Source: Muricauda sp. SCSIO 64092 (GTDB lineage: Bacteria; Bacteroidota; Bacteroidia; Flavobacteriales; Flavobacteriaceae). From it: a DNA stretch of 64,000 nt. Shown in pieces: positions 1-64,000 of this stretch (its first letter is position 1; the number at the start of each line of letters is the position of its first letter). The notes under the pieces are model-generated. The model did not search any database. It saw only the letters and a list, made by a program, of their open reading frames with translations, and had not been told where the DNA came from. The stretch is taken from contig NZ_CP095413.1 of assembly GCF_023016285.1 (NCBI RefSeq), positions 4,974,501-5,038,500 on the forward strand, in the 5' to 3' direction. The position numbers were made by a program, and so were the translations under genes.

Positions 1-297
1 CGTACAAAAACTAAAAACATCCGTTCCATCCGTTGGAACGGTAAAAGAGGGATGGACAAGTTCATGTTCCACCACTTCATCCTTTCGTATCCTCCATCGA
101 AACTCTTTGATTCCATTGGCCGTTTTGGAAAGTTCATGCACTAAGGTAAGGGTCAAGGGCAGATTGTTGGCTTTGACCCACCGCAAGAATGTGGTAATAT
201 CCACATTGGCGGTAAGATTGAAATGGGGATGGTTCATCCCATGAAAAAATTCAAAATGTTTTTTCCTATGGGGATTTTCAAAAACTATTTTCTTCAT
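1..297 (-). CDS. CatA-like O-acetyltransferase (5' part; 3' end outside window)
   Basis: The first 99 codons are visible, read leftwards from an ATG at 297. The N-terminus (MKKIVFENPHRKKHFEFF, then FNLTANVDITTFL and VHPSFTV) follows the chloramphenicol acetyltransferase type A pattern of an R-x-x-HFE-x-F start, a V-D-I-T strand and a VHP-x-x-TV strand. Members transfer acetyl groups from acetyl-CoA to hydroxyls; many flavobacterial ones are uncharacterised, so drug resistance should not be assumed. The catalytic HHxxxDG motif would lie beyond base 1. The ATG overlaps the stop of the upstream gene (ATGA, 294-297), which suggests translational coupling. Confidence 0.75.
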   Translation of the reverse strand, partial: MKKIVFENPHRKKHFEFFHGMNHPHFNLTANVDITTFLRWVKANNLPLTLTLVHELSKTANGIKEFRWRIRKDEVVEHELVHPSFTVPTDGTDVFSFCT

Positions 298-872
298 TGT
301 TTTTTTGGAGGCGAAATCATAATATGTGCCCTATGGGTGCCCGGGTCCATAATCCATGCATGTCCGGGCGGGGTAGGAGTAGTGGGTAAACCTGTGGATT
401 CCCCGGTGGCAAAAGGAATATAGAACACATAGCGAAGGTAGGGGTTCTCAATTTCCTTGGTGTCGGGGTTCACTTCACCTGTAAATACACAAAGGGTGGC
501 CTTGTCGGGCATCTTAAGCTTACCTGATTTCACTTCATTCTCACGAATGTCAAAAATCTCCTGGAACTCCTTGCCCTGGGCCTTTAACTCCCGTCCCCTG
601 GCCATAAAAGGGTCCAAATCCTTATGATAGGCAGCAGTGGAGAATTTGTCATTTTTGGGATCATCCGCCAGGGCAATGTAGTCATTGGAACCTTCCCTTA
701 GGGTCGTAAAGTTTCCATTGGAATCATACCCATACACCATGGCTCCGTCCTGATAATCCTTTGGCACGGCCAGCAAAGCTGTTTTTATTTGCCATTCTTT
801 TGGGGGAACTTCCTGGCTTTGTGTGGTTATAATTACACAAAGTAAACTGATTGTTAGCGCTATTCTTTTCAT
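294..872 (-). CDS. Secreted protein of unknown function
   Basis: About 192 residues with a Sec signal peptide (MKRIALTISLLCVIITTQSQ). I do not recognise the family. The mature part is hydrophilic and ends in a proline-rich stretch (GLPTTPTPPGHAWIMDPG) with several His residues. A GTG at 896 in the same frame would add eight residues and overlap the upstream peptidase by 20 bases; the ATG at 872 directly precedes the signal peptide and is preferred. It lies 4 bases downstream of the S10 peptidase stop and overlaps the acetyltransferase start, so the three probably form one transcript. A periplasmic or outer-membrane-facing location is inferred from the signal peptide only. Confidence 0.7.
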   Translation of the reverse strand: MKRIALTISLLCVIITTQSQEVPPKEWQIKTALLAVPKDYQDGAMVYGYDSNGNFTTLREGSNDYIALADDPKNDKFSTAAYHKDLDPFMARGRELKAQGKEFQEIFDIRENEVKSGKLKMPDKATLCVFTGEVNPDTKEIENPYLRYVFYIPFATGESTGLPTTPTPPGHAWIMDPGTHRAHIMISPPKKQ

Positions 873-876
873 GGTT

Positions 877-2364
877 TTAATATTTTGCAGATTCACCTTT
901 GATCATGGTTCGTAGAATAAAGGCCCTTAAATCTTCATTGGCTTTTTGTAGATCTTCGCGCCTTAGGTACATCATATGGCCGGAACGATACCCTTTAAAT
1001 TCAAACCGGTCTTTCATTCGCCCACTGGGATCTACCTGCCACATGGTGTATTTGGCATTGAAGTAGGTGGTGGCACCATCGTAATAACCGGACTGTACCA
1101 GAACGTTCAAATACGGATTCTGTGCCATGGCCTGTCTTAGGTTATCCCTCGTATTGTCGTTTTCGTTGTTCCATGGCCTTACGGGACCAAACATATTGTA
1201 TTTAATATCCGTTTTAAATTTTAACTCCTCTTGGAGATAGTAATTGATGGCAGGGGTAAAACTGTGTAACCATGAGGTGATTTCGGAGTTGTAATCCGGA
1301 CGCATACCGATCAATTTTTTGTCGATACCCCTATATCGGCTATCCAATCTTCCAACCGTATATCCCCCACGCTCTTTCATTAGGTTTTTCCAAAAGAAAG
1401 CGGTAGGTACATCGAGATTTTGATCTAAAATATCCTTCTCCTTTAATCCCGAATAAAATGCCATTTTTTTGGCAACTGCATTTCGTTCGGAATCGGAAAT
1501 GAATCCTCCCTTGGCAATCGCAGGAATCAAAGTGTTTATGGTATATTCCTCGGATTCCGGAAGGATTTCCAACAGGTCCTTGCTTTGTAGTTCGGCAGGT
1601 AATGCCTTATGGTGCCATGCTGCTGCCGTATAATACGGAAGGTTCAACGCACTGGAAACGGGACCACCCACGCGAATCACCTTATAATCGGCTGGCGAAA
1701 CCATAATAACCCCATTCAAATACATCCATTGTTGGTTTTGGAGGGCCAAGGAGAGTCCCATAACACGGGTTCCACCATAGCTCTCACCTATGATATACTT
1801 AGGGGAACGCCAGCGGTTATTTCGGGTGACAAAGGTGTTCATCCATTCCGCCAAATATTTTACATCGGCATTGATGCCAAAAAACACATCCCTATCCACT
1901 TCCTCACCCGTTTCGGGAATAGTTCTGGAATAACCTGTATTTGCTGGGTTTATAAATACAATATCCGTCACATCCAAAACGGAATACGGATTTTCCTTTA
2001 CCCCATACGGTTGAACGGGGTATCCTTCATCATCAATTTTTAAAATCCGGGGCCCGGTATAGGCCAGGTGCATCCAAACGGAACCTGAACCAGGGCCTCC
2101 ATTGAACGAAAACAATAAAGGGCGTTCCTCCTTGTTTTTTACATTGTTTCGGGTGTAGTACGTGTAATGTAATGCAGCAATTGGTTTTCCCATTTTGTCC
2201 CAAACAGGTTGTGTGCCCGTGGTAGCTGTGTAAGAAAAGGAAGTTCCGTTTACCGTAACACTGTGTTGCGTGGTAACCGTGGTATCTATTGGTAATTTCC
2301 GTTCTTGGGCAACAACGAGACTAGTTATGGAAAGGATACAAAAATAGAGTAGCTTTTTTTTCAT
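877..2364 (-). CDS. Secreted serine carboxypeptidase-like protein (peptidase S10)
   Basis: 495 residues with an N-terminal signal peptide (about 1-20, ending VVAQ). The alpha/beta-hydrolase fold of peptidase family S10 is clear: the oxyanion-hole loop FNGGPGSGS near 87-95, the nucleophile elbow GESYGG with Ser195, the acid in SGYYDGATT (Asp429) and the catalytic His in YRSGHMMY (His463). Family members remove C-terminal amino acids from peptides at acidic pH. Length is normal. The gene heads the operon running to the acetyltransferase at the window edge and is divergent from the oxidoreductase at 2476. Substrate is unknown; a role in using external peptides is inferred from export. Confidence 0.92.
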   Translation of the reverse strand: MKKKLLYFCILSITSLVVAQERKLPIDTTVTTQHSVTVNGTSFSYTATTGTQPVWDKMGKPIAALHYTYYTRNNVKNKEERPLLFSFNGGPGSGSVWMHLAYTGPRILKIDDEGYPVQPYGVKENPYSVLDVTDIVFINPANTGYSRTIPETGEEVDRDVFFGINADVKYLAEWMNTFVTRNNRWRSPKYIIGESYGGTRVMGLSLALQNQQWMYLNGVIMVSPADYKVIRVGGPVSSALNLPYYTAAAWHHKALPAELQSKDLLEILPESEEYTINTLIPAIAKGGFISDSERNAVAKKMAFYSGLKEKDILDQNLDVPTAFFWKNLMKERGGYTVGRLDSRYRGIDKKLIGMRPDYNSEITSWLHSFTPAINYYLQEELKFKTDIKYNMFGPVRPWNNENDNTRDNLRQAMAQNPYLNVLVQSGYYDGATTYFNAKYTMWQVDPSGRMKDRFEFKGYRSGHMMYLRREDLQKANEDLRAFILRTMIKGESAKY

Positions 2365-2475
2365 TTTCGTTTTGAATTGGTCTCTGTTAAAAATAGGGAT
2401 TTTGGATAAGAATAAGCTAAAGTTTGTGTTGGAAGGGAAACTATTCTTTAACTTGAAAACGAAACGAATGGAACA

Positions 2476-3612
2476 ATGAAAGCGTTAAGTCGAAGAAAAT
2501 TCACAAAGACCCTGTCCAGAGGAGTTGGAGCAACCACATTAATGGCAAATGTGCCTTTGGCCTGTGCCATGTCAGGTTCCAATCAAAAGAAGAAACTGGG
2601 TATAGCATTGGTGGGTCTTGGCAGTTATAGCACCTATCAGTTGGCACCAGCTTTGATGGACACCGAACATTGTTATTTGGCAGGGATAGTGACCGGTACC
2701 CCGGCCAAGGCGAAAACATGGGCCAGTAGGTACAATATTCCCAAGGGCAATATTTTCAACTATGGCAATTTTGATGCGATCAAGGAGAATAGGGAAATTG
2801 ATGTGGTCTATGTTGTACTTCCCAATTCCATGCATGCGGAATTCTCCATCCGGGCGGCAAAAGCAGGTAAACATGTAATTTGCGAGAAACCCATGGCCAT
2901 GGACGTAAAGGAGTGTAATGAAATCATTAAAGCGTGCAAAGATGCCGGGGTAAAACTGGGAATGGGCTACCGCTTGCATTCCGAACCGTATACGCAAGAA
3001 GTGAAGCGCTTTGTAAAGGAGAAAACCTTCGGCGAAGTCCTTTATGTATCTGCAGATGCGGCCTATCGGTCTACGTCCAACCCCAATCAATGGCGTTTGG
3101 ATAGAAAATTGTCCGGTGGTGGTGCCCTGGTCAATATGGGTGTTTATGCCATACAGAGCGCTATCTATGGCACTGGGCAAAATCCTATTTCCGTCCAGGC
3201 ACAGGAGTACAGCACCCGTCCTGAATATTTTAAGGATACCGATGAAACCATAACGGCCCAATTTGAGTTTCCCAGTGGGGCAGTGGCCAATATGATGACC
3301 TCCCATAACGTGATAGCCAACCGACTTTACGCCACGTGTGAGAACGGGTGGTTTGAATTGGACCCTGCAAGTACCTATATTCCATTGGCCGGAAGGACTT
3401 CACGAGGGGAATTGGACTTTAAACAGGAAAGTCAACAAAAACTACAAATGGATGATTTTGCCAAGCATATTCTTTACGATGCCCCCAATTTGGCCCCCGG
3501 GGAAATGGGAAAACGGGATATGATGATCGTGGAGGCCATTTATAAGTCGATACAGGAGGGTGGTAAGAAGCAATTATTGGATTTTGAGCCCGGTTATGGC
3601 TTCGGGAGTTGA
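2476..3612 (+). CDS. Tat-exported Gfo/Idh/MocA-family oxidoreductase
   Basis: 378 residues. The N-terminus (LSRRKFTKTLSRGVGATTL) is a twin-arginine signal, as expected for an enzyme exported folded with its NAD(P) cofactor. The Rossmann nucleotide-binding loop GLGSYSTYQLAPAL is at about 47-60 and the family signature CEKPMAMD gives the conserved Lys at 138; the C-terminal GFO/IDH domain follows (GGGALVNMGVY near 215). The overall layout resembles periplasmic glucose-fructose oxidoreductase-like proteins acting on sugars or sugar derivatives. The start is the ATG just before the twin-arginine motif. It stands alone, divergent from the S10 operon. Substrate not determinable from sequence. Confidence 0.9.
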   Translation: MKALSRRKFTKTLSRGVGATTLMANVPLACAMSGSNQKKKLGIALVGLGSYSTYQLAPALMDTEHCYLAGIVTGTPAKAKTWASRYNIPKGNIFNYGNFDAIKENREIDVVYVVLPNSMHAEFSIRAAKAGKHVICEKPMAMDVKECNEIIKACKDAGVKLGMGYRLHSEPYTQEVKRFVKEKTFGEVLYVSADAAYRSTSNPNQWRLDRKLSGGGALVNMGVYAIQSAIYGTGQNPISVQAQEYSTRPEYFKDTDETITAQFEFPSGAVANMMTSHNVIANRLYATCENGWFELDPASTYIPLAGRTSRGELDFKQESQQKLQMDDFAKHILYDAPNLAPGEMGKRDMMIVEAIYKSIQEGGKKQLLDFEPGYGFGS

Positions 3613-3820
3613 AAAAGACAGTTGAAAACCATCACCGAGTGCTACTTAAATAGTTTCATACAGGATGTGGTTTTCCCGGGAAAGCCAGTAATTTGGTTCC
3701 ATTACATCTCGTTACTATTGGCAATATGCGCAGTTGCTGAACCCACCTGGTTTTCGACCTCGCTAATTCATACCCACATGCTCGATTTGGACATTCATTT
3801 TTAGCGTTTGTCCCGTTTCG

Positions 3821-4552
3821 TCATTTTTCGGGCAAATAATCACCCAGTAAATTCCAGTCCATGCTGTTTCCCCATCCTTGTCCATGGTCACTTGTATTTT
3901 TTACTTTATGGCCATCTCCAATGGTATGTTCACCGAAACTTAGCAAAGAGAGTATAGTGCCGGGGCGCAGATGTTCGCTGGCCCAACTCAGGGGAGAATC
4001 CCCATTTGCATCTTTTTCCGTTTTGTCCGCGCCATTTTCAATAAGAAAGCTAATCGTTCGTTCATCAGCATAGGCCGCTGCCCGATGTAAGGGTGTTTCT
4101 CCCTTGGTTCTTACGTCGCGCATAAAAGCACCCGTTTCCACACCGGGAAGGGTTTTGGCATTGACATTCGCTCCCTTTTCCACCAGTAATTTGACCACAT
4201 AATAGTAATAGGGCCTACCGGCCTTGGTTAGGGCGTTATGCAACGGTGTTTCATTGGTCTTGTCAATAATGGCATTAACATCAGCTCCATGGTTTATCAA
4301 AAAGTCACAAACCTTCCAGTGTCCGAAAAATGCGGCATTTCCCAATTCCTCATTTAAATCAATACTTTCGAGTGTTCCGCCATATTCCAAAACTGCTTTC
4401 AAGGCGGTAGTATCATTATAATAGACAAGCCATTGCATCGGTTTTACCGGACCATTATGAAGCAATTCTTTCCAATTGTCCTTTTTGAAGAGCTGAAAAA
4501 TATAATCTGTTCGTCCCCTGCTAATGAACTCGATAATCCTTTTAACTTCCAT
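3821..4552 (-). CDS. Ankyrin-repeat protein
   Basis: 243 residues, no signal peptide. From about residue 35 to 205 it has four to five ankyrin repeats, seen as the recurrent pattern G-A-D-V-N followed by TPLH-x-A (NHGADVNAIIDKTNETPLH, then KGANVNAKT, GETPLHRAAAY, NGADKTEKDANGDSPLSWA). Ankyrin domains bind other proteins; no catalytic part is visible. It is monocistronic between the oxidoreductase (convergent) and the membrane protein at 4645 (same strand, about 90 bases upstream). Partner unknown. Confidence 0.85.
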   Translation of the reverse strand: MEVKRIIEFISRGRTDYIFQLFKKDNWKELLHNGPVKPMQWLVYYNDTTALKAVLEYGGTLESIDLNEELGNAAFFGHWKVCDFLINHGADVNAIIDKTNETPLHNALTKAGRPYYYYVVKLLVEKGANVNAKTLPGVETGAFMRDVRTKGETPLHRAAAYADERTISFLIENGADKTEKDANGDSPLSWASEHLRPGTILSLLSFGEHTIGDGHKVKNTSDHGQGWGNSMDWNLLGDYLPEK

Positions 4553-4644
4553 ATCGTATTGGATTCGGATAATTCCGTACTACGGACAAAATGGTTTTGA
4601 TTTTCAATACCTTAGCTGTCATTACTTGCACAAAACATTAAGTT

Positions 4645-5790
4645 TCATGCCTTTTTGAACCTATCCTCAAAGTCCAAATTGTTTTTGATCCAAATAAGGA
4701 TAGGTGGTATGCACATACTAAGGTAAGAAATGTCAAATTGGTGATTGAAAAGGGTCGTATGCCAACCAACTTGCACAATTGTAAAGATCATTCCAATAAA
4801 GGGTATCATAAAAATGATCAAGGCACTATAGAAAATAAGGTCATTATGTTTTTTTGTAAGCCAGGGAATATAAAAAGTAGTCAATAACAACAGGTAAGCG
4901 ATAAAAGGGGCTTTGTTTGTTTGAAGGGAGATTGGATTGAGATTTCTCAACGTATCCCAATTAGGAACGGATAAAAGTGTCGGGAGACAAATGATGAGGC
5001 CCATTAGTGCCATTGATAGCACTATTTTAATTTTAATCCCCATTTTACTTTGCCAAAAATCCCGCAGAAATAAAATGACCAATGGAATAACAACGACCGC
5101 TCTTGTCAATACAAAAAATGAGATCAGCGCTCCCCATACCATAGGTTTCTTAAACAAATCCCCATGGTATATTTTCTTCCAGTATTCAATAAAAAGAAAA
5201 ACAAGAAAAAGATTACTGACCAAATCACTTTTTGCAAGGATTTCCCAAATCAAAGCTGGAGAGGAAAGGTAAAGAAACAGCATAAAAAAGGACGTTTTTT
5301 CTGCGCTACATGTTTTGAACAGGAAAAAGGAAAACACTATAAAGACAAATACTTGTAAATACCCGACATCGCCTAGCATATAGAATGGTAGGCCCAGGAA
5401 CCCCAAGGCTGGAAAATTAGAGCTCATCTGGCCTAAATGGTCTTTTCGGGAATAGGGGTATTTACCTTCAGTTATTCCTTGAACCGTTAACTCCAGGGCG
5501 GACCATCTATCCACATTGAGACTGTCCCCATCTATGCTCAGGACAACAAGGGTACATACAACGGAAAATACTCCAACGATTGTCCAGTATAAAATGACCA
5601 GTGTCGATTTTTTCAAAGGTGGAATAGCCGTTTTTCTAAGAAAAAAAATCGTACACCCAATGAAACTTGTATATATCAAAGGAGGGATCAAGGGTAAGGA
5701 AAAGCCCAGTCCTTTTCCATATTTATAGGTGAAAAGAGCATTAATGAAAATATAGATACTAACGAGAATGATACCTTGGGCCTTGCTCAT
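4645..5790 (-). CDS. Polytopic membrane protein, GT-C glycosyltransferase-like
   Basis: 381 residues with about ten hydrophobic segments. The first extracytoplasmic loop contains DRWSALELTVQGITEGKYPY followed by a DHLGQ...SNFPALGFLGLPFY stretch. An Asp-containing loop with a YPY motif followed by P-x-L-x-x-L-x-x-P is typical of GT-C fold, lipid-sugar-dependent glycosyltransferases such as GT87-like proteins, so a role in transferring a sugar from a polyprenyl donor on the outer face of the inner membrane is plausible. It ends in a short charged tail (EDRFKKA). No glycan-synthesis genes lie beside it. The family assignment is an inference from motif shape, not a firm call. Confidence 0.6.
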   Translation of the reverse strand: MSKAQGIILVSIYIFINALFTYKYGKGLGFSLPLIPPLIYTSFIGCTIFFLRKTAIPPLKKSTLVILYWTIVGVFSVVCTLVVLSIDGDSLNVDRWSALELTVQGITEGKYPYSRKDHLGQMSSNFPALGFLGLPFYMLGDVGYLQVFVFIVFSFFLFKTCSAEKTSFFMLFLYLSSPALIWEILAKSDLVSNLFLVFLFIEYWKKIYHGDLFKKPMVWGALISFFVLTRAVVVIPLVILFLRDFWQSKMGIKIKIVLSMALMGLIICLPTLLSVPNWDTLRNLNPISLQTNKAPFIAYLLLLTTFYIPWLTKKHNDLIFYSALIIFMIPFIGMIFTIVQVGWHTTLFNHQFDISYLSMCIPPILIWIKNNLDFEDRFKKA

Positions 5791-6183
5791 TTTTTTAAAA
5801 TAGGTGCTTGTTTTTTATAGTCCTTCCAGTGGCGTTGTCGGAAACAAAAGGGTCCCGCGCATACTTTAGGAGCATAAATTGTGTAAATCCCAATACCCAA
5901 AAAATTGAATAGTAATAGATGGACCTAACAAGAAATAAGTGGACCTATAGGCCAGCTTTATGTTGTTTTTGATATAAAAATCCCCTATGTTTCTTAGGAA
6001 CAGGCTATTAGTTTTTTCCTGGCATTTAGCCCTTATCAAGACCAATTCTAAGTATTAACATTCTATTAAAAGCTTAACTTTTATTTCATCAACTCTTGAC
6101 AGTATCACCACGACTACTTAACCTTTCCAGCTGCTTGCTAAAAGTATTTTTGGGGCATACGAAAACCTAAAAAGCTTTAAATC
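5791..6183. other. Gene-free stretch between divergent genes
   Basis: This 393-base AT-rich region separates the leftward GT-C-like gene from the rightward lipoprotein gene. I see no open reading frame of interest and no RNA gene. It holds a direct repeat of TGGACCTA (two copies around 5915-5950) and, near 6150, a TATTTTTG that fits the Bacteroidota -7 consensus TAnnTTTG but lacks a convincing -33 TTG at the right distance. It presumably carries promoters for both flanking genes. Confidence 0.5.
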
Positions 6184-7785
6184 ATGAAATTGAAAAAAAA
6201 TGCATTCTTATTGTTTACACTGGCATCCCTCACGGTCACTTTTTCCAGTTGTGATGGTGAAGATGGTAGGGATGGCCGTGACGGTGTTGACGGTGTAGAT
6301 GGAACCGACGGTCAGGACGGACAGGATGGTGGGGATTTCACCGTTTCCGAGTTGGTACCTCTTGAAAGTTCCGTGGTACCCAATGAGGTATTTGAACTTA
6401 AAGGCAGTTTTGCAAGTAGCGCCGATTTGCAGATGATATTGTCCTCTGCAGACATTTTGCCGTCAGATTCCACTTTTGTTTACGGTTCCTATATGGACGG
6501 AGCCGCGTTGTATCCCAATGAAGATGGAACCTATGCCTTTATAAACAATCTGGAATCCGATTATTCCATTGCCCGTATAAGAATGAACAAAGACCTTCAG
6601 CCATTGGAAGGTGATTATATAGTAAATGCTACCGCTACGGCTTTTACTGCGCAGTGTTCAGGTTCTGCAATTACTCCGGAAGAACATGGTTTTGGCCCAT
6701 TATACCTTTCTGGGGGAGAGTGGGGCGGTAATGCCAAAGGGGTTTATCGCATTAATCCATTTCGGAATGCCGAAGATAGGGTAGAAGCGGAAAGACTACC
6801 TGCATTGGGGGAATGGTCCACTGAAAATGCCGTTGTGGTTGGCAAAGATGCATATCCTGGAAGTACAGTTGTTTTTATGGGTGATGATGACAGCAATAAC
6901 TCCTATCCAGAAGCCCACTTTGCCATGTACGTTGGTAGCTTGGGTGATTTACATGGTGGCGATCTTTATGTTTTAAGGGGGAAGGATACCACTGAAACCG
7001 CTATTGGTGGTGGTGGCCTAAAATTTGAAATGGGAATGGTGGAAGATACCACTTATGATGTGGAATGGGTACCGGTAACGGAACGTACCATTGATGAATT
7101 GAATCAAGAAGCCATAGATTCCGTTGCTATTGGTTTTCAAAGAATTGAGGATATTGATTGGCAAAGAGGTTCAGCAGCGAACAATAGAAATGTTTATTTC
7201 AACGCCACTGGAAGGTATCGACCCGAGAATCCGGATTTGGCCAACAGGGGAACTACCTTTGGAAGGGTCTATAAATTAGAGTTAAATCCCGATGATCCAA
7301 CGGGTGATGCCAAGCTCACTGTTGTGGTGGATGGTGATCGCGAAGGAGGTATCGGTGATGGAATGCATTCTCCGGATAATATTTTGGTGACCGAAAACTA
7401 TGTGTACATTCAGGAAGACCCTAATGGGTACCAGGACTTGAACACGGATATTCAGGGATATGCCAAACTATGGCAGTACAACATCAACACCGGCGCTTTG
7501 GAAGAAGTTTTGGAATGCAATCAAATTGCCGCTTCGCAATTGGGCTTTGGTACGGAAACAAGATACTGGGAAATCACAGGTTTGATCGATGTTACGGATA
7601 TTATCGGTGCCACCGAATCTACTTTTCTTGGAGGTGCCCAGGTTCACGGGTGGAATTTCAATACCACCCCCGAAACAGCGGTTAGGGCAGATGGCTCAAA
7701 ATTTGTCGATCCCACGGCAATTGATGAAAGTCTAAGTAGATTGGAAGGTTCCTTCCTTTTTAAATTGACTGGACTTCCTAGATAA
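6184..7785 (+). CDS. Lipoprotein with collagen-like stalk and PhoX/DUF839-like beta-propeller
   Basis: 533 residues. A lipobox ends at Cys23 (VTFSSC), followed by a run of Gly-Asp-x triplets to about residue 52, which makes a collagen-like, Asp-rich spacer. The rest reads like a beta-propeller related to PhoX-type (DUF839) proteins: GPLYLSGGEWGGNAKGVYR near 180, and SPDNILVTENYVYIQEDPNGY near 400, close to the PDN...ED motif by which PhoX proteins bind Ca2+ and phosphate. A phosphatase activity is possible but the propeller assignment is tentative. The lipid anchor plus stalk would hold the domain away from a membrane surface. Downstream, after a hairpin, lies the cytochrome c peroxidase gene. 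Confidence 0.7.
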   Translation: MKLKKNAFLLFTLASLTVTFSSCDGEDGRDGRDGVDGVDGTDGQDGQDGGDFTVSELVPLESSVVPNEVFELKGSFASSADLQMILSSADILPSDSTFVYGSYMDGAALYPNEDGTYAFINNLESDYSIARIRMNKDLQPLEGDYIVNATATAFTAQCSGSAITPEEHGFGPLYLSGGEWGGNAKGVYRINPFRNAEDRVEAERLPALGEWSTENAVVVGKDAYPGSTVVFMGDDDSNNSYPEAHFAMYVGSLGDLHGGDLYVLRGKDTTETAIGGGGLKFEMGMVEDTTYDVEWVPVTERTIDELNQEAIDSVAIGFQRIEDIDWQRGSAANNRNVYFNATGRYRPENPDLANRGTTFGRVYKLELNPDDPTGDAKLTVVVDGDREGGIGDGMHSPDNILVTENYVYIQEDPNGYQDLNTDIQGYAKLWQYNINTGALEEVLECNQIAASQLGFGTETRYWEITGLIDVTDIIGATESTFLGGAQVHGWNFNTTPETAVRADGSKFVDPTAIDESLSRLEGSFLFKLTGLPR

Positions 7786-7810
7786 TTGGAATTATATAAA
7801 AGTATTTTCA

Positions 7811-7841
7811 AAGGGTTCCCAACCATATGTTGGGAGCCCTT
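7811..7841 (+). terminator. Hairpin between lipoprotein and peroxidase genes
   Basis: AAGGGTTCCCAAC (7811-7823) pairs with GTTGGGAGCCCTT (7829-7841) through a 5-base loop, with a single T-G wobble: a strong 13-bp stem. There is no T-run after it, so it may be a partial terminator or an mRNA stability element that sets different levels for the two genes rather than a classic intrinsic terminator. Confidence 0.65.
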
Positions 7842-7863
7842 CACTCGTTAACCCCTGTTTTGC

Positions 7864-9693
7864 ATGAAAATGAAAATGAAACCGTTGTCCTATTATTTGG
7901 TCATCCTTTTTTTACTACCATCCTGTCAGGAAAAAACCTTCGAAAAGGTAACCAGTACCGAGGAACCTTCCAGGTTCAACGAAGCCGTAAGGCAATACTA
8001 TTTTAAAACCTTGGACAGTGCTTCCTTCCATATCCAACAAATGGACACTTTACATAGCCTAACGGAAAATCAGGATGCATTCCTGAAAAGTAGAAAATGG
8101 TACAAGCGTGTGGAACCTATGCTTATAGCTTATGACCACGAAAATTACCTCTCCATGAATGCGCCCAATTTGTTGAAGGTAGAGATCGATGATTATACCG
8201 ATATAAAAATACGTAAGCCGAAGAGTTACCAAGTTTTGGAAGAAATGCTATTTGGGGGGGATGCCATTTCAAACAGGGAGTTACACAACGTACTGGTATA
8301 CCTTCAGTCCCGTATTCCTTACATCAGAAAGCACCATAATATTTACAGGCAATTGGATAGGCACCATTTAAAGATGATCAGGGATGCCATTGTCAATGTA
8401 GCGACAAAGGGTATTACGGGTTTCGATTCCCCAATGCTATCCAATTCCCTCACAGAAGCCATTGATAATTACATGACCCTAAAAGAAATCCTTGAAATCT
8501 ACAGGGAAGCTTTTCGGGATAACGGTTTATACCAGGAATGGATGACGGAATTGGATGCTGCGATGACCACCCTGGAAAAAGGGGATTTTGAAACTTTTGA
8601 TCGCTACACTTTTATTAAAGAGCATACCCACACCCAACTTCAATTGGTCAATGCCACTGCTATGGATTGGCAGGTCGATTTAAATACATCACGGCCTTTG
8701 AACCCTAAGGCCGACAATCTTTTTGACAAGGATTTTTTTAATATAAAAATGTTTGCTTTGCCCAATTCCCCACCCATTGGTGAAGAGCGGGTAGCCTTGG
8801 GAAGGGCATTGTTCAATGATAACGCATTGTCCAATGAAGGATTGATGAGTTGTGCCACCTGCCACCTTAAGGAAAAGGCCTTTACGGATGGCCAGCCAAA
8901 AGCATTGGGAAATAATGGAAAGCCCTTACAGCGCAATACGCCAACGCTTTCCTATGCCGTATATCAAAAAACGTTTTTCTATGATGGAAGTGGGGATGAT
9001 CTGGAGGCGCAGATCGTAAGTGTTGCCAATAACGAAAATGAATTCCATATGGATTTGAACAGGATGGAAGAGCAGGTAAAAGCGAACGCAACGTACCAAT
9101 CGGCATTCGATTCGTTGTACCGCGATGGCGTCACGAATCAAAATGTGCGAAATGCCATTGCCACATACATTCGGAGTTTGGCCCCTTTCGATTCCAAGTT
9201 TGACCGAAATATGCAGGGAAAGGAAGAAAGCTTGACGCAAGAGGAAGTCCTGGGGTTTAATTTATTTATGGGCAAGGCCGCTTGCGCCACATGTCATTTT
9301 CCACCGGCTTTTAATGGAACGGTTCCACCAAAATACCAGGAGACCGAGTTTGAGAACCTGGGGCTGCCCAAGAATGCCAGCTTTACCCATCCCGTTCTGG
9401 ATGAAGATTTGGGACAATACTTTCCCTATAAGGTGGAAGAGAAGAAATCGTTTTTCAAAACATCAACGGTAAGGAACATTGCCCTTACCGGACCTTACAT
9501 GCATAACGGGGTCTACAAGACTTTGGAAGAGGTAATGCAATTTTACAATGTGGGCGGTGGCCAGGGAATGGGATTGGACGTGCCCTACCAGACCTTACCT
9601 CCCGATTCCCTGGACTTAACGGACAGGGAGACCCAAGCCATCATTGCCTTTATGCGTACCTTGACGGATCAGGAATTTGAAACTATGGATTAA
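7864..9693 (+). CDS. Di-haem cytochrome c peroxidase, lipoprotein
   Basis: 609 residues. The N-terminus has a lipobox (LLPSC, Cys21), so the protein is anchored in a membrane facing the periplasm. An all-helical N-terminal domain (about 30-270) of the kind found on Bacteroidota peroxidases precedes the CCP/MauG core, whose two c-type haem motifs are CATCH at 330-334 and CATCH at 474-478. Such enzymes reduce hydrogen peroxide with electrons from periplasmic cytochromes; some relatives oxidise other substrates. The start ATG is followed by a MKMKMK repeat, so the exact Met is uncertain by a few residues. The 3' end overlaps the convergent TIGR02757 gene by 4 bases. Confidence 0.92.
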   Translation: MKMKMKPLSYYLVILFLLPSCQEKTFEKVTSTEEPSRFNEAVRQYYFKTLDSASFHIQQMDTLHSLTENQDAFLKSRKWYKRVEPMLIAYDHENYLSMNAPNLLKVEIDDYTDIKIRKPKSYQVLEEMLFGGDAISNRELHNVLVYLQSRIPYIRKHHNIYRQLDRHHLKMIRDAIVNVATKGITGFDSPMLSNSLTEAIDNYMTLKEILEIYREAFRDNGLYQEWMTELDAAMTTLEKGDFETFDRYTFIKEHTHTQLQLVNATAMDWQVDLNTSRPLNPKADNLFDKDFFNIKMFALPNSPPIGEERVALGRALFNDNALSNEGLMSCATCHLKEKAFTDGQPKALGNNGKPLQRNTPTLSYAVYQKTFFYDGSGDDLEAQIVSVANNENEFHMDLNRMEEQVKANATYQSAFDSLYRDGVTNQNVRNAIATYIRSLAPFDSKFDRNMQGKEESLTQEEVLGFNLFMGKAACATCHFPPAFNGTVPPKYQETEFENLGLPKNASFTHPVLDEDLGQYFPYKVEEKKSFFKTSTVRNIALTGPYMHNGVYKTLEEVMQFYNVGGGQGMGLDVPYQTLPPDSLDLTDRETQAIIAFMRTLTDQEFETMD

Positions 9694-10454
9694 AATTTTT
9701 CGAAAACCCCCAATCCAAAAAGGGCAAAATCGTATTTAACGGGATCGATAGGACTCAATTGGCGAAGACTATGGTCCAACTCCATAACGGCTTTTGCATC
9801 GTTTTGTTTCCGTTTTAATAGCTTTAGTTTTCTCGCCACGTTTCCCGAGTGTACGTCCAGGGGACAGGATAACTGGTTTGTGGATAGGGATTGCCATAGA
9901 CCAAAATCCACACCTTTGGCAGCGGGACGTACCATCCAGCGCAAAAACATATTTATTCGTTTGGCAGCGGAGCCCGAATCAGGATTGGATACATGTTTTT
10001 GGGTACGTTTGGAATGCGGCAATTCAAAAAACAACGCCTTAAATCTTGCTATTGCCGGTTGCAGCGTGTGTGGTTCCTGATGTTTGGAAAAAATAGGTTC
10101 CAGCCCGCCGTGATTTTTATATATTGATTTAAGTGCGGTAGTGAAAAAACGTAAATCCATCCCGTTAAAAGTCCTATGGACAAAGTCATCCAAACGCCCC
10201 AAGTCCGATGCTTCATGGTTGCGGATAAAATCGTGAGGGGAGTTGTCCATAAGTTCCATCATCCGCGTGGCACTTTTAATAATGCTCATACGGTTGCCCC
10301 ATGCAATGGTGGCCGTCAAAAATGCGCTGATTTCGATATCTTCCTTTTTGGTGTACCGATGCGGGATTTGAATGGGGTCCGATTCCAGAAACTTTGGATG
10401 CTCGTACTGTTCCGCCTTGGCATCTAAAAAGGTTTTAAGCTCGTACTTTTTCAA
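9690..10454 (-). CDS. TIGR02757/DUF2400 family protein
   Basis: 254 residues. The sequence (HRYTKKEDIEISAFLTATIAWGNRMSI near 31-57, LDVHSGNVARKL near 200, then SPIDPVKYDFALFGLG at the end) matches the conserved family TIGR02757, common in Bacteroidota and some other bacteria. The helical make-up with a closing D-x-V-K-Y-D-F motif resembles helix-hairpin-helix DNA-repair folds, but no activity has been established that I know of. It is the last gene of a three-gene leftward operon (LolD-like, CPBP, TIGR02757), overlapping the CPBP stop by 4 bases. Confidence 0.85.
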   Translation of the reverse strand: MKKYELKTFLDAKAEQYEHPKFLESDPIQIPHRYTKKEDIEISAFLTATIAWGNRMSIIKSATRMMELMDNSPHDFIRNHEASDLGRLDDFVHRTFNGMDLRFFTTALKSIYKNHGGLEPIFSKHQEPHTLQPAIARFKALFFELPHSKRTQKHVSNPDSGSAAKRINMFLRWMVRPAAKGVDFGLWQSLSTNQLSCPLDVHSGNVARKLKLLKRKQNDAKAVMELDHSLRQLSPIDPVKYDFALFGLGVFEKF

Positions 10455-11011
10455 TTTGCAGATGGATTTAGAAGTGCAACCAATACAAAGGGTCCAAGCA
10501 AAATTAAATTGAACAGGGCATGAAAAAGCATTGCATGGCCCAAACCCATCCTAACCCTTATGTAGCTTAAAAAAATACCGGTAATCAGTTGGGGCAAAAA
10601 TAGGAGTGGGGCAAACCATAGTGCATTTTGATACCCCTCAAAATTAAAAAGATGGATGAGTCCAAATAGAAAAATGGAGGTATAAAGGGCCGAGGCAAAA
10701 TAAGTCGATTTTTTAAATAAGATCAGGGGACCCCTAAAAAGGGATTCTTCCAAAACAGGGGCCAACACTGCGGCCATGGCCAAAATTACCAAAGGATGAT
10801 AGTGCCCAAACAATCGCTCCATTCCATGTGTGCCGACATCTACGCCCAAGGCTTCCCTTATTATTTCTATTATGAACCCTACCCCTATGGCAATGGCAAT
10901 GTTCCAACCCAAAAGGTTTAAAAAGACCCGTCTTTGTAAAGTGCGGGGATAGGTATACGTTTGATATTTGGGCCTAAGAAAAAATGCCCAAACCTTTTTC
11001 AGTAGGTTCAT
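10451..11011 (-). CDS. CPBP-family intramembrane metalloprotease
   Basis: 186 residues with about five membrane segments. The three CPBP (CAAX protease and bacteriocin-processing) motifs are complete: EESLFRG (Glu88-Glu89, Arg93), FGLIH (His120) and HALFN (His164, Asn168). These residues form the catalytic/metal site inside the membrane. Substrate unknown; bacterial members process peptides or membrane proteins. Its start overlaps the stop of the LolD-like ATPase gene (4 bases) and its stop overlaps the start of the TIGR02757 gene, so the three are co-translated. Confidence 0.9.
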
Positions 11012-11670
11012 ACAACCATTTTTCCATCTACCATTGTCAATTTTCTGTCCGCCATATTGGCCAAGTCCTGATTGTGGGTCACAATAACAAAGGTTTGTCC
11101 AAATTCTTCCCTAAGCTTAAAGAAAAGGTGGTGCAGGTTGTCGGCACTTTCGGAGTCCAAATTTCCACTGGGTTCATCCGCCAAAACTACGGAAGGCCCA
11201 TTGATCAAAGACCGTGCTACGGCAACACGTTGTTGTTCGCCACCGGATAATGCACTGGGTTTATGGTCATGCCGTTTTTCCAATCCCAAAAATCCCAATA
11301 GTTCCTTTGCTTTTTTCTCGGATTCCTGTCTGTTCGTTTTTTTGATGAAGGCCGGGATACAGACATTTTCCAGTGCGGTGAATTCGGGAAGTAGTTGGTG
11401 GAACTGAAAGATAAAACCGATGTGTTCGTTCCTAAATTTGGCCAAATCCTTGGCATTGAGATTATTAACGTCAATGCCATTGATTTGGATGGAGCTGTCC
11501 CCTGGATTGGAGGCCATGTCCAAGGTGCCCAAAATCTGAAGTAGGGTGGTTTTACCTGCTCCCGAAGCTCCGACAATGGAAACAATTTCACTTTTTTCTA
11601 TCGTTAGGTCCACACCTTTTAAGACCTCCAAGTTTCCGTAGGATTTATGAATGTTTTTTGCGTATATCAT
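11008..11670 (-). CDS. ABC transporter ATP-binding protein, LolD-like
   Basis: 221 residues from the ATG at 11670 ([12 protein letters not shown]), the usual beginning of LolD-type proteins; an upstream in-frame ATG at 11682 is possible. Walker [10 protein letters not shown] (34-42), ABC signature LSGGEQQ (141-147) and Walker B VVLADEPS (161-168) are intact. The MacB/LolD class drives release of lipoproteins or other extracytoplasmic work together with FtsX-like permeases. No permease gene is adjacent, so the partner is encoded elsewhere, as is common for flavobacterial LolD. First gene of the operon with the CPBP protease. Confidence 0.88.
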
Positions 11671-11822
11671 GCCGGAATTCATCGGTGTGAAAGTAAGGAA
11701 TCCCCATGTAGCGAACAACAAAAGATACTATAAGGTTATTGCTATTTTTGCGACTATTAAGCAAAAGTTAAATGTACGGTCAATATTGCATATTTCAATA
11801 AATTGTTCAACTTTTACTATAA

Positions 11823-12386
11823 ATGGATAAACAAAATAACGCAAACCTTGAAACAGCCATTCTGGCCAACGGCTGTTTTTGGTGCACAGAGGCTGTATTT
11901 CAAAGGCTTAAAGGAGTAAGGTCAGTAGTATCAGGTTATACAGGGGGAAACATCAAAAATCCCGCGTATCGCGAAATCTGTACCGGAAGAACAGGACATG
12001 CGGAGGCCATCAAAATTACTTTTGACCCTAAGGAAATTTCCTTTCAGGAATTATTGGAAGTTTTTTTCGCTACGCATGATCCTACAACACTTAACCGCCA
12101 GGGAAGTGATGTGGGTACCCAGTACAGAAGTGAAATTTTCTATACCACGGAAGGGCAAAAACGTTTGGCGGAACAGTATATCCAATTTTTGGAAGGGGAA
12201 AAAGTCTTTTCGGACCGTATTGTTACCGCTATCTCCGAAGAGAAACCGTTTTATGTTGCCGAAGAAGAGCATCACAATTATTATAATGAACATGGTCTTC
12301 AACCCTATTGCCAATTCATCATCAATCCAAAAATCAAAAAGCTGCAAAAACACTTTGCAGACAAACTAAACACCGTCAAAAACTAA
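11823..12386 (+). CDS. msrA: Peptide-methionine (S)-S-oxide reductase
   Basis: 187 residues, full length for MsrA. The catalytic signature GCFWC is at residues 17-21, with Cys18 as the nucleophile, followed by VVSGYTGG and, further on, [12 protein letters not shown] and the [19 protein letters not shown] block typical of the family. It reduces methionine-S-sulfoxide in proteins, repairing oxidation. No signal peptide, so cytoplasmic. One base separates its stop from the folE start at 12388, so the two genes form an operon. A TATTTTTG at 11743-11750 may be the -7 element. Confidence 0.96.
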
Positions 12387-12387
12387 C

Positions 12388-12987
12388 ATGGCACCCTATA
12401 AAAACCTGGAGGAGTATAACATAGAATTGACCAATGAGGTCAAAGACCGCTACTTAAAGATAATTGATGAGATAGGGGAGGACGTGTCCCGGGAAGGACT
12501 TTTAAAAACCCCCGAACGTGCTGCAAAGGCCATGCTTTTCCTAACCCAGGGCTACAAGCAGGATGCCGAGGAAATCTTAAGAAGTGCCATGTTCAAGGAA
12601 GAATATGACGATATGGTCATCATAAAGGACATTGAACTGTATTCGCTCTGTGAACACCATATGCTTCCCTTTTTTGGGAAGGCGCATATTGCCTATATCC
12701 CCAATGGACATATTGTGGGATTGAGCAAAATTCCAAGGATTGTCGATGTGTTTGCAAGACGATTGCAGGTTCAGGAACGATTGACCCACGATATTTTGGA
12801 ATGTATCAACAATACCTTAAAACCAAAAGGGGTCGCCGTGGTTATTGAAGCATCCCATATGTGTATGATGATGCGGGGAGTACAAAAACAGAACTCGGTT
12901 ACCACAACTTCTGGATTCAGGGGACAGTTTGAAAAAATTGAAACACGGAACGAGTTTTTAAAATTGATCAGTTCCGATTTATCGTAA
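12388..12987 (+). CDS. folE: GTP cyclohydrolase I (copy 1)
   Basis: 199 residues. It converts GTP to dihydroneopterin triphosphate, the first step of folate and pterin synthesis. The zinc ligands are present: Cys88 and His91 in [12 protein letters not shown] and Cys159 in HMCMMMRG; the [23 protein letters not shown] core is that of the Gram-positive/Bacteroidota-type enzyme. It is co-transcribed with msrA. This is one of two folE genes within 4 kb; the other (16111) has a more E. coli-like sequence and lies in the metal locus. This copy is likely the housekeeping one. Confidence 0.95.
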
Positions 12988-13025
12988 GCAGCAACGCTGT
13001 TACTTTTTTTGCTTATTTTTCGGAC

Positions 13026-13319
13026 ATGTCTAATACCTCGGATAAGCGTACCCGCAATTTAGTTTTAGGATTACTGTTTGATGGCATCGGGATGTCCTCA
13101 TTGCTCATACCTGGTTTGGGTGACATTTTGGATGTAATCTGGGCACCGCTTGCGGGGTGGTTAATGACCCGAATGTACAAAGGGAATGTAGGGAAAGCTG
13201 CTGGAGTAATCACTTTTATTGAGGAGATCGTGCCTGGGCTCGATGTCATCCCCACCTTTACCATCATGTGGATCTATACCTATTTTTTGTCCGGAAAAAA
13301 CAAAAAGAACATCGTCTAG
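13026..13319 (+). CDS. Small two-helix membrane protein, function unknown
   Basis: 97 residues with two hydrophobic segments and conserved-looking turns rich in Gly and Pro (LIPGLGDILDVIWAPLAGW, then FIEEIVPGLDVIPTFTIMW). The pseudo-repeat of PGL-D-(I/V)-(I/L)D/P in both halves suggests an internal duplication. The C-terminus is basic (SGKNKKNIV). I know of similar small flavobacterial proteins but no function. It lies 38 bases downstream of folE on the same strand and may be in the msrA-folE transcript. Confidence 0.65.
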   Translation: MSNTSDKRTRNLVLGLLFDGIGMSSLLIPGLGDILDVIWAPLAGWLMTRMYKGNVGKAAGVITFIEEIVPGLDVIPTFTIMWIYTYFLSGKNKKNIV

Positions 13320-13600
13320 GACCTGCCTGCACCAGACCCAAAAAGTGGCTTTTTCGCCTATCCCAATTGTGCCAGACTTCTTCAAATGGTACTGTCTCCG
13401 CTTTAAGATATTGGTTGGGTTGCACTAAAGATAATTCGTGTTAAGGGAAACTTCATAGTTGGATTGAATTTCCGGAACGCCCCAATGATTTAAAACGATG
13501 CCAAACCATACTTTCTTTACACTGGAATAACAATTTCTGAAGTAATGCTTTTTACTTTTGCAATCGTAAAATGAACCAACGTTTAGTGATATTTAACTCC

Positions 13601-14944
13601 ATGAAAAACAAACTTTTTTTTATAGCATTTATAGGGATGCTGAACATAGCTGGCCTTTTGGCCCAAGACGTACTTCAATCCGGACCAATGGTGGGGTATT
13701 CAACCATGCGTGAAGTACTTCTTTGGGCCCAGACAAAAACCGATGCGGAAGTACATTTTGAGTATTTCGACAATGAAAATCCCAAAGAACGCTTCAAAAC
13801 CAAAAAACAGCGTACACGATCCCATACGGGTTTTGTTGCCAAACTTATTGCTGACCAAGTCCTTCCCGGGAAAACCTATACCTATGAGCTGTATATTGAT
13901 GGAAGAAAGATTGATCGCAACTATCCATTGGAGTTTCAGACACAAGAGCTTTGGCAATGGCGAACCGACCCCCCGGAAGTGCGTTTTGCCTTGGGCAGTT
14001 GTAATTATGTCAATGAAGAACGTTTTGACCGCCCTGGAAAGCCCTATGGCAGTGATTTTGAAATTTTTGAGGCCATCCATCAAAAAAAACCGGATTTTAT
14101 GCTTTGGATGGGGGATAATACCTACCTAAGGGAAGCTGATTGGAACTCAAGAACCGGTTTTTTGCATCGTTATACGCATACACGTTCATTACCTGAACTC
14201 CAGCCGTTGTTGGCCTCTACCCACCATTATGCCATTTGGGACGATCATGACTATGGTCCCAATGATTCCGATGGAAGTTTTTGGTTAAAGACCACGGCTT
14301 CCGAGATATTCAGGCTTTTTTGGGGCAATCCCAATTATGATGTAATCGGACAGGGAGGTATTACAGGTACCTTTCAATGGGCCGATCTGGATTTCTTCTT
14401 GTTGGACAATCGCTATTTCAGGACCTCAAATGCAAATTTTGCCACGGAACGGGAAATGTTGGGGAAAACACAAATAGATTGGCTTATTAATGCCTTGGCA
14501 TCAAGTAGGGCGACTTTTAAATTCGTTGTTGTTGGCGGACAGGTGATAAGTACGGAAGCCATGCATGAAAACTATGCCACCTTCCCGGAGGAACGGGGGT
14601 ATTTACTCCAAAAAATCCGTGAGGCAAAAATTGAAGGCGTTGTCTTTTTGGATGGGGATCGACACCATACGGGACTCAGCCGTATGAAGGAAAGCGATAG
14701 GGTATATCCGTTATACGATCTCACCTGTTCTTCCTTGACTGCGGGCGCTTATCCCAATAAAGAGGAATTGAACCAATATCGCCTGGAAGAAACCTTATTT
14801 GGGGAACATAATTTCGGCATTTTAAAGGTTTCCGGACCACGGACGGAACGTGTCCTCAACATGACCATTTTTGATAAGGAAGGAAAAGAGGTTTGGACGA
14901 AAGATATCCATGCCAAGGACTTGAGGTATCCGAAAGTCAAGTAG
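13601..14944 (+). CDS. Secreted PhoD-like metallophosphatase
   Basis: About 447 residues from the ATG at 13601, directly before a signal peptide (MKNKLFFIAFIGMLNIAGLLAQ); an upstream ATG at 13571 would add ten unneeded residues. The PhoD-type alkaline phosphatase D motifs are visible: RFALGSCNY, PDFMLWMGDNTYL, YAIWDDHDYGPND and FLDGDRHHTGLS. These carry the metal ligands of the calcineurin-like fold. Members cleave phosphate mono- or diesters using Fe3+/Ca2+. An N-terminal fibronectin-like domain precedes the catalytic part. A possible -7 element TACTTTTG is at 13553-13560. Location outside the inner membrane is inferred from the signal. Confidence 0.9.
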   Translation: MKNKLFFIAFIGMLNIAGLLAQDVLQSGPMVGYSTMREVLLWAQTKTDAEVHFEYFDNENPKERFKTKKQRTRSHTGFVAKLIADQVLPGKTYTYELYIDGRKIDRNYPLEFQTQELWQWRTDPPEVRFALGSCNYVNEERFDRPGKPYGSDFEIFEAIHQKKPDFMLWMGDNTYLREADWNSRTGFLHRYTHTRSLPELQPLLASTHHYAIWDDHDYGPNDSDGSFWLKTTASEIFRLFWGNPNYDVIGQGGITGTFQWADLDFFLLDNRYFRTSNANFATEREMLGKTQIDWLINALASSRATFKFVVVGGQVISTEAMHENYATFPEERGYLLQKIREAKIEGVVFLDGDRHHTGLSRMKESDRVYPLYDLTCSSLTAGAYPNKEELNQYRLEETLFGEHNFGILKVSGPRTERVLNMTIFDKEGKEVWTKDIHAKDLRYPKVK

Positions 14945-15057
14945 AGACTGATTGGGTATTCTGCCCATTCCTTTTTATACCTTGTGAAAGGCGGGGAATA
15001 TATGGCTGCTAAAAGCGGTATGTTTAAAACGATGTTTTGTGTATTAAACTAGAAATC

Positions 15058-16110
15058 ATGTCAAGAATCAGTATTGTACTTACTCTATTACTTTCGGTTC
15101 AAATGGGTACTTCCCAGAAAACACTGCAACAAGTACTTGGAGATGATACGCGTCCTGCAAGGGAAAACCTCCGTATTCAGGTGAAAGATAGTTTGGGCAA
15201 TAGGGGTTATTTACCCGTTTCCGTCGTAAAAGGTAAGGGGGAGGGGCCAACTTTTACCATAGTTGCGGGTGTTCATGGATTTGAGTACCCGCCCATAGTT
15301 GCCACGCAACAACTAATGCAGGAAATAAAAATGGATTCATTGTTGGGTACAATTATCTTTATTCCTATAGCAAATAGAAGTTCTTTCTACTCAAGAACGC
15401 CATTTATCAACCCACAGGATAAGGTCAATTTGAACAACGCCTTTCCCGGTGACCCAAGGGGAACGATTACACAACGTTTGGCCCATATCATCACCGAAAA
15501 CATCATTCCGGTAAGTGATGTATTTTTGGACATCCATGGTGGTGACGCTCCAGAAGATCTTTTGCCCTTTATCTGTTATTACAATAATAAGAAGCGACCG
15601 AAACAGACCCAACAGGCCAAAGCGCTTTCTGAAGCAAGCGGATTTGATTATATCGTTTCATATCCCTACACCCTTTCAGATGGGGAACCGGCAAAATATA
15701 CATTCAAACAAGCCGTTCAGGACGGCAAGACGGCTTTGAGTATTGAATGCGGAAAATTGGGGAATGTGCAAAAAGAAGCGGTGGCATTAATAAAGAAGGG
15801 CGTTTATAATATGTTGGCCGAAATGAAAATGTATGGTGGGGGTAAAAGGCCGATTCACCACCCTACAAGGTTAAACAGTCAGGTTTATATAAGGTCAAAA
15901 GAGGCCGGTATTTTCTACAGTTTTGTTAAGGCTGGTGATTCCGTAAGCAAAGGCGATATTGTTGGCCGTACTACGGATGAATTCGGTAGGGAACTTGCCC
16001 AATACAAAGCACCTGTTTCCGGAATCATATTATATAATCTGGCGACGCCGGCCATTACTAAGGGCAATACGGTTATGTGCATTAGTCGATTTTTGGAGGA
16101 GAACAGGTAA
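15058..16110 (+). CDS. Secreted AstE/AspA-like zinc deacylase (M14 family)
   Basis: About 350 residues from the ATG at 15058 (MSRISIVLTLLLSVQMGTSQ signal); a TTG 21 bases upstream is less likely. Motifs of the succinylglutamate desuccinylase/aspartoacylase family are present: AGVHGFEYPP (zinc ligands His and Glu), NPQDKVNLNNAFPG (substrate arginine-binding region appears altered), DIHGGDAPEDLLPF (zinc His) and ALSIECGK (catalytic Glu). Family members split amide bonds of N-acyl amino acids or small amide substrates. Export makes a catabolic, extracytoplasmic role likely. The 3' end abuts the convergent folE copy 2 without overlap. Confidence 0.85.
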   Translation: MSRISIVLTLLLSVQMGTSQKTLQQVLGDDTRPARENLRIQVKDSLGNRGYLPVSVVKGKGEGPTFTIVAGVHGFEYPPIVATQQLMQEIKMDSLLGTIIFIPIANRSSFYSRTPFINPQDKVNLNNAFPGDPRGTITQRLAHIITENIIPVSDVFLDIHGGDAPEDLLPFICYYNNKKRPKQTQQAKALSEASGFDYIVSYPYTLSDGEPAKYTFKQAVQDGKTALSIECGKLGNVQKEAVALIKKGVYNMLAEMKMYGGGKRPIHHPTRLNSQVYIRSKEAGIFYSFVKAGDSVSKGDIVGRTTDEFGRELAQYKAPVSGIILYNLATPAITKGNTVMCISRFLEENR

Positions 16111-16779
16111 CTAAAGGTTCTTAAAATTGTTCTTAAGAAGTCCGTAGAATTCGTTCCGTGAATTCTCATTGGTAAACTTTCCGCCGTACTCCACGGTGGT
16201 TGTAAAACTGTCCTTGTCCTTAATTCCCCTGGATGATACACAAAGGTGTTTGGCGTGTACCATAACGATGACATCATCGGTTTCCAAGGTTTCCTGCAAA
16301 TCGTTTAGGATTTGTAAACAAAGACGCTCCTGGACTTGGGGTCTGTGGGCATAATAATCGACCAATCGGTTAATTTTTGACAATCCTACTACCTTATTTT
16401 TGGGAATATATCCAATATGGGCATGACCAATAATAGGTAAAAAATGATGTTCGCAGGAGGAGTCAATGGTAATATCCTGTTCTACCAACATTTTTTGATA
16501 GCCGTATGTGTTTTCAAAAGTTGACAATTGGGGAAGGTTATCGGGATTTAGTCCATAAAATAGTTCCTGGACATACATTTTTGCAAAACGGTAGGGTGTT
16601 CCCGAAAGACTGTCATCAGTGAGGTCCATCCCCAAAGTTTCCATTATTTTTTGAAAGTGATGTTGTATGCGCTCAATCTTTTCCTTATCGCTGAGCAAAA
16701 AAGCATCTTCCCGTATTGGGGTTTCCAGGGAAGTGGCAAAATGTTCATTCCCAAGGGTCTCTATTCTTTCAATATCCAT
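16111..16779 (-). CDS. folE: GTP cyclohydrolase I (copy 2, E. coli-type) in the metal locus
   Basis: 222 residues from the ATG at 16779; a TTG at 16788 is in frame but inferior. The zinc ligands are Cys109 and His112 (SSCEHHFLP) and Cys180 (HLCVSSRG), at almost the same positions as in E. coli FolE, and GLSKINRLVDYYAHRPQVQERL is the E. coli-type core. It therefore still looks like a zinc enzyme, not the zinc-independent FolE2 type. It follows the MerC-like gene by 16 bases and shares its promoter, which carries the Zur-like box. A second cyclohydrolase under metal control suggests a backup for pterin synthesis when metal is short, perhaps with different metal preference; that is inference. 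Confidence 0.93.
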   Translation of the reverse strand: MDIERIETLGNEHFATSLETPIREDAFLLSDKEKIERIQHHFQKIMETLGMDLTDDSLSGTPYRFAKMYVQELFYGLNPDNLPQLSTFENTYGYQKMLVEQDITIDSSCEHHFLPIIGHAHIGYIPKNKVVGLSKINRLVDYYAHRPQVQERLCLQILNDLQETLETDDVIVMVHAKHLCVSSRGIKDKDSFTTTVEYGGKFTNENSRNEFYGLLKNNFKNL

Positions 16780-16795
16780 GATGATCAATTAAGGT

Positions 16796-17215
16796 TTAGG
16801 CATTCAGCTTTTCGTCGGTACAGCACTGTTCGTGACCACAGTTGCAGTACTTCCTATTGTACAGATGGAAGACGACAAGGGCGATGGATGGAAAATATAT
16901 GGCCTGTTCCGCTAAAGGAAATAGGTGGATTTTCTCATTTATAACAATAATCGCCAAAAGTCCCCAACTCCCCCAAAGTAGGTTGCGCATCCATTTTTTG
17001 GAAGTAGTTTTGGCAGACCACCAAATGGCAAAAAAGGAAATGGCCAAAAAGACCAAATCTAGTATGCCCCACCATTGGGGATGCAATTCTCCGGCCCCTG
17101 CTATTCCTGCTTGGGCCACAAACAAAAAGGGAGTGGCCACACAATGTATCAAACAAAGAGCACTGGCCAGAGCGCCAACGATATCGGATTTTGATGTCAA
17201 TTGAAGGGTATTCAT
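16796..17215 (-). CDS. MerC-domain inner-membrane protein
   Basis: 139 residues with four hydrophobic segments. The first helix carries SALCLIHCVATPFLF, the Cys-containing MerC motif of mercuric transport proteins; the C-terminal tail adds CNCGHEQCC, a likely soft-metal-binding site. Many MerC-like proteins in Bacteroidota are not linked to mercury operons; beside a Fur-family regulator and zinc-type genes a role in zinc or other metal uptake is more likely here. Its promoter (TTG at 17270-17272, N17, TATTTTTG at 17245-17252, reverse strand) overlaps the palindromic box. Co-transcribed with folE copy 2. Confidence 0.88.
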   Translation of the reverse strand: MNTLQLTSKSDIVGALASALCLIHCVATPFLFVAQAGIAGAGELHPQWWGILDLVFLAISFFAIWWSAKTTSKKWMRNLLWGSWGLLAIIVINEKIHLFPLAEQAIYFPSIALVVFHLYNRKYCNCGHEQCCTDEKLNA

Positions 17216-17244
17216 ATGGTTTTTATGACTTACAAAATGAAATG

Positions 17245-17272
17245 CAAAAATAACTTAAAATCGCAAACGCAA
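17245..17272 (-). promoter_or_regulatory. Promoter of merC-like/folE copy 2
   Basis: Read on the reverse strand: -33 TTG (complement of 17270-17272), 17-base spacer, -7 TATTTTTG (complement of 17245-17252), matching the Bacteroidota consensus TTG-N17 to N23-TAnnTTTG. The start of transcription would be near 17238, about 23 bases before the ATG at 17215. The -33 element lies within the palindromic box at 17265-17285, a good position for repression. Confidence 0.65.
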
Positions 17273-17285
17273 CTCAGTCGCATTT
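17265..17285. promoter_or_regulatory. Zur/Fur-like operator (imperfect palindrome)
   Basis: AAACGCAAC, TCA, GTCGCATTT: an imperfect 9-3-9 palindrome located between the divergent merC-like and ABC-transporter operons. It matches the perfect palindrome found at 27209-27229 (AAATGCAAC, ATA, GTTGCATTT) at 16 of 18 arm positions. Size and symmetry fit the binding sites of dimeric Fur-family repressors, and such a repressor is encoded at the end of the rightward operon. Assignment to that protein is inference. Confidence 0.65.
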
Positions 17286-17296
17286 AAAATTCTTCT

Positions 17297-17304
17297 TAAG
17301 TTTG
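17297..17304 (+). promoter_or_regulatory. -7 element of the zinc-type ABC operon
   Basis: TAAGTTTG fits the -7 consensus TAnnTTTG. The equivalent -33 position falls in the palindrome (TCG at 17278-17280, one base off TTG, spacer 16). The ATG at 17309 follows after only four bases, so the transcript would have almost no leader unless a downstream Met (17318) is used. A weak -33 covered by the repressor box fits a tightly repressed promoter. Confidence 0.45.
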
Positions 17305-17308
17305 TAGG

Positions 17309-17944
17309 ATGACACAAATGGTCAAAACGGAAGGACTTCAGTTTAAGTACCCGGGGGGACAGGCTTTTGAGTTTCCCAATATTATTTTGAATAGCCAGGA
17401 ACATCTATTGGTGCTGGGGCCTTCTGGGGTTGGGAAGACCACTTTACTCCATTTGCTTTCGGGAATATTACCGGCCTCCAGTGGTTCCATTGTGATTAAT
17501 GAAACTGAAATTACTGCTTTGGACCGAAAGGGTCTGGATTTATTTCGTGGCGCATATGTTGGACTCATTTTTCAGCAATACCATTTCATAAAATCCTTGA
17601 ACGTTGATGAAAACCTTAGGTTACGGCAAAACTTTCCCAAAAAAACCATGGATAAGGAGCGAAGGTTGGCCATTGCTGAACGATTGGGACTGACCCCGTA
17701 CCTCAAGAAAAAGGTAATGCAATTGAGTCAAGGACAGCAACAACGGCTGTCCATAGCGTTGGGGTTGATCCATCGCCCTCAGGTAGTCTTTGCCGACGAA
17801 CCCACATCCAATTTGGACGATTTTAACTGCAATCAGGTTATAAAGTTGTTGAAGGATGAGGCTGCATTATGTGGGAGCAGTTTGGTCATTATAACCCACG
17901 ACCAACGGGTTACCCAACATTTTTCAAATCAAATTGTGCTATGA
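17309..17944 (+). CDS. ABC transporter ATP-binding protein of the putative zinc system
   Basis: 211 residues of the LolD/MacB class: Walker A GPSGVGKTT (37-45), signature LSQGQQQ (139-145, with Q replacing the usual second G) and Walker B VVFADEPT (159-166). Its partner is the FtsX-like permease encoded next, whose ATG overlaps its stop (17941-17944). In Vibrio cholerae the zinc-regulated ZrgABCDE system also pairs a LolD-like ATPase with an FtsX-like permease and accessory periplasmic proteins; the gene order here resembles that. Metal specificity is inferred from context. Confidence 0.88.
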   Translation: MTQMVKTEGLQFKYPGGQAFEFPNIILNSQEHLLVLGPSGVGKTTLLHLLSGILPASSGSIVINETEITALDRKGLDLFRGAYVGLIFQQYHFIKSLNVDENLRLRQNFPKKTMDKERRLAIAERLGLTPYLKKKVMQLSQGQQQRLSIALGLIHRPQVVFADEPTSNLDDFNCNQVIKLLKDEAALCGSSLVIITHDQRVTQHFSNQIVL

Positions 17945-19317
17945 ACCTTTTGTATTTAGCCTACCGCAACATGGTCTCAAAACCCTTGAATATGGTTTTG
18001 AGCCTGGTACTTTTGGTACTTAGCGTTTCCTTGGTCACTTTTGTCCTGCAGCTCGGTAAGCAACTGAATGGACAAATGGACAAGAACATTACCCCGGTGG
18101 ACATGGTCGTTGGGGCCAAAGGGAGTCCATTGCAGTTGGTGCTTTCCTCCGTTTTGCATATTGACGTACCTACCGGTAACATTAAACTGGAGGAGGCAGA
18201 GTCCATTAAGAATCACCCCTTTGTAGGGTCGGCCATATCCGTTTCCTATGGGGATAACTACAAAGGGTATCGCATTTTGGGTACGGAACCGGGTTATTTG
18301 GATAACTATGGTGTTGTTTTAAGCGAGGGAGGTTTATTTCAACGACCTTTTGAAATAGTGGCAGGGAATACCGTTGCCAAAAAATTGGGACTCCAAATAG
18401 GGGATAGGATTACCAGTTCCCATGGTTTGGCCGCTGCCGGTGGGGAAGCACATGATGATCACCCCTATACCATTGCTGGAATTTTGGAGCCCTCCGGCAC
18501 TGTGGTCGATCAGTTGCTGGTATGTGATTTGGAAAGTATCTGGGATGCGCACTCGCATCATGGAGAGGAACAGCACAATGAAGATGAAAAGCATGAAGAA
18601 GGGGAACATGACCACGAAGGACATGACCATGAGGAACCTGATCATGAGGAACATGACCACGAAGGACATGACCACGACCATGAAGGACATGATCATAAGG
18701 AACATGAAGGTGGAGAACAGGTTCATGATGAAGCTAACGACACCGGACACGATTATGAAGACCATGATGATGAACTTGAGATTACCTCTCTTTTGGTGAA
18801 ATTCAAAAGTCCCCTGGGCCTGGTACAGTTACCGCGCTTTATCAATGAAAATACCAATATGCAGGCCGCCCTTCCTGGTTTTGAGATACAACGGCTTATG
18901 GGTTTCCTGGGTTCCGGCGTAAAGACCATAAACGGTATCGCTTTTGCCATTCTGTTCGTTTCTGGTTTCAGTATTTTCATCAGTCTATTGAAGACCATAC
19001 GGGAACGAAGACAGGAATTGGCATTATTGCGTACCTATGGCCTGGGAACACGAAAATTGCTCTTCTTGGTATTGTTTGAAGGGCTGCTTTTGGCCTTGAT
19101 AGGATTTTGGCTTGGATGGGTATTGGGTCGTTTGGCCCTGGCCCTGGCTTCGGGGTATATTGAATCGGGATATGGGTATGTTTTGCAATTGAATGGACCC
19201 AATCTTCCCGAGTTGTTACTTTTTGGGGTAACTTTGGTCATAGCCATTATTGCTGTTTTGTTGGCGTCCACATCGATTTTTAAATTGAACATTTCAAAAA
19301 CGTTGGCCGATGTATAA
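17941..19317 (+). CDS. FtsX-like ABC permease with histidine-rich extracytoplasmic loop
   Basis: 458 residues from the ATG at 17941, which overlaps the ATPase stop. Layout: membrane helix about 13-35, a large periplasmic MacB-like domain, then three C-terminal helices (about 320-440) typical of FtsX/MacB permeases. Residues about 205-279, within the periplasmic domain, hold roughly 76 residues containing 21 His and many Asp/Glu (HDHEGHDHE-type repeats), a strong zinc- or nickel-binding signature. In Vibrio ZrgA-like systems the His-rich segment is a separate protein; here it appears built into the permease. The 3' end overlaps the next gene by 8 bases. Confidence 0.88.
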   Translation: MNLLYLAYRNMVSKPLNMVLSLVLLVLSVSLVTFVLQLGKQLNGQMDKNITPVDMVVGAKGSPLQLVLSSVLHIDVPTGNIKLEEAESIKNHPFVGSAISVSYGDNYKGYRILGTEPGYLDNYGVVLSEGGLFQRPFEIVAGNTVAKKLGLQIGDRITSSHGLAAAGGEAHDDHPYTIAGILEPSGTVVDQLLVCDLESIWDAHSHHGEEQHNEDEKHEEGEHDHEGHDHEEPDHEEHDHEGHDHDHEGHDHKEHEGGEQVHDEANDTGHDYEDHDDELEITSLLVKFKSPLGLVQLPRFINENTNMQAALPGFEIQRLMGFLGSGVKTINGIAFAILFVSGFSIFISLLKTIRERRQELALLRTYGLGTRKLLFLVLFEGLLLALIGFWLGWVLGRLALALASGYIESGYGYVLQLNGPNLPELLLFGVTLVIAIIAVLLASTSIFKLNISKTLADV

Positions 19318-19753
19318 ACCATTTTTTTTGTTCCTTTTTCCTGTTTTCCTTATGGTTCAGAGCGTTTCTGCGCAGTTGGAAGTAACGTGGCAGGATTTCG
19401 CCGATGTGAATTTTGAACCGATGTACAATGAAAAGTACGACGTTCACTTTTTGATGCCCAAATTTGGGGAAAGGATTAAAACCTATCAGGGAAAGAAAGT
19501 CCAGATTACCGGGTATTTTTTGGATATTTCCGGAACAGGTGAAGTTTTTTTGGTTTCAGCCAATCCAATGGCTTCCTGCTTTTTTTGTGGTGCTGCAGGG
19601 CCAGAAAGTATCGTTGAGGTCAATTTTAAGGAAAGACCCCCCTTTAAGACGGACCAGGTTGTTCAGGTTACAGGCATCCTGGAATTGAACGGTAATAATG
19701 TAGATCATTGCAACTATATTTTAAAAGAGGCATCGGGAAAATTGGTGAATTGA
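19310..19753 (+). CDS. Secreted CFFCG protein 1 (DUF3299-like)
   Basis: 147 residues with a signal peptide (about 1-21, ending VSAQ). The core ITGYFLDI...VFLVSANPMASCFFCGAAGPES resembles DUF3299 periplasmic proteins, an OB-like beta-barrel family, with a conserved CFFCG pair in place to bind metal or form a disulfide; the tail has a lone Cys near DHCNYIL. Such proteins accompany LolD/FtsX-type zinc transport genes in gamma-proteobacteria. It overlaps the permease gene and is followed one base after its stop by a paralogue. A periplasmic metal-binding role is inferred. Confidence 0.75.
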   Translation: MYKPFFLFLFPVFLMVQSVSAQLEVTWQDFADVNFEPMYNEKYDVHFLMPKFGERIKTYQGKKVQITGYFLDISGTGEVFLVSANPMASCFFCGAAGPESIVEVNFKERPPFKTDQVVQVTGILELNGNNVDHCNYILKEASGKLVN

Positions 19754-19754
19754 T

Positions 19755-20189
19755 ATGAAGACCGTAGTGCTATTGTCCCTCCTGGTTTTTTCCATGGAAC
19801 TGACGGCCCAAACCGCATTGGACTGGTCAGATTTGGAACGGGGCATCACTTGGAGAAAAAGCGACGCCAAAAAGGCATATCCCGGTTTTTTGGAAGCTGA
19901 CTTTTCAACCAAACTCACGGATTTGGAAGGAAAGGAAGTTTCATTGATTGGGTTTCTTTTGGTATTGGATGGAAGTCAATCGGTCTACATGCTTTCCAAA
20001 AATCCAATGGCAAGCTGTTTCTTTTGTGGTAATGGCGGGCCAGAGACCATCTCGGAAATTGCATTTGCCCAAAAAACCTCCTTTGCCATGGATGATTTGA
20101 TTACGGTAACGGGAATCCTACGTTTAAATCGGGATGACCCGACCCGCTGTTACTACCTCATCGAACAAGCCGAAGCCTTTGGTATCTAA
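19755..20189 (+). CDS. Secreted CFFCG protein 2, tandem paralogue
   Basis: 144 residues, signal peptide to about residue 18 (ELTAQ). It repeats the plan of the preceding protein: LIGFLLVLDGSQSVYMLSKNPMASCFFCGNGGPET, then VTGILRLN and a late Cys in DPTRCYYLIE. Outside the NPMASCFFCG block similarity to the first copy is low, so the duplication is old and the two probably have distinct tasks, for example as a heterodimer. It lacks the first copy's acidic N-terminal segment and instead has a basic WRKSDAKKAY stretch. It is fourth in the operon, 13 bases before the repressor gene. Confidence 0.75.
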   Translation: MKTVVLLSLLVFSMELTAQTALDWSDLERGITWRKSDAKKAYPGFLEADFSTKLTDLEGKEVSLIGFLLVLDGSQSVYMLSKNPMASCFFCGNGGPETISEIAFAQKTSFAMDDLITVTGILRLNRDDPTRCYYLIEQAEAFGI

Positions 20190-20202
20190 ATAGCAATCCA
20201 AA

Positions 20203-20598
20203 ATGATCGGTGATGACCTTCTACAGCAACAAGGACTAAAAAGGACAAAATTGCGGATGGCACTTTTGGACTGTTTCCTAAACGCCAAACACGCACTGTC
20301 CTATCCAGATATTAAACAGACGTTGGGAGAAGGGGTGGACAAGTCCACGCTCTACCGAAACCTGAGCGCTTTTGAAGAGGCGGGCATCATCCATCGCATT
20401 AATGATCAAAGTGGTGTGGCGAAATATGCATTTGGCAAGGTCCACGATCATGGTCGCAATCATGCCCATTTTGTTTGCGAGCAATGCGAAACGGTCTATT
20501 GTATTGAAAAAGCGACAACAGTGGACATCAATGTTCCCAAAGGATTTAAAACCAAGACCATACAGACCATTATCAGAGGAATCTGTTCCGATTGTTAG
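20203..20598 (+). CDS. Fur-family metal-responsive repressor (Zur-like)
   Basis: 131 residues. The winged helix (residues about 10-75, with DKSTLYRNLSAFEEAGIIHR as the recognition part) is followed by the metal-binding dimerisation domain with His81, His83, His87, His89, and the structural zinc site made of two CxxC pairs (Cys92/Cys95 and Cys128/Cys131). The position as last gene of an operon of zinc-type transport genes and the matching palindrome in that operon's promoter make Zur the best guess; Fur or another metal sensor remains possible. Autoregulation is expected through the 17265 box. Confidence 0.88.
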   Translation: MIGDDLLQQQGLKRTKLRMALLDCFLNAKHALSYPDIKQTLGEGVDKSTLYRNLSAFEEAGIIHRINDQSGVAKYAFGKVHDHGRNHAHFVCEQCETVYCIEKATTVDINVPKGFKTKTIQTIIRGICSDC

Positions 20599-20680
20599 CA
20601 ACTCGATGGAAGGGGTAACCATGGCAACACCATACGGGCGTGTAGCAGGTATGCACAACATTTTTGGGTTAAAAGACCAT

Positions 20681-21265
20681 TTACCAGAACGTATTTTCCA
20701 ACATGGAAATAAGGGACATTCCAGCGGCCGCCCCCGAAATGAACACATTCCATTCACGGTGCTTGACCCTCAGGATATTGAGGAAAAGAAAGGCAACACC
20801 AACGATAAAAAGCACAACCAACAATTGACCAAGCTCTATACCAATGTTAAAGCCCAATAGGGGTATTACAATATCGGTAGGGTCCATGATCAGGGCCTTG
20901 AAGTAATTGGAAAAGTCCATGCCATGAATCAATCCAAAGAACAACGCCATGCTATAGTTTTGATTCATTCTTGAAGATTTTTCGGTAGTATTTGGACCAA
21001 TGACATTGTGAAGGGCGGTAATGAATATGGTTGCTGGGATAAGGAATTTTATCAAATTTGAAGGAATTGAAAAAATGTCCAGGGACACCAGGACCAAAGT
21101 GATACTATGACCAATGGTGAAAGCAGTCACCAAAATTAAAATCTTCTTCCATTGTTCGATTCGATAGACCGCACAAAGCACTACCAAGAAAAGAATATGG
21201 TCATAAGCCGCCATATCGGCAATATGGTCAAAACCAAGTTTAAGATAAAACTCAAATGGGTGCAT
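20681..21265 (-). CDS. HupE/UreJ-like membrane protein
   Basis: 194 residues, about six to seven membrane helices. The N-terminal GFDHIADMAAYDHILFLVVL and the ILVTAFTIGHSITLVLV stretch are the HupE/UreJ signature with buried His and Asp residues; a third His motif is FFGLIHGMDFSNY. HupE proteins move divalent metals, chiefly nickel or cobalt. It is convergent with the repressor gene and one base downstream of a DUF6702 gene, forming the usual HupE plus secreted-partner pair of Bacteroidota. The substrate in this setting may be zinc, nickel or cobalt; undecided. Confidence 0.82.
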   Translation of the reverse strand: MHPFEFYLKLGFDHIADMAAYDHILFLVVLCAVYRIEQWKKILILVTAFTIGHSITLVLVSLDIFSIPSNLIKFLIPATIFITALHNVIGPNTTEKSSRMNQNYSMALFFGLIHGMDFSNYFKALIMDPTDIVIPLLGFNIGIELGQLLVVLFIVGVAFLFLNILRVKHREWNVFISGAAAGMSLISMLENTFW

Positions 21266-21266
21266 C

Positions 21267-21776
21267 TTAGAATTTCAGTTGGTGAACGGCTGTTTTTTTA
21301 TTGAGCATCAAACTATTGGACTTTCCGTTGACATGGACATAGACGATGTTGTTTTGATCAAAGAACAAGTCGGTGAAAACGGCATTTTTGATTTCGAGGG
21401 AGGTCAGGGGCGATGGTTGTTGATATTCGAAGTAAACCCATAATGCGGTATTCTCACCTTCACCGCTCAATTTCTTATGCTTTATTTGCAATTCTACTGC
21501 CTTTTTATTGGCTTTTACATGGAAAAACTGATTGAGATAGTCCAACAATAGTTGATTGGCTTTAACGGATTCATTGGGCTGGCAAAAGGCGAGCTCCTTG
21601 CTGTAGGGGTCAAAAACCAAGGCCTCATTCACATCGGTTAAGAACAGTTTTAGGTTAATGGTCAGCAATTGTTTGCTTGATGTATACTCAATCTCGCACA
21701 ACGAAAGCCTTAAAGGATGGGCGGCCATTTGCATGGACGCGGCCAACGTAATTAAAACAAATACTGATCTTAACAC
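21267..21776 (-). CDS. DUF6702-family secreted protein
   Basis: 169 residues with a signal peptide (about 1-19, MAA/HP). The mature N-terminus HPLRLSLCEIEYTSSKQLLTINLKLFLTDVNEAL fits the DUF6702 family, small periplasmic proteins with an His-Pro start after cleavage. They are often encoded beside M1 peptidases or HupE-like membrane proteins. The exposed N-terminal His could bind metal. One base separates it from the HupE-like gene, and 18 bases from the upstream M19 dipeptidase stop, so it may be read from the dipeptidase transcript or have its own promoter. Confidence 0.78.
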   Translation of the reverse strand: MLRSVFVLITLAASMQMAAHPLRLSLCEIEYTSSKQLLTINLKLFLTDVNEALVFDPYSKELAFCQPNESVKANQLLLDYLNQFFHVKANKKAVELQIKHKKLSGEGENTALWVYFEYQQPSPLTSLEIKNAVFTDLFFDQNNIVYVHVNGKSNSLMLNKKTAVHQLKF

Positions 21777-21794
21777 AGCTTGAATGCTTGCGAA

Positions 21795-23072
21795 TTAGGA
21801 GGCTTCGTTGGATTGTATCTCCTTCGCCTTAGCCTGAACTTCCTTGAAAACACGGATGAGGTTACCGCCCCAGATTTTTCGGATCTGTTCCTCGGTATAC
21901 CCACGCTTTACGAGTTCTATGGTGATGTTCATCACCTCACTGGCATCAAAAACCCCTTCGATTCCACCACCTCCGTCGAAATCACAACCAATTCCAACAT
22001 GATCTATTCCTGCTACTTTCACAATATGATCGATATGATCGGCAACATGGGTAACGGTCGCGGGAGGGTTCGGGAATTTTTCATTCAACTCCTGAAAGGA
22101 CTTCCGTAAAGCCGTTCGTTCTTCCCTTGTCATTTCCCCGATGGGTTTCATGTTTGCCCGGAGTGCAGCTACCGCAGAGTCCCGCTTTGCGTTCGGGGGA
22201 GCTTCCCTTAGATAGTCAGCAAGCATGGTAAGTTGGACAACACCACCATTTTCCGCCATCATCTTCAACATTTCATCGGTCATATTGCGTTCGTGATTGG
22301 TCACTGCCCTGGCGTTGGAATGGCTTGCAATAATTGGTGCCTTTGACAGTTTTACGGCATCATAGAATACGCTATCATTCCCATGGGAGACATCCACCAT
22401 AATACCAAGGCGATTCATCTCACCAACGACCTTGGCACCAAAATCACTGATACCACCGTGTTCGGTTCCGTTTGGATCGGTAGCGGAATCGGCCAAATCG
22501 TTGTTGGAAGAATGTACCAGGGTGATATAGCGTACCCCTTTTTCAAAATACAGTTCAACATTGGAAAGATCTTTGCCGATGGGATAACCGTTCTCTATAC
22601 CAATGTAAATGGCCCGTTTTCCTTCCTTTTCCAAAGCATACGCATCATCTGGGTTTAGCGCAAGTCCAACAATATCCGAATTCTTTTGGGTAGAGGCCAC
22701 GATTGAATCCATCATTTGGAGGCAGAGTGCCTTAGCTCGGGTGTTGCCATCATCATCACGAATATCTTGAGCCACAAAGGCCGCAAAGAAGATGGCGTCC
22801 AACCCACCTTCAATCATCCGGGGATAATCCACCTTAGAGCCGGTTTCCCTGGGATCATGACGTTCGGCCATGTCAAAACCCGGTTCAATCATTCGCAAAG
22901 GGGTATCCGCATGGGTATCCAGGGTGAGCACACGTTCATGAATTTCAAGTGCCTTTTGAACCAGTTTGTCTTCTTCGGTTTTTGAATCAGTTGTAGCTGA
23001 TTTTTCTTTACATCCACCAATGAACAATATCAGGAGGAAAAAAACGGGATAGCTTTGATGTAATCTAAACAT
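21795..23072 (-). CDS. M19-family dipeptidase, lipoprotein
   Basis: 425 residues with a lipobox (FIGGC, Cys21). Membrane-dipeptidase (renal dipeptidase) motifs are complete: THADTP (first metal pair), a bridging Glu in GIENGYPIG, the two His in VDVSHGN and ASHSNARAV, and VGIGCDFDGGGG. It is a binuclear zinc enzyme that cuts dipeptides with broad side-chain tolerance. The lipid anchor places it in the periplasm. It is on the same strand as the ArgE-like and YfcC genes upstream, 95 bases apart, and the group looks like a dipeptide/amino-acid use set. Confidence 0.94.
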   Translation of the reverse strand: MFRLHQSYPVFFLLILFIGGCKEKSATTDSKTEEDKLVQKALEIHERVLTLDTHADTPLRMIEPGFDMAERHDPRETGSKVDYPRMIEGGLDAIFFAAFVAQDIRDDDGNTRAKALCLQMMDSIVASTQKNSDIVGLALNPDDAYALEKEGKRAIYIGIENGYPIGKDLSNVELYFEKGVRYITLVHSSNNDLADSATDPNGTEHGGISDFGAKVVGEMNRLGIMVDVSHGNDSVFYDAVKLSKAPIIASHSNARAVTNHERNMTDEMLKMMAENGGVVQLTMLADYLREAPPNAKRDSAVAALRANMKPIGEMTREERTALRKSFQELNEKFPNPPATVTHVADHIDHIVKVAGIDHVGIGCDFDGGGGIEGVFDASEVMNITIELVKRGYTEEQIRKIWGGNLIRVFKEVQAKAKEIQSNEAS

Positions 23073-23167
23073 GGATTCCGGTTAATGTTATTGATAAGAG
23101 TTAAATGTACAACAATAGATGGGGCAGGGGATACTTTTGGTATAAATCTTTCCAATCTTCAATCAAC

Positions 23168-24334
23168 TTAGGCAAAATTAGCTGAGGACAGCTCTTGGAT
23201 CAACTTTTCCATCATCTCCATACCTTTTTCCAATTGTTCATGGCTGATGTATTCATCAGCCCTATGGGCTTGGGCAATGGACCCCGGTCCACAAATGGCG
23301 GATTGAAAACCTTCATTTGCAAATTGTCCTGCTTCCGCTGCATAGGAAACTGTATTTAGTGTTGCGTTTCCCGAAAGTCTTTTGACCAAATCGACAATAG
23401 CATCATCGGCCTTGGTATCCAAATGGGGCACTGGAGGGTGGTTCTCAACGGTCTTTATGGAAAAATCGGGAAAAAGCTTCCGCAATTCTTCTTCCCGTTT
23501 GCGGCAGTAAGCCTCAAATTCTGCGACAATGGACCCCATATCATCCATAGGAATGGTGCGTAAATCCCAATAAAAATGGGCCTTATCGGCTATTACATTG
23601 GGCGCAATGCCTCCATCCACCAAACCAATGTGAATGGACGAGTGCGGCGGATGAAAACGGTCATCCAACCGCTGATTCGCAATTAGTTGGTCCATCTTGT
23701 TTTCCAGCCAAAGAATCAAACGCATGGATTCGTGGATGGCACTTACCTCTTGTTTTATACGGCTGCTGTGTCCGGCGGAGCCGTTGACATAGGTCTCAAG
23801 AATATAAATACCCTTCTGCCCAACAATGGGTTCCATCAGGGAAGGTTCACCAATGATGGCGTATTTTGGCGTTTCCCTATAATGGGTTTTCATGGCTTGG
23901 GCCAGTTCTGGCCCTGCCAAACAACCTACTTCCTCATCATAGGAAAAAGCGAAATAAATAGGCTTTTTCAGGTTGGCTTTTACCATTTGGGGCACTGCTG
24001 CCAAACAACAGGCAATAAAGCCCTTCATATCACAAGAACCCCTGCCATACCATTTTCCGTCCCCCTTTTCCGTCAGCACAAAAGGGTCCGTGGTCCATTC
24101 CTGACCTTCCACGGGTACTACATCCGTATGGCCGGAAAGAATGACCCCACCGTCGATATCCGGTCCTATCCTACAATGCAATGAGGCTTTGTTCCCTTCT
24201 GCATTGGGCAATAAATTCACTTCAACGCCATGGGAGGTAATGTAGTCCCTGATCCAATGGATGATACTTAAATTGCTTTCGCCCCCGAGTACCGGGAAGG
24301 AAACCAATTTTGCAAGGATGTGCTCAACTGTCAT
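23168..24334 (-). CDS. argE: M20-family deacylase, acetylornithine deacetylase type
   Basis: 388 residues from the ATG at 24334 (MTVEHILAKLVSFPV); longer in-frame starts reach into the transporter gene. The M20 motifs SGHTDVVPVEGQEW, GRGSCDMKGF, SYDEEVGCLAG and GEPSLMEPIVGQKG supply the two-zinc site and catalytic Glu; TIPMDD and PGSIAQAHRADEY close the family pattern and agree with ArgE. It removes acetyl groups from N-acetyl-ornithine or other N-acyl amino acids in the cytoplasm. It follows the YfcC-type carrier by 5 bases, so imported acyl-amino acids or peptides may be the real substrate rather than arginine biosynthesis. Confidence 0.88.
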   Translation of the reverse strand: MTVEHILAKLVSFPVLGGESNLSIIHWIRDYITSHGVEVNLLPNAEGNKASLHCRIGPDIDGGVILSGHTDVVPVEGQEWTTDPFVLTEKGDGKWYGRGSCDMKGFIACCLAAVPQMVKANLKKPIYFAFSYDEEVGCLAGPELAQAMKTHYRETPKYAIIGEPSLMEPIVGQKGIYILETYVNGSAGHSSRIKQEVSAIHESMRLILWLENKMDQLIANQRLDDRFHPPHSSIHIGLVDGGIAPNVIADKAHFYWDLRTIPMDDMGSIVAEFEAYCRKREEELRKLFPDFSIKTVENHPPVPHLDTKADDAIVDLVKRLSGNATLNTVSYAAEAGQFANEGFQSAICGPGSIAQAHRADEYISHEQLEKGMEMMEKLIQELSSANFA

Positions 24335-24339
24335 ATAAT

Positions 24340-25737
24340 TTAACTGTAATTTGTTGCTACTGCTATAATCAAGGCCAAAAACGCCAAGAGAAGGATGATG
24401 ATCAATACGGGAAATATAAAACGGATCCATCTGTCTATAGGTACCCGACACATACTGAGCATGGCGATGAGCCCTCCCAAGGTTGGATTCACAAGGTTGG
24501 ACAACCCATCACCAATCTGAAACGCCAAAATGGTAATTTGCCTGGTGAGTCCCAAGGATTCTCCCAGTGGTAGCATTACGGGCAAGGTAGCCAATGCCTG
24601 ACCGCTTCCGGAAGGGATAAAAAAATTGATTACCGTTTGGGAAATGGACATGCAAATTGCCGAGGCGTATAAAGGCAATCCCTCCAAAACCATGGAAAGC
24701 CGATATGAAATAGTGTCACCAATATTTCCCATTTCCATAAGAACCTTTATGGTTGTTGCAAAGCCCACCATAAAAGCACCGGGTGCAGCGATTGCCACTG
24801 ACTTTAAAACGGTCTCGCTCATCGTAGTGGCACCCATTCTGGAAACCAAGCCACAAAGAAGGGCAATGATCAAAAATACCGCGGACAGTTCATTGATGTA
24901 CCAATGAAAGTTAAAAACCCCATATAAAATGGCCATGAGTCCGGCCATGAATATCGAAATGACCAACCAATTGTTTCCACTCATTCTATATTCCTGAAGT
25001 GGTCTGGACAGCGTCAATTCGCTTACATTGAGGCCTATGCCCAAACTTTTTTGCGGATTTAGGGTGATTGCTTTGAAGTACCTCACATTGTAATAGGCCA
25101 TAATGCCCAACGCCGTAAAGCAGAGCACGCTACGAAGGAGGGCGCCAGAAAACATGGACAGTTCGGCAATTTTATGTCCGGTTCCTACGGTGTAAGGGTT
25201 TATTGGAGACAATCCAAAACCGATGGTCATGGCACCCACTGAAATTCCAGCGGCCAAAATTAAATCTCCTCCCAAGGCAAGACTTAGTACCGCAGCTATG
25301 GGTACCATGGCAATATTGTTTTCATAGCCCACGGCAACGCCAAGTAGACCATAAATAAAGGTCATGATGACAATGATGAGGTGTTTGTTTTTTAGACCCA
25401 AATTTTTTACTAGTGTTCCTACGGCATTCTCTACCGCCTTTGATTTTTCCATAAACCCGAACATAATGCCACCTGCCAGTACAATGAATATGATTTCCAC
25501 AGCAGCCTTAAAGCCCAACGGTATGGCTTTGAACATGTCCAAAAAACCAACGGGCGTAGCAGGAATGGTCTTGTATGAGTCGGGAACCACCGTACTTCGA
25601 CCATCAACTAAAATCCGTTCATAGGTCCCAGCCGGAAGTAGATAGGTCAATAGGGTCACCAATACAATTATACCAAATAGCATGGTAATGGCATGTGGGA
25701 TTCGTTTAAAAAGGGACAGATTTTTGGATTTACTCAT
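24340..25737 (-). CDS. YfcC-family (DcuC-like) membrane carrier
   Basis: 465 residues with about twelve helices. The start (RIPHAITMLFGIIVLVTLLTYLLPAGTYER) and the block KAAVEIIFIVLAGGIMFGFMEKSKA match the YfcC branch of the C4-dicarboxylate carrier superfamily; SGSGQALATLPVMLPLGE and QIGDGLSNLVNPTLGG are the re-entrant-loop motifs. Members are thought to carry amino acids, peptides or C4-dicarboxylates with ions. It leads the transcript with the ArgE-like deacylase, which points to an N-acyl amino acid or peptide as cargo; inference. Confidence 0.88.
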   Translation of the reverse strand: MSKSKNLSLFKRIPHAITMLFGIIVLVTLLTYLLPAGTYERILVDGRSTVVPDSYKTIPATPVGFLDMFKAIPLGFKAAVEIIFIVLAGGIMFGFMEKSKAVENAVGTLVKNLGLKNKHLIIVIMTFIYGLLGVAVGYENNIAMVPIAAVLSLALGGDLILAAGISVGAMTIGFGLSPINPYTVGTGHKIAELSMFSGALLRSVLCFTALGIMAYYNVRYFKAITLNPQKSLGIGLNVSELTLSRPLQEYRMSGNNWLVISIFMAGLMAILYGVFNFHWYINELSAVFLIIALLCGLVSRMGATTMSETVLKSVAIAAPGAFMVGFATTIKVLMEMGNIGDTISYRLSMVLEGLPLYASAICMSISQTVINFFIPSGSGQALATLPVMLPLGESLGLTRQITILAFQIGDGLSNLVNPTLGGLIAMLSMCRVPIDRWIRFIFPVLIIILLLAFLALIIAVATNYS

Positions 25738-25807
25738 TTATCGCTAAGGGATACCCATAAACAGTTGGGTCCAAGAATTAATTCCTTTGGAATTTCGTTG
25801 ATTCCGG

Positions 25808-26332
25808 CTAATTTAAGCTAAAGTATTCTTTACAGATCAGGTCTGGACATATTTCTTTAAATACATTTCCTTGAGAATCATAAATTTTGCCGTTTATCCT
25901 GATCTGGTTAAAAATTAGCGTATTTAATTCAAGTTGCAATTCCCTTATTTTCTTGTTCAAGTAATACGAAAGAATTGCGAATTTGTTATTGGAATCCTGC
26001 CAAGATACGTTTGAACGTTCCTTTTGCCTTATAACTTCATCATAAAAACGATTTAACCCCTTTGTCCTGGAAAAACTTTGACCTCCCAATGCATCCAATA
26101 TCATCACATTGTTAATGGACAATACAAAAGAAATTTCTCTAATAGTATACTTTGTGATCAATATTTCTATTTGATTAGTGGTATCCTTGTCAAACATCAC
26201 AGAGTTGCCAAGCGATGAATAGTAGTAGTTTTTATGCTTGAACCTGGCGTTGATGATAGGTTCAAGATAATCCGTAGGGCATAAAAAGTATAGATGTCCT
26301 GGCATTGGTTTGAGGTCAAAGGCTTTTGACAT
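25808..26332 (-). CDS. Unknown protein coupled to the LCIB-like gene
   Basis: About 174 residues, no signal peptide, two adjacent ATGs (26335 and 26332). No family recognised with certainty. The pattern YYYSSLGNSVMFD...IEILITKYTIREISFVLSINNVMILDALGG faintly recalls the core of beta-carbonic anhydrases, where a Ser-Leu-containing helix is followed by a buried I-x-x-I-V-L-S strand, but the zinc ligands (CxDxR, HxxC) are absent. The C-terminus (EICPDLICKEYF) has two Cys. It overlaps the end of the LCIB-like gene by 17-20 bases, so the two are translated together; a non-catalytic partner is a guess. Confidence 0.6.
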   Translation of the reverse strand: MSKAFDLKPMPGHLYFLCPTDYLEPIINARFKHKNYYYSSLGNSVMFDKDTTNQIEILITKYTIREISFVLSINNVMILDALGGQSFSRTKGLNRFYDEVIRQKERSNVSWQDSNNKFAILSYYLNKKIRELQLELNTLIFNQIRINGKIYDSQGNVFKEICPDLICKEYFSLN

Positions 26333-27029
26333 CAATTACTTTAAAATGTCTGGCATCAAAATAGTCGTCCAATCCATAATCCGTATTAATGATGATGCCT
26401 CCCAAAAGCGTTACCCTATCCACATGGAATTCATTTTTACACGACTTTAAATGCTCATGGACCTTTTTATCAATAATCTCATAGGTCGCCTCGGTTATGG
26501 CCTTTTCTTGATTTTCACTATCCAATATTTTTTGGCGGTAGGGAAGTAGGCTTTCCTCAAGTTTCATCTGTTGATAATCATCATCATTTATTACCGGTTT
26601 ATAGGCGCTATCCTGGAATCGGCTTAATGCCAGCATAAGGGCACCACAGGAGTTTCCGGTCTGTTCTTGGCGAGGACGGTACATTTTTCCCAAATCCCCA
26701 TCCAGGGTGATCCCTATGTGGGGACCGTAAAAGACAAATGCGCTACCATCATCTGGAATATGATGGGCAAAAGCGGTCATGCCGGTTTGCCCGGCGAAAG
26801 GCAGTCCGCCCAGTCCACCCATAATAAATGGACCGAACAATACATTGAAGAAGGTGGTGGAAGGCACATTGATATCATCCGAACACACCGAAGTTGCCAT
26901 CAATACCCGGGAAATATCGATATGGTGCTCCAGTTGCATTTTTCCAAGATAATGGATCGAGGTGTCCTTGGCATCCATGGCATCGGGGAAGTAGGTCTTT
27001 ACTACTTCGGCAAATTTTCTTTGTAACAT
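26316..27029 (-). CDS. LCIB/LCIC-type carbonic anhydrase-like protein
   Basis: 237 residues from the ATG at 27029, which follows a purine-rich ribosome site; upstream frame is not needed. Motifs match the limiting-CO2-inducible B/C (LCIB_C_CA, theta-type) family described from algae: SVCSDDIN (Cys49, Asp51), MGGLGGLPFAGQTGMTAFAHH (His89/His90), IPDDG, FYGPHIG and NSCGA (Cys128). A Cys-His-Cys zinc site with an Asp nearby is the beta-CA-like active centre of this family. It would interconvert CO2 and bicarbonate in the cytoplasm. The promoter bears a perfect copy of the Zur-like palindrome. Followed by the overlapping 175-residue gene. Confidence 0.82.
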   Translation of the reverse strand: MLQRKFAEVVKTYFPDAMDAKDTSIHYLGKMQLEHHIDISRVLMATSVCSDDINVPSTTFFNVLFGPFIMGGLGGLPFAGQTGMTAFAHHIPDDGSAFVFYGPHIGITLDGDLGKMYRPRQEQTGNSCGALMLALSRFQDSAYKPVINDDDYQQMKLEESLLPYRQKILDSENQEKAITEATYEIIDKKVHEHLKSCKNEFHVDRVTLLGGIIINTDYGLDDYFDARHFKVIDVKSL

Positions 27030-27187
27030 AGTAAGGAAGGTAAAATGGTTAATTTGATATTGTGAAACCTTTCCAAGTTCTTTACTTTCCCGGTAAGTTC
27101 GCGAGAAAGCAAGCCTCGGTCGAGTATGAAATAACAATTTACTGCAAAGGACTGGTGTAACAAAAGCACTCCAATAGTTGAATAGTA

Positions 27188-27216
27188 AAAATATAGGAAA
27201 GCGTTGATAAATGCAA
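27188..27216 (-). promoter_or_regulatory. Promoter of the LCIB-like carbonic anhydrase gene
   Basis: Read on the reverse strand: -33 TTG (complement of 27214-27216), 18-base spacer, -7 TATATTTT (complement of 27188-27195), one base off TAnnTTTG. The -33 element is inside the palindrome, so a bound repressor would block it. Transcription would begin near 27181. Confidence 0.5.
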
Positions 27217-27230
27217 CATAGTTGCATTTA
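27208..27230. promoter_or_regulatory. Perfect Zur/Fur-like palindrome
   Basis: TAAATGCAAC, ATA, GTTGCATTTA: ten-base arms that are exact reverse complements around three bases. It shares 16 of 18 inner arm positions with the box at 17265-17285 in front of the metal operon. Ten-base perfect arms in non-coding DNA are unlikely by chance. It is 179 bases upstream of the LCIB-like ATG and 146 bases upstream of the FG-GAP gene. Confidence 0.75.
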
Positions 27231-27375
27231 CTTTGCAGATGTCCATCGGTTGGGCAAGATTCCAAAAGCAGCTCCATCACGTTGAAATACCTACCCTTTT
27301 TTACCATTACTTCTTCTAGTGCTTAGACCAGTCTTTAAATGCTTTAAATTAGCATGGCATTTCTAGGATAAAAAG

Positions 27376-28587
27376 ATGAAAAAGATAGCCATACTTTGCC
27401 TGACCGTTGGCATTTTTTACTTCGGTAACAGTCAAAAAACCGGAAGTGACAGCGGTGGTTCCACTACCTTCTATAAAGATGTCACCACAATATGTTTGCC
27501 TTATGAAGACCTACAGCAACTGTCCATGGATGCTGGAATTGCCGATTTGGACCAGGATGGTGACCTGGACATTTTAATTGCCAATGAGCATAAACCCAAT
27601 ATTCTGCTTATTAATGATGGAAAAGGAAAATTCACCAATGAGAGCAGCTCGCGGATACCACAGGTAGATCATGATAGTGAGGATATTGGAATTGCCGACT
27701 TTGATTTGGATGGAGACCTGGATATCATAGTCGTTAGCGAAGATGACAAAACCAACGAACTGTATCTGAACAATGGAGATGGTACTTTTAGGGATGGGGG
27801 GAGCAGGATTCCTGTTTCGGGCACTTCCAATTCGGTGGTTGTAGTGGATGTCAATAATGATGGTGCTCCGGATGTAATGATTGGAAACAACGGTCAAAAC
27901 AACCTATTGATCAACGATGGCAAAGGGTACTTCAAAGATGAGACCACTGCACGGTTCGGCGAATTTATGGATGTGACACAAGACCTGACCTTGGGGGATA
28001 TTGATAATGATGGGGATGAAGATGTATTGGTCGGCAATGAAGATGCCAATCGCATACTGATCAATGATGGAAATGGCTTTTTTAAGGATGAGTCTTCCGA
28101 TAGGTTACCTTACCGAACCACTCCAGAGGAAACAAGGGAAGTGGACGTGGCCGATATCGATGGGGATGGTGACCTGGACGTTTTATACGGAAATGTCCAG
28201 GCCTTTGTAGCCGAAGCCGTTCGACAGAACAGATTGCTTTTAAATGACGGAAATGGTTTCTTTTCCGATATCACCGGCACCCATTTGCCCAAGGATGACA
28301 ACCGTTGTTTTGGGGTCGCATTTTTGGATATCGACCGTGATGGGGATATGGATATTATGACGGGAAATACCAATGGCCCAAGGTTTGGCGGCCTTACCCC
28401 CTTTAGTGTCTATCTTAATGATGGAAAGGGAAAGTTCGCTGAAGCCATCGATACCATTATTCCCGAAGGTATGGGCGGAAGAGGTTTCGATATCGATTTT
28501 GTGGATTTGAACGGCGATGGTATTAAAGACCTTTTTCTAAGCAATCGGGGGTCACAGGATTTTCTGCTTTTCGGACGTAAGCAATAA
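27376..28587 (+). CDS. Secreted FG-GAP/VCBS beta-propeller protein
   Basis: 403 residues with a signal peptide (about 1-19, YFGNSQ). About seven FG-GAP/VCBS repeats follow, each with a calcium-binding D-x-D-x-D-G-D-x-D loop (DLDQDGDLDILIANE, DFDLDGDLDIIVVSED, DIDNDGDEDVLVGNED, DIDGDGDLDVLYGN, DIDRDGDMDIMTGN, DLNGDGIKDLFLSN), enough for a closed propeller. These domains bind ligands or partners on the cell surface. No sorting domain or anchor is seen. The gene is monocistronic and ends at a strong terminator. Binding partner unknown. Confidence 0.9.
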   Translation: MKKIAILCLTVGIFYFGNSQKTGSDSGGSTTFYKDVTTICLPYEDLQQLSMDAGIADLDQDGDLDILIANEHKPNILLINDGKGKFTNESSSRIPQVDHDSEDIGIADFDLDGDLDIIVVSEDDKTNELYLNNGDGTFRDGGSRIPVSGTSNSVVVVDVNNDGAPDVMIGNNGQNNLLINDGKGYFKDETTARFGEFMDVTQDLTLGDIDNDGDEDVLVGNEDANRILINDGNGFFKDESSDRLPYRTTPEETREVDVADIDGDGDLDVLYGNVQAFVAEAVRQNRLLLNDGNGFFSDITGTHLPKDDNRCFGVAFLDIDRDGDMDIMTGNTNGPRFGGLTPFSVYLNDGKGKFAEAIDTIIPEGMGGRGFDIDFVDLNGDGIKDLFLSNRGSQDFLLFGRKQ

Positions 28588-28597
28588 ATTACATAAC

Positions 28598-28625
28598 AAA
28601 GTGACCGCTATTGCGGTCACTTTTT
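28598..28625. terminator. Bidirectional intrinsic terminator
   Basis: AAAGTGACCGC (28598-28608), loop TATT, GCGGTCACTTT (28613-28623) followed by TT: an 11-bp perfect stem flanked by A-rich and T-rich runs. It separates the convergent FG-GAP and gamma-glutamyltransferase genes and can serve both. Confidence 0.9.
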
Positions 28626-28646
28626 AAACGCTAGTGGAGTTATTTT

Positions 28647-30344
28647 CTAATATCCGGCGGCTTGCCCGTCTTTACGACTTTCGGAAGCACCGTGATAGAC
28701 TTTGTTTTCATCATCCCATAAAATGGCCTGGTAGCCACCGTAGATGCCCCGGGCGGTTCCCATTTTATGGCCCTTGTCCATTAGACCACGAATAGTAGTG
28801 TAGGGGATACCCGATTCGGTTCGTATTAATCCCGTATTTTCCGTAGTCCTTCCCATGGGGCTGGCCCCTCCCGTATGGTCCCAACGTGGCGCATCACCAG
28901 CTTCTTGCAGGTTCATGCCAAAATCGATGAGGTTCATTACAATCTGGGTATGGCCCATGGGTTGAAAGTCACCGCCCATGACCCCAAAACTGACATAGGG
29001 TTTGCCATCTTTGGTAATAAAGGCGGGAATAATGGTATGAAAAGGCCGCTTAGCAGGCTCATAGGTATTGGCCTGTCCCCGCTTTAAACTGAACAGCTCA
29101 CCGCGATCCTGAAGCATAAAGCCCAATTTTGGTGGTGCCATACCGGAGCCCATGCCCCGATAATTGCTCTGTATCAAGGATATCATGGTACCCTCCTTGT
29201 CCGCTACCGTCATGTAGATCGTCTCTCCAGCGGAGATTTCACCTGCGGTATATTTTCCGGCACGGGCACCGATTTCTTTTCTTCGGTCTTCGGCATAATC
29301 GTCCGAAAGCAATTGCGCAACGGGAACATCATAAAAATCCATATCGGCATAATATTTTGCGCGGTCCTCAAAAGCCAATTTCTTGGCCTCGGTAAATAGG
29401 TGAAGGTGTTCCGCACTTCCAAATTCGATAGCTGAAAAGTCATAGCCCTCCAATAGTTGCAACATTTGGAGCGCAGCAATACCCTGACCATTAGGAGGCA
29501 GCTCCCAAACATCGTAACCCCTATAGTTGATGGATACCGGTTCTACCCATTCCGATTTATGTGCGGCCAGGTCTTTGGCCGAAAGAAATCCCCCTTGTTC
29601 TTTGATAAACTTACCAATGGTTTTGGCAATATCGCCCTTGTAAAAAGCATCGCGTCCACCTTTTGCGATTTTCCTATAGGTATCGGCCAAATATGGATTT
29701 TTGTAAACTTCTCCCTCATTGGGGAGTTTTCCTCCATTTTGTGATTTGTAGGTATCCTCAATATTGGGAAAACCCTTTGATTCAAAAAAGGGTACGGTAC
29801 GCTGCATGTACCAGGCAATGAGCTCGGTCAAGGGAAATCCCTTTTCGGCATAACCAATAGCCGGGGCCAGGATTTCCGTCATAGGCCTGGACCCAAATTT
29901 TTGATGGAGCTCAAACCATCCATCCACAGCACCTGGCACACTAACGGGCAGTGGCCCATGGGACTGGATTTTCTCCATCCCTTCTTTCTCAAAGTATTCC
30001 AAGGTCAACTTCTGGGGTGAACGTCCACTCGCATTGAGGCCATACAATTTTTTGGTCTTTCCGTCCCAAACAATGGCAAAAAGATCGCCTCCAATACCAC
30101 ATCCCGTAGGTTCCATAAGTCCTAAGGCAGCATTTGCAGCAATCGCGGCATCGATGGCATTACCACCACTTTTGAGAATATCAAGCCCAATTTGGGTTGC
30201 CAGGGGATGGCTTGTGGCCACCATTCCATTTTGACCCAATACTTCGGAGCGAGTCGCAAAGGGTTCACCCGTGATTCGGTCTTGGGCCGTTGAATATTGG
30301 CCAATCAAAAAGAGGAAGAAAATACAACGGGAAAGATTTTTCAT
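28647..30344 (-). CDS. ggt: Gamma-glutamyltransferase, secreted
   Basis: 565 residues from the ATG at 30344, directly before a signal peptide (MKNLSRCIFFLFLIGQYSTAQ). Ggt motifs: SGGNAIDAAIAANAALGLMEP near the N-terminus, CGIGGDLFAIVWDGK, and the autoprocessing site GETIYMTVADKEG, in which the Thr aligns with the catalytic Thr391 of the E. coli enzyme; SLIQSNYRGMGSG follows. The second Thr of the usual TT(H) pair is Ile here, as in the YwrD-like branch. The enzyme cleaves gamma-glutamyl bonds of glutathione or polyglutamate in the periplasm. It is downstream of the phosphatase gene, 119 bases away. Confidence 0.92.
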   Translation of the reverse strand: MKNLSRCIFFLFLIGQYSTAQDRITGEPFATRSEVLGQNGMVATSHPLATQIGLDILKSGGNAIDAAIAANAALGLMEPTGCGIGGDLFAIVWDGKTKKLYGLNASGRSPQKLTLEYFEKEGMEKIQSHGPLPVSVPGAVDGWFELHQKFGSRPMTEILAPAIGYAEKGFPLTELIAWYMQRTVPFFESKGFPNIEDTYKSQNGGKLPNEGEVYKNPYLADTYRKIAKGGRDAFYKGDIAKTIGKFIKEQGGFLSAKDLAAHKSEWVEPVSINYRGYDVWELPPNGQGIAALQMLQLLEGYDFSAIEFGSAEHLHLFTEAKKLAFEDRAKYYADMDFYDVPVAQLLSDDYAEDRRKEIGARAGKYTAGEISAGETIYMTVADKEGTMISLIQSNYRGMGSGMAPPKLGFMLQDRGELFSLKRGQANTYEPAKRPFHTIIPAFITKDGKPYVSFGVMGGDFQPMGHTQIVMNLIDFGMNLQEAGDAPRWDHTGGASPMGRTTENTGLIRTESGIPYTTIRGLMDKGHKMGTARGIYGGYQAILWDDENKVYHGASESRKDGQAAGY

Positions 30345-30463
30345 AATGTTTTTTAGTTTTCTAAAGTACAAAATTCGGATATAGCATATCCTGGTCCTAC
30401 ATCCCGCTGGGGAATGAGTCTGCCGATAGCATTACGTTGATTAAAATTGAAATTGGAGTTGTG

Positions 30464-31018
30464 TTACAGTCCTAATTCCTTCTTTATTTTATTGGTATCC
30501 AGGTTTGATATCAAATCAATTACATTGGGATACCAGTTCTTATGATAGCCAAGTTCAGGTCTAAGTAATTCAGCAATGGCATCTTCCTTGGACCAATTTT
30601 CAAAAACCACGCGATACGCTGCCATTATGGCCCCTGTTCTATCGGAACCATGCCAACAATGTACCAAAACCGGCTTTTGGGCATTTTGTACGGCTTGTAG
30701 GGCTTCTATCAGATTACCTTCATTAAGTTCGGAAGTTTTTAAGGGGATATGGATCAATTCCAGTGCTGTTCCCCTGGCTTTTTTTACATCATCCTTATTT
30801 CGCCGAAACGTTATTGAAGTCTTTATTCCTGCGGCTTCCAGTTCCTTGAAACCTTTTCGACCAGGTTGTTCTGATCTGTAAACGGAATCATTTAGTCGGT
30901 ACAATCGCTTAAATCGATTGGATGGGACTTTTTCAAGCGCTGTAGTTTGGGATATGCCATAAAATGGATATCCCATGGAAAACAAGAACAAGCAGCCTAA
31001 GTAAAGATACTTTACCAT
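30464..31018 (-). CDS. Secreted Cys-based protein phosphatase (dual-specificity/tyrosine type)
   Basis: 184 residues with a signal peptide (to about 24). The P-loop HCWHGSDRTG contains the nucleophile Cys121 and Arg127 of the HCx5R motif; the preceding RSEQPGRKGFKELEAAGIKTSITFR stretch matches the DSP/PTP-like family found in bacteria and plants. An exported member may act on phosphoproteins, polyphosphates or inositol phosphates. It sits 6 bases downstream of the sortilin-like gene (31025), in the same transcript. Confidence 0.9.
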   Translation of the reverse strand: MVKYLYLGCLFLFSMGYPFYGISQTTALEKVPSNRFKRLYRLNDSVYRSEQPGRKGFKELEAAGIKTSITFRRNKDDVKKARGTALELIHIPLKTSELNEGNLIEALQAVQNAQKPVLVHCWHGSDRTGAIMAAYRVVFENWSKEDAIAELLRPELGYHKNWYPNVIDLISNLDTNKIKKELGL

Positions 31019-31024
31019 ACCTTT

Positions 31025-34000
31025 TTACTTCTTCAAAGAAATCATTTCCATTTGGTTTTCAGCTATTTGTTTGTTGATTTTTGAAATATACTCATCCATC
31101 AATCCATTTAAAGCGGAAATCTCACGATCCAATTCCTTGGTAACGTCAACAAAGAACTCCGTGGCCTGATCTGTTGGGGGATAATCCCCACGTTGGGAGT
31201 CGGTCATCAAAAATGCCAGGCGGTTATTAATTCGAATCCCATAATTCAAGGGGTCTTGTCGACTCTGGTTCTTGGTCATATGGATATTGTTTTCGATAAC
31301 ATCCAATTTCGCTTCAAAATCCGCAATCGTATTTTTTAAACTCTTTTTCATGTCTTGCTTTCCCTTTAGATAGTCCAGGTCCTTCTTTACGGTCCTAATA
31401 TCAACAATTGCGGTATTGGCCCGGCTGACCTGGTCCCGAACTTCGATCAAGAAATCAAATTGTTTCTGATAATCGTTATCGGTATTGGGCATTCGGGGAT
31501 CTTTGACAATGGTAAGGACCTGCTCCGAAGTTTGTCCATTATATCCCAATCTTATCCTGTAGTCGCCAGGCACCGCTTTGGGCCCGGTATTGGGCGATGA
31601 ATAAAACACCATGCCCTTAAAGGTTTTGTAACCTGGGTAGCGCATATTCCAAACCAGTCTGTTGCCCCCGGATTTAACTTCCAAAAGTTTATCCGCTTCC
31701 GGGTTCAATTTATCTTTCTTGGCCACATTTGAAAAGCGCTGGATCAAAGTGCCATCCTTTTCCAGAATCTCGATGGTTACCGTATCGGTTTCCTGGATGT
31801 TCTTTATGTAATAGTTGATGATGGCTCCATTGGGATGGTTTTCGCCAACCAACTTGGTATTTGGTTTTCGCCAACCACCCGATTGCTGCATACGGTACGC
31901 CTGGTCGGGCTTATACAGATGGAACTGCGAATTGGCGATTTCATCCGAAAGTTGGTGCAATGGGGTCAAATCATCGATCATCCAAAAACTACGCCCATGG
32001 GTAGCGGCGATTAAATCATTGTCCCGTACATGAAGGTCCCGAATGGAGGTGATTGGGAGGTTCAATTGGAAAGGTGACCAACTGTTGCCGTCATCAAATG
32101 AAACATACATGCCCCACTCCGTTCCGGCGTAGAGCAATCCCTCTCGAACCTTATCCGCACGGATGGCCCTGGTATAATGGTTGCTTTTGATTCCCTCGGT
32201 GATCACCTTCCAGGTTTTGCCATAATCGGAAGTCTTATAGAGGTAAGGGGTATAATCCCCAAATTTGTACGAAGTAGCCGCCACATAGGCAGTACCCTTC
32301 TTGAACGGACTTGGGTCAATACAATTGATCATATTGAGTTTTGGACTCATACTGGACGGAGGGGTGATGTTTTCCCAATTTTCGCCATTGTCTTTTGAAA
32401 TGTGGATCAAGCCGTCGTCACTACCAACCCAAATAACGCCTTTCTCCAAAGGGGACTCATTGATGGCAAAGAGGTTGGAATAGAACTCGGCCCCGGTATT
32501 GTCCTGGGTAATCGGTCCACCGGAAGATTTTATGGTTTCCGGCAAACCACGGGTAAGATCGGGTGAAACCCTTTTCCATGATTGCCCCTCATTGGTAGTG
32601 ACATGTAAGAAATTGGATCCCGCATACAATGTATTCTGGTCATGTATACTGAACTTTACCGGGAAATTCCAGTTGAAACGATATTTCATGACCTCGGCCC
32701 CGGAACCTGCAGGGTTGTCCGGCCAGATATTGATGGAACGGGTTTGGTCCACCAAATGATCTTGTCGCATCATATATCCTTTATAGGTTCCCCCGTAGAC
32801 GATTTCGTTGTTCTTTGGGTCAGGGGCCAGGTGGGCACTTTCGCCACCGGCCGTAGGCTCCCAGTCGCTTTCCGTTATACTTGAACCCGAGGTGCGATGG
32901 GCGATACGGACCGTACTGTTGTCCTGTTGTGCCCCGTATATCCTGTAGGGAAACGAATTGTCCGTGGTGACCCGGTAAAATTGCGCCGTAGGTTGATTAT
33001 GATAGGTGGTCCAATTCTCTCCGCCATCGTTTGAAACCTGTGCGCCCCCATCGTCGGCAATGACCATTCTGCTATTGTTATTGGGGTCGATCCATAGGTC
33101 GTGGTGATCCCCATGCGGGGCATTCTTTAAAGTAAAGGTCTTTCCACCATCTGTGGACACCCCATAGCTAACATTCATTACATACACCTTGTCCTTGTTC
33201 TGTGTATCGGCATAGATACGGCTATAGTACCATGCCCTTTGGCGTAAGGCCCTATTTTCATTTATTTTTTTCCAGCTCTTACCGGCATCCTCCGATCGAA
33301 ACACGCCGCCATTTTCTGCTTCGATAATTGCCCAAACCCTATTGGAATCCAAAGGGGAGACCGCTATACCTACAATGCCCCATGGACCCTTTGGCAAGCC
33401 TTTGTATTTTGAAATATCGGTCCAGGTATCACCACCATCGGTACTTTTGTAGAGTTTACTGTCGGGCCCTCCGCTGTCCATCCGGTATCCGTTTCGTTTC
33501 ATCTGCCAAGTTGCGGCATATAGTATTCTTGGATTGTTCGGGTCCAGTATCAAATCCCCAGCACCGGCCTTATCACTTTCGTAAAGTATCTTTTCCCAAC
33601 TTTGCCCTCCATCCTTGGAACGATAGACACCACGGGTCTTATTGGGTTTCCAAAGATTACCGATTGCGGCAACATATACAAGATTGGGATTGGTAGGGTG
33701 TATGCGAATCCTTGAAATATGTTCCGATCCTTCGAGCCCGATAAACTTCCAGGTTTCCCCGGCATCCAGGCTTTTCCAAATACCATTCCCGGAAGAAACA
33801 TTTCCCCTTAGGGTTTGCTCCCCTTCGCCAACATAAATCACATTTGGATCCGATTCTGAAACGGCCAAGGCACCAATGGAACCTCCAAAATAACCGTCGG
33901 AAATACAGCTCCAGGTATTGCCCGCATCAGTGGTTTTCCAGACGCCGCCACCAGCGGTTCCCATATAATAAAGGTTTGGATCGTTCAAAACCCCCGAGAC

Positions 34001-34174
34001 GGTTCCGGCACGTCCTCCCCTAAATGGCCCGACCAAACGCCATTGGACTGCATTGTACAAAGACTCAGCATAGTTTTTGGTGTTTGCGTTTCTGCTTTTT
34101 TTGCGTTGGGCGGTAGCATCATCTGTAGGGAATAGGAATAGTACGAGAAGGAGGTACGGTAAAAATGGTTTCAT
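31025..34174 (-). CDS. Giant secreted sortilin/VPS10-like beta-propeller protein 1
   Basis: 1049 residues with a signal peptide (to about 22, ATAQ). Residues about 40-740 carry many S-x-D-x-G-x-x-W repeats (STDGGDTWTDIS, SEDAGKSWKKI, SNDGGENWTTY, SKDNGENWENI, SFDDGNSWSPF), the Asp-box blades of sialidase/sortilin propellers, probably two propellers. A FlgD-like Ig segment (VTIEILEKDGTLIQRFSN; GGNRLVWNMRYPG) follows near 800, then a helical tail (about 920-1049). Databases often label such proteins glycosyl hydrolases, but I see no catalytic signature. A near-equal paralogue is encoded at 36803. Role probably binding or processing of surface polymers; inference. Confidence 0.88.
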   Translation of the reverse strand: MKPFLPYLLLVLFLFPTDDATAQRKKSRNANTKNYAESLYNAVQWRLVGPFRGGRAGTVSGVLNDPNLYYMGTAGGGVWKTTDAGNTWSCISDGYFGGSIGALAVSESDPNVIYVGEGEQTLRGNVSSGNGIWKSLDAGETWKFIGLEGSEHISRIRIHPTNPNLVYVAAIGNLWKPNKTRGVYRSKDGGQSWEKILYESDKAGAGDLILDPNNPRILYAATWQMKRNGYRMDSGGPDSKLYKSTDGGDTWTDISKYKGLPKGPWGIVGIAVSPLDSNRVWAIIEAENGGVFRSEDAGKSWKKINENRALRQRAWYYSRIYADTQNKDKVYVMNVSYGVSTDGGKTFTLKNAPHGDHHDLWIDPNNNSRMVIADDGGAQVSNDGGENWTTYHNQPTAQFYRVTTDNSFPYRIYGAQQDNSTVRIAHRTSGSSITESDWEPTAGGESAHLAPDPKNNEIVYGGTYKGYMMRQDHLVDQTRSINIWPDNPAGSGAEVMKYRFNWNFPVKFSIHDQNTLYAGSNFLHVTTNEGQSWKRVSPDLTRGLPETIKSSGGPITQDNTGAEFYSNLFAINESPLEKGVIWVGSDDGLIHISKDNGENWENITPPSSMSPKLNMINCIDPSPFKKGTAYVAATSYKFGDYTPYLYKTSDYGKTWKVITEGIKSNHYTRAIRADKVREGLLYAGTEWGMYVSFDDGNSWSPFQLNLPITSIRDLHVRDNDLIAATHGRSFWMIDDLTPLHQLSDEIANSQFHLYKPDQAYRMQQSGGWRKPNTKLVGENHPNGAIINYYIKNIQETDTVTIEILEKDGTLIQRFSNVAKKDKLNPEADKLLEVKSGGNRLVWNMRYPGYKTFKGMVFYSSPNTGPKAVPGDYRIRLGYNGQTSEQVLTIVKDPRMPNTDNDYQKQFDFLIEVRDQVSRANTAIVDIRTVKKDLDYLKGKQDMKKSLKNTIADFEAKLDVIENNIHMTKNQSRQDPLNYGIRINNRLAFLMTDSQRGDYPPTDQATEFFVDVTKELDREISALNGLMDEYISKINKQIAENQMEMISLKK

Positions 34175-34329
34175 AGAGTGTAGTTTTAAGGAATCCTAAA
34201 AATAACCAATATAAACCCTTAGTTGTATATCTTAATAGGGTATATCTTTAGTATCCAGTTCAATAAACCCATTTTCCAAGAAAATGCTGCCCTTTTGTAC
34301 AGCGCCTGGTTCACATTTAATTTAGCAAA

Positions 34330-35394
34330 ATGACTATTTCCATTGGTAATAGTGTCCCCTTGATGATTCTTTTTCAAAGTATGCTGTTTGCTGTTGTGCT
34401 CATATCTGACAGGGGCCCCAAGCGAATAAGCAATTACTACTTGGCCTTTTTTATGATGGTATTGGGTTTACAGTTTGTGGCCATTACTTTTGAGAATTTA
34501 CGGATTGAATCCGATTTTGTGATTGCGGGGTATTGCGTCTATGGCTATATTTATGGGCCAGCATTATATCTTTATACGCGGTCGCTTGTATTTCGCTCTT
34601 TTCGGTTTCGCTTCAAACATGTATTGCATCTCATTCCAGCTGCGGTATTGATTTTTTTTGCTTTGCTTGGATATCATCCCTGTCAGACTTTTGGTGTTTT
34701 TCTATATGTAAGTCTAGTGATTTACGTTGCCATAACGATAAAGGAATTGGTTGGCTATCGAAAGATTGTTCGGGATACCCAATCCACTTCCGCCAAAACC
34801 GATTTAAAATGGTTGCAGTGGACTATCCTACTTTTCATCACGATTTTACTTTTGGACATTGCAGACCAGTTTTTATGGTCAATGCACCTTTGGTATGGTT
34901 TTTCCGTAATACACCTCAGTATTCTGTTTTTGGTTAATTGGATGTTTTATAAAGGGCTGCGACAACCACAGATTTTTTTGGGGATTACGGATAAGGAAGC
35001 GCTATTGATAAAAGAGAGGACAAGTGCTCCCCAGCCCGTCCCGACCGAAGCGGAACGTTCGGAATTGGAAAGGGTAAAGCAGTTCTTGCAAAACAGCCAA
35101 ATCTTTTGCAATCCGGAACTTACGCTTACTGAATTGGCAGATACCTTAGCAATGACACCCCGAAAACTATCTTCACTCATCAACAATTATGAGCAACAGA
35201 ACTTTGTCAGTTTTATAAATGCCTATAGGATTGAAATGGCAAAAGATCGCTTGAAAAATGTGACGGATAAGAATGAAACCATTCTTGAAGTTATGTATGC
35301 GGTGGGATTTAACTCCAAATCATCTTTCAATACACTTTTCAAACAACAAACCGGATGTACGCCTTCGGAGTTCAAAAAAAGACATGCCCAATAG
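34330..35394 (+). CDS. AraC-family regulator with membrane N-terminus
   Basis: 354 residues. Residues 1-220 form about seven hydrophobic helices, and residues about 250-352 form an AraC/XylS DNA-binding domain with both helix-turn-helix parts (LTLTELADTLAMTPRKLSSLINNYE; TILEVMYAVGFNSKSSFNTLFKQQTGCTPSEFKK). Such membrane AraC proteins sense an extracytoplasmic or membrane signal directly. It is divergent from the sortilin-like gene 1, with 155 bases between, and precedes the TlpA-like gene; these neighbours are candidate targets. Two TATATCTT repeats in the shared upstream region (34230-34255) may be part of an operator. Confidence 0.9.
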   Translation: MTISIGNSVPLMILFQSMLFAVVLISDRGPKRISNYYLAFFMMVLGLQFVAITFENLRIESDFVIAGYCVYGYIYGPALYLYTRSLVFRSFRFRFKHVLHLIPAAVLIFFALLGYHPCQTFGVFLYVSLVIYVAITIKELVGYRKIVRDTQSTSAKTDLKWLQWTILLFITILLLDIADQFLWSMHLWYGFSVIHLSILFLVNWMFYKGLRQPQIFLGITDKEALLIKERTSAPQPVPTEAERSELERVKQFLQNSQIFCNPELTLTELADTLAMTPRKLSSLINNYEQQNFVSFINAYRIEMAKDRLKNVTDKNETILEVMYAVGFNSKSSFNTLFKQQTGCTPSEFKKRHAQ

Positions 35395-35524
35395 CCGTTC
35401 GGTTTGTTCCCTATTGGAATTCAAACGGATTTTCGAAGCTAAAAAGCGTTCGGATTCATGCATACGAACGACTTGATCGATAAAAATATCGTGTTTTGAG
35501 GTCGTAACCTTTAATTCCGTTGTT

Positions 35525-36610
35525 TTGAAAAAATTGGTATATTTGATCGTAACCGGTCTTCTTTGCTGTTCTGGAATGCTGGCACAAAAACTGGTACAGA
35601 TAAAGGGAAATGGATTCGGTACTTTTGGTGAGGTGACGCTTAAACAGTATAGCCCGGAAATTCTGGGGTATGAATCCCTGGAAACAAAAACCTTGAATGA
35701 AGACGGGCGTTTCAGCTTTCAAATTCCCTTTTTGGGCGACAATCTATTCGAGCTCAATTTCGATGAAAAAGAGATGGTACACTTATCCATACCAAGAGCG
35801 GGTAACATCACTGCTTCCCGTGTGAAAAACTCAATAAGTATTGAGGGATCTCCCAATTCTGTGGAAATGCAGGAATTTGCGAGGCGCAACGGGGCATTAC
35901 AGGCCAAGCATTTTGGCGAATTAAAGGCAGCAATGGATAAAGCAATGAAAGCGGGGGATAAGGAAAGAATTGATGCGTTGCAACAGCAAGCGGCAGTGGC
36001 CCTTCAGAGTTTTCTGGTCGAGTTTCGAGAGCTGATTGTGAACATGGGAACGGATTCAGCAGGTTTTTATGCTTTACAATACACCGATTTCAACAAAGAG
36101 CGGGTGTTTGTGGAAGAACGGCTAAAAGCTTTTAAAAAAGAATCGCCCGGTACTGTTCCCACGCGGGCCCTGGAAAAATTGGTGAATCAGGCCAAGAGCA
36201 CGGAAATAGGTGAAATACCCCCCGATTTTAAGGTTAGTGACAGGGCGGGCCATGAAGTCACCTTAAGCCAATTCAAGGGAAAGGTGCTACTTATCGACTT
36301 TTGGGCGCATTGGTGCAGGCCATGCAGGGTGGAGCATCCAAAAATTGCTTCGATATTGAAAAAATACCGTAACATGGGATTTCATGTATTGAGTATCACC
36401 CAAGACGTGGATAAAGTACAATGGGAAAAAGCCATAGCAAAGGATGGTATTGAGGATTTTCAACATGTTTTTGATAGTGGCAACAGAATCAATGACTTGT
36501 ATAGCGTGTCTTCACTACCGCAAAATGTATTGCTCAATAGAGCGGGTAAGATTATTGCCAAAAACGTAAAGGCCGAAGCACTGGAACAAATCCTGGAAAA
36601 TCTCCGATAA
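35525..36610 (+). CDS. TlpA-like thiol-disulfide protein with DUF4369-like N-terminus
   Basis: 361 residues beginning at a TTG (35525); the signal peptide (KKLVYLIVTGLLCCSGMLAQ) starts right there and no ATG lies upstream in frame. The N-terminal part (about 22-120) is the beta-rich DUF4369 type, followed by a helical linker, and a thioredoxin domain from about 230 with FWAHWCRPCR (Cys264, Cys267) and a cis-Pro region LPQNVLLNR. It would reduce or exchange disulfides of exported proteins, being re-reduced by a CcdA/DsbD-type membrane protein. It follows the AraC-type gene by 130 bases on the same strand. Confidence 0.9.
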   Translation: MKKLVYLIVTGLLCCSGMLAQKLVQIKGNGFGTFGEVTLKQYSPEILGYESLETKTLNEDGRFSFQIPFLGDNLFELNFDEKEMVHLSIPRAGNITASRVKNSISIEGSPNSVEMQEFARRNGALQAKHFGELKAAMDKAMKAGDKERIDALQQQAAVALQSFLVEFRELIVNMGTDSAGFYALQYTDFNKERVFVEERLKAFKKESPGTVPTRALEKLVNQAKSTEIGEIPPDFKVSDRAGHEVTLSQFKGKVLLIDFWAHWCRPCRVEHPKIASILKKYRNMGFHVLSITQDVDKVQWEKAIAKDGIEDFQHVFDSGNRINDLYSVSSLPQNVLLNRAGKIIAKNVKAEALEQILENLR

Positions 36611-36710
36611 GGACAATCTCCCCTTTAGCATCATGTTTTTACTATTTTGTTGTTCGAATGTTTAGGGGAAAATTTACGTTTTAGCACCCATTTGACTTCC
36701 CAAATGTACC

Positions 36711-36744
36711 GGGGCATTTCCATTACTTGGTAAGCCCCTTTTTT
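36711..36744 (+). terminator. Intrinsic terminator after the TlpA-like gene
   Basis: GGGGC (36711-36715) pairs with GCCCC (36734-36738) with an inner CCA/TGG pairing, followed by TTTTTT (36739-36744). It lies about 100 bases after the TlpA-like stop and upstream of the second sortilin-like gene. A separate CATTTG/CAAATG hairpin just before it may add to the structure. Confidence 0.55.
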
Positions 36745-36802
36745 ATTTCTTTGATTTTGGCTATTTTGTTGGGAATTTACCACTAGCTAATTCTTCCCTA
36801 TT

Positions 36803-39800
36803 ATGAAACATTCCATCTTATTCACACTATTGTGGAGTCTTCTATGTGTCAACCCTGGATTCTCCCAAAACAAGAACTATGTCGATGCTTTAAAATCCTA
36901 TGAATGGAGGGCTATTGGTCCCGCCAATATGGGAGGCCGGGTAACGGATATCGATGGTATCCCCGGAGATCCCAGTACATTCTATGTCTCCGGTGCTGAT
37001 GGGGGTATCTTTAAGACCACCAACGGCGGAGTGCATTTTACTCCCATATTTGAGGGACAAAGGGCGTACTCCATTGGTGCGTTGACCATAGCTCCCTCCG
37101 ATCATAATGTACTTTGGGTAGGTACAGGGGAAGGCGACCCCCGGAACAGTGTCGGCTATGGCTGGGGCGTGTATCGCTCGGTAGATGCCGGAAAAAGTTG
37201 GACGCATCTGGGCCTTAAAAAGACGGAAAGGATAAAAAGGATTGTTGTAGATCCCAATGATCCAGATGTGGCATGTGTTTGCGCCCTGGGCAAGGAATGG
37301 GGTCCCAATCCTGAGAGAGGGGTTTTTAAAACAACGGATGGCGGTAAAAATTGGAAAAAAATACTGTACATCGACGAAGACACGGGTTGTGCTGATATCG
37401 CCATGGAATTAAGCAATCCACGCATTATGTATGCCGGCATGTGGACGTTTCGGAGAAAGCCCTGGCGTTTTGACGATGGTGGGAAGGAAACCGCTATATA
37501 CCGTACCATGGACGGTGGCGAGACCTGGAAAAAAATTATGGAGGGCCTTCCGGATAAACCTATGGCAAGACCTGGTATACACATCGCAAAAAGCCAACCC
37601 AACATCATCTATCTGATGACGGAATTCCAGGGAGGGGGGACTGCATTCCGGTCTGAAGATCGTGGAGATAATTGGGTAATGGTCAATGACGATCCCAACA
37701 TCAACTTTCGTCCATTCTATTACAGTGATGTCCGGGTCGATCCCAACAATCCCGACATCCTTTTCTCAATCTCGGGCAGGCTTAGCCGGTCCAAGGATGG
37801 GGGCAAAACCTGGGAACGAATTGCCACCACGGTACACGGGGACCATCAAGCACTTTGGATTGACCCTACCAACTCCAACCATATTTTAAATGGTAGCGAC
37901 GGAGGCTATCAGGTATCCTATGATGGAGGGGACAGTTGGGAGATTATCAACAATGTGGAATTATCACAGTTCTACCAGATTTTCATCGATAACAAGGACC
38001 CTTATAATGTATATGGGGGATTACAGGACAATGGTACATGGGTTGGCCCAAGCAATTCATTGTATTCAGCAGGAATACTAAAACGGCATTGGAAGGGACT
38101 TGCCTACGGTGACGGTTATTATGCCGTTCCCATCCCTGGAAGTGAGCATGAAGTGTATGCCAATCTTCAAGGAGGGGTGATCTTTCATGTAGATTCCCGT
38201 TTTGGCAACGTTCGTAACATCCATCCCTATCCAAAAATCATTGGATCTGCCGGGGATGCCATTGAAAATCACAAATATCGCTTTAACTGGGACGCCCCGA
38301 TCGTCATTTCCCCACATGACCCCAATACGGTTTACACAGGAGGAAATGTTGTTTTCAAATCCACGGACCGTGGTCATTCCTGGGAGCAGATCAGTGAAGA
38401 TCTTACTACCAATGATAAATCCAAACAAAGGACTTCGGGCGGGGAAATATATCAGGATAATACGGCGGCCGAATTCCACTGTACCATCCTTTACATCGAT
38501 GAATCCCCTGTAGAAAAGGGCGTCATATGGGTCGGGACCGATGATGGTAATGTGCAATTGACCCGGGACGGGGGAGAAACCTGGACAAAACTCAACGATC
38601 GGATCAAAGGACTTCCAAAGTATGCCTGGGTTTCCAAAATCCATGCCTCGGAACATGACGGGGGCACGGCCTTTGTTACCGTGGACCACCATAGAATGGA
38701 TGACTTCCGCCCGTATGCCTTTATGACCACCGATTATGGCCGAACATGGACCAAGATAACCGAAGGTCTCCCTCAGGACGATTATGTAAAAGTTGTTCGA
38801 CAGGACCCTATTAATCCAAACCTATTGTATGCGGGTATGGAGCATGGTATCTATGCGAGTTGGGACAAAGGTCGGTCATGGGCCAAAATCAATAATAACC
38901 TGCCGAATGTCTCCGTTAGGGATCTTCGCATCCAGCCCAGGGATCGTGATTTGATTGTGGGTACCCATGGAAGGGGAGCCTGGATATTGGACGATATCCG
39001 ACCCATTCAGGAGATGGCCGATACCGAAGGGAAATCTTCCCATCTTTTTCCCGTACGTAGGGCTACCCTATGGCATATGTTTTGGCGAATTGAAAACCTG
39101 GGTGATCGTCATTACAAAGCAAAAAATCCGGATTACGGAGCGAATATCAACTTCTATCTTGCCAATAGTGAAAAGACAACCGCCACTTTGGAAATCGTTG
39201 ATGCCGCCGGAGATGTCATCAGAACGTTGAAAGATTCCACCGTGACCGCAGGGGTAAATCGAATGGTTTGGGATTTGGGACATGAGGCGGCAACAAAGAT
39301 GAAAGGTGCCAATGGTGGTGGTGGCTTCTTTTCGGGACCCATGTATCCGTATGTGTCACCAGGCACCTACACGGCCCGCTTAAAGGTAAACGGCGAGGTG
39401 TTGGAAACGCCCATTTTGGTTCGGTCGGATCCAAGAATGGATTTGGAACAAGAGGCTTACGAAGCAAAAACTAAACTACTGCTTGAACTTCGAACACTGT
39501 TGTCACAAACGAATACGATGATCAATAATACCAATACCTATAGCACCCAATTAAAGGAGTTGAAGAAAAAACTGGACGAAAGAAAAGGTCCGGATGTGGA
39601 CCAGTCATTGTTTGATGCTATCGAGAGTGCCTTGAAGAACATTTCAGCTATACAAGATGATATTTTGAAAAGGCCGCCCCCGTCCATGACCTATCGACAA
39701 CGACCAAGACTTCGGGAAGAGATCCGTTCATTGATGCGGGCAGTAAATGGCGCAACGGCCAAACCTACCCAACCTCAGGTTTCAAGGTTGGCACAATTGA

Positions 39801-39913
39801 AGGAAGAGGTCAGTGAAGCTTCGGGGAAATTGAATAAGATCATTACTACGGATATCAAAGGAATCAATGCAAAGACTGAAAACATCCCACAGATTTCCGT
39901 TGGAAGAAAATGA
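36803..39913 (+). CDS. Giant secreted sortilin/VPS10-like beta-propeller protein 2
   Basis: 1036 residues, signal peptide to about 21 (NPGFSQ). Same plan as the protein at 31025: Asp-box repeats through about 740 (KTTDGGKNWKKI, RTMDGGETWKKI, SEDRGDNWVMV, SKDGGKTWERI, SYDGGDSWEII, STDRGHSWEQI, TRDGGETWTKL, SWDKGRSWAKI), then an Ig-like region near 790-880 with a Gly-rich insert, then a helical tail including TNTMINNTNTYSTQLKELKKKL. The two paralogues are only moderately similar, so this is an old duplication. No enzyme motif seen. Monocistronic. Confidence 0.88.
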   Translation: MKHSILFTLLWSLLCVNPGFSQNKNYVDALKSYEWRAIGPANMGGRVTDIDGIPGDPSTFYVSGADGGIFKTTNGGVHFTPIFEGQRAYSIGALTIAPSDHNVLWVGTGEGDPRNSVGYGWGVYRSVDAGKSWTHLGLKKTERIKRIVVDPNDPDVACVCALGKEWGPNPERGVFKTTDGGKNWKKILYIDEDTGCADIAMELSNPRIMYAGMWTFRRKPWRFDDGGKETAIYRTMDGGETWKKIMEGLPDKPMARPGIHIAKSQPNIIYLMTEFQGGGTAFRSEDRGDNWVMVNDDPNINFRPFYYSDVRVDPNNPDILFSISGRLSRSKDGGKTWERIATTVHGDHQALWIDPTNSNHILNGSDGGYQVSYDGGDSWEIINNVELSQFYQIFIDNKDPYNVYGGLQDNGTWVGPSNSLYSAGILKRHWKGLAYGDGYYAVPIPGSEHEVYANLQGGVIFHVDSRFGNVRNIHPYPKIIGSAGDAIENHKYRFNWDAPIVISPHDPNTVYTGGNVVFKSTDRGHSWEQISEDLTTNDKSKQRTSGGEIYQDNTAAEFHCTILYIDESPVEKGVIWVGTDDGNVQLTRDGGETWTKLNDRIKGLPKYAWVSKIHASEHDGGTAFVTVDHHRMDDFRPYAFMTTDYGRTWTKITEGLPQDDYVKVVRQDPINPNLLYAGMEHGIYASWDKGRSWAKINNNLPNVSVRDLRIQPRDRDLIVGTHGRGAWILDDIRPIQEMADTEGKSSHLFPVRRATLWHMFWRIENLGDRHYKAKNPDYGANINFYLANSEKTTATLEIVDAAGDVIRTLKDSTVTAGVNRMVWDLGHEAATKMKGANGGGGFFSGPMYPYVSPGTYTARLKVNGEVLETPILVRSDPRMDLEQEAYEAKTKLLLELRTLLSQTNTMINNTNTYSTQLKELKKKLDERKGPDVDQSLFDAIESALKNISAIQDDILKRPPPSMTYRQRPRLREEIRSLMRAVNGATAKPTQPQVSRLAQLKEEVSEASGKLNKIITTDIKGINAKTENIPQISVGRK

Positions 39914-40039
39914 AAACGATCAAGGTATGTTCCGAAGATCTTTGCTCTAGTAGGAATACGTTCTTGGCTGATTGGAGGACGTATTGGATGCAAAATTTTG
40001 GCTAAGGTTACCATAGTAGCACATTATAAATTAGTAGTA

Positions 40040-41428
40040 ATGCGTGTTGTTTTAGTTTTTATAGTATTGGGTTGTTCCGTATTGGTCGGGTGCGACAATG
40101 GGGAGAAAGCGGAATTGGCTTTTGAAGTTAAAACCTTTACCCCCAATGATTTGACGTACCCAAATGAAGCAGTTGAAATTCCAGGGGCGTTACCAAAACG
40201 TTTTATCGAAAATCATTTTGTGCCTTGGTCAAGGACTCCTGAGGAATTATTGGATTCTTTGGCCACTTTTCCAGGAAAGGATTTGACCTATTTGGAAAAA
40301 TATGCAAATGATGAGGAGTGGTACGGTGAGAACAAGAAGCCCCATACCAATTGGCAACGGGAAGAAGTTGTACAAAATGTAGATACCGAGGGTTTTCCCA
40401 ATTTTCTTCAAAAAGGAATTGTAATAGCACATACTGATTTGCGAAGAATTCCAACAAACCGTCCAGGCTTTGACAAGTATTCGAAGGCAGGGGAGGGGTA
40501 TCCATTCGATTATTTTCAAGAAACCGCATTGTGGGCCAATACCCCCATATTAATCGTTCATACCTCAAAAGATAACCAATGGTGCTACGTTATCAGTGGG
40601 TATTACAAGGGTTGGGTGGCCATGCATGATGTGGCCATTGTCGATGAAGATTTTATGGAACAGTGGTCTTCAGTAGCCTACGGTATGCCCTTGTCAGATC
40701 AGGTGAATTTAAAGCACCCGGTTTCCAATTATGCCATAAATGCCAAAATGGGCATGGTACTGCCCTTTGAAGAAACTTCCCATAATCCCGATACGGTTTT
40801 GGCCTACTATGCCAATGCAGATGAAAATCAAAATGCACGGATTTTAAAGGCAGAAGTGGATAGAAGTATGCTTGCTTTGGGCAATTTCAAGTTCAATGAA
40901 ACCAATCTTAAACAGTTGGTTTCCAACTTGGTGGGAAGACCTTATGGCTGGGGAGGCTATTTAGGGAACCGGGATTGCTCTTCCATGATCCGTGATTTGT
41001 TGGGCACTTATAAAATATGGCTACCCAGGGATTCCAAAGACCAGATAGCGGTAGGACAGCGATATGACTTTCCGGACAATACCGATGAAAAAATAAGGTT
41101 GATCAAAGAAAAGGGGATACCTTTTTTGACCATTTTGAGAAAAAAAGGACACAATATGTTATATGTTGGCGACGCTCCCAATGGTGAACCTTTGATCCTC
41201 CATGCCATTTGGGGATTAAAAACGTCCTATTCCAATGAACAACTGGCCAATTTTTTGGAGCGGTACCCCATAGAGGGAATACACCAAGCAGATGACGGAA
41301 AACTAAAAGGAAGACATATCATAGGGGAAGCCGTTATAACTTCGGTAACCATTGGTGCAGGAAATCACAATAGCACCATTCCCTTAATTGATGGGATATA
41401 CGCTATGACCACTATTCTGGAAAATTGA
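40040..41428 (+). CDS. NlpC/P60 cysteine peptidase lipoprotein with SH3-like domains
   Basis: 462 residues from the ATG at 40040, which begins a lipoprotein signal (VLVGC); an earlier in-frame start at 39998 would place extra polar residues before the signal. The N-terminal half fits SH3b-containing C40 peptidases (helical region, then NQWCYVISGYYKGWVAMHDVAIV near 180). The C-terminal NlpC/P60 domain has the nucleophile in GRPYGWGGYLGNRDCSS (Cys313) and His371 in KKGHNMLYVG. Such enzymes cut D-Glu-diamino-acid bonds of peptidoglycan peptides. Likely acts on own or foreign murein in the periplasm. Confidence 0.9.
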   Translation: MRVVLVFIVLGCSVLVGCDNGEKAELAFEVKTFTPNDLTYPNEAVEIPGALPKRFIENHFVPWSRTPEELLDSLATFPGKDLTYLEKYANDEEWYGENKKPHTNWQREEVVQNVDTEGFPNFLQKGIVIAHTDLRRIPTNRPGFDKYSKAGEGYPFDYFQETALWANTPILIVHTSKDNQWCYVISGYYKGWVAMHDVAIVDEDFMEQWSSVAYGMPLSDQVNLKHPVSNYAINAKMGMVLPFEETSHNPDTVLAYYANADENQNARILKAEVDRSMLALGNFKFNETNLKQLVSNLVGRPYGWGGYLGNRDCSSMIRDLLGTYKIWLPRDSKDQIAVGQRYDFPDNTDEKIRLIKEKGIPFLTILRKKGHNMLYVGDAPNGEPLILHAIWGLKTSYSNEQLANFLERYPIEGIHQADDGKLKGRHIIGEAVITSVTIGAGNHNSTIPLIDGIYAMTTILEN

Positions 41429-41561
41429 CGAAGCGTTTGTATTTAAATCCTATACAATATCAGATGGAATTCGAAGGGGTTGCCACCCCTAATGTGTCCA
41501 AAGAAATATTTTTTAAAAAAGTTCTTCTGCGCGATTCCATGGCTTTTTTACTTTCAACTAA

Positions 41562-41721
41562 GAGCCTGTTTGGGAGTTTGTGATTGGAATTGTTATAGGC
41601 CATTTTTGTTCGGAACGAGGCAAAATTTTTGTGCATAGCCATAGTTATGGACTAAAATTTTAACAATGTGCCGTGCAAAAAGGGACATTAGAAAACAATT
41701 GACAAATTCCCAAACAGGCTC
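41562..41721. mobile_element. MITE-like element, 160 bp
   Basis: The ends are inverted repeats: GAGCCTGTTTGGGAGTTTGT at 41562-41581 and, in reverse complement, GAGCCTGTTTGGGAATTTGT at 41702-41721 (one mismatch in 20). TAA flanks both sides (41559-41561 and 41722-41724), a 3-base target duplication of the TNA type made by IS5/IS1031-group transposases. There is no coding frame inside, so it would be moved in trans. It lies exactly at the stop codon of the DUF5916 gene, whose stop TAG is formed with the first base of the element. Confidence 0.8.
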
Positions 41722-43931
41722 TAAAACTGCTTTAAAAACGTAACCTTACTTATGGTCTGGGTACTTCGTTGCACGGGGTCAAACATATCTGTTTGGGTAT
41801 CATTAAAAACGATATAAATGAACGATAGAGGCATATATTCCCAACTGAACCGGATGTTCCAACGGCCTTGTTCATCAAAGCTGTTGTATTGGTAGAAAGT
41901 GGATAGCTGTACCCTTGGATTTAAGGCCAATCGCAAACTTCCCGTATATAGATCCGTATTGAGATCCTCAGAGAGCATTCCAACGCCGTTAATGTTGTTA
42001 TGTTCATAGTCGGCAGTGAGGGAAACATGGGGTAGGGGAGCATAGCGTAAACCTGCAATTACCGTATTTCGTGTGCCGTTGTAAAAATTTCCGAAGTCAA
42101 ACCGAATGGAACCCGATAGCTTCTTGGACCGGTCGGAATTATATCTGACCAAATATCGTGTGTAACTGTAATCCCCCTCTTCAATTTCCAGGCCCAAGGG
42201 AGCAAAATCAAAATTGATGTTTTGCCAGGTAGGAGTGAAGGAGGCCTCAAGAAAACTATTGTCCTTAAACCAGGTATATATGGGGAAAATATAGAGGTTG
42301 GACTGCTGAAAGTTTCCAAAGTCCTCAAAATCATGAAAGTAGTTAAAGAAAACTCCGGGATCCCAACGTCGTACAAAAGGAAGCCATTTAGGTCTTACAA
42401 TGGCATAACCTCCGGGACTGTGGAGCACCACATCTTTCTGGAATACAAACCCCATACCTGGCGTGTAATCGGCACTGACAATATCGGAGATATACCCCAA
42501 GTAATACTTATTGGTCGTTGATGTTGCCACCAATCTTCCCGCAAAACCGGTATCTCCGGTTTCACTGTCCAATGATGTTGATAATAGATAGGTCAACGTA
42601 ATGTCCGGTTTTGGACGAATCAATCCATCAACCGAAATGGTGGTATTGTTTTGATTTTCCAGCCCCAAATCCCCGAACGAATCATCCAACCGATAGGTGA
42701 CCATGGCCCCAATATTGTTTTCCTTACCATAGTTTTGGGTATAACGGGCCACCCCAAACGTGCTGCCAGGGCTATCATCGGTTTCCCGTTGCCGGACCGC
42801 CAAGGCCGCAATGGTGCGATTTTCATTACGATCGGTATAGCGTACTCCGGCATCCAGGGGGGCCGGAGCTGCGTTGAATGCATTCGAAAGACCAATGGTT
42901 CGACTAAAGAAAGGCCTTACCCGGGAGTTGCCTCCACCGGCCCAAATACCGGAATTTTCCAAAAAGAACTGTCTACGTTCGGGAAAGAAGATGTTGAATC
43001 GTTCCAAGTTATTCACCGCCCTATCCACATCGGCCTGGGCAAAATCAGTATTGATGGTCAAATCGAGAACGGCATTGGGACTAATGGCCCATTTCACGTC
43101 GCCACCCACTTTTGGTTCGTTTAAACGATCCGTTAGCACACTCCCTTCCTTGTTTTCATCATACTGGTACAGTGCATAAGGTTCTATACGAATATTGGCG
43201 GAAGGTGGCGGCACCTCCAGACCTGTAAGTTTGGCGGCATAGATCATCCGGTTTTCCGAAAACGATTGGGGTATGGCCGGAAAAACCGTTTTTTCAAAGT
43301 CCTTTCGGGCCAATCGAAAGAACGTAATTCCCCATTCCACGGGAACACCTTCCATGGGTTTGTCATATCGAATTGATTTGAAGGGAATGGCAAATTCCGC
43401 ATAATACCCCTTATCCGTTCTTTGGGTACGTACACGCCATAAAGCGTTCCAATCCTCATCCCTGTTGTTGTCATTAAAATTCTGAACATCTTGTTGGTTC
43501 CCATACGGGGTTGTTTGAAAGGAAACGGCGTATTGTTTGGTGTTTTGGGCGTCGATCTGGATTCCAAAGACATCATTTTCGAGGCCATTGAAATCCCTAC
43601 TTAAATCCTGCATTCGGATGCCTTTTTTGCCTAGGGAATCCCGTGCAAACACTCCAAAATAAAGGTTTTTATCATCATACAGAATACGCACTTCCGTCGG
43701 ATTTTTAATGGTATCACCTTGAACCGGTTCCACGCGAAAGAAATTGGTGATAGGTTCTGCTCCATCCCAGTCCGATTCATCCAATCGTCCATCTATGGTA
43801 ATTACACCTATGGTTTTGAAAGCCCTAATGGTTACGGGTGTTTCCGGAGGGGGAAAATTGTCGGTTTCCTTTTCTTGTGCTCGAATACAAACACCTATTA
43901 GCAAAAAGATGAAAAAGAATGCCCCTTTCAT
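41721..43931 (-). CDS. DUF5916 outer-membrane-type protein with CBM9-like domain
   Basis: 736 residues, signal peptide to about 18. Residues about 25-230 form a CBM9-like (DOMON-type) sugar- or haem-binding beta-sandwich (ITIDGRLDESDWDGAEPITNFFRVEP, VRILYDDKNLYFGVFARD, YYAEFAIPFKSIRYD). The remainder is the DUF5916 region of alternating polar and hydrophobic beta strands (FNIFFPERRQFFLENSGIW, NAVLDLTINTDFAQADVDR), probably a membrane barrel ending in aromatic Phe (KVTFLKQF). Function unknown; often near peptidase and metal-export genes. The C-terminal stop coincides with the MITE end. Confidence 0.88.
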   Translation of the reverse strand: MKGAFFFIFLLIGVCIRAQEKETDNFPPPETPVTIRAFKTIGVITIDGRLDESDWDGAEPITNFFRVEPVQGDTIKNPTEVRILYDDKNLYFGVFARDSLGKKGIRMQDLSRDFNGLENDVFGIQIDAQNTKQYAVSFQTTPYGNQQDVQNFNDNNRDEDWNALWRVRTQRTDKGYYAEFAIPFKSIRYDKPMEGVPVEWGITFFRLARKDFEKTVFPAIPQSFSENRMIYAAKLTGLEVPPPSANIRIEPYALYQYDENKEGSVLTDRLNEPKVGGDVKWAISPNAVLDLTINTDFAQADVDRAVNNLERFNIFFPERRQFFLENSGIWAGGGNSRVRPFFSRTIGLSNAFNAAPAPLDAGVRYTDRNENRTIAALAVRQRETDDSPGSTFGVARYTQNYGKENNIGAMVTYRLDDSFGDLGLENQNNTTISVDGLIRPKPDITLTYLLSTSLDSETGDTGFAGRLVATSTTNKYYLGYISDIVSADYTPGMGFVFQKDVVLHSPGGYAIVRPKWLPFVRRWDPGVFFNYFHDFEDFGNFQQSNLYIFPIYTWFKDNSFLEASFTPTWQNINFDFAPLGLEIEEGDYSYTRYLVRYNSDRSKKLSGSIRFDFGNFYNGTRNTVIAGLRYAPLPHVSLTADYEHNNINGVGMLSEDLNTDLYTGSLRLALNPRVQLSTFYQYNSFDEQGRWNIRFSWEYMPLSFIYIVFNDTQTDMFDPVQRSTQTISKVTFLKQF

Positions 43932-43932
43932 T

Positions 43933-45369
43933 TTATCCCTGGTTTAAAATGCCCATATCCTTTGTGTTCCTAGAAACCAAAAACCCCAGGCCAAACAATC
44001 CGACAGCCATGCCCAAAAGTAGGAGTATGGCGCTTAGCCTACTTTGGCTTTTTTGGGTGTAGGTAAAACTGGGCAAATTGGGATAATCCTTTTGCGAAAA
44101 GTTTTGATTGTTGTACAAAAAGGGCATAAAATGTTCTCGCCAGGTTCCGGCAAAGGCTACCACCTGCCTTCTAAAGTTTTCGTAATCCTGGGTGGAAGTA
44201 CCGGCCATATGGTTCAGGGATTCCTGCGCTATAATGGCTGGGGAGATCCACTTGAAACGACCTATCCAATGTTGCTGTTTTTGTAATTGTTCCTCATAAG
44301 CGTTTACCAAAGGGGACAGTTCTTCCTTGACCAATTTTTGGGAAGCCATATAGCGATGGTAGAACCCCCTGGATTGGGTGGTGTCATTTATGGCATACTC
44401 GGGATGGTCCCTTAGGAAATTGTCCAATATCTCATCCTGTTTTTTGGTGACCTCTGCCTTTAAACTCCGCATTTCATTGATCATTAAGGTACGTGAGGGC
44501 ATGGGATAGATCGTATTGCCCAATTGGTTCAATACCGAGGGGACCAACAACACAAAAACTACCCATAGACCAAGCATGGCAACGGCATTTTTGGCCGAAC
44601 TTCCTACCCATAGGTTTACCAAAAACGCCAAGGCAAACCAAAAGAGCATATATACCAGAATAAGACCCAAAAGCCCAAAAAAGAGGGGCATCCCAGTAAA
44701 AGGATTGAGGCCCAAAGTGAGAAAAACAATAATCAACGCGGCAATGACCAATACCGATAGCCAGAAAAAGCGTAGCCCCAGTTTTTGGAGCACCCAGTTT
44801 TGAATCCCTATGGGCTGTGCAGCCAAGAGTCGGAGTGAACCGCTCTCCTTTTCGGAGGAAAGTACGTTGTAGGAAAAAGCAATGATGAGCAAGGGAAGGA
44901 GGTAAATAATGACAAAGGCCAAATCGAAACTTCCAAATAGCAGTTGCACCGGACTGGTCATCTCGGCAAAGTTGAGGGCAAAATCGTCCCCGGATACCGT
45001 AGGTTTTACGTAGTGGGTAAACAAATCTGCCTGCCCTGTGGAAACAAAGGACATGGATTGGGGTTCCATGGCCGCTACCCTTGGATGGTAGTTGCCCACT
45101 GCCATGGGGCTAGTGGGGATGGTCCATGGTGAGGCGCTTACTTCCATTCCCCGTTCCACCGAGTCCAGGAGTTTCAACATCATCACATCATTTTCCTTTA
45201 CTTCTTCTTGGGCCGCAACAATATCATTTTGGCGCTTTTCCACTTTTTGCATGCCATTGTAGACGGAAAACCCAAAGAGCAATAAGAGTACAATGCTCAA
45301 CAATTGGATCCAACGGCTGCGCAGCAACAGTTTTAATTCGTATTTAAAATTGTACGATAACATGGTCAA
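43933..45369 (-). CDS. ABC-2-type permease, DUF3526 family (second copy)
   Basis: 478 residues, about six membrane helices and a large extracytoplasmic domain between helix 1 and 2. The motif FSYNVLSSEKESGSLRLLAAQP marks the DUF3526/NosY-like permease class. It overlaps the upstream permease stop by 4 bases and is one base from the DUF5916 gene, so DUF5916 is likely part of the same transcript. Together with the other permease and the ATPase it forms an ABC exporter. NosY-like systems handle copper or membrane-protein assembly factors; the substrate here is unknown. Confidence 0.88.
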   Translation of the reverse strand: MTMLSYNFKYELKLLLRSRWIQLLSIVLLLLFGFSVYNGMQKVEKRQNDIVAAQEEVKENDVMMLKLLDSVERGMEVSASPWTIPTSPMAVGNYHPRVAAMEPQSMSFVSTGQADLFTHYVKPTVSGDDFALNFAEMTSPVQLLFGSFDLAFVIIYLLPLLIIAFSYNVLSSEKESGSLRLLAAQPIGIQNWVLQKLGLRFFWLSVLVIAALIIVFLTLGLNPFTGMPLFFGLLGLILVYMLFWFALAFLVNLWVGSSAKNAVAMLGLWVVFVLLVPSVLNQLGNTIYPMPSRTLMINEMRSLKAEVTKKQDEILDNFLRDHPEYAINDTTQSRGFYHRYMASQKLVKEELSPLVNAYEEQLQKQQHWIGRFKWISPAIIAQESLNHMAGTSTQDYENFRRQVVAFAGTWREHFMPFLYNNQNFSQKDYPNLPSFTYTQKSQSRLSAILLLLGMAVGLFGLGFLVSRNTKDMGILNQG

Positions 45370-46772
45370 ATGGTTTTAGAGGTGAATAACAAAAGTCCAA
45401 AAGAGGCCAATAACCAAATGCCCAGGATTCCTAGGTTGGAGCTATTTCTGGAAAGAATGGTATTCAATTCCGGCGGATTATACTCGAAGGCAGGTAATTC
45501 TTTCCATGTGGTGGCATCGGCCCGATAACTCCATTCGCCATAAGATGAGTTTACGGCAAAATTGTCGTTGAGAAATTTTTGGGTAGCGATGCGGTATGTT
45601 TCCGCAGCATCCGCAAAATCCCAATGCGTATCGTAGTCGGTATGGGCAATGGCCATACTCAAAAAACGAGTGGGCAAATAGGGTGAAATGGCTGCCAAAC
45701 CTTTATATACCCTCGACTGTTGCGTATACTGTTCTTTTAGGTAGTTGTAATGCTTAAAATAGACCTCTGCCTGGTGTTCCTCACCCTTTTGCATGCGATA
45801 GCCATCAAAATTAAAGGGCAATTGGTGGAGGCTGTCCACACCGTATTCCCTTAAAACCTGTTCTTCCAGTAGTTTGGCCTCCTTGCTCCAGGGATTATGG
45901 CCATCCAGCCCCTCTTTTTTGTCCTTAAGGACGTTGGCCGCAAATTCCTGTCGCGTCGGATAGGGGTGTTTGGTTTCTGCAATATTACTGGCGGCCTTTG
46001 GTGCGGCCAAACACGTAATGATCCAAACGCATAAGGATACCACAAGGGAAATCCCCGATTTCTTTGTTCGGGACGAAATCAATAAAACAATATTGATGAA
46101 AATGATGTAATAGGCCATGTAAACCAGAAATAGCATCAGCAGGGAATTCCAACGAAAGACCCCAAAATCCGAAAGGTTGCCCAATAGCACCCCTGCCAAT
46201 AGGAATACTACGGCCGTAATGCCAAAAATGGGCAGGAAAAGTGCGGCCCACTTTCCCATTAACCATTTCCAACCGGATATTCCCTGACTCTTTAACAAGG
46301 TTAGGGTTCCCATCTCCCGTTCTTTGGTAAAACTGTTATATCCCAAAAGAATAATGAGTAGGGGTATAATAAAGAGTAGGATAAAGTCTGGGGTCAGATC
46401 CCCAAAACGCGCTAATCCCGTTTGGTCCGCAGCTGCACTGAACTGGGCCTCATTTCGTTTGTGGGCCTCCAGAAATATGGAGGTGCCCGCATATTTGTCT
46501 ACCCCTTGGTCGACCAGCGACAGTGGGTATTTCGGTTTAAAGGCATAGGTGCCGTAATGTGCTGCGGAATGGGGATTCTTTTCGCCCTGATTGTCCCATA
46601 TGCCACGTTCGGCCGTTTTGGCCAAGGCGTACTGCCCATTTACATTTTGGTAATGCCGTGCACTGATCCATACGGCAACCCCCAATAGCGAAAGGACAAT
46701 AATTATGGCAATGCGCACACGTCCATCGCGCAGCAATTCCTTGGTTTCTTTGAGAAAAGTTTTCGAAATCAT
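45366..46772 (-). CDS. ABC-2-type permease, DUF3526 family (first copy)
   Basis: 468 residues. One helix at the N-terminus, a periplasmic domain with tryptophan-rich HYGTYAFKPKYPLSLVDQGVDKYAGT typical of DUF3526 proteins, then about five helices with LGYNSFTKEREMGTLTLLKSQG. It is a paralogue of the next gene and probably forms a heterodimer with it. The ATG overlaps the ATPase stop by 4 bases. Confidence 0.88.
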   Translation of the reverse strand: MISKTFLKETKELLRDGRVRIAIIIVLSLLGVAVWISARHYQNVNGQYALAKTAERGIWDNQGEKNPHSAAHYGTYAFKPKYPLSLVDQGVDKYAGTSIFLEAHKRNEAQFSAAADQTGLARFGDLTPDFILLFIIPLLIILLGYNSFTKEREMGTLTLLKSQGISGWKWLMGKWAALFLPIFGITAVVFLLAGVLLGNLSDFGVFRWNSLLMLFLVYMAYYIIFINIVLLISSRTKKSGISLVVSLCVWIITCLAAPKAASNIAETKHPYPTRQEFAANVLKDKKEGLDGHNPWSKEAKLLEEQVLREYGVDSLHQLPFNFDGYRMQKGEEHQAEVYFKHYNYLKEQYTQQSRVYKGLAAISPYLPTRFLSMAIAHTDYDTHWDFADAAETYRIATQKFLNDNFAVNSSYGEWSYRADATTWKELPAFEYNPPELNTILSRNSSNLGILGIWLLASFGLLLFTSKTI

Positions 46773-47485
46773 GGTACCAGTTCTTTATATTCCATCGTGT
46801 TGAGATAGGCCTTTTCCAGTTCGGGAAGGGAAATAGCATCAGCAACAAATTGTTGTTTCAATTGACCATCTTTCATAATACCGATATGGGTAGCCACTTC
46901 CTTTGCCCTAAATAGGTCGTGTGTTGCCATGAGTGTGGCAACGCCCTTGGAACGCAGTTTTTGAAGAAGTAACCCAAATTCATTACTGGCCTTTGGATCC
47001 AGCCCAGAGGTAGGTTCGTCCAACAGCAATACTTTGGCATCCTTGGCCAACGCAATTGCTATGCCGACCTTTTGTCGCATTCCCTTTGAAAAAGTGGATA
47101 TCCGGTTTTCAAAGGCTTCCTGCTCCAGACCGGCTTCTTCAAGAACTATTTTTAAATCTGACTTTGACAAGGTTTTCCCCGCGATTCCAGAAAAATAGTC
47201 CAGATTTTCCAAGGCGGTCAGGTTGGGATACAGCATCAGGTTTTCTGGGATATAGGCCAAAAACTGTTTGGTGGCCTTATTGTTTTCCTGCACATCCAAC
47301 TGGTTGATAAAGGCACTGCCGGAGCTTGGGGGGATAAATCCCAAAAGCAAATTGATGGTAGTGGTCTTACCTGCACCGTTGGCCCCTAAAAGGCAATAGA
47401 TCTCACCTTCCTTGACCTCGAGGTTGAGGTGGTCCAATGCGGTGTTCCCGCCATATTGTTTTGTAAGGTTATTTGTTATAATCAT
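46769..47485 (-). CDS. ABC transporter ATP-binding protein (NosF/CcmA-like)
   Basis: 238 residues: Walker A GANGAGKTT (about 34-42), signature FSKGMRQKVGIA near 134, Walker B VLLLDEPTSGLDP near 155, H-loop MATHD. The class is that of drug and NosF-type exporters (CcmA). It is the first gene of a four-gene operon ATPase-permease-permease-DUF5916, each joined by 1-4 base overlaps or gaps. An inverted repeat at 47526-47545 in front may be its operator. Confidence 0.92.
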   Translation of the reverse strand: MIITNNLTKQYGGNTALDHLNLEVKEGEIYCLLGANGAGKTTTINLLLGFIPPSSGSAFINQLDVQENNKATKQFLAYIPENLMLYPNLTALENLDYFSGIAGKTLSKSDLKIVLEEAGLEQEAFENRISTFSKGMRQKVGIAIALAKDAKVLLLDEPTSGLDPKASNEFGLLLQKLRSKGVATLMATHDLFRAKEVATHIGIMKDGQLKQQFVADAISLPELEKAYLNTMEYKELVP

Positions 47486-47525
47486 GATTTTAGAAATTTG
47501 AATACTACATTATACCACGCATAAA

Positions 47526-47545
47526 GTAATCCTATGGTGGATTAC
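47526..47545. promoter_or_regulatory. Inverted repeat upstream of the ABC exporter operon
   Basis: GTAATCC (47526-47532), TATGGT, GGATTAC (47539-47545): perfect 7-base arms, 41 bases in front of the ATPase ATG. The size fits a dimeric repressor such as TetR or GntR types, but no such regulator gene is adjacent. A separate hairpin with TCAAGG/CCTTGA arms lies at about 47560-47590, after the small CxxC gene, and may end its transcript. Confidence 0.45.
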
Positions 47546-47600
47546 ACATTTTGGTGCATCAGGGTTCAAGGGCTTCGCCTTGATGGGGTATATACTACCT

Positions 47601-47930
47601 TTAAAATGGCATAGGGGGATCCCTAAGGGAATGGGGCCCTTCAATTACTGCCTCAAAAGAATAGGTTCTGGCATGTATAACAAGAAAAGTGGGTACCACG
47701 ATTGGCAGTATAATTGGGAGAAGCCAGAAGTAGGCCGTTTGCCCCAATAGTTTGGCGCATAGTTCGCAGGTAAAAGCGGTATCGCGAAGTTGGGTATGGT
47801 TATCGACATCCTCAATATGGGGATGCGATATGTGGGAGGTAAAGACATGGAGGGTATGGTATGACAACTGTACCAATAGCGCCGTTGCCAACAGTATTCC
47901 AAACCACTTTCTTGCCTTGTTGCCTCTCAT
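47601..47930 (-). CDS. Small membrane-anchored CELC protein 1
   Basis: 109 residues. A hydrophobic helix (about 10-24) is followed by a His-rich segment (HTLHVFTSHISHPHIEDVDNH), a CELC pair (Cys55, Cys58), a second helix (about 66-88) and a tail ending in RDPPMPF. Its plan matches the gene at 51049 (His-rich, then CELC, then a Pro-rich end). Small proteins of this sort accompany TonB receptors in Bacteroidota and look like metal-binding helpers. It begins only a few bases after the terminator that ends the TonB/lipoprotein transcript. Confidence 0.65.
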   Translation of the reverse strand: MRGNKARKWFGILLATALLVQLSYHTLHVFTSHISHPHIEDVDNHTQLRDTAFTCELCAKLLGQTAYFWLLPIILPIVVPTFLVIHARTYSFEAVIEGPHSLRDPPMPF

Positions 47931-47933
47931 GGG

Positions 47934-47961
47934 AAAAAGGGAGTGGAATACACTATTCCAC
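47934..47961 (-). terminator. Intrinsic terminator after the lipoprotein gene
   Basis: On the reverse strand GTGGAATA, loop GTG, TATTCCAC (47943-47961), extended by C/G-rich flanks, then TCCCTTTTTCCC (T-run complement of 47934-47938). The 8-bp perfect stem plus T-run is a standard terminator. The next gene starts at 47930, so read-through may control it. Confidence 0.8.
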
Positions 47962-47993
47962 CCCCGTTAATATATTTACCTAGGAACCATCCA

Positions 47994-48590
47994 TTACTCG
48001 ATGGTCAACGCAAAAGTTGCCGTAATATCGGTTTCCCCACCGGCACCTGCCACCGTTCCATCATTGGGTTTGGTGGGTTCATGAAGCAAGGTGACGTTCA
48101 ATGTCCCATTACTTGCATCATTAGTGGTCAGGGTAAAATCTATACCCACAGGATTGGTTGTGGTAAAATTCTCCCCAGTGGCCTCGGACACATAGTCCGA
48201 CTCATTGTCGGCATAGTCCGTTGTCGCATCAAGGCCCCCGCCAACAACAAAGAAGAATTGGTGCTCATCGGCTTCCCCTTCAATTTCCTCGTTTACCAGT
48301 TCCGCTGGCGATTCGGTGGTATTGAGCAACACTATAGTACCATCATAAATGGTAGCTGCTGCCAAATCCCCGGAAACGGTCAATACCGGTTCTATGGGCC
48401 CATCGTCACCATCTGCATCAAAGGAAACCAAGGTAATGTTCGTTCCCCCACCTTGCGGGGTAAGTGTAACGGTCATTGTGGTGATGACTTCCTCTTCATT
48501 AACCTCTTCCGGTGTATCGTCATCATCTGAACATGATGTGAATAAGATACCGGTTAAGGCAAGCATTGATAAGAATTTGATTGTTTTCAT
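47994..48590 (-). CDS. Lipoprotein partner of the TonB receptor
   Basis: 198 residues with a lipobox (LFTSC) followed by an Asp-run (SDDDDTPEEV), a surface-export-like acidic signal. The body is beta-rich (TMTVTLTPQGGGTNITLVSFDADGDDG, DEHQFFFVVGGG, LLHEPTKPNDG, GGETDITATFALTIE). Similar flavobacterial lipoproteins lie beside TonB receptors of presumed metal type. It starts 15 bases after the receptor gene and ends at a terminator, so the two form a unit. It may be a surface-exposed ligand binder; inference. Confidence 0.75.
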   Translation of the reverse strand: MKTIKFLSMLALTGILFTSCSDDDDTPEEVNEEEVITTMTVTLTPQGGGTNITLVSFDADGDDGPIEPVLTVSGDLAAATIYDGTIVLLNTTESPAELVNEEIEGEADEHQFFFVVGGGLDATTDYADNESDYVSEATGENFTTTNPVGIDFTLTTNDASNGTLNVTLLHEPTKPNDGTVAGAGGETDITATFALTIE

Positions 48591-48605
48591 AACAAAAGAT
48601 TAAGA

Positions 48606-51005
48606 TTAATAATTGAGTTTTACTTGTAAAATGATATTTCTGCCCAAATCATCCGCAAAAAAGCGTTGACGGCTTAGATAGTCCCTGAATGACGTATCCA
48701 TTATATTGTTTATTCTTAGTGAGGTTGTTAATTTGGTCGTCTTTCCCAATTGGAAACCAACTTTGGATTGCAACCCCAAAAGATGGTAGGCTTCTGGAGG
48801 GGTATTGATTTCCAAAAGCACATCTTGCTGTTGTTCCGGGGAAAAAACCGTGATATTATCGGGAAACTCGTTCTGCCGAAACACGTATTGGCTCTCCAGG
48901 GTCAGTTCAAAATTGTTCCATTCCGCTTTCGAAAAAGTGATGCTGTTCCTCAAATTTGCAGCTGGAATATTGATCAGTGCAATATCATTTTCAACATCGT
49001 TTCCTTTGACCAGGGAGAACTTGTGCCCACTTGTCCAATGGCTGGTCCAGTTGGCATAGGCCGAAAAATCAACGCCCAATAAACGCGCATCGGTCTGTCT
49101 GTATTCCCAAACAGGGAAGGCACCACGGATTGACAACTCCACTCCTGTGGGTTCCAATAGAATAAAGTCTTTTACCCAATTGGCGTAGGGTTCTATTGCA
49201 AAACCCCAATGGGCAAAATCGCGTTCCAAGGAGGCGGTTATTTTATGTGATGTTTCGTTGCCAATACGCAAGTCACCAAGCTCAATTCTAGCAGCGGAAT
49301 GATGCAGGCCATCACTGAACAGTTCTGCCGGATTGGGTGCGCGTTGTGCCAGGGCATAGTTCACTCGTATAAGGTATTCATCTTTTAGAATGAACTTCGC
49401 ACCCAAGGTGGAAGAGATATTATGGTAGTCGAAAACAGGATTTACCAATAACTGCGTTCCCCTGTTCTCTACGATCAGGTCTTGAAAGTCATTGTCATAA
49501 CCCCGCTCTTCCCATCGGGAGGTCAGGTAGAACTTTTGGGCATCAATTCTATTGAAATCGTAACGAATACCGGCCTCTAGGTGCAAAGAATTATCAAAGC
49601 GGTATTCGCCCGTGATAAAAGTCCCAAAATCATATTTATCATAATCCGGAATCAACCGTCGCACACCGGTATCGGGATTGGCAAAATTTTCTTGATATCT
49701 CCCCATTAAACCAAAATGGAGTTCCGCATTTTCCTTGGCATCCCATTTAAAATCGGAAGTCAGGGTATGGGTGGTCAATTCCAGATCCAATGAGGCCCTA
49801 TCGTCGCGATCTCCCCTTCGGATATCAAACTCAAACCTTCGGTTACTTTGAAAGTCGTATTGAAAGTTCAGTCTGCCGAGCCCTTCAAATCGATGATAGA
49901 ATTTGAACTTTCCCAGATGGTGGGTCACATCTTGCTTGGGGTTTAACAGATCGTAGGTAAAAGGTCTTATGAACAGGGGTTCACCACTGTTTATTGCCCT
50001 GATCAAATCGTCGTTATTGCCAATATGGGATGCGCGTAAAATGCCAATCTCGGCATTATAATAGGAGTACCTAACGTCCCAACCCCAAATGAATTGATGT
50101 TTCCCGAACTTTAAGGACGTTCCAATTTCCCGAACCCCCGTATTGGAAAGGATATAATCTGGTGCTTCGCGATCTCCCAAGCGTTTGTATGACCCTTGGC
50201 CCCGGATAAAAAAACCTCCTTCAAAAGCGCGGATGAGTTCAGAGGAAATGCTGCCACCCCTACCATTGCTAATTCCGTTAAGCAGTGTTTTTCCATAGAG
50301 GGTATCCTTTTTGGGAACACGGGCCTGTTCCATAACTATAACCCCACCAATGGCATCACCACCGTACTGAAGTGCGGATGCCCCCTTGATTACGGATATG
50401 GTCCCTGCCGAATTGATATCGATATTGGGCGCATGTTCATCGCCCCATTCCATATCCTGCATGCGGACACCATCATTCATGATCAAAACCCTGCTGCCAT
50501 TGAGTCCATGGATAATGGGCTTTACTATGTTTGCCCCGGTATTTAAAGACGAAATACCGGTAAGTTCTTGAAGGGCATCACCCAAACTGGCTGCACTGTA
50601 GATTTCCAAAGTTTCCAATTTCAACGATTCCTCCAGCGCGGAATTGGTCTTTTGACGTATGACATCACCCACAACGTTTACTTCTTCCAGTTCTTCCAAA
50701 TGATGCTCCAATTTAATTTCCAGAACGGTATCGCCGTTTATGGTCACTGGAACAATGAGGGTTGCGCAAGCAGGATGGTTCACTTCCAATTCATAGACAC
50801 CGTTACAAATACCATTAAAAGCAAAACTACCGTCCTTAGTACTATAGGTTCGGGTCTGTGTTCCAATAATCAGGATGGAAGCTCCTTCCAGAACGGTCTT
50901 ATCATGGTAATCCACTACCGTGCCGGTTAAACGGGCTTCACAGTCTTGTGCAACGATATGTGTTAGAGTGCTGAAAAACAGCATATTGATCAATAAAATC
51001 CTCAT
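48606..51005 (-). CDS. TonB-dependent outer-membrane receptor, putative metal uptake
   Basis: 799 residues from the ATG at 51005 (MRILLINMLFFSTLTHIVAQ signal). A carboxypeptidase-regulatory-like domain (about 24-105), a plug (about 125-230, with NTGANIVKPIIHGLNGSRV and a GDAIGG end) and a 22-strand barrel ending in aromatic IILQVKLNY. The motif NPAELFSDGLHHSAARIELGDLRIGNETS resembles the E-L-x-A/S-x-G-x-H-x-x-x-x-x-x-E-x-G-x-x-x-L block of ZnuD-type zinc receptors, supporting metal transport. The small CELC protein is encoded upstream, the lipoprotein downstream. Confidence 0.9.
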   Translation of the reverse strand: MRILLINMLFFSTLTHIVAQDCEARLTGTVVDYHDKTVLEGASILIIGTQTRTYSTKDGSFAFNGICNGVYELEVNHPACATLIVPVTINGDTVLEIKLEHHLEELEEVNVVGDVIRQKTNSALEESLKLETLEIYSAASLGDALQELTGISSLNTGANIVKPIIHGLNGSRVLIMNDGVRMQDMEWGDEHAPNIDINSAGTISVIKGASALQYGGDAIGGVIVMEQARVPKKDTLYGKTLLNGISNGRGGSISSELIRAFEGGFFIRGQGSYKRLGDREAPDYILSNTGVREIGTSLKFGKHQFIWGWDVRYSYYNAEIGILRASHIGNNDDLIRAINSGEPLFIRPFTYDLLNPKQDVTHHLGKFKFYHRFEGLGRLNFQYDFQSNRRFEFDIRRGDRDDRASLDLELTTHTLTSDFKWDAKENAELHFGLMGRYQENFANPDTGVRRLIPDYDKYDFGTFITGEYRFDNSLHLEAGIRYDFNRIDAQKFYLTSRWEERGYDNDFQDLIVENRGTQLLVNPVFDYHNISSTLGAKFILKDEYLIRVNYALAQRAPNPAELFSDGLHHSAARIELGDLRIGNETSHKITASLERDFAHWGFAIEPYANWVKDFILLEPTGVELSIRGAFPVWEYRQTDARLLGVDFSAYANWTSHWTSGHKFSLVKGNDVENDIALINIPAANLRNSITFSKAEWNNFELTLESQYVFRQNEFPDNITVFSPEQQQDVLLEINTPPEAYHLLGLQSKVGFQLGKTTKLTTSLRINNIMDTSFRDYLSRQRFFADDLGRNIILQVKLNY

Positions 51006-51048
51006 GAAACTAATTTGCAATCCCCTTATGGGCAGGGTATGGTTCTAT

Positions 51049-51354
51049 CTAGGCAATGGTATGGATAGTAGGAGGGGGCCTGGAAAATGGAAACTTGAAT
51101 AGTGGTGCGGAAAAAATAGCAGTTTCGAAGTTCTTGGGTGGAAGTTCGACTATCAGTGTTGTTTTGCTGAAGGGTACTTCTAATTGTGGTGAAGTTAAAA
51201 ACTCACCAATCTGATTTGTGATGGCATCTTCACATAGCTCGCAGCATTCTATCTCTAAATGGTCCGCGTGATGAGAGTAGGCATGAAAGCCGGATACCTT
51301 AAAGACTAATAAGGAGAGAAAAACCAGCGAATAAATGAGCTTAGATGCTCCCAT
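51049..51354 (-). CDS. Small secreted CELC protein 2
   Basis: About 101 residues from the ATG at 51354; a GTG at 51387 in frame would add 11 basic residues. A signal or anchor helix (about 5-20) is followed by HAYSHHADHLEIECCELCEDA (His cluster and Cys37, Cys38, Cys41), then a beta-rich part ending in SRPPPTIHTIA. The resemblance to the 109-residue protein beyond the lipoprotein gene, and its place 43 bases before the TonB receptor, suggest a periplasmic metal-binding helper. A -7-like TAGCTTTG is at 51361-51368 (reverse strand), very close to the ATG. Confidence 0.65.
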   Translation of the reverse strand: MGASKLIYSLVFLSLLVFKVSGFHAYSHHADHLEIECCELCEDAITNQIGEFLTSPQLEVPFSKTTLIVELPPKNFETAIFSAPLFKFPFSRPPPTIHTIA

Positions 51355-51410
51355 AAGCTGCAAAGCTAACTTTTTTGAATACACCACTTATGTTAAGGAA
51401 TTCATAATGT

Positions 51411-51926
51411 TTAACGAAAAAAGAATCCTAAACCCATGCGTTTTAACATCTTTTTTTCAAAATCCCAGAAAAAGCGAAACTGCCCAAAAAGCCACCCAAA
51501 AAGGACCAATAGTACTTGGTATATTGGTAGGATGATCAGAATTCGAATGGGCCAATAGATCCATCCACTGTGGGTTCCCCTGTCTATTCCAATGAAATGG
51601 GTCAAAGGTTCCGCAAATTTTGCAGAAACACTACCGGTTATGGCGAAAACAATAAAGATGGCAATCATCTCCCAACGCTGGTCAACCACCCAACGGTTTT
51701 CAAGCTTTTTGAAGCACCAAAGAAAAAACCTTACCATGATCCCATAAAAGACAGCAACAAGAAATAAGGTAATGGGCCATTCCCATAAGGTGTTGTTCAA
51801 ACCAAACAAATGCAAAAAACGTCTGGAAAAGAGGTACGCCGTGAGCAAGACCAAAAAGGCTCCAAGGAAGGGAAATAAAAGCTGCCAATCTTTAGTGATC
51901 TGCCACCGAATTCTAATTTTTTCCAT
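51411..51926 (-). CDS. DUF6787-like membrane protein
   Basis: 171 residues with four hydrophobic helices (about 15-35, 45-65, 85-105, 120-145). RWQITKDWQLLFPFLGAFLVLLTAY at the start and IYQVLLVLFGWLFGQFRFFWDFEKKMLKRMG at the end match the small flavobacterial membrane family DUF6787. The tail is strongly basic and aromatic. No function known. It is upstream of the CELC/TonB group on the same strand with 56 bases between. Confidence 0.75.
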   Translation of the reverse strand: MEKIRIRWQITKDWQLLFPFLGAFLVLLTAYLFSRRFLHLFGLNNTLWEWPITLFLVAVFYGIMVRFFLWCFKKLENRWVVDQRWEMIAIFIVFAITGSVSAKFAEPLTHFIGIDRGTHSGWIYWPIRILIILPIYQVLLVLFGWLFGQFRFFWDFEKKMLKRMGLGFFFR

Positions 51927-52232
51927 CCGTAAAAAATGATGGTAAAAATAAGGATTAAATTCTAGGTAAAAAGGGACCTAATTTTTGATTGGTAATGCTA
52001 CTGAAAATGGACGAAATTATAGTTGACCTCTGAGCCATAATTTGTTTTACATAGTCCATAGGTAGTTCGAGTAACAGGGAATTCATTGGGGTTCTGGAAA
52101 CCTTTGGTTCCATTCCAAAACCATACAGAACTCAAAAGGGAAACAAAAGGGTATCGATAGGAATAACTTCAAAACACAAAAAAGCCATTTGGAAAATCCC
52201 AAATGGCCCGTTAATTTCAGTTCCAGGACGAT
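51927..52232. other. Gene-free stretch with terminator
   Basis: About 306 bases between the leftward DUF6787-like and DUF937 genes. It contains the DUF937 terminator at 52178-52207 and otherwise AT-rich sequence with no reading frame or RNA I can support; the promoter for the DUF6787-like gene should lie in its left part. Confidence 0.5.
52178..52207 (-). terminator. Intrinsic terminator of the DUF937 gene
   Basis: On the reverse strand GCCATTTGG (complement of 52199-52207), loop of six, CCAAATGGC (complement of 52184-52192), then TTTTTT (complement of 52178-52183). A perfect 9-bp stem with T-run, 25 bases after the stop codon. Confidence 0.92.
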
Positions 52233-52874
52233 TTACTTCCCAAAAAGACCACCGAGCAATCCGCCCAGTCCCCCTTTTTTCTGTCCACCACTGTTTAGCA
52301 CCATCCCGGCCAGATCATCCAGGACGCTCCCATCACCATCGGAATCCAGGAAGGTCTCTATAAGGGATTGTTGTTGATTGGCGGCGTTACCACCACCCAT
52401 TAGGCCACCTAAAAGTCCATTCAGTCCATCCGGACTGCTGACGTTCTGTTGCCTTGTCTGTTTTCCTAAAAATCCTAGAAGGATGGGAGCGGCCACTCTT
52501 AGGATTTGCGATATGGAGCCTGCATCCAATCCGGACTTGGTACTCAAGGCGTTTTCAACTTGTGGTTGTTTGCTTCCTAAAATATGACCCAAGATTCCGG
52601 CACCATCATCCATAACATTTTGGTCAACACCACCACTGAACAAACCGCCTAAGTTGTTCAAAATACTACCATCATGCTTTGAAGAAAGTGCGTTCATGAG
52701 ACCCTGGGCCCCTCCGGGGATCGAAGTATTCTTTTTCATGGCACCCATTAATAGGGGTAGTGCCATACTCAATACTCCTGCGGTTTTGTCTTCCGGTTGT
52801 CCCGTTTGTCCGGCTACACCACTAATGAGTTGTTTACCCATTGGGCTATCCAATAAATCCAATAATCCTGACAT
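52233..52874 (-). CDS. DUF937 domain protein
   Basis: 213 residues, no signal peptide. The N-terminal SGLLDLLDSPMGKQLISGVAGQTG and repeated segments of the type (A)LPLLMGAM...(N)LGGLFSGG...(A)PILLGFLG mark the DUF937 family, with two similar halves. The C-terminus is Gly-rich (DSDGDGSVLDDLAGMVLNSGGQKKGGLGGLLGGLFGK) with an acidic EF-hand-like DSDGDGS loop. No function established. Monocistronic with its own terminator. Confidence 0.88.
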   Translation of the reverse strand: MSGLLDLLDSPMGKQLISGVAGQTGQPEDKTAGVLSMALPLLMGAMKKNTSIPGGAQGLMNALSSKHDGSILNNLGGLFSGGVDQNVMDDGAGILGHILGSKQPQVENALSTKSGLDAGSISQILRVAAPILLGFLGKQTRQQNVSSPDGLNGLLGGLMGGGNAANQQQSLIETFLDSDGDGSVLDDLAGMVLNSGGQKKGGLGGLLGGLFGK

Positions 52875-52943
52875 GTTTTTTAGTGTTTAGAATGAATGCT
52901 CAATGTACAAAACCGGGATGTAAATACCCTTTAAAAAAAGGAC

Positions 52944-53894
52944 TTATTGCAAAATTGAAATGATCTGTTCCGCCAACTCAAGGCCAATGCGATCCTGTGC
53001 TTCTACTGTGGAGCCTCCAATATGGGGACTTAGGGATATTTTGGGATGCATCAAAATCCGTATTTCGGGCTTGGGTTCCGATTCAAAAACATCCAGTCCG
53101 GCAAATGCCACTTTTCCAGAATCCAGGGCCTCCATTAGGGCCATCTCATCCAAGACGCCTCCCCTGGCCGCATTGACAATGCCCGTTCCCGACTTCAGCT
53201 TTTGCAATTCTTCCTTTCCAATGACGTACCCATTGGTCTGTGGCACATGTATGGAAATAAAATCGGAACGTTGCAGTAACTCTTCCATAGGAATTCCCGA
53301 AAGTTTAAAGGTCATTTTTTGGCCATCAAAAAAATCCATGATGAATTCCCTTTCCTCGGGATGGTGGTCATGGAAAACCACGGTCATTCCCATTCCAATG
53401 GCCCTTTCCGCAACCGCTTGCCCAATTCGTCCAAATCCTATGATACCCAAGGTCTTCCCTTTTAACTCTATTCCTTTTTGATATAAATTTTTAAGATGCT
53501 TGAACTTGGTATCCCCATCCAACGGCATATTTCGGTTTGCATCTGCCAAAAATCGCACCCCATTGAGAAGATGGCCAATAACCAGTTCCGCAACGGATTC
53601 TGACGAAGCTGCGGGTGTATTGATGACCTGTATTCCCTTTGATTTGGCATAATCCACATCAATATTGTCCAGCCCAACACCTCCTCGACCGATCAACTTT
53701 AGACTTTCACAGTTTTCAATGATCTTTTTATCTACCTGGGTGGCACTTCTTACCAAAAGGACATCTATTTGGTTTTGATTGATGTAGTTTGCAAGTTGTT
53801 CCTGTGCCACTTTGGTTTCGCTAACATCGAAACCGGCTTCCTCTAATTTGCTTTTCCCTATTTGGGAAAGACCATCATTTGCAAGTATTCTCAT
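52944..53894 (-). CDS. serA: D-3-phosphoglycerate dehydrogenase type
   Basis: 316 residues, the short type without regulatory ACT domain. Substrate-binding LVRSATQVDKKII, then GRGGVGLDNIDVDYAK, the Rossmann NAD loop GFGRIGQAVAERA near 147, catalytic Arg in NAARGGVLDE near 230, Glu in VFESEP and His in SPHIGGST. It oxidises 3-phosphoglycerate in the first step of serine synthesis, and the nearby serC supports that over other 2-hydroxyacid dehydrogenases. The IVP gene lies between serC and serA. Absence of the ACT domain means no serine feedback by that route. Confidence 0.92.
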   Translation of the reverse strand: MRILANDGLSQIGKSKLEEAGFDVSETKVAQEQLANYINQNQIDVLLVRSATQVDKKIIENCESLKLIGRGGVGLDNIDVDYAKSKGIQVINTPAASSESVAELVIGHLLNGVRFLADANRNMPLDGDTKFKHLKNLYQKGIELKGKTLGIIGFGRIGQAVAERAIGMGMTVVFHDHHPEEREFIMDFFDGQKMTFKLSGIPMEELLQRSDFISIHVPQTNGYVIGKEELQKLKSGTGIVNAARGGVLDEMALMEALDSGKVAFAGLDVFESEPKPEIRILMHPKISLSPHIGGSTVEAQDRIGLELAEQIISILQ

Positions 53895-53904
53895 TTTTAA
53901 ACTT

Positions 53905-54293
53905 TCAATTTTAAATGTTAAGTTGACTGGTTTTTACAATTTTGGTTAATATTTTAATCAACTCTTCAATCTCATTTAGATATGAAGTTAAGTCATGCTC
54001 AATAAGGTTAGATTCATCTATTAGTCTTAACCAATATCTAGTTTCCCTAGCTTCTTTGGAAGCAATAGCCATTTTAGAGATGAAGTCTTTTTTTGATTGC
54101 CCTGCTCCGGCCTCACTGATATTTGCCCCTATACTAGTTGCAGATTTTAAGAGTTGATCAGCAAAAACAAACTCTTTATGGGCTCTAAGTATTTTTACCA
54201 AGGAAATAATCTGTATTGAAAATTTATAACTCTTATCCTCAACTATATTGGACATTTATAACCTAAAACTTAAAATTTATAATTTCAAATTGA
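53905..54293. repeat. Imperfect inverted repeat around the IVP gene
   Basis: TCAATTTTAAATGTTAA at 53905-53921 matches the reverse complement of 54277-54293 (TCAATTTGAAATTATAA) at 13 of 17 positions. The arms bracket the IVP gene closely, as the base-paired stem does around intervening sequences in 23S rRNA genes. This may be the boundary of a mobile unit. Confidence 0.45.
53911..54255 (-). CDS. Four-helix-bundle protein (23S rRNA intervening-sequence protein, IVP)
   Basis: 114 residues, all helical. SNIVEDKSYKFSIQIISLVKILRAHKEFVFADQLLKSATSIGANISEAGAGQSKKDFISKM and YWLRLIDESNLI are the family hallmarks (K-S-A-T-S-I-G-A-N-I-x-E-A near residue 37-49). Such proteins are encoded inside intervening sequences of 23S rRNA genes and as scattered single copies; their activity is unclear. 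Here it separates serC and serA. It is more AT-rich than both neighbours, and both flanks are T/A-rich, which suggests insertion. Confidence 0.92.
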   Translation of the reverse strand: MSNIVEDKSYKFSIQIISLVKILRAHKEFVFADQLLKSATSIGANISEAGAGQSKKDFISKMAIASKEARETRYWLRLIDESNLIEHDLTSYLNEIEELIKILTKIVKTSQLNI

Positions 54294-54296
54294 GAA

Positions 54297-55361
54297 CTAC
54301 CCTTTACGTTCCAATTCGCTCATAATATCCACCAAGGCGCCCACACTTTCCAAGCTAAGGGCATTGTACATGGAAGCCCGATAACCCCCTACCGACCGAT
54401 GTCCGTTAATACCATTGATACCAGCTTCTTTGCACATCTCGTCAAATGTTTCCTTTAAGGTATCGTCGGTGATGTTAAAGGTTGCGTTCATTGCGGAACG
54501 GTCATCCTTGGCCGCAAAACCGGAGAATACCGGGTTTAGGTCGATTTCCGAATAGATAAGGTTCGCTTTTTTGTCATTGATTTCCTCAATCGCAGCAATG
54601 CCCCCCAAATCCTTTAACCATTGTAGGGTCAACATGGAAACGTAAACCGCAAAAACTGGTGGGGTATTGAACATGCTATCCTTATTGATATGGACTTTGT
54701 AATCCAGCATGGAAGGTATTTTTCTGGATACTTTGCCCAGGGCGTCTTCTTTGACGACGACCAAAGTAGTGCCCGCAGGGCCCATATTTTTTTGTGCTCC
54801 GGCATAGATCAGGTCGAAATTGGAAAAATCCAGTTGACGTGAAAAAATATCCGAGCTCATATCACAGACCAGGGGAACATTGGTTTTTGGGAATTCCTTG
54901 ATCTGTGTACCAAAAATGGTATTGTTTGAGGTAAGGTGGAGGTAATCCATGTCCCCCGGGATGGTATACCCCTTTGGAATATGGTTGAAATTATCCTCCT
55001 GTGAAGAGGCCACTTCCATAACCTCACCAAAGAGCCTGGCCTCTTTTATGGCCTTCAAGCTCCAGGTTCCGGTATTTACATAGCCGGCCCGTTTTTCCAG
55101 TAAATTGTAGGCCACATTCAGAAATTGACTACTGGCACCACCTTGCAGAAATAAGGCCTGGTATCCTTTGCCCTCCAGTCCCAAAAGCTCCAGGGCCAGG
55201 GAACGGGCCGTCTCCATAATTTCAACAAAGGCTTTGCTTCTATGGGAAATTTCTATTAAGGATAGCCCACTTCCATCCAGTTCTACAACGGCCTCTGAGG
55301 CTTTTTGCATTACTTCTTTTGGCAGAATGCACGGACCTGCACTAAAATTGTGTTTTTTCAT
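54297..55361 (-). CDS. serC: Phosphoserine aminotransferase
   Basis: 354 residues of the SerC family. N-terminal HNFSAGPCILP, FLQGGASSQF, NTGTWS, TSNNTIFGTQI and the PLP lysine in YAGAQKNMGPAG (Lys191); C-terminal GINGHRSVGGYRASMYNA is typical of SerC. It transfers the amino group from glutamate to 3-phosphohydroxypyruvate, the second step of serine synthesis (and also serves pyridoxine synthesis in some bacteria). Full length. Upstream of the IVP and serA genes on the same strand. Confidence 0.96.
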   Translation of the reverse strand: MKKHNFSAGPCILPKEVMQKASEAVVELDGSGLSLIEISHRSKAFVEIMETARSLALELLGLEGKGYQALFLQGGASSQFLNVAYNLLEKRAGYVNTGTWSLKAIKEARLFGEVMEVASSQEDNFNHIPKGYTIPGDMDYLHLTSNNTIFGTQIKEFPKTNVPLVCDMSSDIFSRQLDFSNFDLIYAGAQKNMGPAGTTLVVVKEDALGKVSRKIPSMLDYKVHINKDSMFNTPPVFAVYVSMLTLQWLKDLGGIAAIEEINDKKANLIYSEIDLNPVFSGFAAKDDRSAMNATFNITDDTLKETFDEMCKEAGINGINGHRSVGGYRASMYNALSLESVGALVDIMSELERKG

Positions 55362-55417
55362 GTAAATCTTCTTTGAAAAAAGGTCTTTTGAAATTGCTCG
55401 GCAAAGGTCCGAAAATT

Positions 55418-56485
55418 TTATGGATTCAATTCCCTTGGCGCATCTTCAAGTTGACATAGGAATTTCATGGTATCAATACCATCTGCATAATCGGACAATT
55501 TTGGGGATTGGGTTTGTCCAAAAGGAATTTCGGAATCCATAAATCCTTTGGAAACAATACATTGTATGGCCTCTGCCTCTGCCTCAAGTCTTTTTGCCAA
55601 GTTCTCCTTATCATCGTAATATTCAAAAAACAAAGTAGCAATGGGAGAACCGTAGTTGCTATCCTCCTTTAGGATGAGGAACCCATTATCAAGGATTTTA
55701 CTATCGGACATTAAATACACCGCTTTATTGTAGTCATAATTATTGACATATTTATGGTGCTCCAGTACTGTTTTCCATGGGAATAGGGCATTAAAAAGTG
55801 CATCAAGGGGAAATCCCTTGGGTACAAAGAGTTTGGAAACACTGCGACATCCCAATCCAAAATACCTAAAAACATCATTCCCAAGCCCCTGGAGCTGCGT
55901 CTCGGTGGTATCATGGGTCAGGACGGCAACGGAGTTTCGGTTCCTACGGATAATGTGGGGATATTGGCCAAAATAATACGCAAAGTAACGGCCTGTATTG
56001 TTGCTGCCTGTGGCAATAACGGCATCGAAACCAATCATTTTACCTTCCGTAAATTCAATTTTGTCCTTTAAGTCAACATCATTTGCTATCAGGAATTCCC
56101 CAATAAAGGGCAATAAAACAGTGTCATTGGAAGATAATTTGGCCAAAACACGATTTCCGGACAGTAGAACACATAAAAAATCGTGAAATCCAACCAAAGG
56201 GATGTTCCCTGCCATTACAACAGCGATGGTTTTTGTATGCCCTCCGGTTTGCGGATATTGGGATTGCCAATCCAATAAATCTTTTTCATTTAGAAGTGTG
56301 CCCCAACTTTTTAGGACATATAGGAGGTTTTCTTTGGTGAACCAGGCATTTTGGATTGTTGCTTCGGACATGCAATTTTCCAGTTTTTTGGCCCATATGT
56401 CCGAATTGGTAGTATCACTTTCGAAAAATTTAGCAAATAAATCGCCCAGTTTAACAAAAGCCTGTAAATGTTTGGGGTAAGCCAT
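55418..56485 (-). CDS. Acyl-CoA reductase, LuxC-like
   Basis: 355 residues. The LuxC/acyl-CoA reductase family is recognised from IAVVMAGNIPLVGFHDFLCVLLSGNRVLAKLSSND (residues about 87-120), IATGSNNTGRYFAYYFGQYPHIIRRNRNSVAVL and the catalytic-Cys region FGLGCRSVSKLFVP. It reduces fatty acyl-CoA to aldehyde with NADPH in known members. In flavobacteria it stands beside the ferredoxin gene and serC, as here, but its physiological role is unclear. Divergent from the ferredoxin gene with a 70-base shared promoter region. Confidence 0.9.
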   Translation of the reverse strand: MAYPKHLQAFVKLGDLFAKFFESDTTNSDIWAKKLENCMSEATIQNAWFTKENLLYVLKSWGTLLNEKDLLDWQSQYPQTGGHTKTIAVVMAGNIPLVGFHDFLCVLLSGNRVLAKLSSNDTVLLPFIGEFLIANDVDLKDKIEFTEGKMIGFDAVIATGSNNTGRYFAYYFGQYPHIIRRNRNSVAVLTHDTTETQLQGLGNDVFRYFGLGCRSVSKLFVPKGFPLDALFNALFPWKTVLEHHKYVNNYDYNKAVYLMSDSKILDNGFLILKEDSNYGSPIATLFFEYYDDKENLAKRLEAEAEAIQCIVSKGFMDSEIPFGQTQSPKLSDYADGIDTMKFLCQLEDAPRELNP

Positions 56486-56493
56486 GTTTATAT

Positions 56494-56524
56494 TTGTAGA
56501 CTACGTTTTTAGCACTTAATTTTG
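56494..56524 (+). promoter_or_regulatory. Promoter of the ferredoxin gene
   Basis: -33 TTG (56494-56496, part of TTTG), 20-base spacer, -7 TAATTTTG (56517-56524), an exact fit to the Bacteroidota consensus. Transcription would start near 56531, about 25 bases in front of the ATG at 56556. Confidence 0.75.
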
Positions 56525-56555
56525 TGTAAAATTACGCATTGAAAAAGGAATCAGT

Positions 56556-56909
56556 ATGGCAATCATTATAACAGACGAATGTATTAATTGTGGGGCCTGC
56601 GAGCCAGAGTGCCCAAATACCGCAATTTATGAAGGTGCCGATGAATGGCGCTACAGTGATGGAACTTCCTTGACAGGGGATGTCGTATTACCGGACGGCA
56701 AGGCAGTAAATGCGGATGAGGTCCAGGAACCCATAAGCGATGAGGTGTATTATATCGCTCCCGATAAATGTACCGAATGTATGGGCTTTCACGAAGAACC
56801 CCAATGTGCCGCAGTATGCCCCGTGGATTGCTGTGTGCCCGATGAGGACAGGGTGGAGACGGAAGAAGAACTTTTGGGCAAGCAAAAGTTCATGCACCCG
56901 GAGGGATAA
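56556..56909 (+). CDS. 2[4Fe-4S] ferredoxin
   Basis: 117 residues. The first cluster motif is [12 protein letters not shown] (Cys9, 12, 15, 19). The second half has Cys72, Cys75, Cys84 and Cys88 ([18 protein letters not shown]), with the eight-residue insert typical of the Alvin/FdxA-like type, and a C-terminal acidic extension ending KFMHPEG. It carries electrons at low potential; partners are not indicated, but the divergent acyl-CoA reductase is its constant neighbour. Ends one base before the convergent arginase-family pseudogene. Confidence 0.95.
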
Positions 56910-56910
56910 G

Positions 56911-57447
56911 CTATAGCATTTTCGTTGCAATTTCCTTGAACAGTTTTGCACATACCATGGCGGTAACGCCATTACTATCCCTTTTGGGGTTGTATTCCAC
57001 AATATCCGCCCCTAAAATGGGCACAGGTATCCTTTGAATAATTTCCAGGACCTCACGGGTCGATAACCCACCAGGTTCATGGTGGGAAACACCGGGGGCA
57101 AATGCTGGATCCAAAGCATCCATATCCATAGAGAGGTAAATAGACGTTTTGTATTTGGGTATTTCAAAAGTGGCCAAGTCGTTCATCCCAACAATGGTCA
57201 CACCAAATTCAGAGGCATTTTTTCGTTGCTCCCCATTTAATGTCCTAATGCCAATCTGTGTGAGATGGCTACAAAGGTTTTCCTTCATGATATGGTAGAA
57301 AGGGCAGGCATGGGAGTACGGATCTCCTTCAAAATCCGGATATAGGTCGCTATGCGCATCGATATGGAGTATGGGAAATTGCCCATATGTTTTATGAAAA
57401 GCCCTTGGGTTGGCAACCGGTCCACCATCATTTCCGTAAATGGAGTG
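56911..57447 (-). pseudogene. Arginase/agmatinase-family gene, 5' half missing
   Basis: The open frame covers about 179 codons and lacks a start. It encodes FPILHIDAHSDLYPDFEGDPYSHACPF (the D-A-H-x-D metal motif), GIRTLNGEQR, SMDMDALDPAFAPGVSHHEPGGL (the D-x-D-x-x-D-P motif) and a normal C-terminus, that is, the last half of a ureohydrolase of usually 300 or more residues. The N-terminal half with the first metal ligand is absent, and stop codons (TAA at 57448-57450 and another farther upstream) close the frame. A start at 57288 would give only 125 residues without the first Asp motif. Likely not functional. Confidence 0.8.
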
Positions 57448-57562
57448 TTACGGAAGCATGGAAATCCATTTTTCCCGCTGGTCAAAATCCCGAGCTACGA
57501 TTTTTGAAAAACCTTTTTACTTTTCCCGGTTATTACCACCGACCATTACAGAAGCGGAACAA

Positions 57563-57649
57563 TCAATAATTCACATAGATCATTTTTGTTTCGTGACCCA
57601 GTCCCGGTTCGTTATGGTCCATGACACATATATAGGAGCCAACGGCATC
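57563..57649 (-). pseudogene. Remnant of a gliding-motility-type C-terminal domain
   Basis: Read leftwards from 57649 the 28 codons give DAVGSYICVMDHNEPGLGHE and TKMIYVNY, followed by a stop. This is nearly the same as the end of the giant protein at 58757 (VGSYVCVIDYNEPGLGHETK...MIYVNY). Upstream in frame there is an immediate TAG, so only the tail of a type B (CHU_C) sorting domain remains. It looks like the 3' scar of a second giant gene lost by recombination. Confidence 0.85.
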
Positions 57650-57662
57650 CTACAGTTGCTCC

Positions 57663-57755
57663 GCACAGGGTGGTGACCTTTCCACACAGGGTGGCAATCC
57701 GTCCGCACAGGGTGGTGCCCCTCCCGCACAGGGTGGTGACCTTTCCGCGCAGGGC
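57663..57755. repeat. 21-bp tandem repeat, four and a half copies
   Basis: Units at 57663, 57684, 57705 and 57726, each of 21 bases of the form GCACAGGGTGGTGACCTTTCC with few changes, then a partial fifth. The unit is a multiple of three; in one reverse-strand frame it reads KGHHPVR repeats, but no credible gene contains it. The sequence is richer in GC than the region to the left. It sits directly upstream of the domain remnant. Confidence 0.85.
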
Positions 57756-57847
57756 AAAAACAAACCCCCGCACCAAGGTGTGGCGTCCGCGCCGCGCGGA
57801 GACCCCAACCCAGTGCGCGGGCCAGTGATGACAAGGGTTTTGGTGAA

Positions 57848-58549
57848 CTACCTACGTCGGTAGCGGCTTATATAGCCCTTGTAACGCTCGGGATCCTTCC
57901 TAAAGGCATATTTACCCGTTTCCCTAATCTCATCCATCGCTTCTTTTAAGTGCGTAAACGCACGATCACGTATGTCCTTGGCTTTGGAGTTGTCCAGTGT
58001 GGCACCATTGGCCCTGGCCAATAGTTCGGCCAGGCAATCCGACTTTTGTTCGGCAAGATCAAAGCGCGATAGGTCGTAATCAATGGCCCCGAACTCGGTA
58101 GGATTGGCCCTTCCCAGCACACCAATATCCATAAGGTCCTGGATCATGTCCGCATTGCCATCGCCCCCGGCGATCGAACGTACCCGTGCCAATAGATCCG
58201 GGCGTTTTCTGAACGCAAAGCGCATATCGGCCAACAGATCGTCCCTGAACGCATGGGCCTTGGGCGATTCTTCCTTCCAGGCCCTGGCAGCCTCTTCCCG
58301 GCCGTAACGTTCCTTGTTCCAAATGGCCTGCGCGTATCGGCACGCCCCGGTACGTACCGGTAGGTCCAATACATAATTGTCCCAATCCAATCCTATGCCG
58401 ATCAGTACTTTTTTGTCCTCTTGCGCCCAGATAAACAGGTCCTCGGCTTCCTGTACCGTTACATCCACCGGTTGCGATGGTGCTTTTACCAATTCCTGTG
58501 GGAGGTTTTCCAATTCGGTCAATTTCGTTTTAAAATTTTCTTTGGACAT
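57848..58549 (-). CDS. Unknown helical protein, GC-rich, downstream of giant surface gene
   Basis: 233 residues, no signal peptide, mainly helical, charged (38 or more Asp/Glu and many Arg/Lys). I do not recognise the family. Visible features: an N-terminal region KLTELENLPQELVKAPSQPVDVTVQEAEDLFIWAQEDK, a central pair of basic motifs FAFRKRPDLLARVRSI and, near the end, YAFRKDPERYKGYISRYRRR, an apparent internal repeat (A-F-R-K-x-P). The base composition is like the giant protein gene upstream (208 bases away), not like serC or serA. I expect the two to be co-inherited. Confidence 0.75.
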   Translation of the reverse strand: MSKENFKTKLTELENLPQELVKAPSQPVDVTVQEAEDLFIWAQEDKKVLIGIGLDWDNYVLDLPVRTGACRYAQAIWNKERYGREEAARAWKEESPKAHAFRDDLLADMRFAFRKRPDLLARVRSIAGGDGNADMIQDLMDIGVLGRANPTEFGAIDYDLSRFDLAEQKSDCLAELLARANGATLDNSKAKDIRDRAFTHLKEAMDEIRETGKYAFRKDPERYKGYISRYRRR

Positions 58550-58580
58550 CGTCTTGTTTATTTTATGGTTTATAATCAGG

Positions 58581-58610
58581 AGTTCAGAGTTCAGAGTTCA
58601 GAATTCAGGG
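58581..58610. repeat. AGTTCAG short tandem repeat
   Basis: AGTTCAG is repeated three to four times just upstream of the 233-residue gene, ending in GAATTCAGGG. It is part of a low-complexity intergenic stretch between that gene and the giant gene. Confidence 0.6.
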
Positions 58611-58684
58611 TTTGAGCGCCGAGGGCCAAGCCTTTTGACGGGGTGCGAATAGTAACGGGGTAACGGGCCCCGCTCCGCAAAATT

Positions 58685-58750
58685 TTCAGTCCTCAGTATT
58701 CAGTCCTCAGTATTCAACCACCAACCAACCATCAACCACCAACCAACCAT
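58685..58750. repeat. Two adjacent short tandem repeats after the giant gene
   Basis: TTCAGTCCTCAGTA is present twice (58685-58712), followed by CAACCACCAACCAACCAT twice (58715-58750) and a partial third. These lie between the stop of the giant surface protein gene (58757) and the 233-residue gene. Simple repeats of this sort are prone to slippage and recombination; I see no terminator hairpin here. Confidence 0.8.
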
Positions 58751-58756
58751 CAACCA

Positions 58757-61700
58757 TTAATAATTCACATAGATCATTTTAGTTTCGTGGCCCAGCCCCG
58801 GTTCGTTGTAGTCTATCACACATACGTACGAGCCCACGGGCACCGTCCCGCCTTCATGGGTACCGTCCCAGGCATCGCCGAGTCCCCCATAATGGGCACT
58901 GAACAGCAGGCGCTGACTCAGGTCGTATATCTTTACTACGTTGTTCCTATAATGTTCAAGGCCCTCGATTACCAGGGTATCCCCAATGCCATCGCCGTTG
59001 GGGGAAAACCCCCTGTTGAAATCCGTAAGGGGTCCAAGTTCACAGTTCCCGGCCGCTTCAACGGTCACCAAAACGGTCGCCGTGTCCGAATTGTCGCCCT
59101 GTGCGGCGGTAAGGATGACCGTCACCGGGGCCCCCACATCATCACAGTCAAAGGTATCGATGTCCAGGCTTAAGTTCGGGGTACCGCCACAGCCATAACT
59201 GGAACCATTGTCCACCATATCGGGCGAAATGGTGGCCTGCCCGTTGGCATCCAGCTGCACCGTGATATCCTTTGCCATGGCCACCAGGTTGTCCAAAGGC
59301 TCTTCCAAGGTCACGGTCTGCTGACAGGAAGCGGTATTCCCGCTACCATCGCTCACCATCCAGGTCACGGTGGTTGTCCCGATGCCGAATGCATAGCTAT
59401 CGGGGTCTATGTCAACACCGTTTACCTGGGCGACGACAGCAGCAACCGAACAGTTGTCCTCGGCAATAGGGCTGCCAAGGGCAACGGTGGTGGTACAGTC
59501 ATCGGCACCATTGTCAGCGGCATTGGCCACCACATCGGCGGGACAGGCGATGGTCGGGGCAATGGCATCCACAACAGCTACAATGACCTGCGTGGCCGCT
59601 TGATTGGGCAAGCCCGTAGTGTTGCTTTCCGATACATTGGCCGGTACATCTATGGTGATGGAGGCACCATCACAGAGCGATGTGGGTTCAAGGGTGGCGG
59701 TATAGATCGGTCCACTGCCCGTAAGGGCGCTTACCGTGGCATGGGTCACTTGAATATCCTCTAGGTCAAAACCCGTGACCTCGCCATCAAATGTAATGTC
59801 GACCGTAAAGGTCCCAAGATCACCAACACTTTGTGGGGCACCAATGGTGGGCAGGGGAAGGTCACTGCCATCCGATATGGATTTGAAGCCCTTCCACCCA
59901 TTATCCAAATAGGCCTGTACCCTTCCCGGGGGCACTATAAGGTGTATTTGGCCACGAAGATTGGTATCGTTATCGTAAAAACCTCCAAAGGCATCCGCAT
60001 CGAGCGCAGGTGGGTCGTCGGCCTCCACCGTCATCATGCCAAGGTACGGATTATCCCCAAAGGCCCATCGGCCAACACTGGCAATGCTGTTGGGAATGAT
60101 CACACTGGACAGATCGTTGTTTTGAAAAGTATTGTCCCCGATATCGGTGACACCATCGGGTATGACCACATGGGATAACCGGTTGTTATGAAAAGCACTG
60201 TGCCCAATACGGGTCACGCCATCGGGTATGGCCACCTCGGTCAATTTGTTGTTTTGAAAAGTATTGTCCCCAATACTGGTCACGCCATCCGGTATGGTCA
60301 CATGGGTCAATTTGTTGTTATGAAAAGTACTGTGCCCAATACTGGTCACGCTGTTGGGAATGATCACACTGGACAGATCGTTGTTTTGAAAAGCACTGTG
60401 TCCAATACTGATAGCACCATCGGGTATGGTCATACTGGTCAATTGGTTATCCCGAAAAGCACTGTGCCCAATACCGGTGACACCGTCGGGCATGGTTACA
60501 CTGGTCAATTGGTTATCCTGAAAAGCACTGTGCTCAATACTGGTCAAACCGTCGGGCATGGTCACACTCGTCAATCCCTTCCCCAGGAAAGCCCTATTTC
60601 CAATAGCGGTAACGTTAAAGGTTCTAATGCCATCATCCGCCGTTGGGGGGATGGTCACCTCTGTTGCCGTACCGATATAGGCCACGACCTTGACTTCGGT
60701 CGAAGAAATGATTCCGTATATGATGCCATCAACGGTAAAGGTCTTGATGGTGATGGATCTGAATCCCGTCCACTGCTCGTCGTCCAAATAAGCTTGTCTC
60801 CTCCCTGGGGGCACTATCAAATCTGTTTGAGAACGGTCTCCTTCTAAAGCATTTGCAGCCAGCGATGGAGGATCGTTCGCCTTTACAAAAATTGTATGAA
60901 TATTTGAGCTACCATCAAAAGCCCAAACATCAATACTATTTACACTGGCCGGTATGGTCATCTTGATCAATTCGTTTTGTGAAAAAGCACTGTTCCCGAT
61001 ACTGGTCACCCCATCGGGTATGGTCACCCTGGTCAATTTGTTGTTCTTGAAAACACCCTCTTCGAGACTGGTGAGATCGCTTGACGTACTGAAAGTAACC
61101 TCGGTCAATTTATTTGCTTGAAAGGCATCTCGTCCAATGCTGGTCACAGTGTTTGGAATGGTCACCTGGGTCAATTGGCAACGTAAAAAAGCCTTCACTC
61201 CGATACTGGTCACACCATCGGGTATGGTCACCCTGGTCAATCCTTTGTCCATAAAAACTTGGTAACCAATAGCGGTCACCGTATAGGTTTCGCTATTGTC
61301 ATTGACCGTTTTGGGAATTTCCACTTCTAATGCTGAACCGGTATGGGCTATGACCTCTACTTCAGTGGGAGAGATAATTCCGTATCTGATATCACTATCG
61401 GTAAAGACACCATGGGTAATGAACTTGAAACTGGTCCAGCCATTGGCGGGCTCTTCATAAGCAGCTCTGGCACCAAAGGGTATCACCAAGGCTTTATTAT
61501 AAGGTGTTAAAGAAAATGCGCTTTCATGCACCCCCGGTGGATTGTCGGCCTCTAGCATTACCAAGTCAAGGCTTCGGTTTCCATAAAAGGCTTGATCGCC
61601 TATACTATTCACACTGGCCGGTATAGTCACCTCAGTTAATTTGTTTTGGGCAAAGGCCCATTTCGTAATATGGGCAATACTATTCGGTATGGTCACTTCG

Positions 61701-64000
61701 GTTAAATCGTTGATTCCAAAAGCCCGTTGCCCTAGACTGGTCACACTTTCCGGAATGACAATACTGGTCAATTGGTTATTGTAAAATGCATCTTCCCCAA
61801 TGCTGGTAACATTGCTTGGCAGGTCGAAAGTAACCTTGGTCACTGGCCCTCTGGTTTGTGGACTTAAATACTGAATATAAAAAGCAAAATCGCCAATAGC
61901 CGTCACCTTATAGTCAGTAGGGCCATATTTGATCGTTTTGGGGATGATCACCTCTGTTACGTTACCGGTATAGTCTATCACCGCTACCTCATTAGTAAGA
62001 TTTAGAGTAGTAATTTGGTATATGATATCATCGACAGTGAACGTATTCTCGACCGCTGCAATTTCCGTAATGGATTTGAAGTCTGTCCACCCATTGGTTA
62101 GGTGTTTATACGCATCCAGGGTACCCCTGGGCACTACCAAGTCTATGTTTTCATGATTTTTGCCTTGATTCGCAAAGGCAGTTGGATCGAGCTCCGGTGG
62201 ATCGTTGGCCTTCACCGTCACCACGTCGATTGGGTTAGTGCTTCCAAGTCCAAGAAAGGCCTGGTGCCCTATGCTTACCACATTGGACGGTATGGTTACC
62301 TCGGTCAATTGGTTTTGGGCAAAGGCCCATTTCGTAATATGGGTAATACTATTCGGTATGGTCACTTCGGTTAAGTCGTTGGTTCCAAAAGCCCGTTGCC
62401 CTAGACTGGTCACATTTTCCGGAATGACAATACTGGTCAATTGGTTATTGTAAAATGCATCTTCCCCAATACTGGTGACACCATCGGGTATGGTCACCTC
62501 GGTCAACCCCTTTCCCGGGAAAGCGCTGTTTCCAATAGCGGTAACGTCAAAGGTCCTAGTGCCATCATGCGCCGTTGGCGGGATGGCCACCTCTGTTGCC
62601 GTGCCGGTATAGCCCAAGACCTCCACTTCGGTCGGAGAAATGATTCCGTATCTGATGCCATCAACGGCAAAGGTCTTGATGGTGATGGATTTGAACCCCG
62701 TCCACTGCTCGTTATCCAAATAGGCCTGTCTCCTCCCTGCGGGCACTATCAGATCTATTTGGCCACGGCCCGGATGTTGAAAGGCATCCGCATCGAGCGC
62801 AGGTGGATCGTCGGCCTCTATCGTCACCTCGGTCAATTCGTTATAGGCAAAGGCATGACTCCCAATACTGGTCACACTACCCGGTATGGTCACCTCTTCC
62901 AATTGGTTGTTTCGAAAAGCTCTACTCCCAATACTGGTGAGCTTGCTCGGCGTGCCCGGGGTGTCGGTGAAAGTGACACTGTCCAATTGGTTATCGGCAA
63001 AGGCCCGATTTCCAATACTGGTCACACTGTTGGGTATGGCCACCTCTTCCAATTGGTTGTTTTGAAAAGCCCTGCTCCCAATACTGGTGAGCTTGCTCGG
63101 CGTGCCCGGGGTGTCGGTGAAAGTGACACTGTCCAATTGGTTACCGGCAAAGGCCCAATTTCCAATACTGGTCACACTGTTGGGCATGGCCACCTCTTCC
63201 AATTGGTTGTTTTGAAAAGCACTCTCCCCAATACTGGTCACACTGTTGGGTATGGCCACCTCGGTCAATTGGTTGTCTCTAAAAGCCCAACCTCCAATAC
63301 TGATCACACTGTTGGGTATGGCCACCTCTTCCAATTGGTTGTTTTGAAAAGCACTACTCCCAATACTGATGAGCTTGCTCGGCGTGCCCGGGGTGTCGGT
63401 GAAAGTGACACTGTCCAATTGGTTATCGGCAAAAGCCCAATCCCCAATACTGGTCACACTGTTGGGTATGGCCACCTCTTCCAATTGGTTGTTATGAAAA
63501 GCACTCTCCCCAATACTGGTCACACTGTTGGGTATGGCCACCTCTTCCAATTGGTTGTTATGAAAAGCACTACTCCCAATACTGATGAGCTTGCTCGGCG
63601 TGCCCGGGGTGTCGGTGAAAGTGACACTGTCCAATTGGTTATCGGTAAAAGCCCAATTTCCAATACTGGTCACACTGTTGGGTATGGCCACCTCTTCCAA
63701 TTGGTTGTTATGAAAAGCACTCTCCCCAATACTGATGAGCTTGCTCGGCGTGCCCGGGGTGTCGGTGAAAGTGACCTTGGTCAATTGCTGATTATCAAAA
63801 GCCTGCTTGCGAATGGCGGTCACATCGTAATCGGTGCCGTTGTGGTTGACCGTTACGGGTATGGTCACCTCTGTTCCCAAACCGGCATCACGGCCTATGA
63901 CCTGGACCTGGGGAGGGGTCGAAGTTGAAGATGTGATTTCATAATAGTAGCCCCCAGCACCAAAAATCTGGCTTTGGCCATGACCGTTAAAGCCCGCCAA
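58757..64000 (-). CDS. Giant BspA-type leucine-rich-repeat surface protein (5' end outside window)
   Basis: At least 1747 residues; the frame is open to base 64000 and the first visible residues (GFNGHGQSQIFGAGG) look like the end of a signal peptide, so a few codons are missing. Residues to about 1385 are LRR_5/BspA repeats of 23 residues (AIPNSVTSIGxxAFxxNQLxEV) arranged in five modules, each opened by a GIISPTEVEV-x-x-YTG-type beta segment (about 456, 660, 875, 1090) and closed by ADDPPALDADAF...DLIVPAGRRQAYLD. Then an Ig-like region (VGDLGTFTVDITFDGEVTGFDLEDI), a HYR-type domain (APTIACPADV...SDGSGNTASC), and a gliding-motility C-terminal sorting domain (NRGFSPNGDGIGDTLVIEGL...KMIYVNY) for type IX secretion. 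Confidence 0.93.
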   Translation of the reverse strand: MAGFNGHGQSQIFGAGGYYYEITSSTSTPPQVQVIGRDAGLGTEVTIPVTVNHNGTDYDVTAIRKQAFDNQQLTKVTFTDTPGTPSKLISIGESAFHNNQLEEVAIPNSVTSIGNWAFTDNQLDSVTFTDTPGTPSKLISIGSSAFHNNQLEEVAIPNSVTSIGESAFHNNQLEEVAIPNSVTSIGDWAFADNQLDSVTFTDTPGTPSKLISIGSSAFQNNQLEEVAIPNSVISIGGWAFRDNQLTEVAIPNSVTSIGESAFQNNQLEEVAMPNSVTSIGNWAFAGNQLDSVTFTDTPGTPSKLTSIGSRAFQNNQLEEVAIPNSVTSIGNRAFADNQLDSVTFTDTPGTPSKLTSIGSRAFRNNQLEEVTIPGSVTSIGSHAFAYNELTEVTIEADDPPALDADAFQHPGRGQIDLIVPAGRRQAYLDNEQWTGFKSITIKTFAVDGIRYGIISPTEVEVLGYTGTATEVAIPPTAHDGTRTFDVTAIGNSAFPGKGLTEVTIPDGVTSIGEDAFYNNQLTSIVIPENVTSLGQRAFGTNDLTEVTIPNSITHITKWAFAQNQLTEVTIPSNVVSIGHQAFLGLGSTNPIDVVTVKANDPPELDPTAFANQGKNHENIDLVVPRGTLDAYKHLTNGWTDFKSITEIAAVENTFTVDDIIYQITTLNLTNEVAVIDYTGNVTEVIIPKTIKYGPTDYKVTAIGDFAFYIQYLSPQTRGPVTKVTFDLPSNVTSIGEDAFYNNQLTSIVIPESVTSLGQRAFGINDLTEVTIPNSIAHITKWAFAQNKLTEVTIPASVNSIGDQAFYGNRSLDLVMLEADNPPGVHESAFSLTPYNKALVIPFGARAAYEEPANGWTSFKFITHGVFTDSDIRYGIISPTEVEVIAHTGSALEVEIPKTVNDNSETYTVTAIGYQVFMDKGLTRVTIPDGVTSIGVKAFLRCQLTQVTIPNTVTSIGRDAFQANKLTEVTFSTSSDLTSLEEGVFKNNKLTRVTIPDGVTSIGNSAFSQNELIKMTIPASVNSIDVWAFDGSSNIHTIFVKANDPPSLAANALEGDRSQTDLIVPPGRRQAYLDDEQWTGFRSITIKTFTVDGIIYGIISSTEVKVVAYIGTATEVTIPPTADDGIRTFNVTAIGNRAFLGKGLTSVTMPDGLTSIEHSAFQDNQLTSVTMPDGVTGIGHSAFRDNQLTSMTIPDGAISIGHSAFQNNDLSSVIIPNSVTSIGHSTFHNNKLTHVTIPDGVTSIGDNTFQNNKLTEVAIPDGVTRIGHSAFHNNRLSHVVIPDGVTDIGDNTFQNNDLSSVIIPNSIASVGRWAFGDNPYLGMMTVEADDPPALDADAFGGFYDNDTNLRGQIHLIVPPGRVQAYLDNGWKGFKSISDGSDLPLPTIGAPQSVGDLGTFTVDITFDGEVTGFDLEDIQVTHATVSALTGSGPIYTATLEPTSLCDGASITIDVPANVSESNTTGLPNQAATQVIVAVVDAIAPTIACPADVVANAADNGADDCTTTVALGSPIAEDNCSVAAVVAQVNGVDIDPDSYAFGIGTTTVTWMVSDGSGNTASCQQTVTLEEPLDNLVAMAKDITVQLDANGQATISPDMVDNGSSYGCGGTPNLSLDIDTFDCDDVGAPVTVILTAAQGDNSDTATVLVTVEAAGNCELGPLTDFNRGFSPNGDGIGDTLVIEGLEHYRNNVVKIYDLSQRLLFSAHYGGLGDAWDGTHEGGTVPVGSYVCVIDYNEPGLGHETKMIYVNY
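62860..63790. repeat. Near-identical 69-base and longer coding repeats in the LRR gene
   Basis: A segment encoding FTDTPGTPSKL (plus-strand sequence AGCTTGCTCGGCGTGCCCGG) and its flanks recurs at about 62,940, 63,085, 63,370, 63,590 and 63,740 with few base changes, alternating with 69-base units for AIPNSVTSIG. Identity at silent positions shows that the copies are young or kept alike by conversion. The number of units may differ between strains. Confidence 0.85.

Follow-up and report, generated by a model that had tools for sequence, protein, structure and literature searches.

The gene for an LCIB-type carbonic anhydrase in Muricauda sp. SCSIO 64092 was found to stand behind a perfect palindrome, which is very probably the binding site of a zinc-sensing repressor common to the neighbouring zinc genes. 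The recurrence of this box at zinc-type genes strongly supports a metal regulon that includes the carbonic anhydrase, as the first-pass annotation of this DNA had proposed, and the metal is probably zinc, since the genes at the boxes encode COG0523, DUF1826, MerC, a second FolE and Zur-like proteins. We consider it highly likely that the boxes mark a zinc-starvation regulon, in which a Zur-type repressor would act on the box and LCIB would be an enzyme dedicated to zinc starvation, most likely still with zinc as its metal.

The 64,000-nucleotide stretch analysed here (the window; Table 1) had been reported to contain a 10-3-10 palindrome and a second, closely similar site, and both observations were verified. 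Box 1 reads TAAATGCAAC-ATA-GTTGCATTTA and is a perfect palindrome, while box 2 reads AAACGCAAC-TCA-GTCGCATTT and agrees with box 1 at 16 of 18 arm positions, with two mismatches to the core TGCAAC-N3-GTTGCA. When the window was searched with up to three mismatches, only these two matches appeared, above chance by the shuffles of the window (mean 0.11; none of 100 shuffles reached two). A one-mismatch core at 4239 was discarded, as it lies within an ankyrin-type ORF (3821-4552, minus strand) and is found again in G003 and G007, as expected of coding sequence.

We then ran the genome-wide pattern scan that the first-pass annotation had called for, on the single contig of 5,689,803 bases (G000). 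With the 18-base pattern and up to two mismatches, boxes 1 and 2 were the only matches (control, 0). At three mismatches the genome gave six matches against five in the control, nothing rising above the control beyond boxes 1 and 2, and the four matches concerned (L003-L006) were thus not taken as sites. The exact 12-base core occurs three times in the genome, namely in box 1, in the intergenic region between merC2 and ZUR2 (box 3), and inside a cobW-like ORF (G000:C1:3099853, counted as intragenic). Known zinc-starvation genes stand at two of these three exact cores, and also at box 2.

Table 1. Predicted operators, promoter elements and genes in the window (positions in the 64-kb stretch)
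Feature	Position	Strand	Basis and remarks
MerC-family membrane protein	16796..17215	-	PF03203
Second GTP cyclohydrolase I (FolE), Cys-His-Cys zinc ligands kept	16111..16788	-	PF01227, NCBIfam FolE, ligand check
-7 element TATTTTTG of the merC-folE promoter	17245..17252	-	sequence
Box 2, Zur-type operator (predicted)	17265..17285	.	between two divergent operons; arrangement recurs in relatives
-7 element TAAGTTTG of the ABC operon promoter	17297..17304	+	sequence
ABC transporter ATPase	17309..17944	+	PF00005; likely true start 17318 (residue 4, where the relatives' alignment starts)
FtsX/MacB-like permease, long His/Asp/Glu-rich loop	17944..19317	+	PF02687, PF12704
Small protein, 147 aa, signal-like start, CFFCG motif	19310..19753	+	usually adjoins the ABC pair
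Similar small protein, 144 aa, CFFCG motif	19755..20189	+	sequence; linkage to the ABC pair
ZUR1, Fur-family repressor candidate, 131 aa	20203..20598	+	PF01475, E 2e-15; last gene of the box-2 operon
LCIB-type carbonic anhydrase, 237 aa	26316..27029	-	PF18599 (LCIB_C_CA), E 6e-50; PDB 6kfs etc.
-7 element TATATTTT of the LCIB promoter	27188..27195	-	16 nt past the box 1 core; geometry over 72 relatives' sequences
Box 1, Zur-type operator (predicted)	27208..27230	.	perfect 10-3-10 palindrome; core TGCAAC-N3-GTTGCA at 27212-27226

The position of the boxes relative to the promoters was analysed in the window and in relatives. The LCIB promoter of the window has the form GTTGCA-16 nt-TATATTTT. 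In 72 box-to-gene sequences taken from 80 LCIB loci (any recognised gene within 320 bp of the box; window excluded), TANNTTTG with at most one mismatch was counted 50 times at 16-19 nt past the core, and the reversed motif five times. Since the box thus stands at a fixed distance from the -7 element, it covers the -33 element, with the TTG of GTTGCA in the -33 position, an assignment for which we assume the Bacteroidota promoter consensus. At box 2, TANNTTTG is matched on both sides, at 14 and 15 nt, so that one box can close two divergent operons. The earlier suggestion that both sites lie over the -33 element fits this geometry, and the overlap of a palindromic box with the promoter, as looked for in a Zur regulon, is found in the window. 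The LCIB start codon (27029) lies about 180 nt from box 1; the start of a 303-aa ORF inside the palindrome was replaced by this codon, where the relatives start.

When we looked for a second box (up to three mismatches, 16-79 bp on) around 100 sites, 18 of the 21 matches lay at 37-40 bp, and the control gave one in all. Such tandem boxes were seen at L067, L079, L081, L083, L093, L118, L119, L124 and L026; the first box covers the -33 element and the second runs into the -7 element. We take the Zur boxes of Bacillus subtilis yciC and Streptomyces coelicolor znuA to differ in sequence from TGCAAC-N3-GTTGCA. According to PMC6103462, both of these promoters carry two Zur boxes, on the -35 and -10 motifs. 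The tandem boxes of the relatives resemble this arrangement, whereas box 1 in the window is single and has no tandem partner.

The census of the genus likewise placed the box before zinc genes. Across 11 genus genomes we counted 27 exact cores, against one in the control, and annotated them by comparison with proteins encoded in the window, L058, L145 and L150, with Pfam profiles added in selected cases. Of these cores, 19 stand before zinc-type operons, three before envelope genes and five inside ORFs (once in G000, twice each in G001 and G005). Thus the same box does precede known zinc-starvation genes at 19 of 27 cores, which answers the question, raised by the first-pass annotation, of whether matches fall before metal genes; one of the 19 operons is a weak case, its ZrgA-like gene scoring E 0.003, under Pfam's cut-off. 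The zinc-type operons comprise LCIB alone, (COG0523)-(DinB-like)-LCIB, and COG0523-DinB-like without LCIB (G002); merC facing the ABC-permease-small protein operon, with folE and ZUR1 in most; and merC2-DUF1826-COG0523 facing ZUR2. No znuABC gene is among the genes recognised at the boxes. The envelope-type cores, twice in G004 and once in G008, precede a TonB-receptor gene or small lipoprotein-like genes without a Pfam family. Boxes before a TonB receptor or small lipoprotein-like proteins were seen at L154:2770-5925, L155:4586-5212, L156:4051-4686 and L008:899-1489, and a boxed TonB receptor adjoins a DtxR-like regulator. We regard these genes as candidates for outer-membrane zinc uptake.

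G006, G009 and G010 contain no exact core; in G006 a core with one mismatch precedes a ZUR2-like gene by about 21 bp. A looser search of the genus with ATGCAAC-N3-GTTGCAT and at most one mismatch gave 29 sites against four in the control, and the census was made with the exact core, not with this pattern. In 60 relatives, the 18-base pattern with at most two mismatches gave 36 sites against three in the control. Thirteen of the 36 lie in 10 genomes outside the genus, and one locus was annotated in each: seven are at LCIB, COG0523, MerC, FolE or Fur-family genes, two at TonB-receptor-like or lipoprotein-like genes, and one at nothing recognised. A further Fur-family type (about 150 aa) occurs in L150, L153 and L157, 2-3 kb from a box fronting a ZrgA-like gene, and in L150 and L153 it adjoins another FolE copy.

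We also surveyed the LCIB genes themselves. By contig scan 83 relatives were found and 80, nearly all from Bacteroidota, were kept; since L054-L058 and L087 are contigs of genus genomes, the LCIB-locus and genus counts overlap. A box lies upstream (core with at most one mismatch within 2.6 kb, or at most two within 120 bp) in 46 of the 80 relatives, against 0 of 80 in the control, and in 20 loci the LCIB start codon is preceded at -75 to -96 by the core (at most two mismatches). Over the 1.46 Mb of the 80 loci, cores with at most one mismatch numbered 100, in 56 loci, against a single one, in one locus, in the control. Among the 46, the palindromes of L082 and L118 are perfect and read AAACGCAAC-N3-GTTGCGTTT, the letters being shifted, and L112 and L125 are weak matches of little weight.

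By the same upstream rule, 34 of the 80 relatives have no box. In four of these, L079, L081, L083 and L115, a box leads a row of zinc genes in which LCIB comes later, and L064, L102 and L108 have three-mismatch boxes at -91/-92. At 21 of the 80 loci, the DNA scanned showed no listed zinc gene and no core at one mismatch or fewer. The box is thus common in the clade, not universal. It was also absent from the 3.6 kb scanned at L025, whose LCIB is 86% identical, and from the surrounding DNA scanned at the second LCIB copies (61% identical) of G001, G004 and G005.

A tree was built from 114 LCIB proteins. A single clade of 86 rows (support 99/93) holds every one of the 48 rows labelled with a box, namely the 46 loci above, the window's protein and L026, which has two boxes. 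None of the other 28 rows (33-42% identical) has a core with at most one mismatch in 3.6 kb; for these distant proteins, 30 loci from the family and phylum genome sets were scanned, five further phylum genomes gave no locus, and L238 has a two-mismatch match at -39. The box label changes at least 23 times on the tree, against a mean of 36.7 for shuffled labels, with 10 changes forced by well-supported branches and with a bootstrap that had not settled. Names of different families are interspersed within the box clade, and hence transfer of the box-LCIB clade among families is likely. Two LCIB relatives, L112 (81%) and L133 (66%), come from assemblies that carry the names of a planctomycete and of a Roseobacter relative, which would reflect transfer or mis-binning.

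Close relatives differ in what lies behind the box. In L058 (LCIB 90% identical) the order is box, COG0523 (407 aa), DinB-like (197 aa) and LCIB; in L054 (99%) it is box-DinB-LCIB, COG0523 missing at that place; and in the window and L055 both genes are missing, leaving box-LCIB. In G002, box, COG0523 and DinB-like remain without LCIB. The box was kept while different genes behind it disappeared. The sequences of L054 and the window share 90% identity for about 285 nt that span box and promoter, and then diverge; past that point LCIB begins after about 90 nt more in the window, and the DinB-like gene stands there in L054. On the simplest reading, the COG0523 and DinB-like genes between box and LCIB would have been lost stepwise in the window's lineage. 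The DinB-like proteins just upstream of LCIB (L054:9360-9956, L058:9348-9941) have an apparent lipoprotein signal.

Outside the window, the genome keeps a COG0523 gene behind box 3, whose exact core lies at G000:C1:5551250 (TATTGCAACTCAGTTGCAATA), between merC2-DUF1826-COG0523 and ZUR2 (G000:C1:5546000-5556000; L145:2749-5674). A second core, with one mismatch, lies 38 bp from box 3.

The candidate repressors were then compared. The genome encodes four Fur-family proteins, two of which lack CxxC pairs and have no core within 600 bp of their genes. ZUR2 is a second 131-residue protein of this family (PF01475; from G000:C1:5551278 on), whose start lies about 21 bp from the box 3 centre. Its PDB matches at E <= 0.001 are only 3mwm and the 7vo0 group, which we take to be Streptomyces Zur entries. 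It has the CxxC pairs CRDC and CADC, and its YALC aligns to Zur's YRRC, the cysteine of which is presumably the sensory one, so that ZUR2 joins the Fur fold and the CxxC pairs with a cysteine at the Zur sensory position; the genus copy in G008 has YALY instead of YALC. For ZUR2-type genes, six genus genomes and L067, L083 and L118 show the spacing of about 21 bp between start codon and box centre, and in other relatives it is 0-59 bp.

ZUR1, the last gene of the box-2 operon, is the 131-residue repressor that the first-pass annotation had named. It has the Fur fold and the CxxC pairs; the Zur-type cysteine is absent, and a His-rich stretch is found instead. It scores 26.8 bits in the NCBIfam Zur model, far under the cut-off of 167, and taken alone it scores as generic Fur family, with Fur proteins and 3eyy (presumably Nur) as best PDB matches and the zinc regulator FurB (2o03) close behind. 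Of the eight genus genomes with exact cores, seven have ZUR1 (not G001, a 92%-complete assembly) and six have ZUR2 (not G002 or G004). As each protein is missing from at least one of the eight, the reading that ZUR1 alone accounts for the boxes was dropped. ZUR1 stands as a valid candidate; ZUR2, with its own box and the cysteine that ZUR1 lacks, is the more Zur-like, and either of them may bind the boxes.

The identities of the window's genes were verified by profile (LCIB_C_CA, MerC, FolE, ABC ATPase, FtsX-type permease and FUR family), in line with the earlier statement that a Fur-family repressor is encoded in the operon of the second site. The two CFFCG proteins (19310-20189) match no Pfam family at 1e-3, the best E of the 147-aa protein being 0.02. 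Besides the box-2 folE, a boxless folE lies at 12388-12987, and both copies have intact Cys-His-Cys zinc ligands. Pseudomonas aeruginosa PA4063-PA4066 is, we assume, a comparable Zur-controlled ABC operon of an ATPase, an FtsX-like permease and small exported proteins; the window's small proteins differ in having no DUF3299 or other Pfam family at that threshold.

The LCIB protein matches PF18599 at 170 bits against a cut-off of 25, and its nearest PDB structures are 6kfs (E 2e-35), 9w05/9vzj and PtLCIB4, with Chlamydomonas LCIB far behind. C49, H104 and C128, which align to the metal ligands and which we therefore take to bind zinc, are kept in 84 of 84 aligned sequences. The profile match and the Cys-His-Cys ligands thus place the protein in LCIB_C_CA, a rare family, found in three of 149 genomes of the taxonomic family and 35 of 395 of the phylum; relatives of the window's protein occur in seven of the 11 genus genomes.

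What the enzyme does under zinc starvation admits several readings. The genome encodes other carbonic anhydrases (two beta-class, one full alpha-class and an alpha-class fragment), and the surrounding DNA scanned at the beta- and alpha-class genes contains no core at two or fewer mismatches, so the box-led LCIB appears to be an extra carbonic anhydrase for zinc starvation. The earlier idea of a replacement enzyme for such conditions is accordingly plausible as far as a back-up role goes. It could be taken further, with the regulon being Zur's and LCIB using another metal (Co, Fe, Mn or Cd) or none in place of the zinc-dependent beta- and alpha-class enzymes. Haas et al. 2009 (PMC2770081) proposed a zinc-free enzyme for the gamma-class Cam, and another metal would be compatible with intact ligands; however, all three zinc ligands are kept in LCIB and the Cys-His-Cys ligands in the regulon's FolE, so that these look like duplicate enzymes with intact zinc sites and a zinc-free substitute is not indicated. 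We therefore hold this reading to be unlikely, though of some weight. Rather improbable is a non-catalytic LCIB, acting as a zinc store, buffer or scaffold. Three recombinant LCIB homologues with a beta-type fold and zinc motif were without activity (PMC5876011), but 6kfs, 9w05/9vzj and PtLCIB4 match the window's protein well before Chlamydomonas LCIB, and the strict conservation of the ligands and neighbouring polar residues looks like that of a selected active site.

The remaining doubts concern the metal and the box itself. Control of the regulon by a Fur-, PerR- or Nur-type sensor responding to Mn, Fe, Ni or Cu would agree with the generic Fur-family score and PDB matches of ZUR1, and with one G004 site flanked by a TonB receptor and a DtxR-like gene. 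However, the boxed genes form a zinc-starvation set (COG0523 with CICC, DUF1826, duplicate FolE and MerC), and at E <= 0.001 ZUR2 matches Streptomyces Zur entries alone, as we assign them, which makes another metal very improbable. In the genus, LCIB neighbours the merC/ABC locus, and box 1 might therefore be a chance match, or be conserved merely through linkage to the zinc locus 10 kb off. This is barely credible in view of the excess of cores over the control in the genus and the recurrence of the box at -75 to -96 from LCIB; the latter extends to loci where the DNA scanned shows no listed zinc gene (Aquimarina L069 and L085, Tenacibaculum L110 and L111), and outside the genus a pattern match lies 67 bp before an LCIB gene.

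The zinc-starvation regulon would then operate as follows. With enough zinc, a zinc-loaded dimer of a Zur-type Fur-family protein would sit on TGCAAC-N3-GTTGCA, cover the -33 element and block RNA polymerase. When zinc falls, the repressor would leave, and LCIB would be made with the rest of the regulon, that is, MerC, the second FolE and the ABC operon with ZUR1, and, from box 3, MerC2, DUF1826, the COG0523 zinc chaperone and ZUR2. LCIB would most likely remain a zinc enzyme, through tight binding or through the chaperone; we prefer preferential delivery of zinc to LCIB by COG0523, because the two genes share one operon in many relatives. After the presumed loss of the chaperone and DinB-like genes in the window's lineage, the box would now serve LCIB directly.

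We take the gamma class of carbonic anhydrases to be unrelated to the LCIB class, and YtiB of B. subtilis to belong to the classical beta family. For Proteobacteria, PMC2770081 and PMC13261364 describe gamma-class enzymes that share Zur control with COG0523 and a FolE paralogue (Cam; P. aeruginosa PaCAgamma1, PA5532-PA5541). The likeness lies in an extra carbonic anhydrase with COG0523 and a FolE paralogue, whereas those systems belong to another phylum and the Muricauda enzyme is of the LCIB class with its zinc ligands kept. YtiB, a Firmicutes protein, is listed as a Zur-regulated carbonic anhydrase in PMC6103462, the part of which drawn on here names no COG0523-LCIB operon. LCIB/LCIC of Chlamydomonas and PtLCIB of diatoms share the Pfam family and the PDB matches with the window's protein, but they are low-CO2-inducible proteins of photosynthetic cells, whereas the latter belongs to a bacterial clade behind a zinc box. 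In the open-access literature we found no paper linking LCIB with Zur or giving a Bacteroidota Zur box, for broad topics among the matches listed. Zur-controlled carbonic anhydrases have already been published for other classes.

Surface ocean waters contain little zinc, for which carbonic anhydrase is a major sink. Tentatively, and with less than even confidence, we suggest that marine Bacteroidota may have recruited LCIB to the zinc-starvation response as a client of the COG0523 chaperone of the same operon, in a module that spread across families and serves zinc-priority delivery rather than sparing, with two Zur paralogues acting on near-identical boxes. A zinc box that can be read from sequence would make the zinc-starvation response of marine Bacteroidota predictable. 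It would also offer a physiological handle on the bacterial LCIB proteins, a family of disputed activity even in algae, and would make LCIB a testable enzyme client for the COG0523 zinc chaperone.
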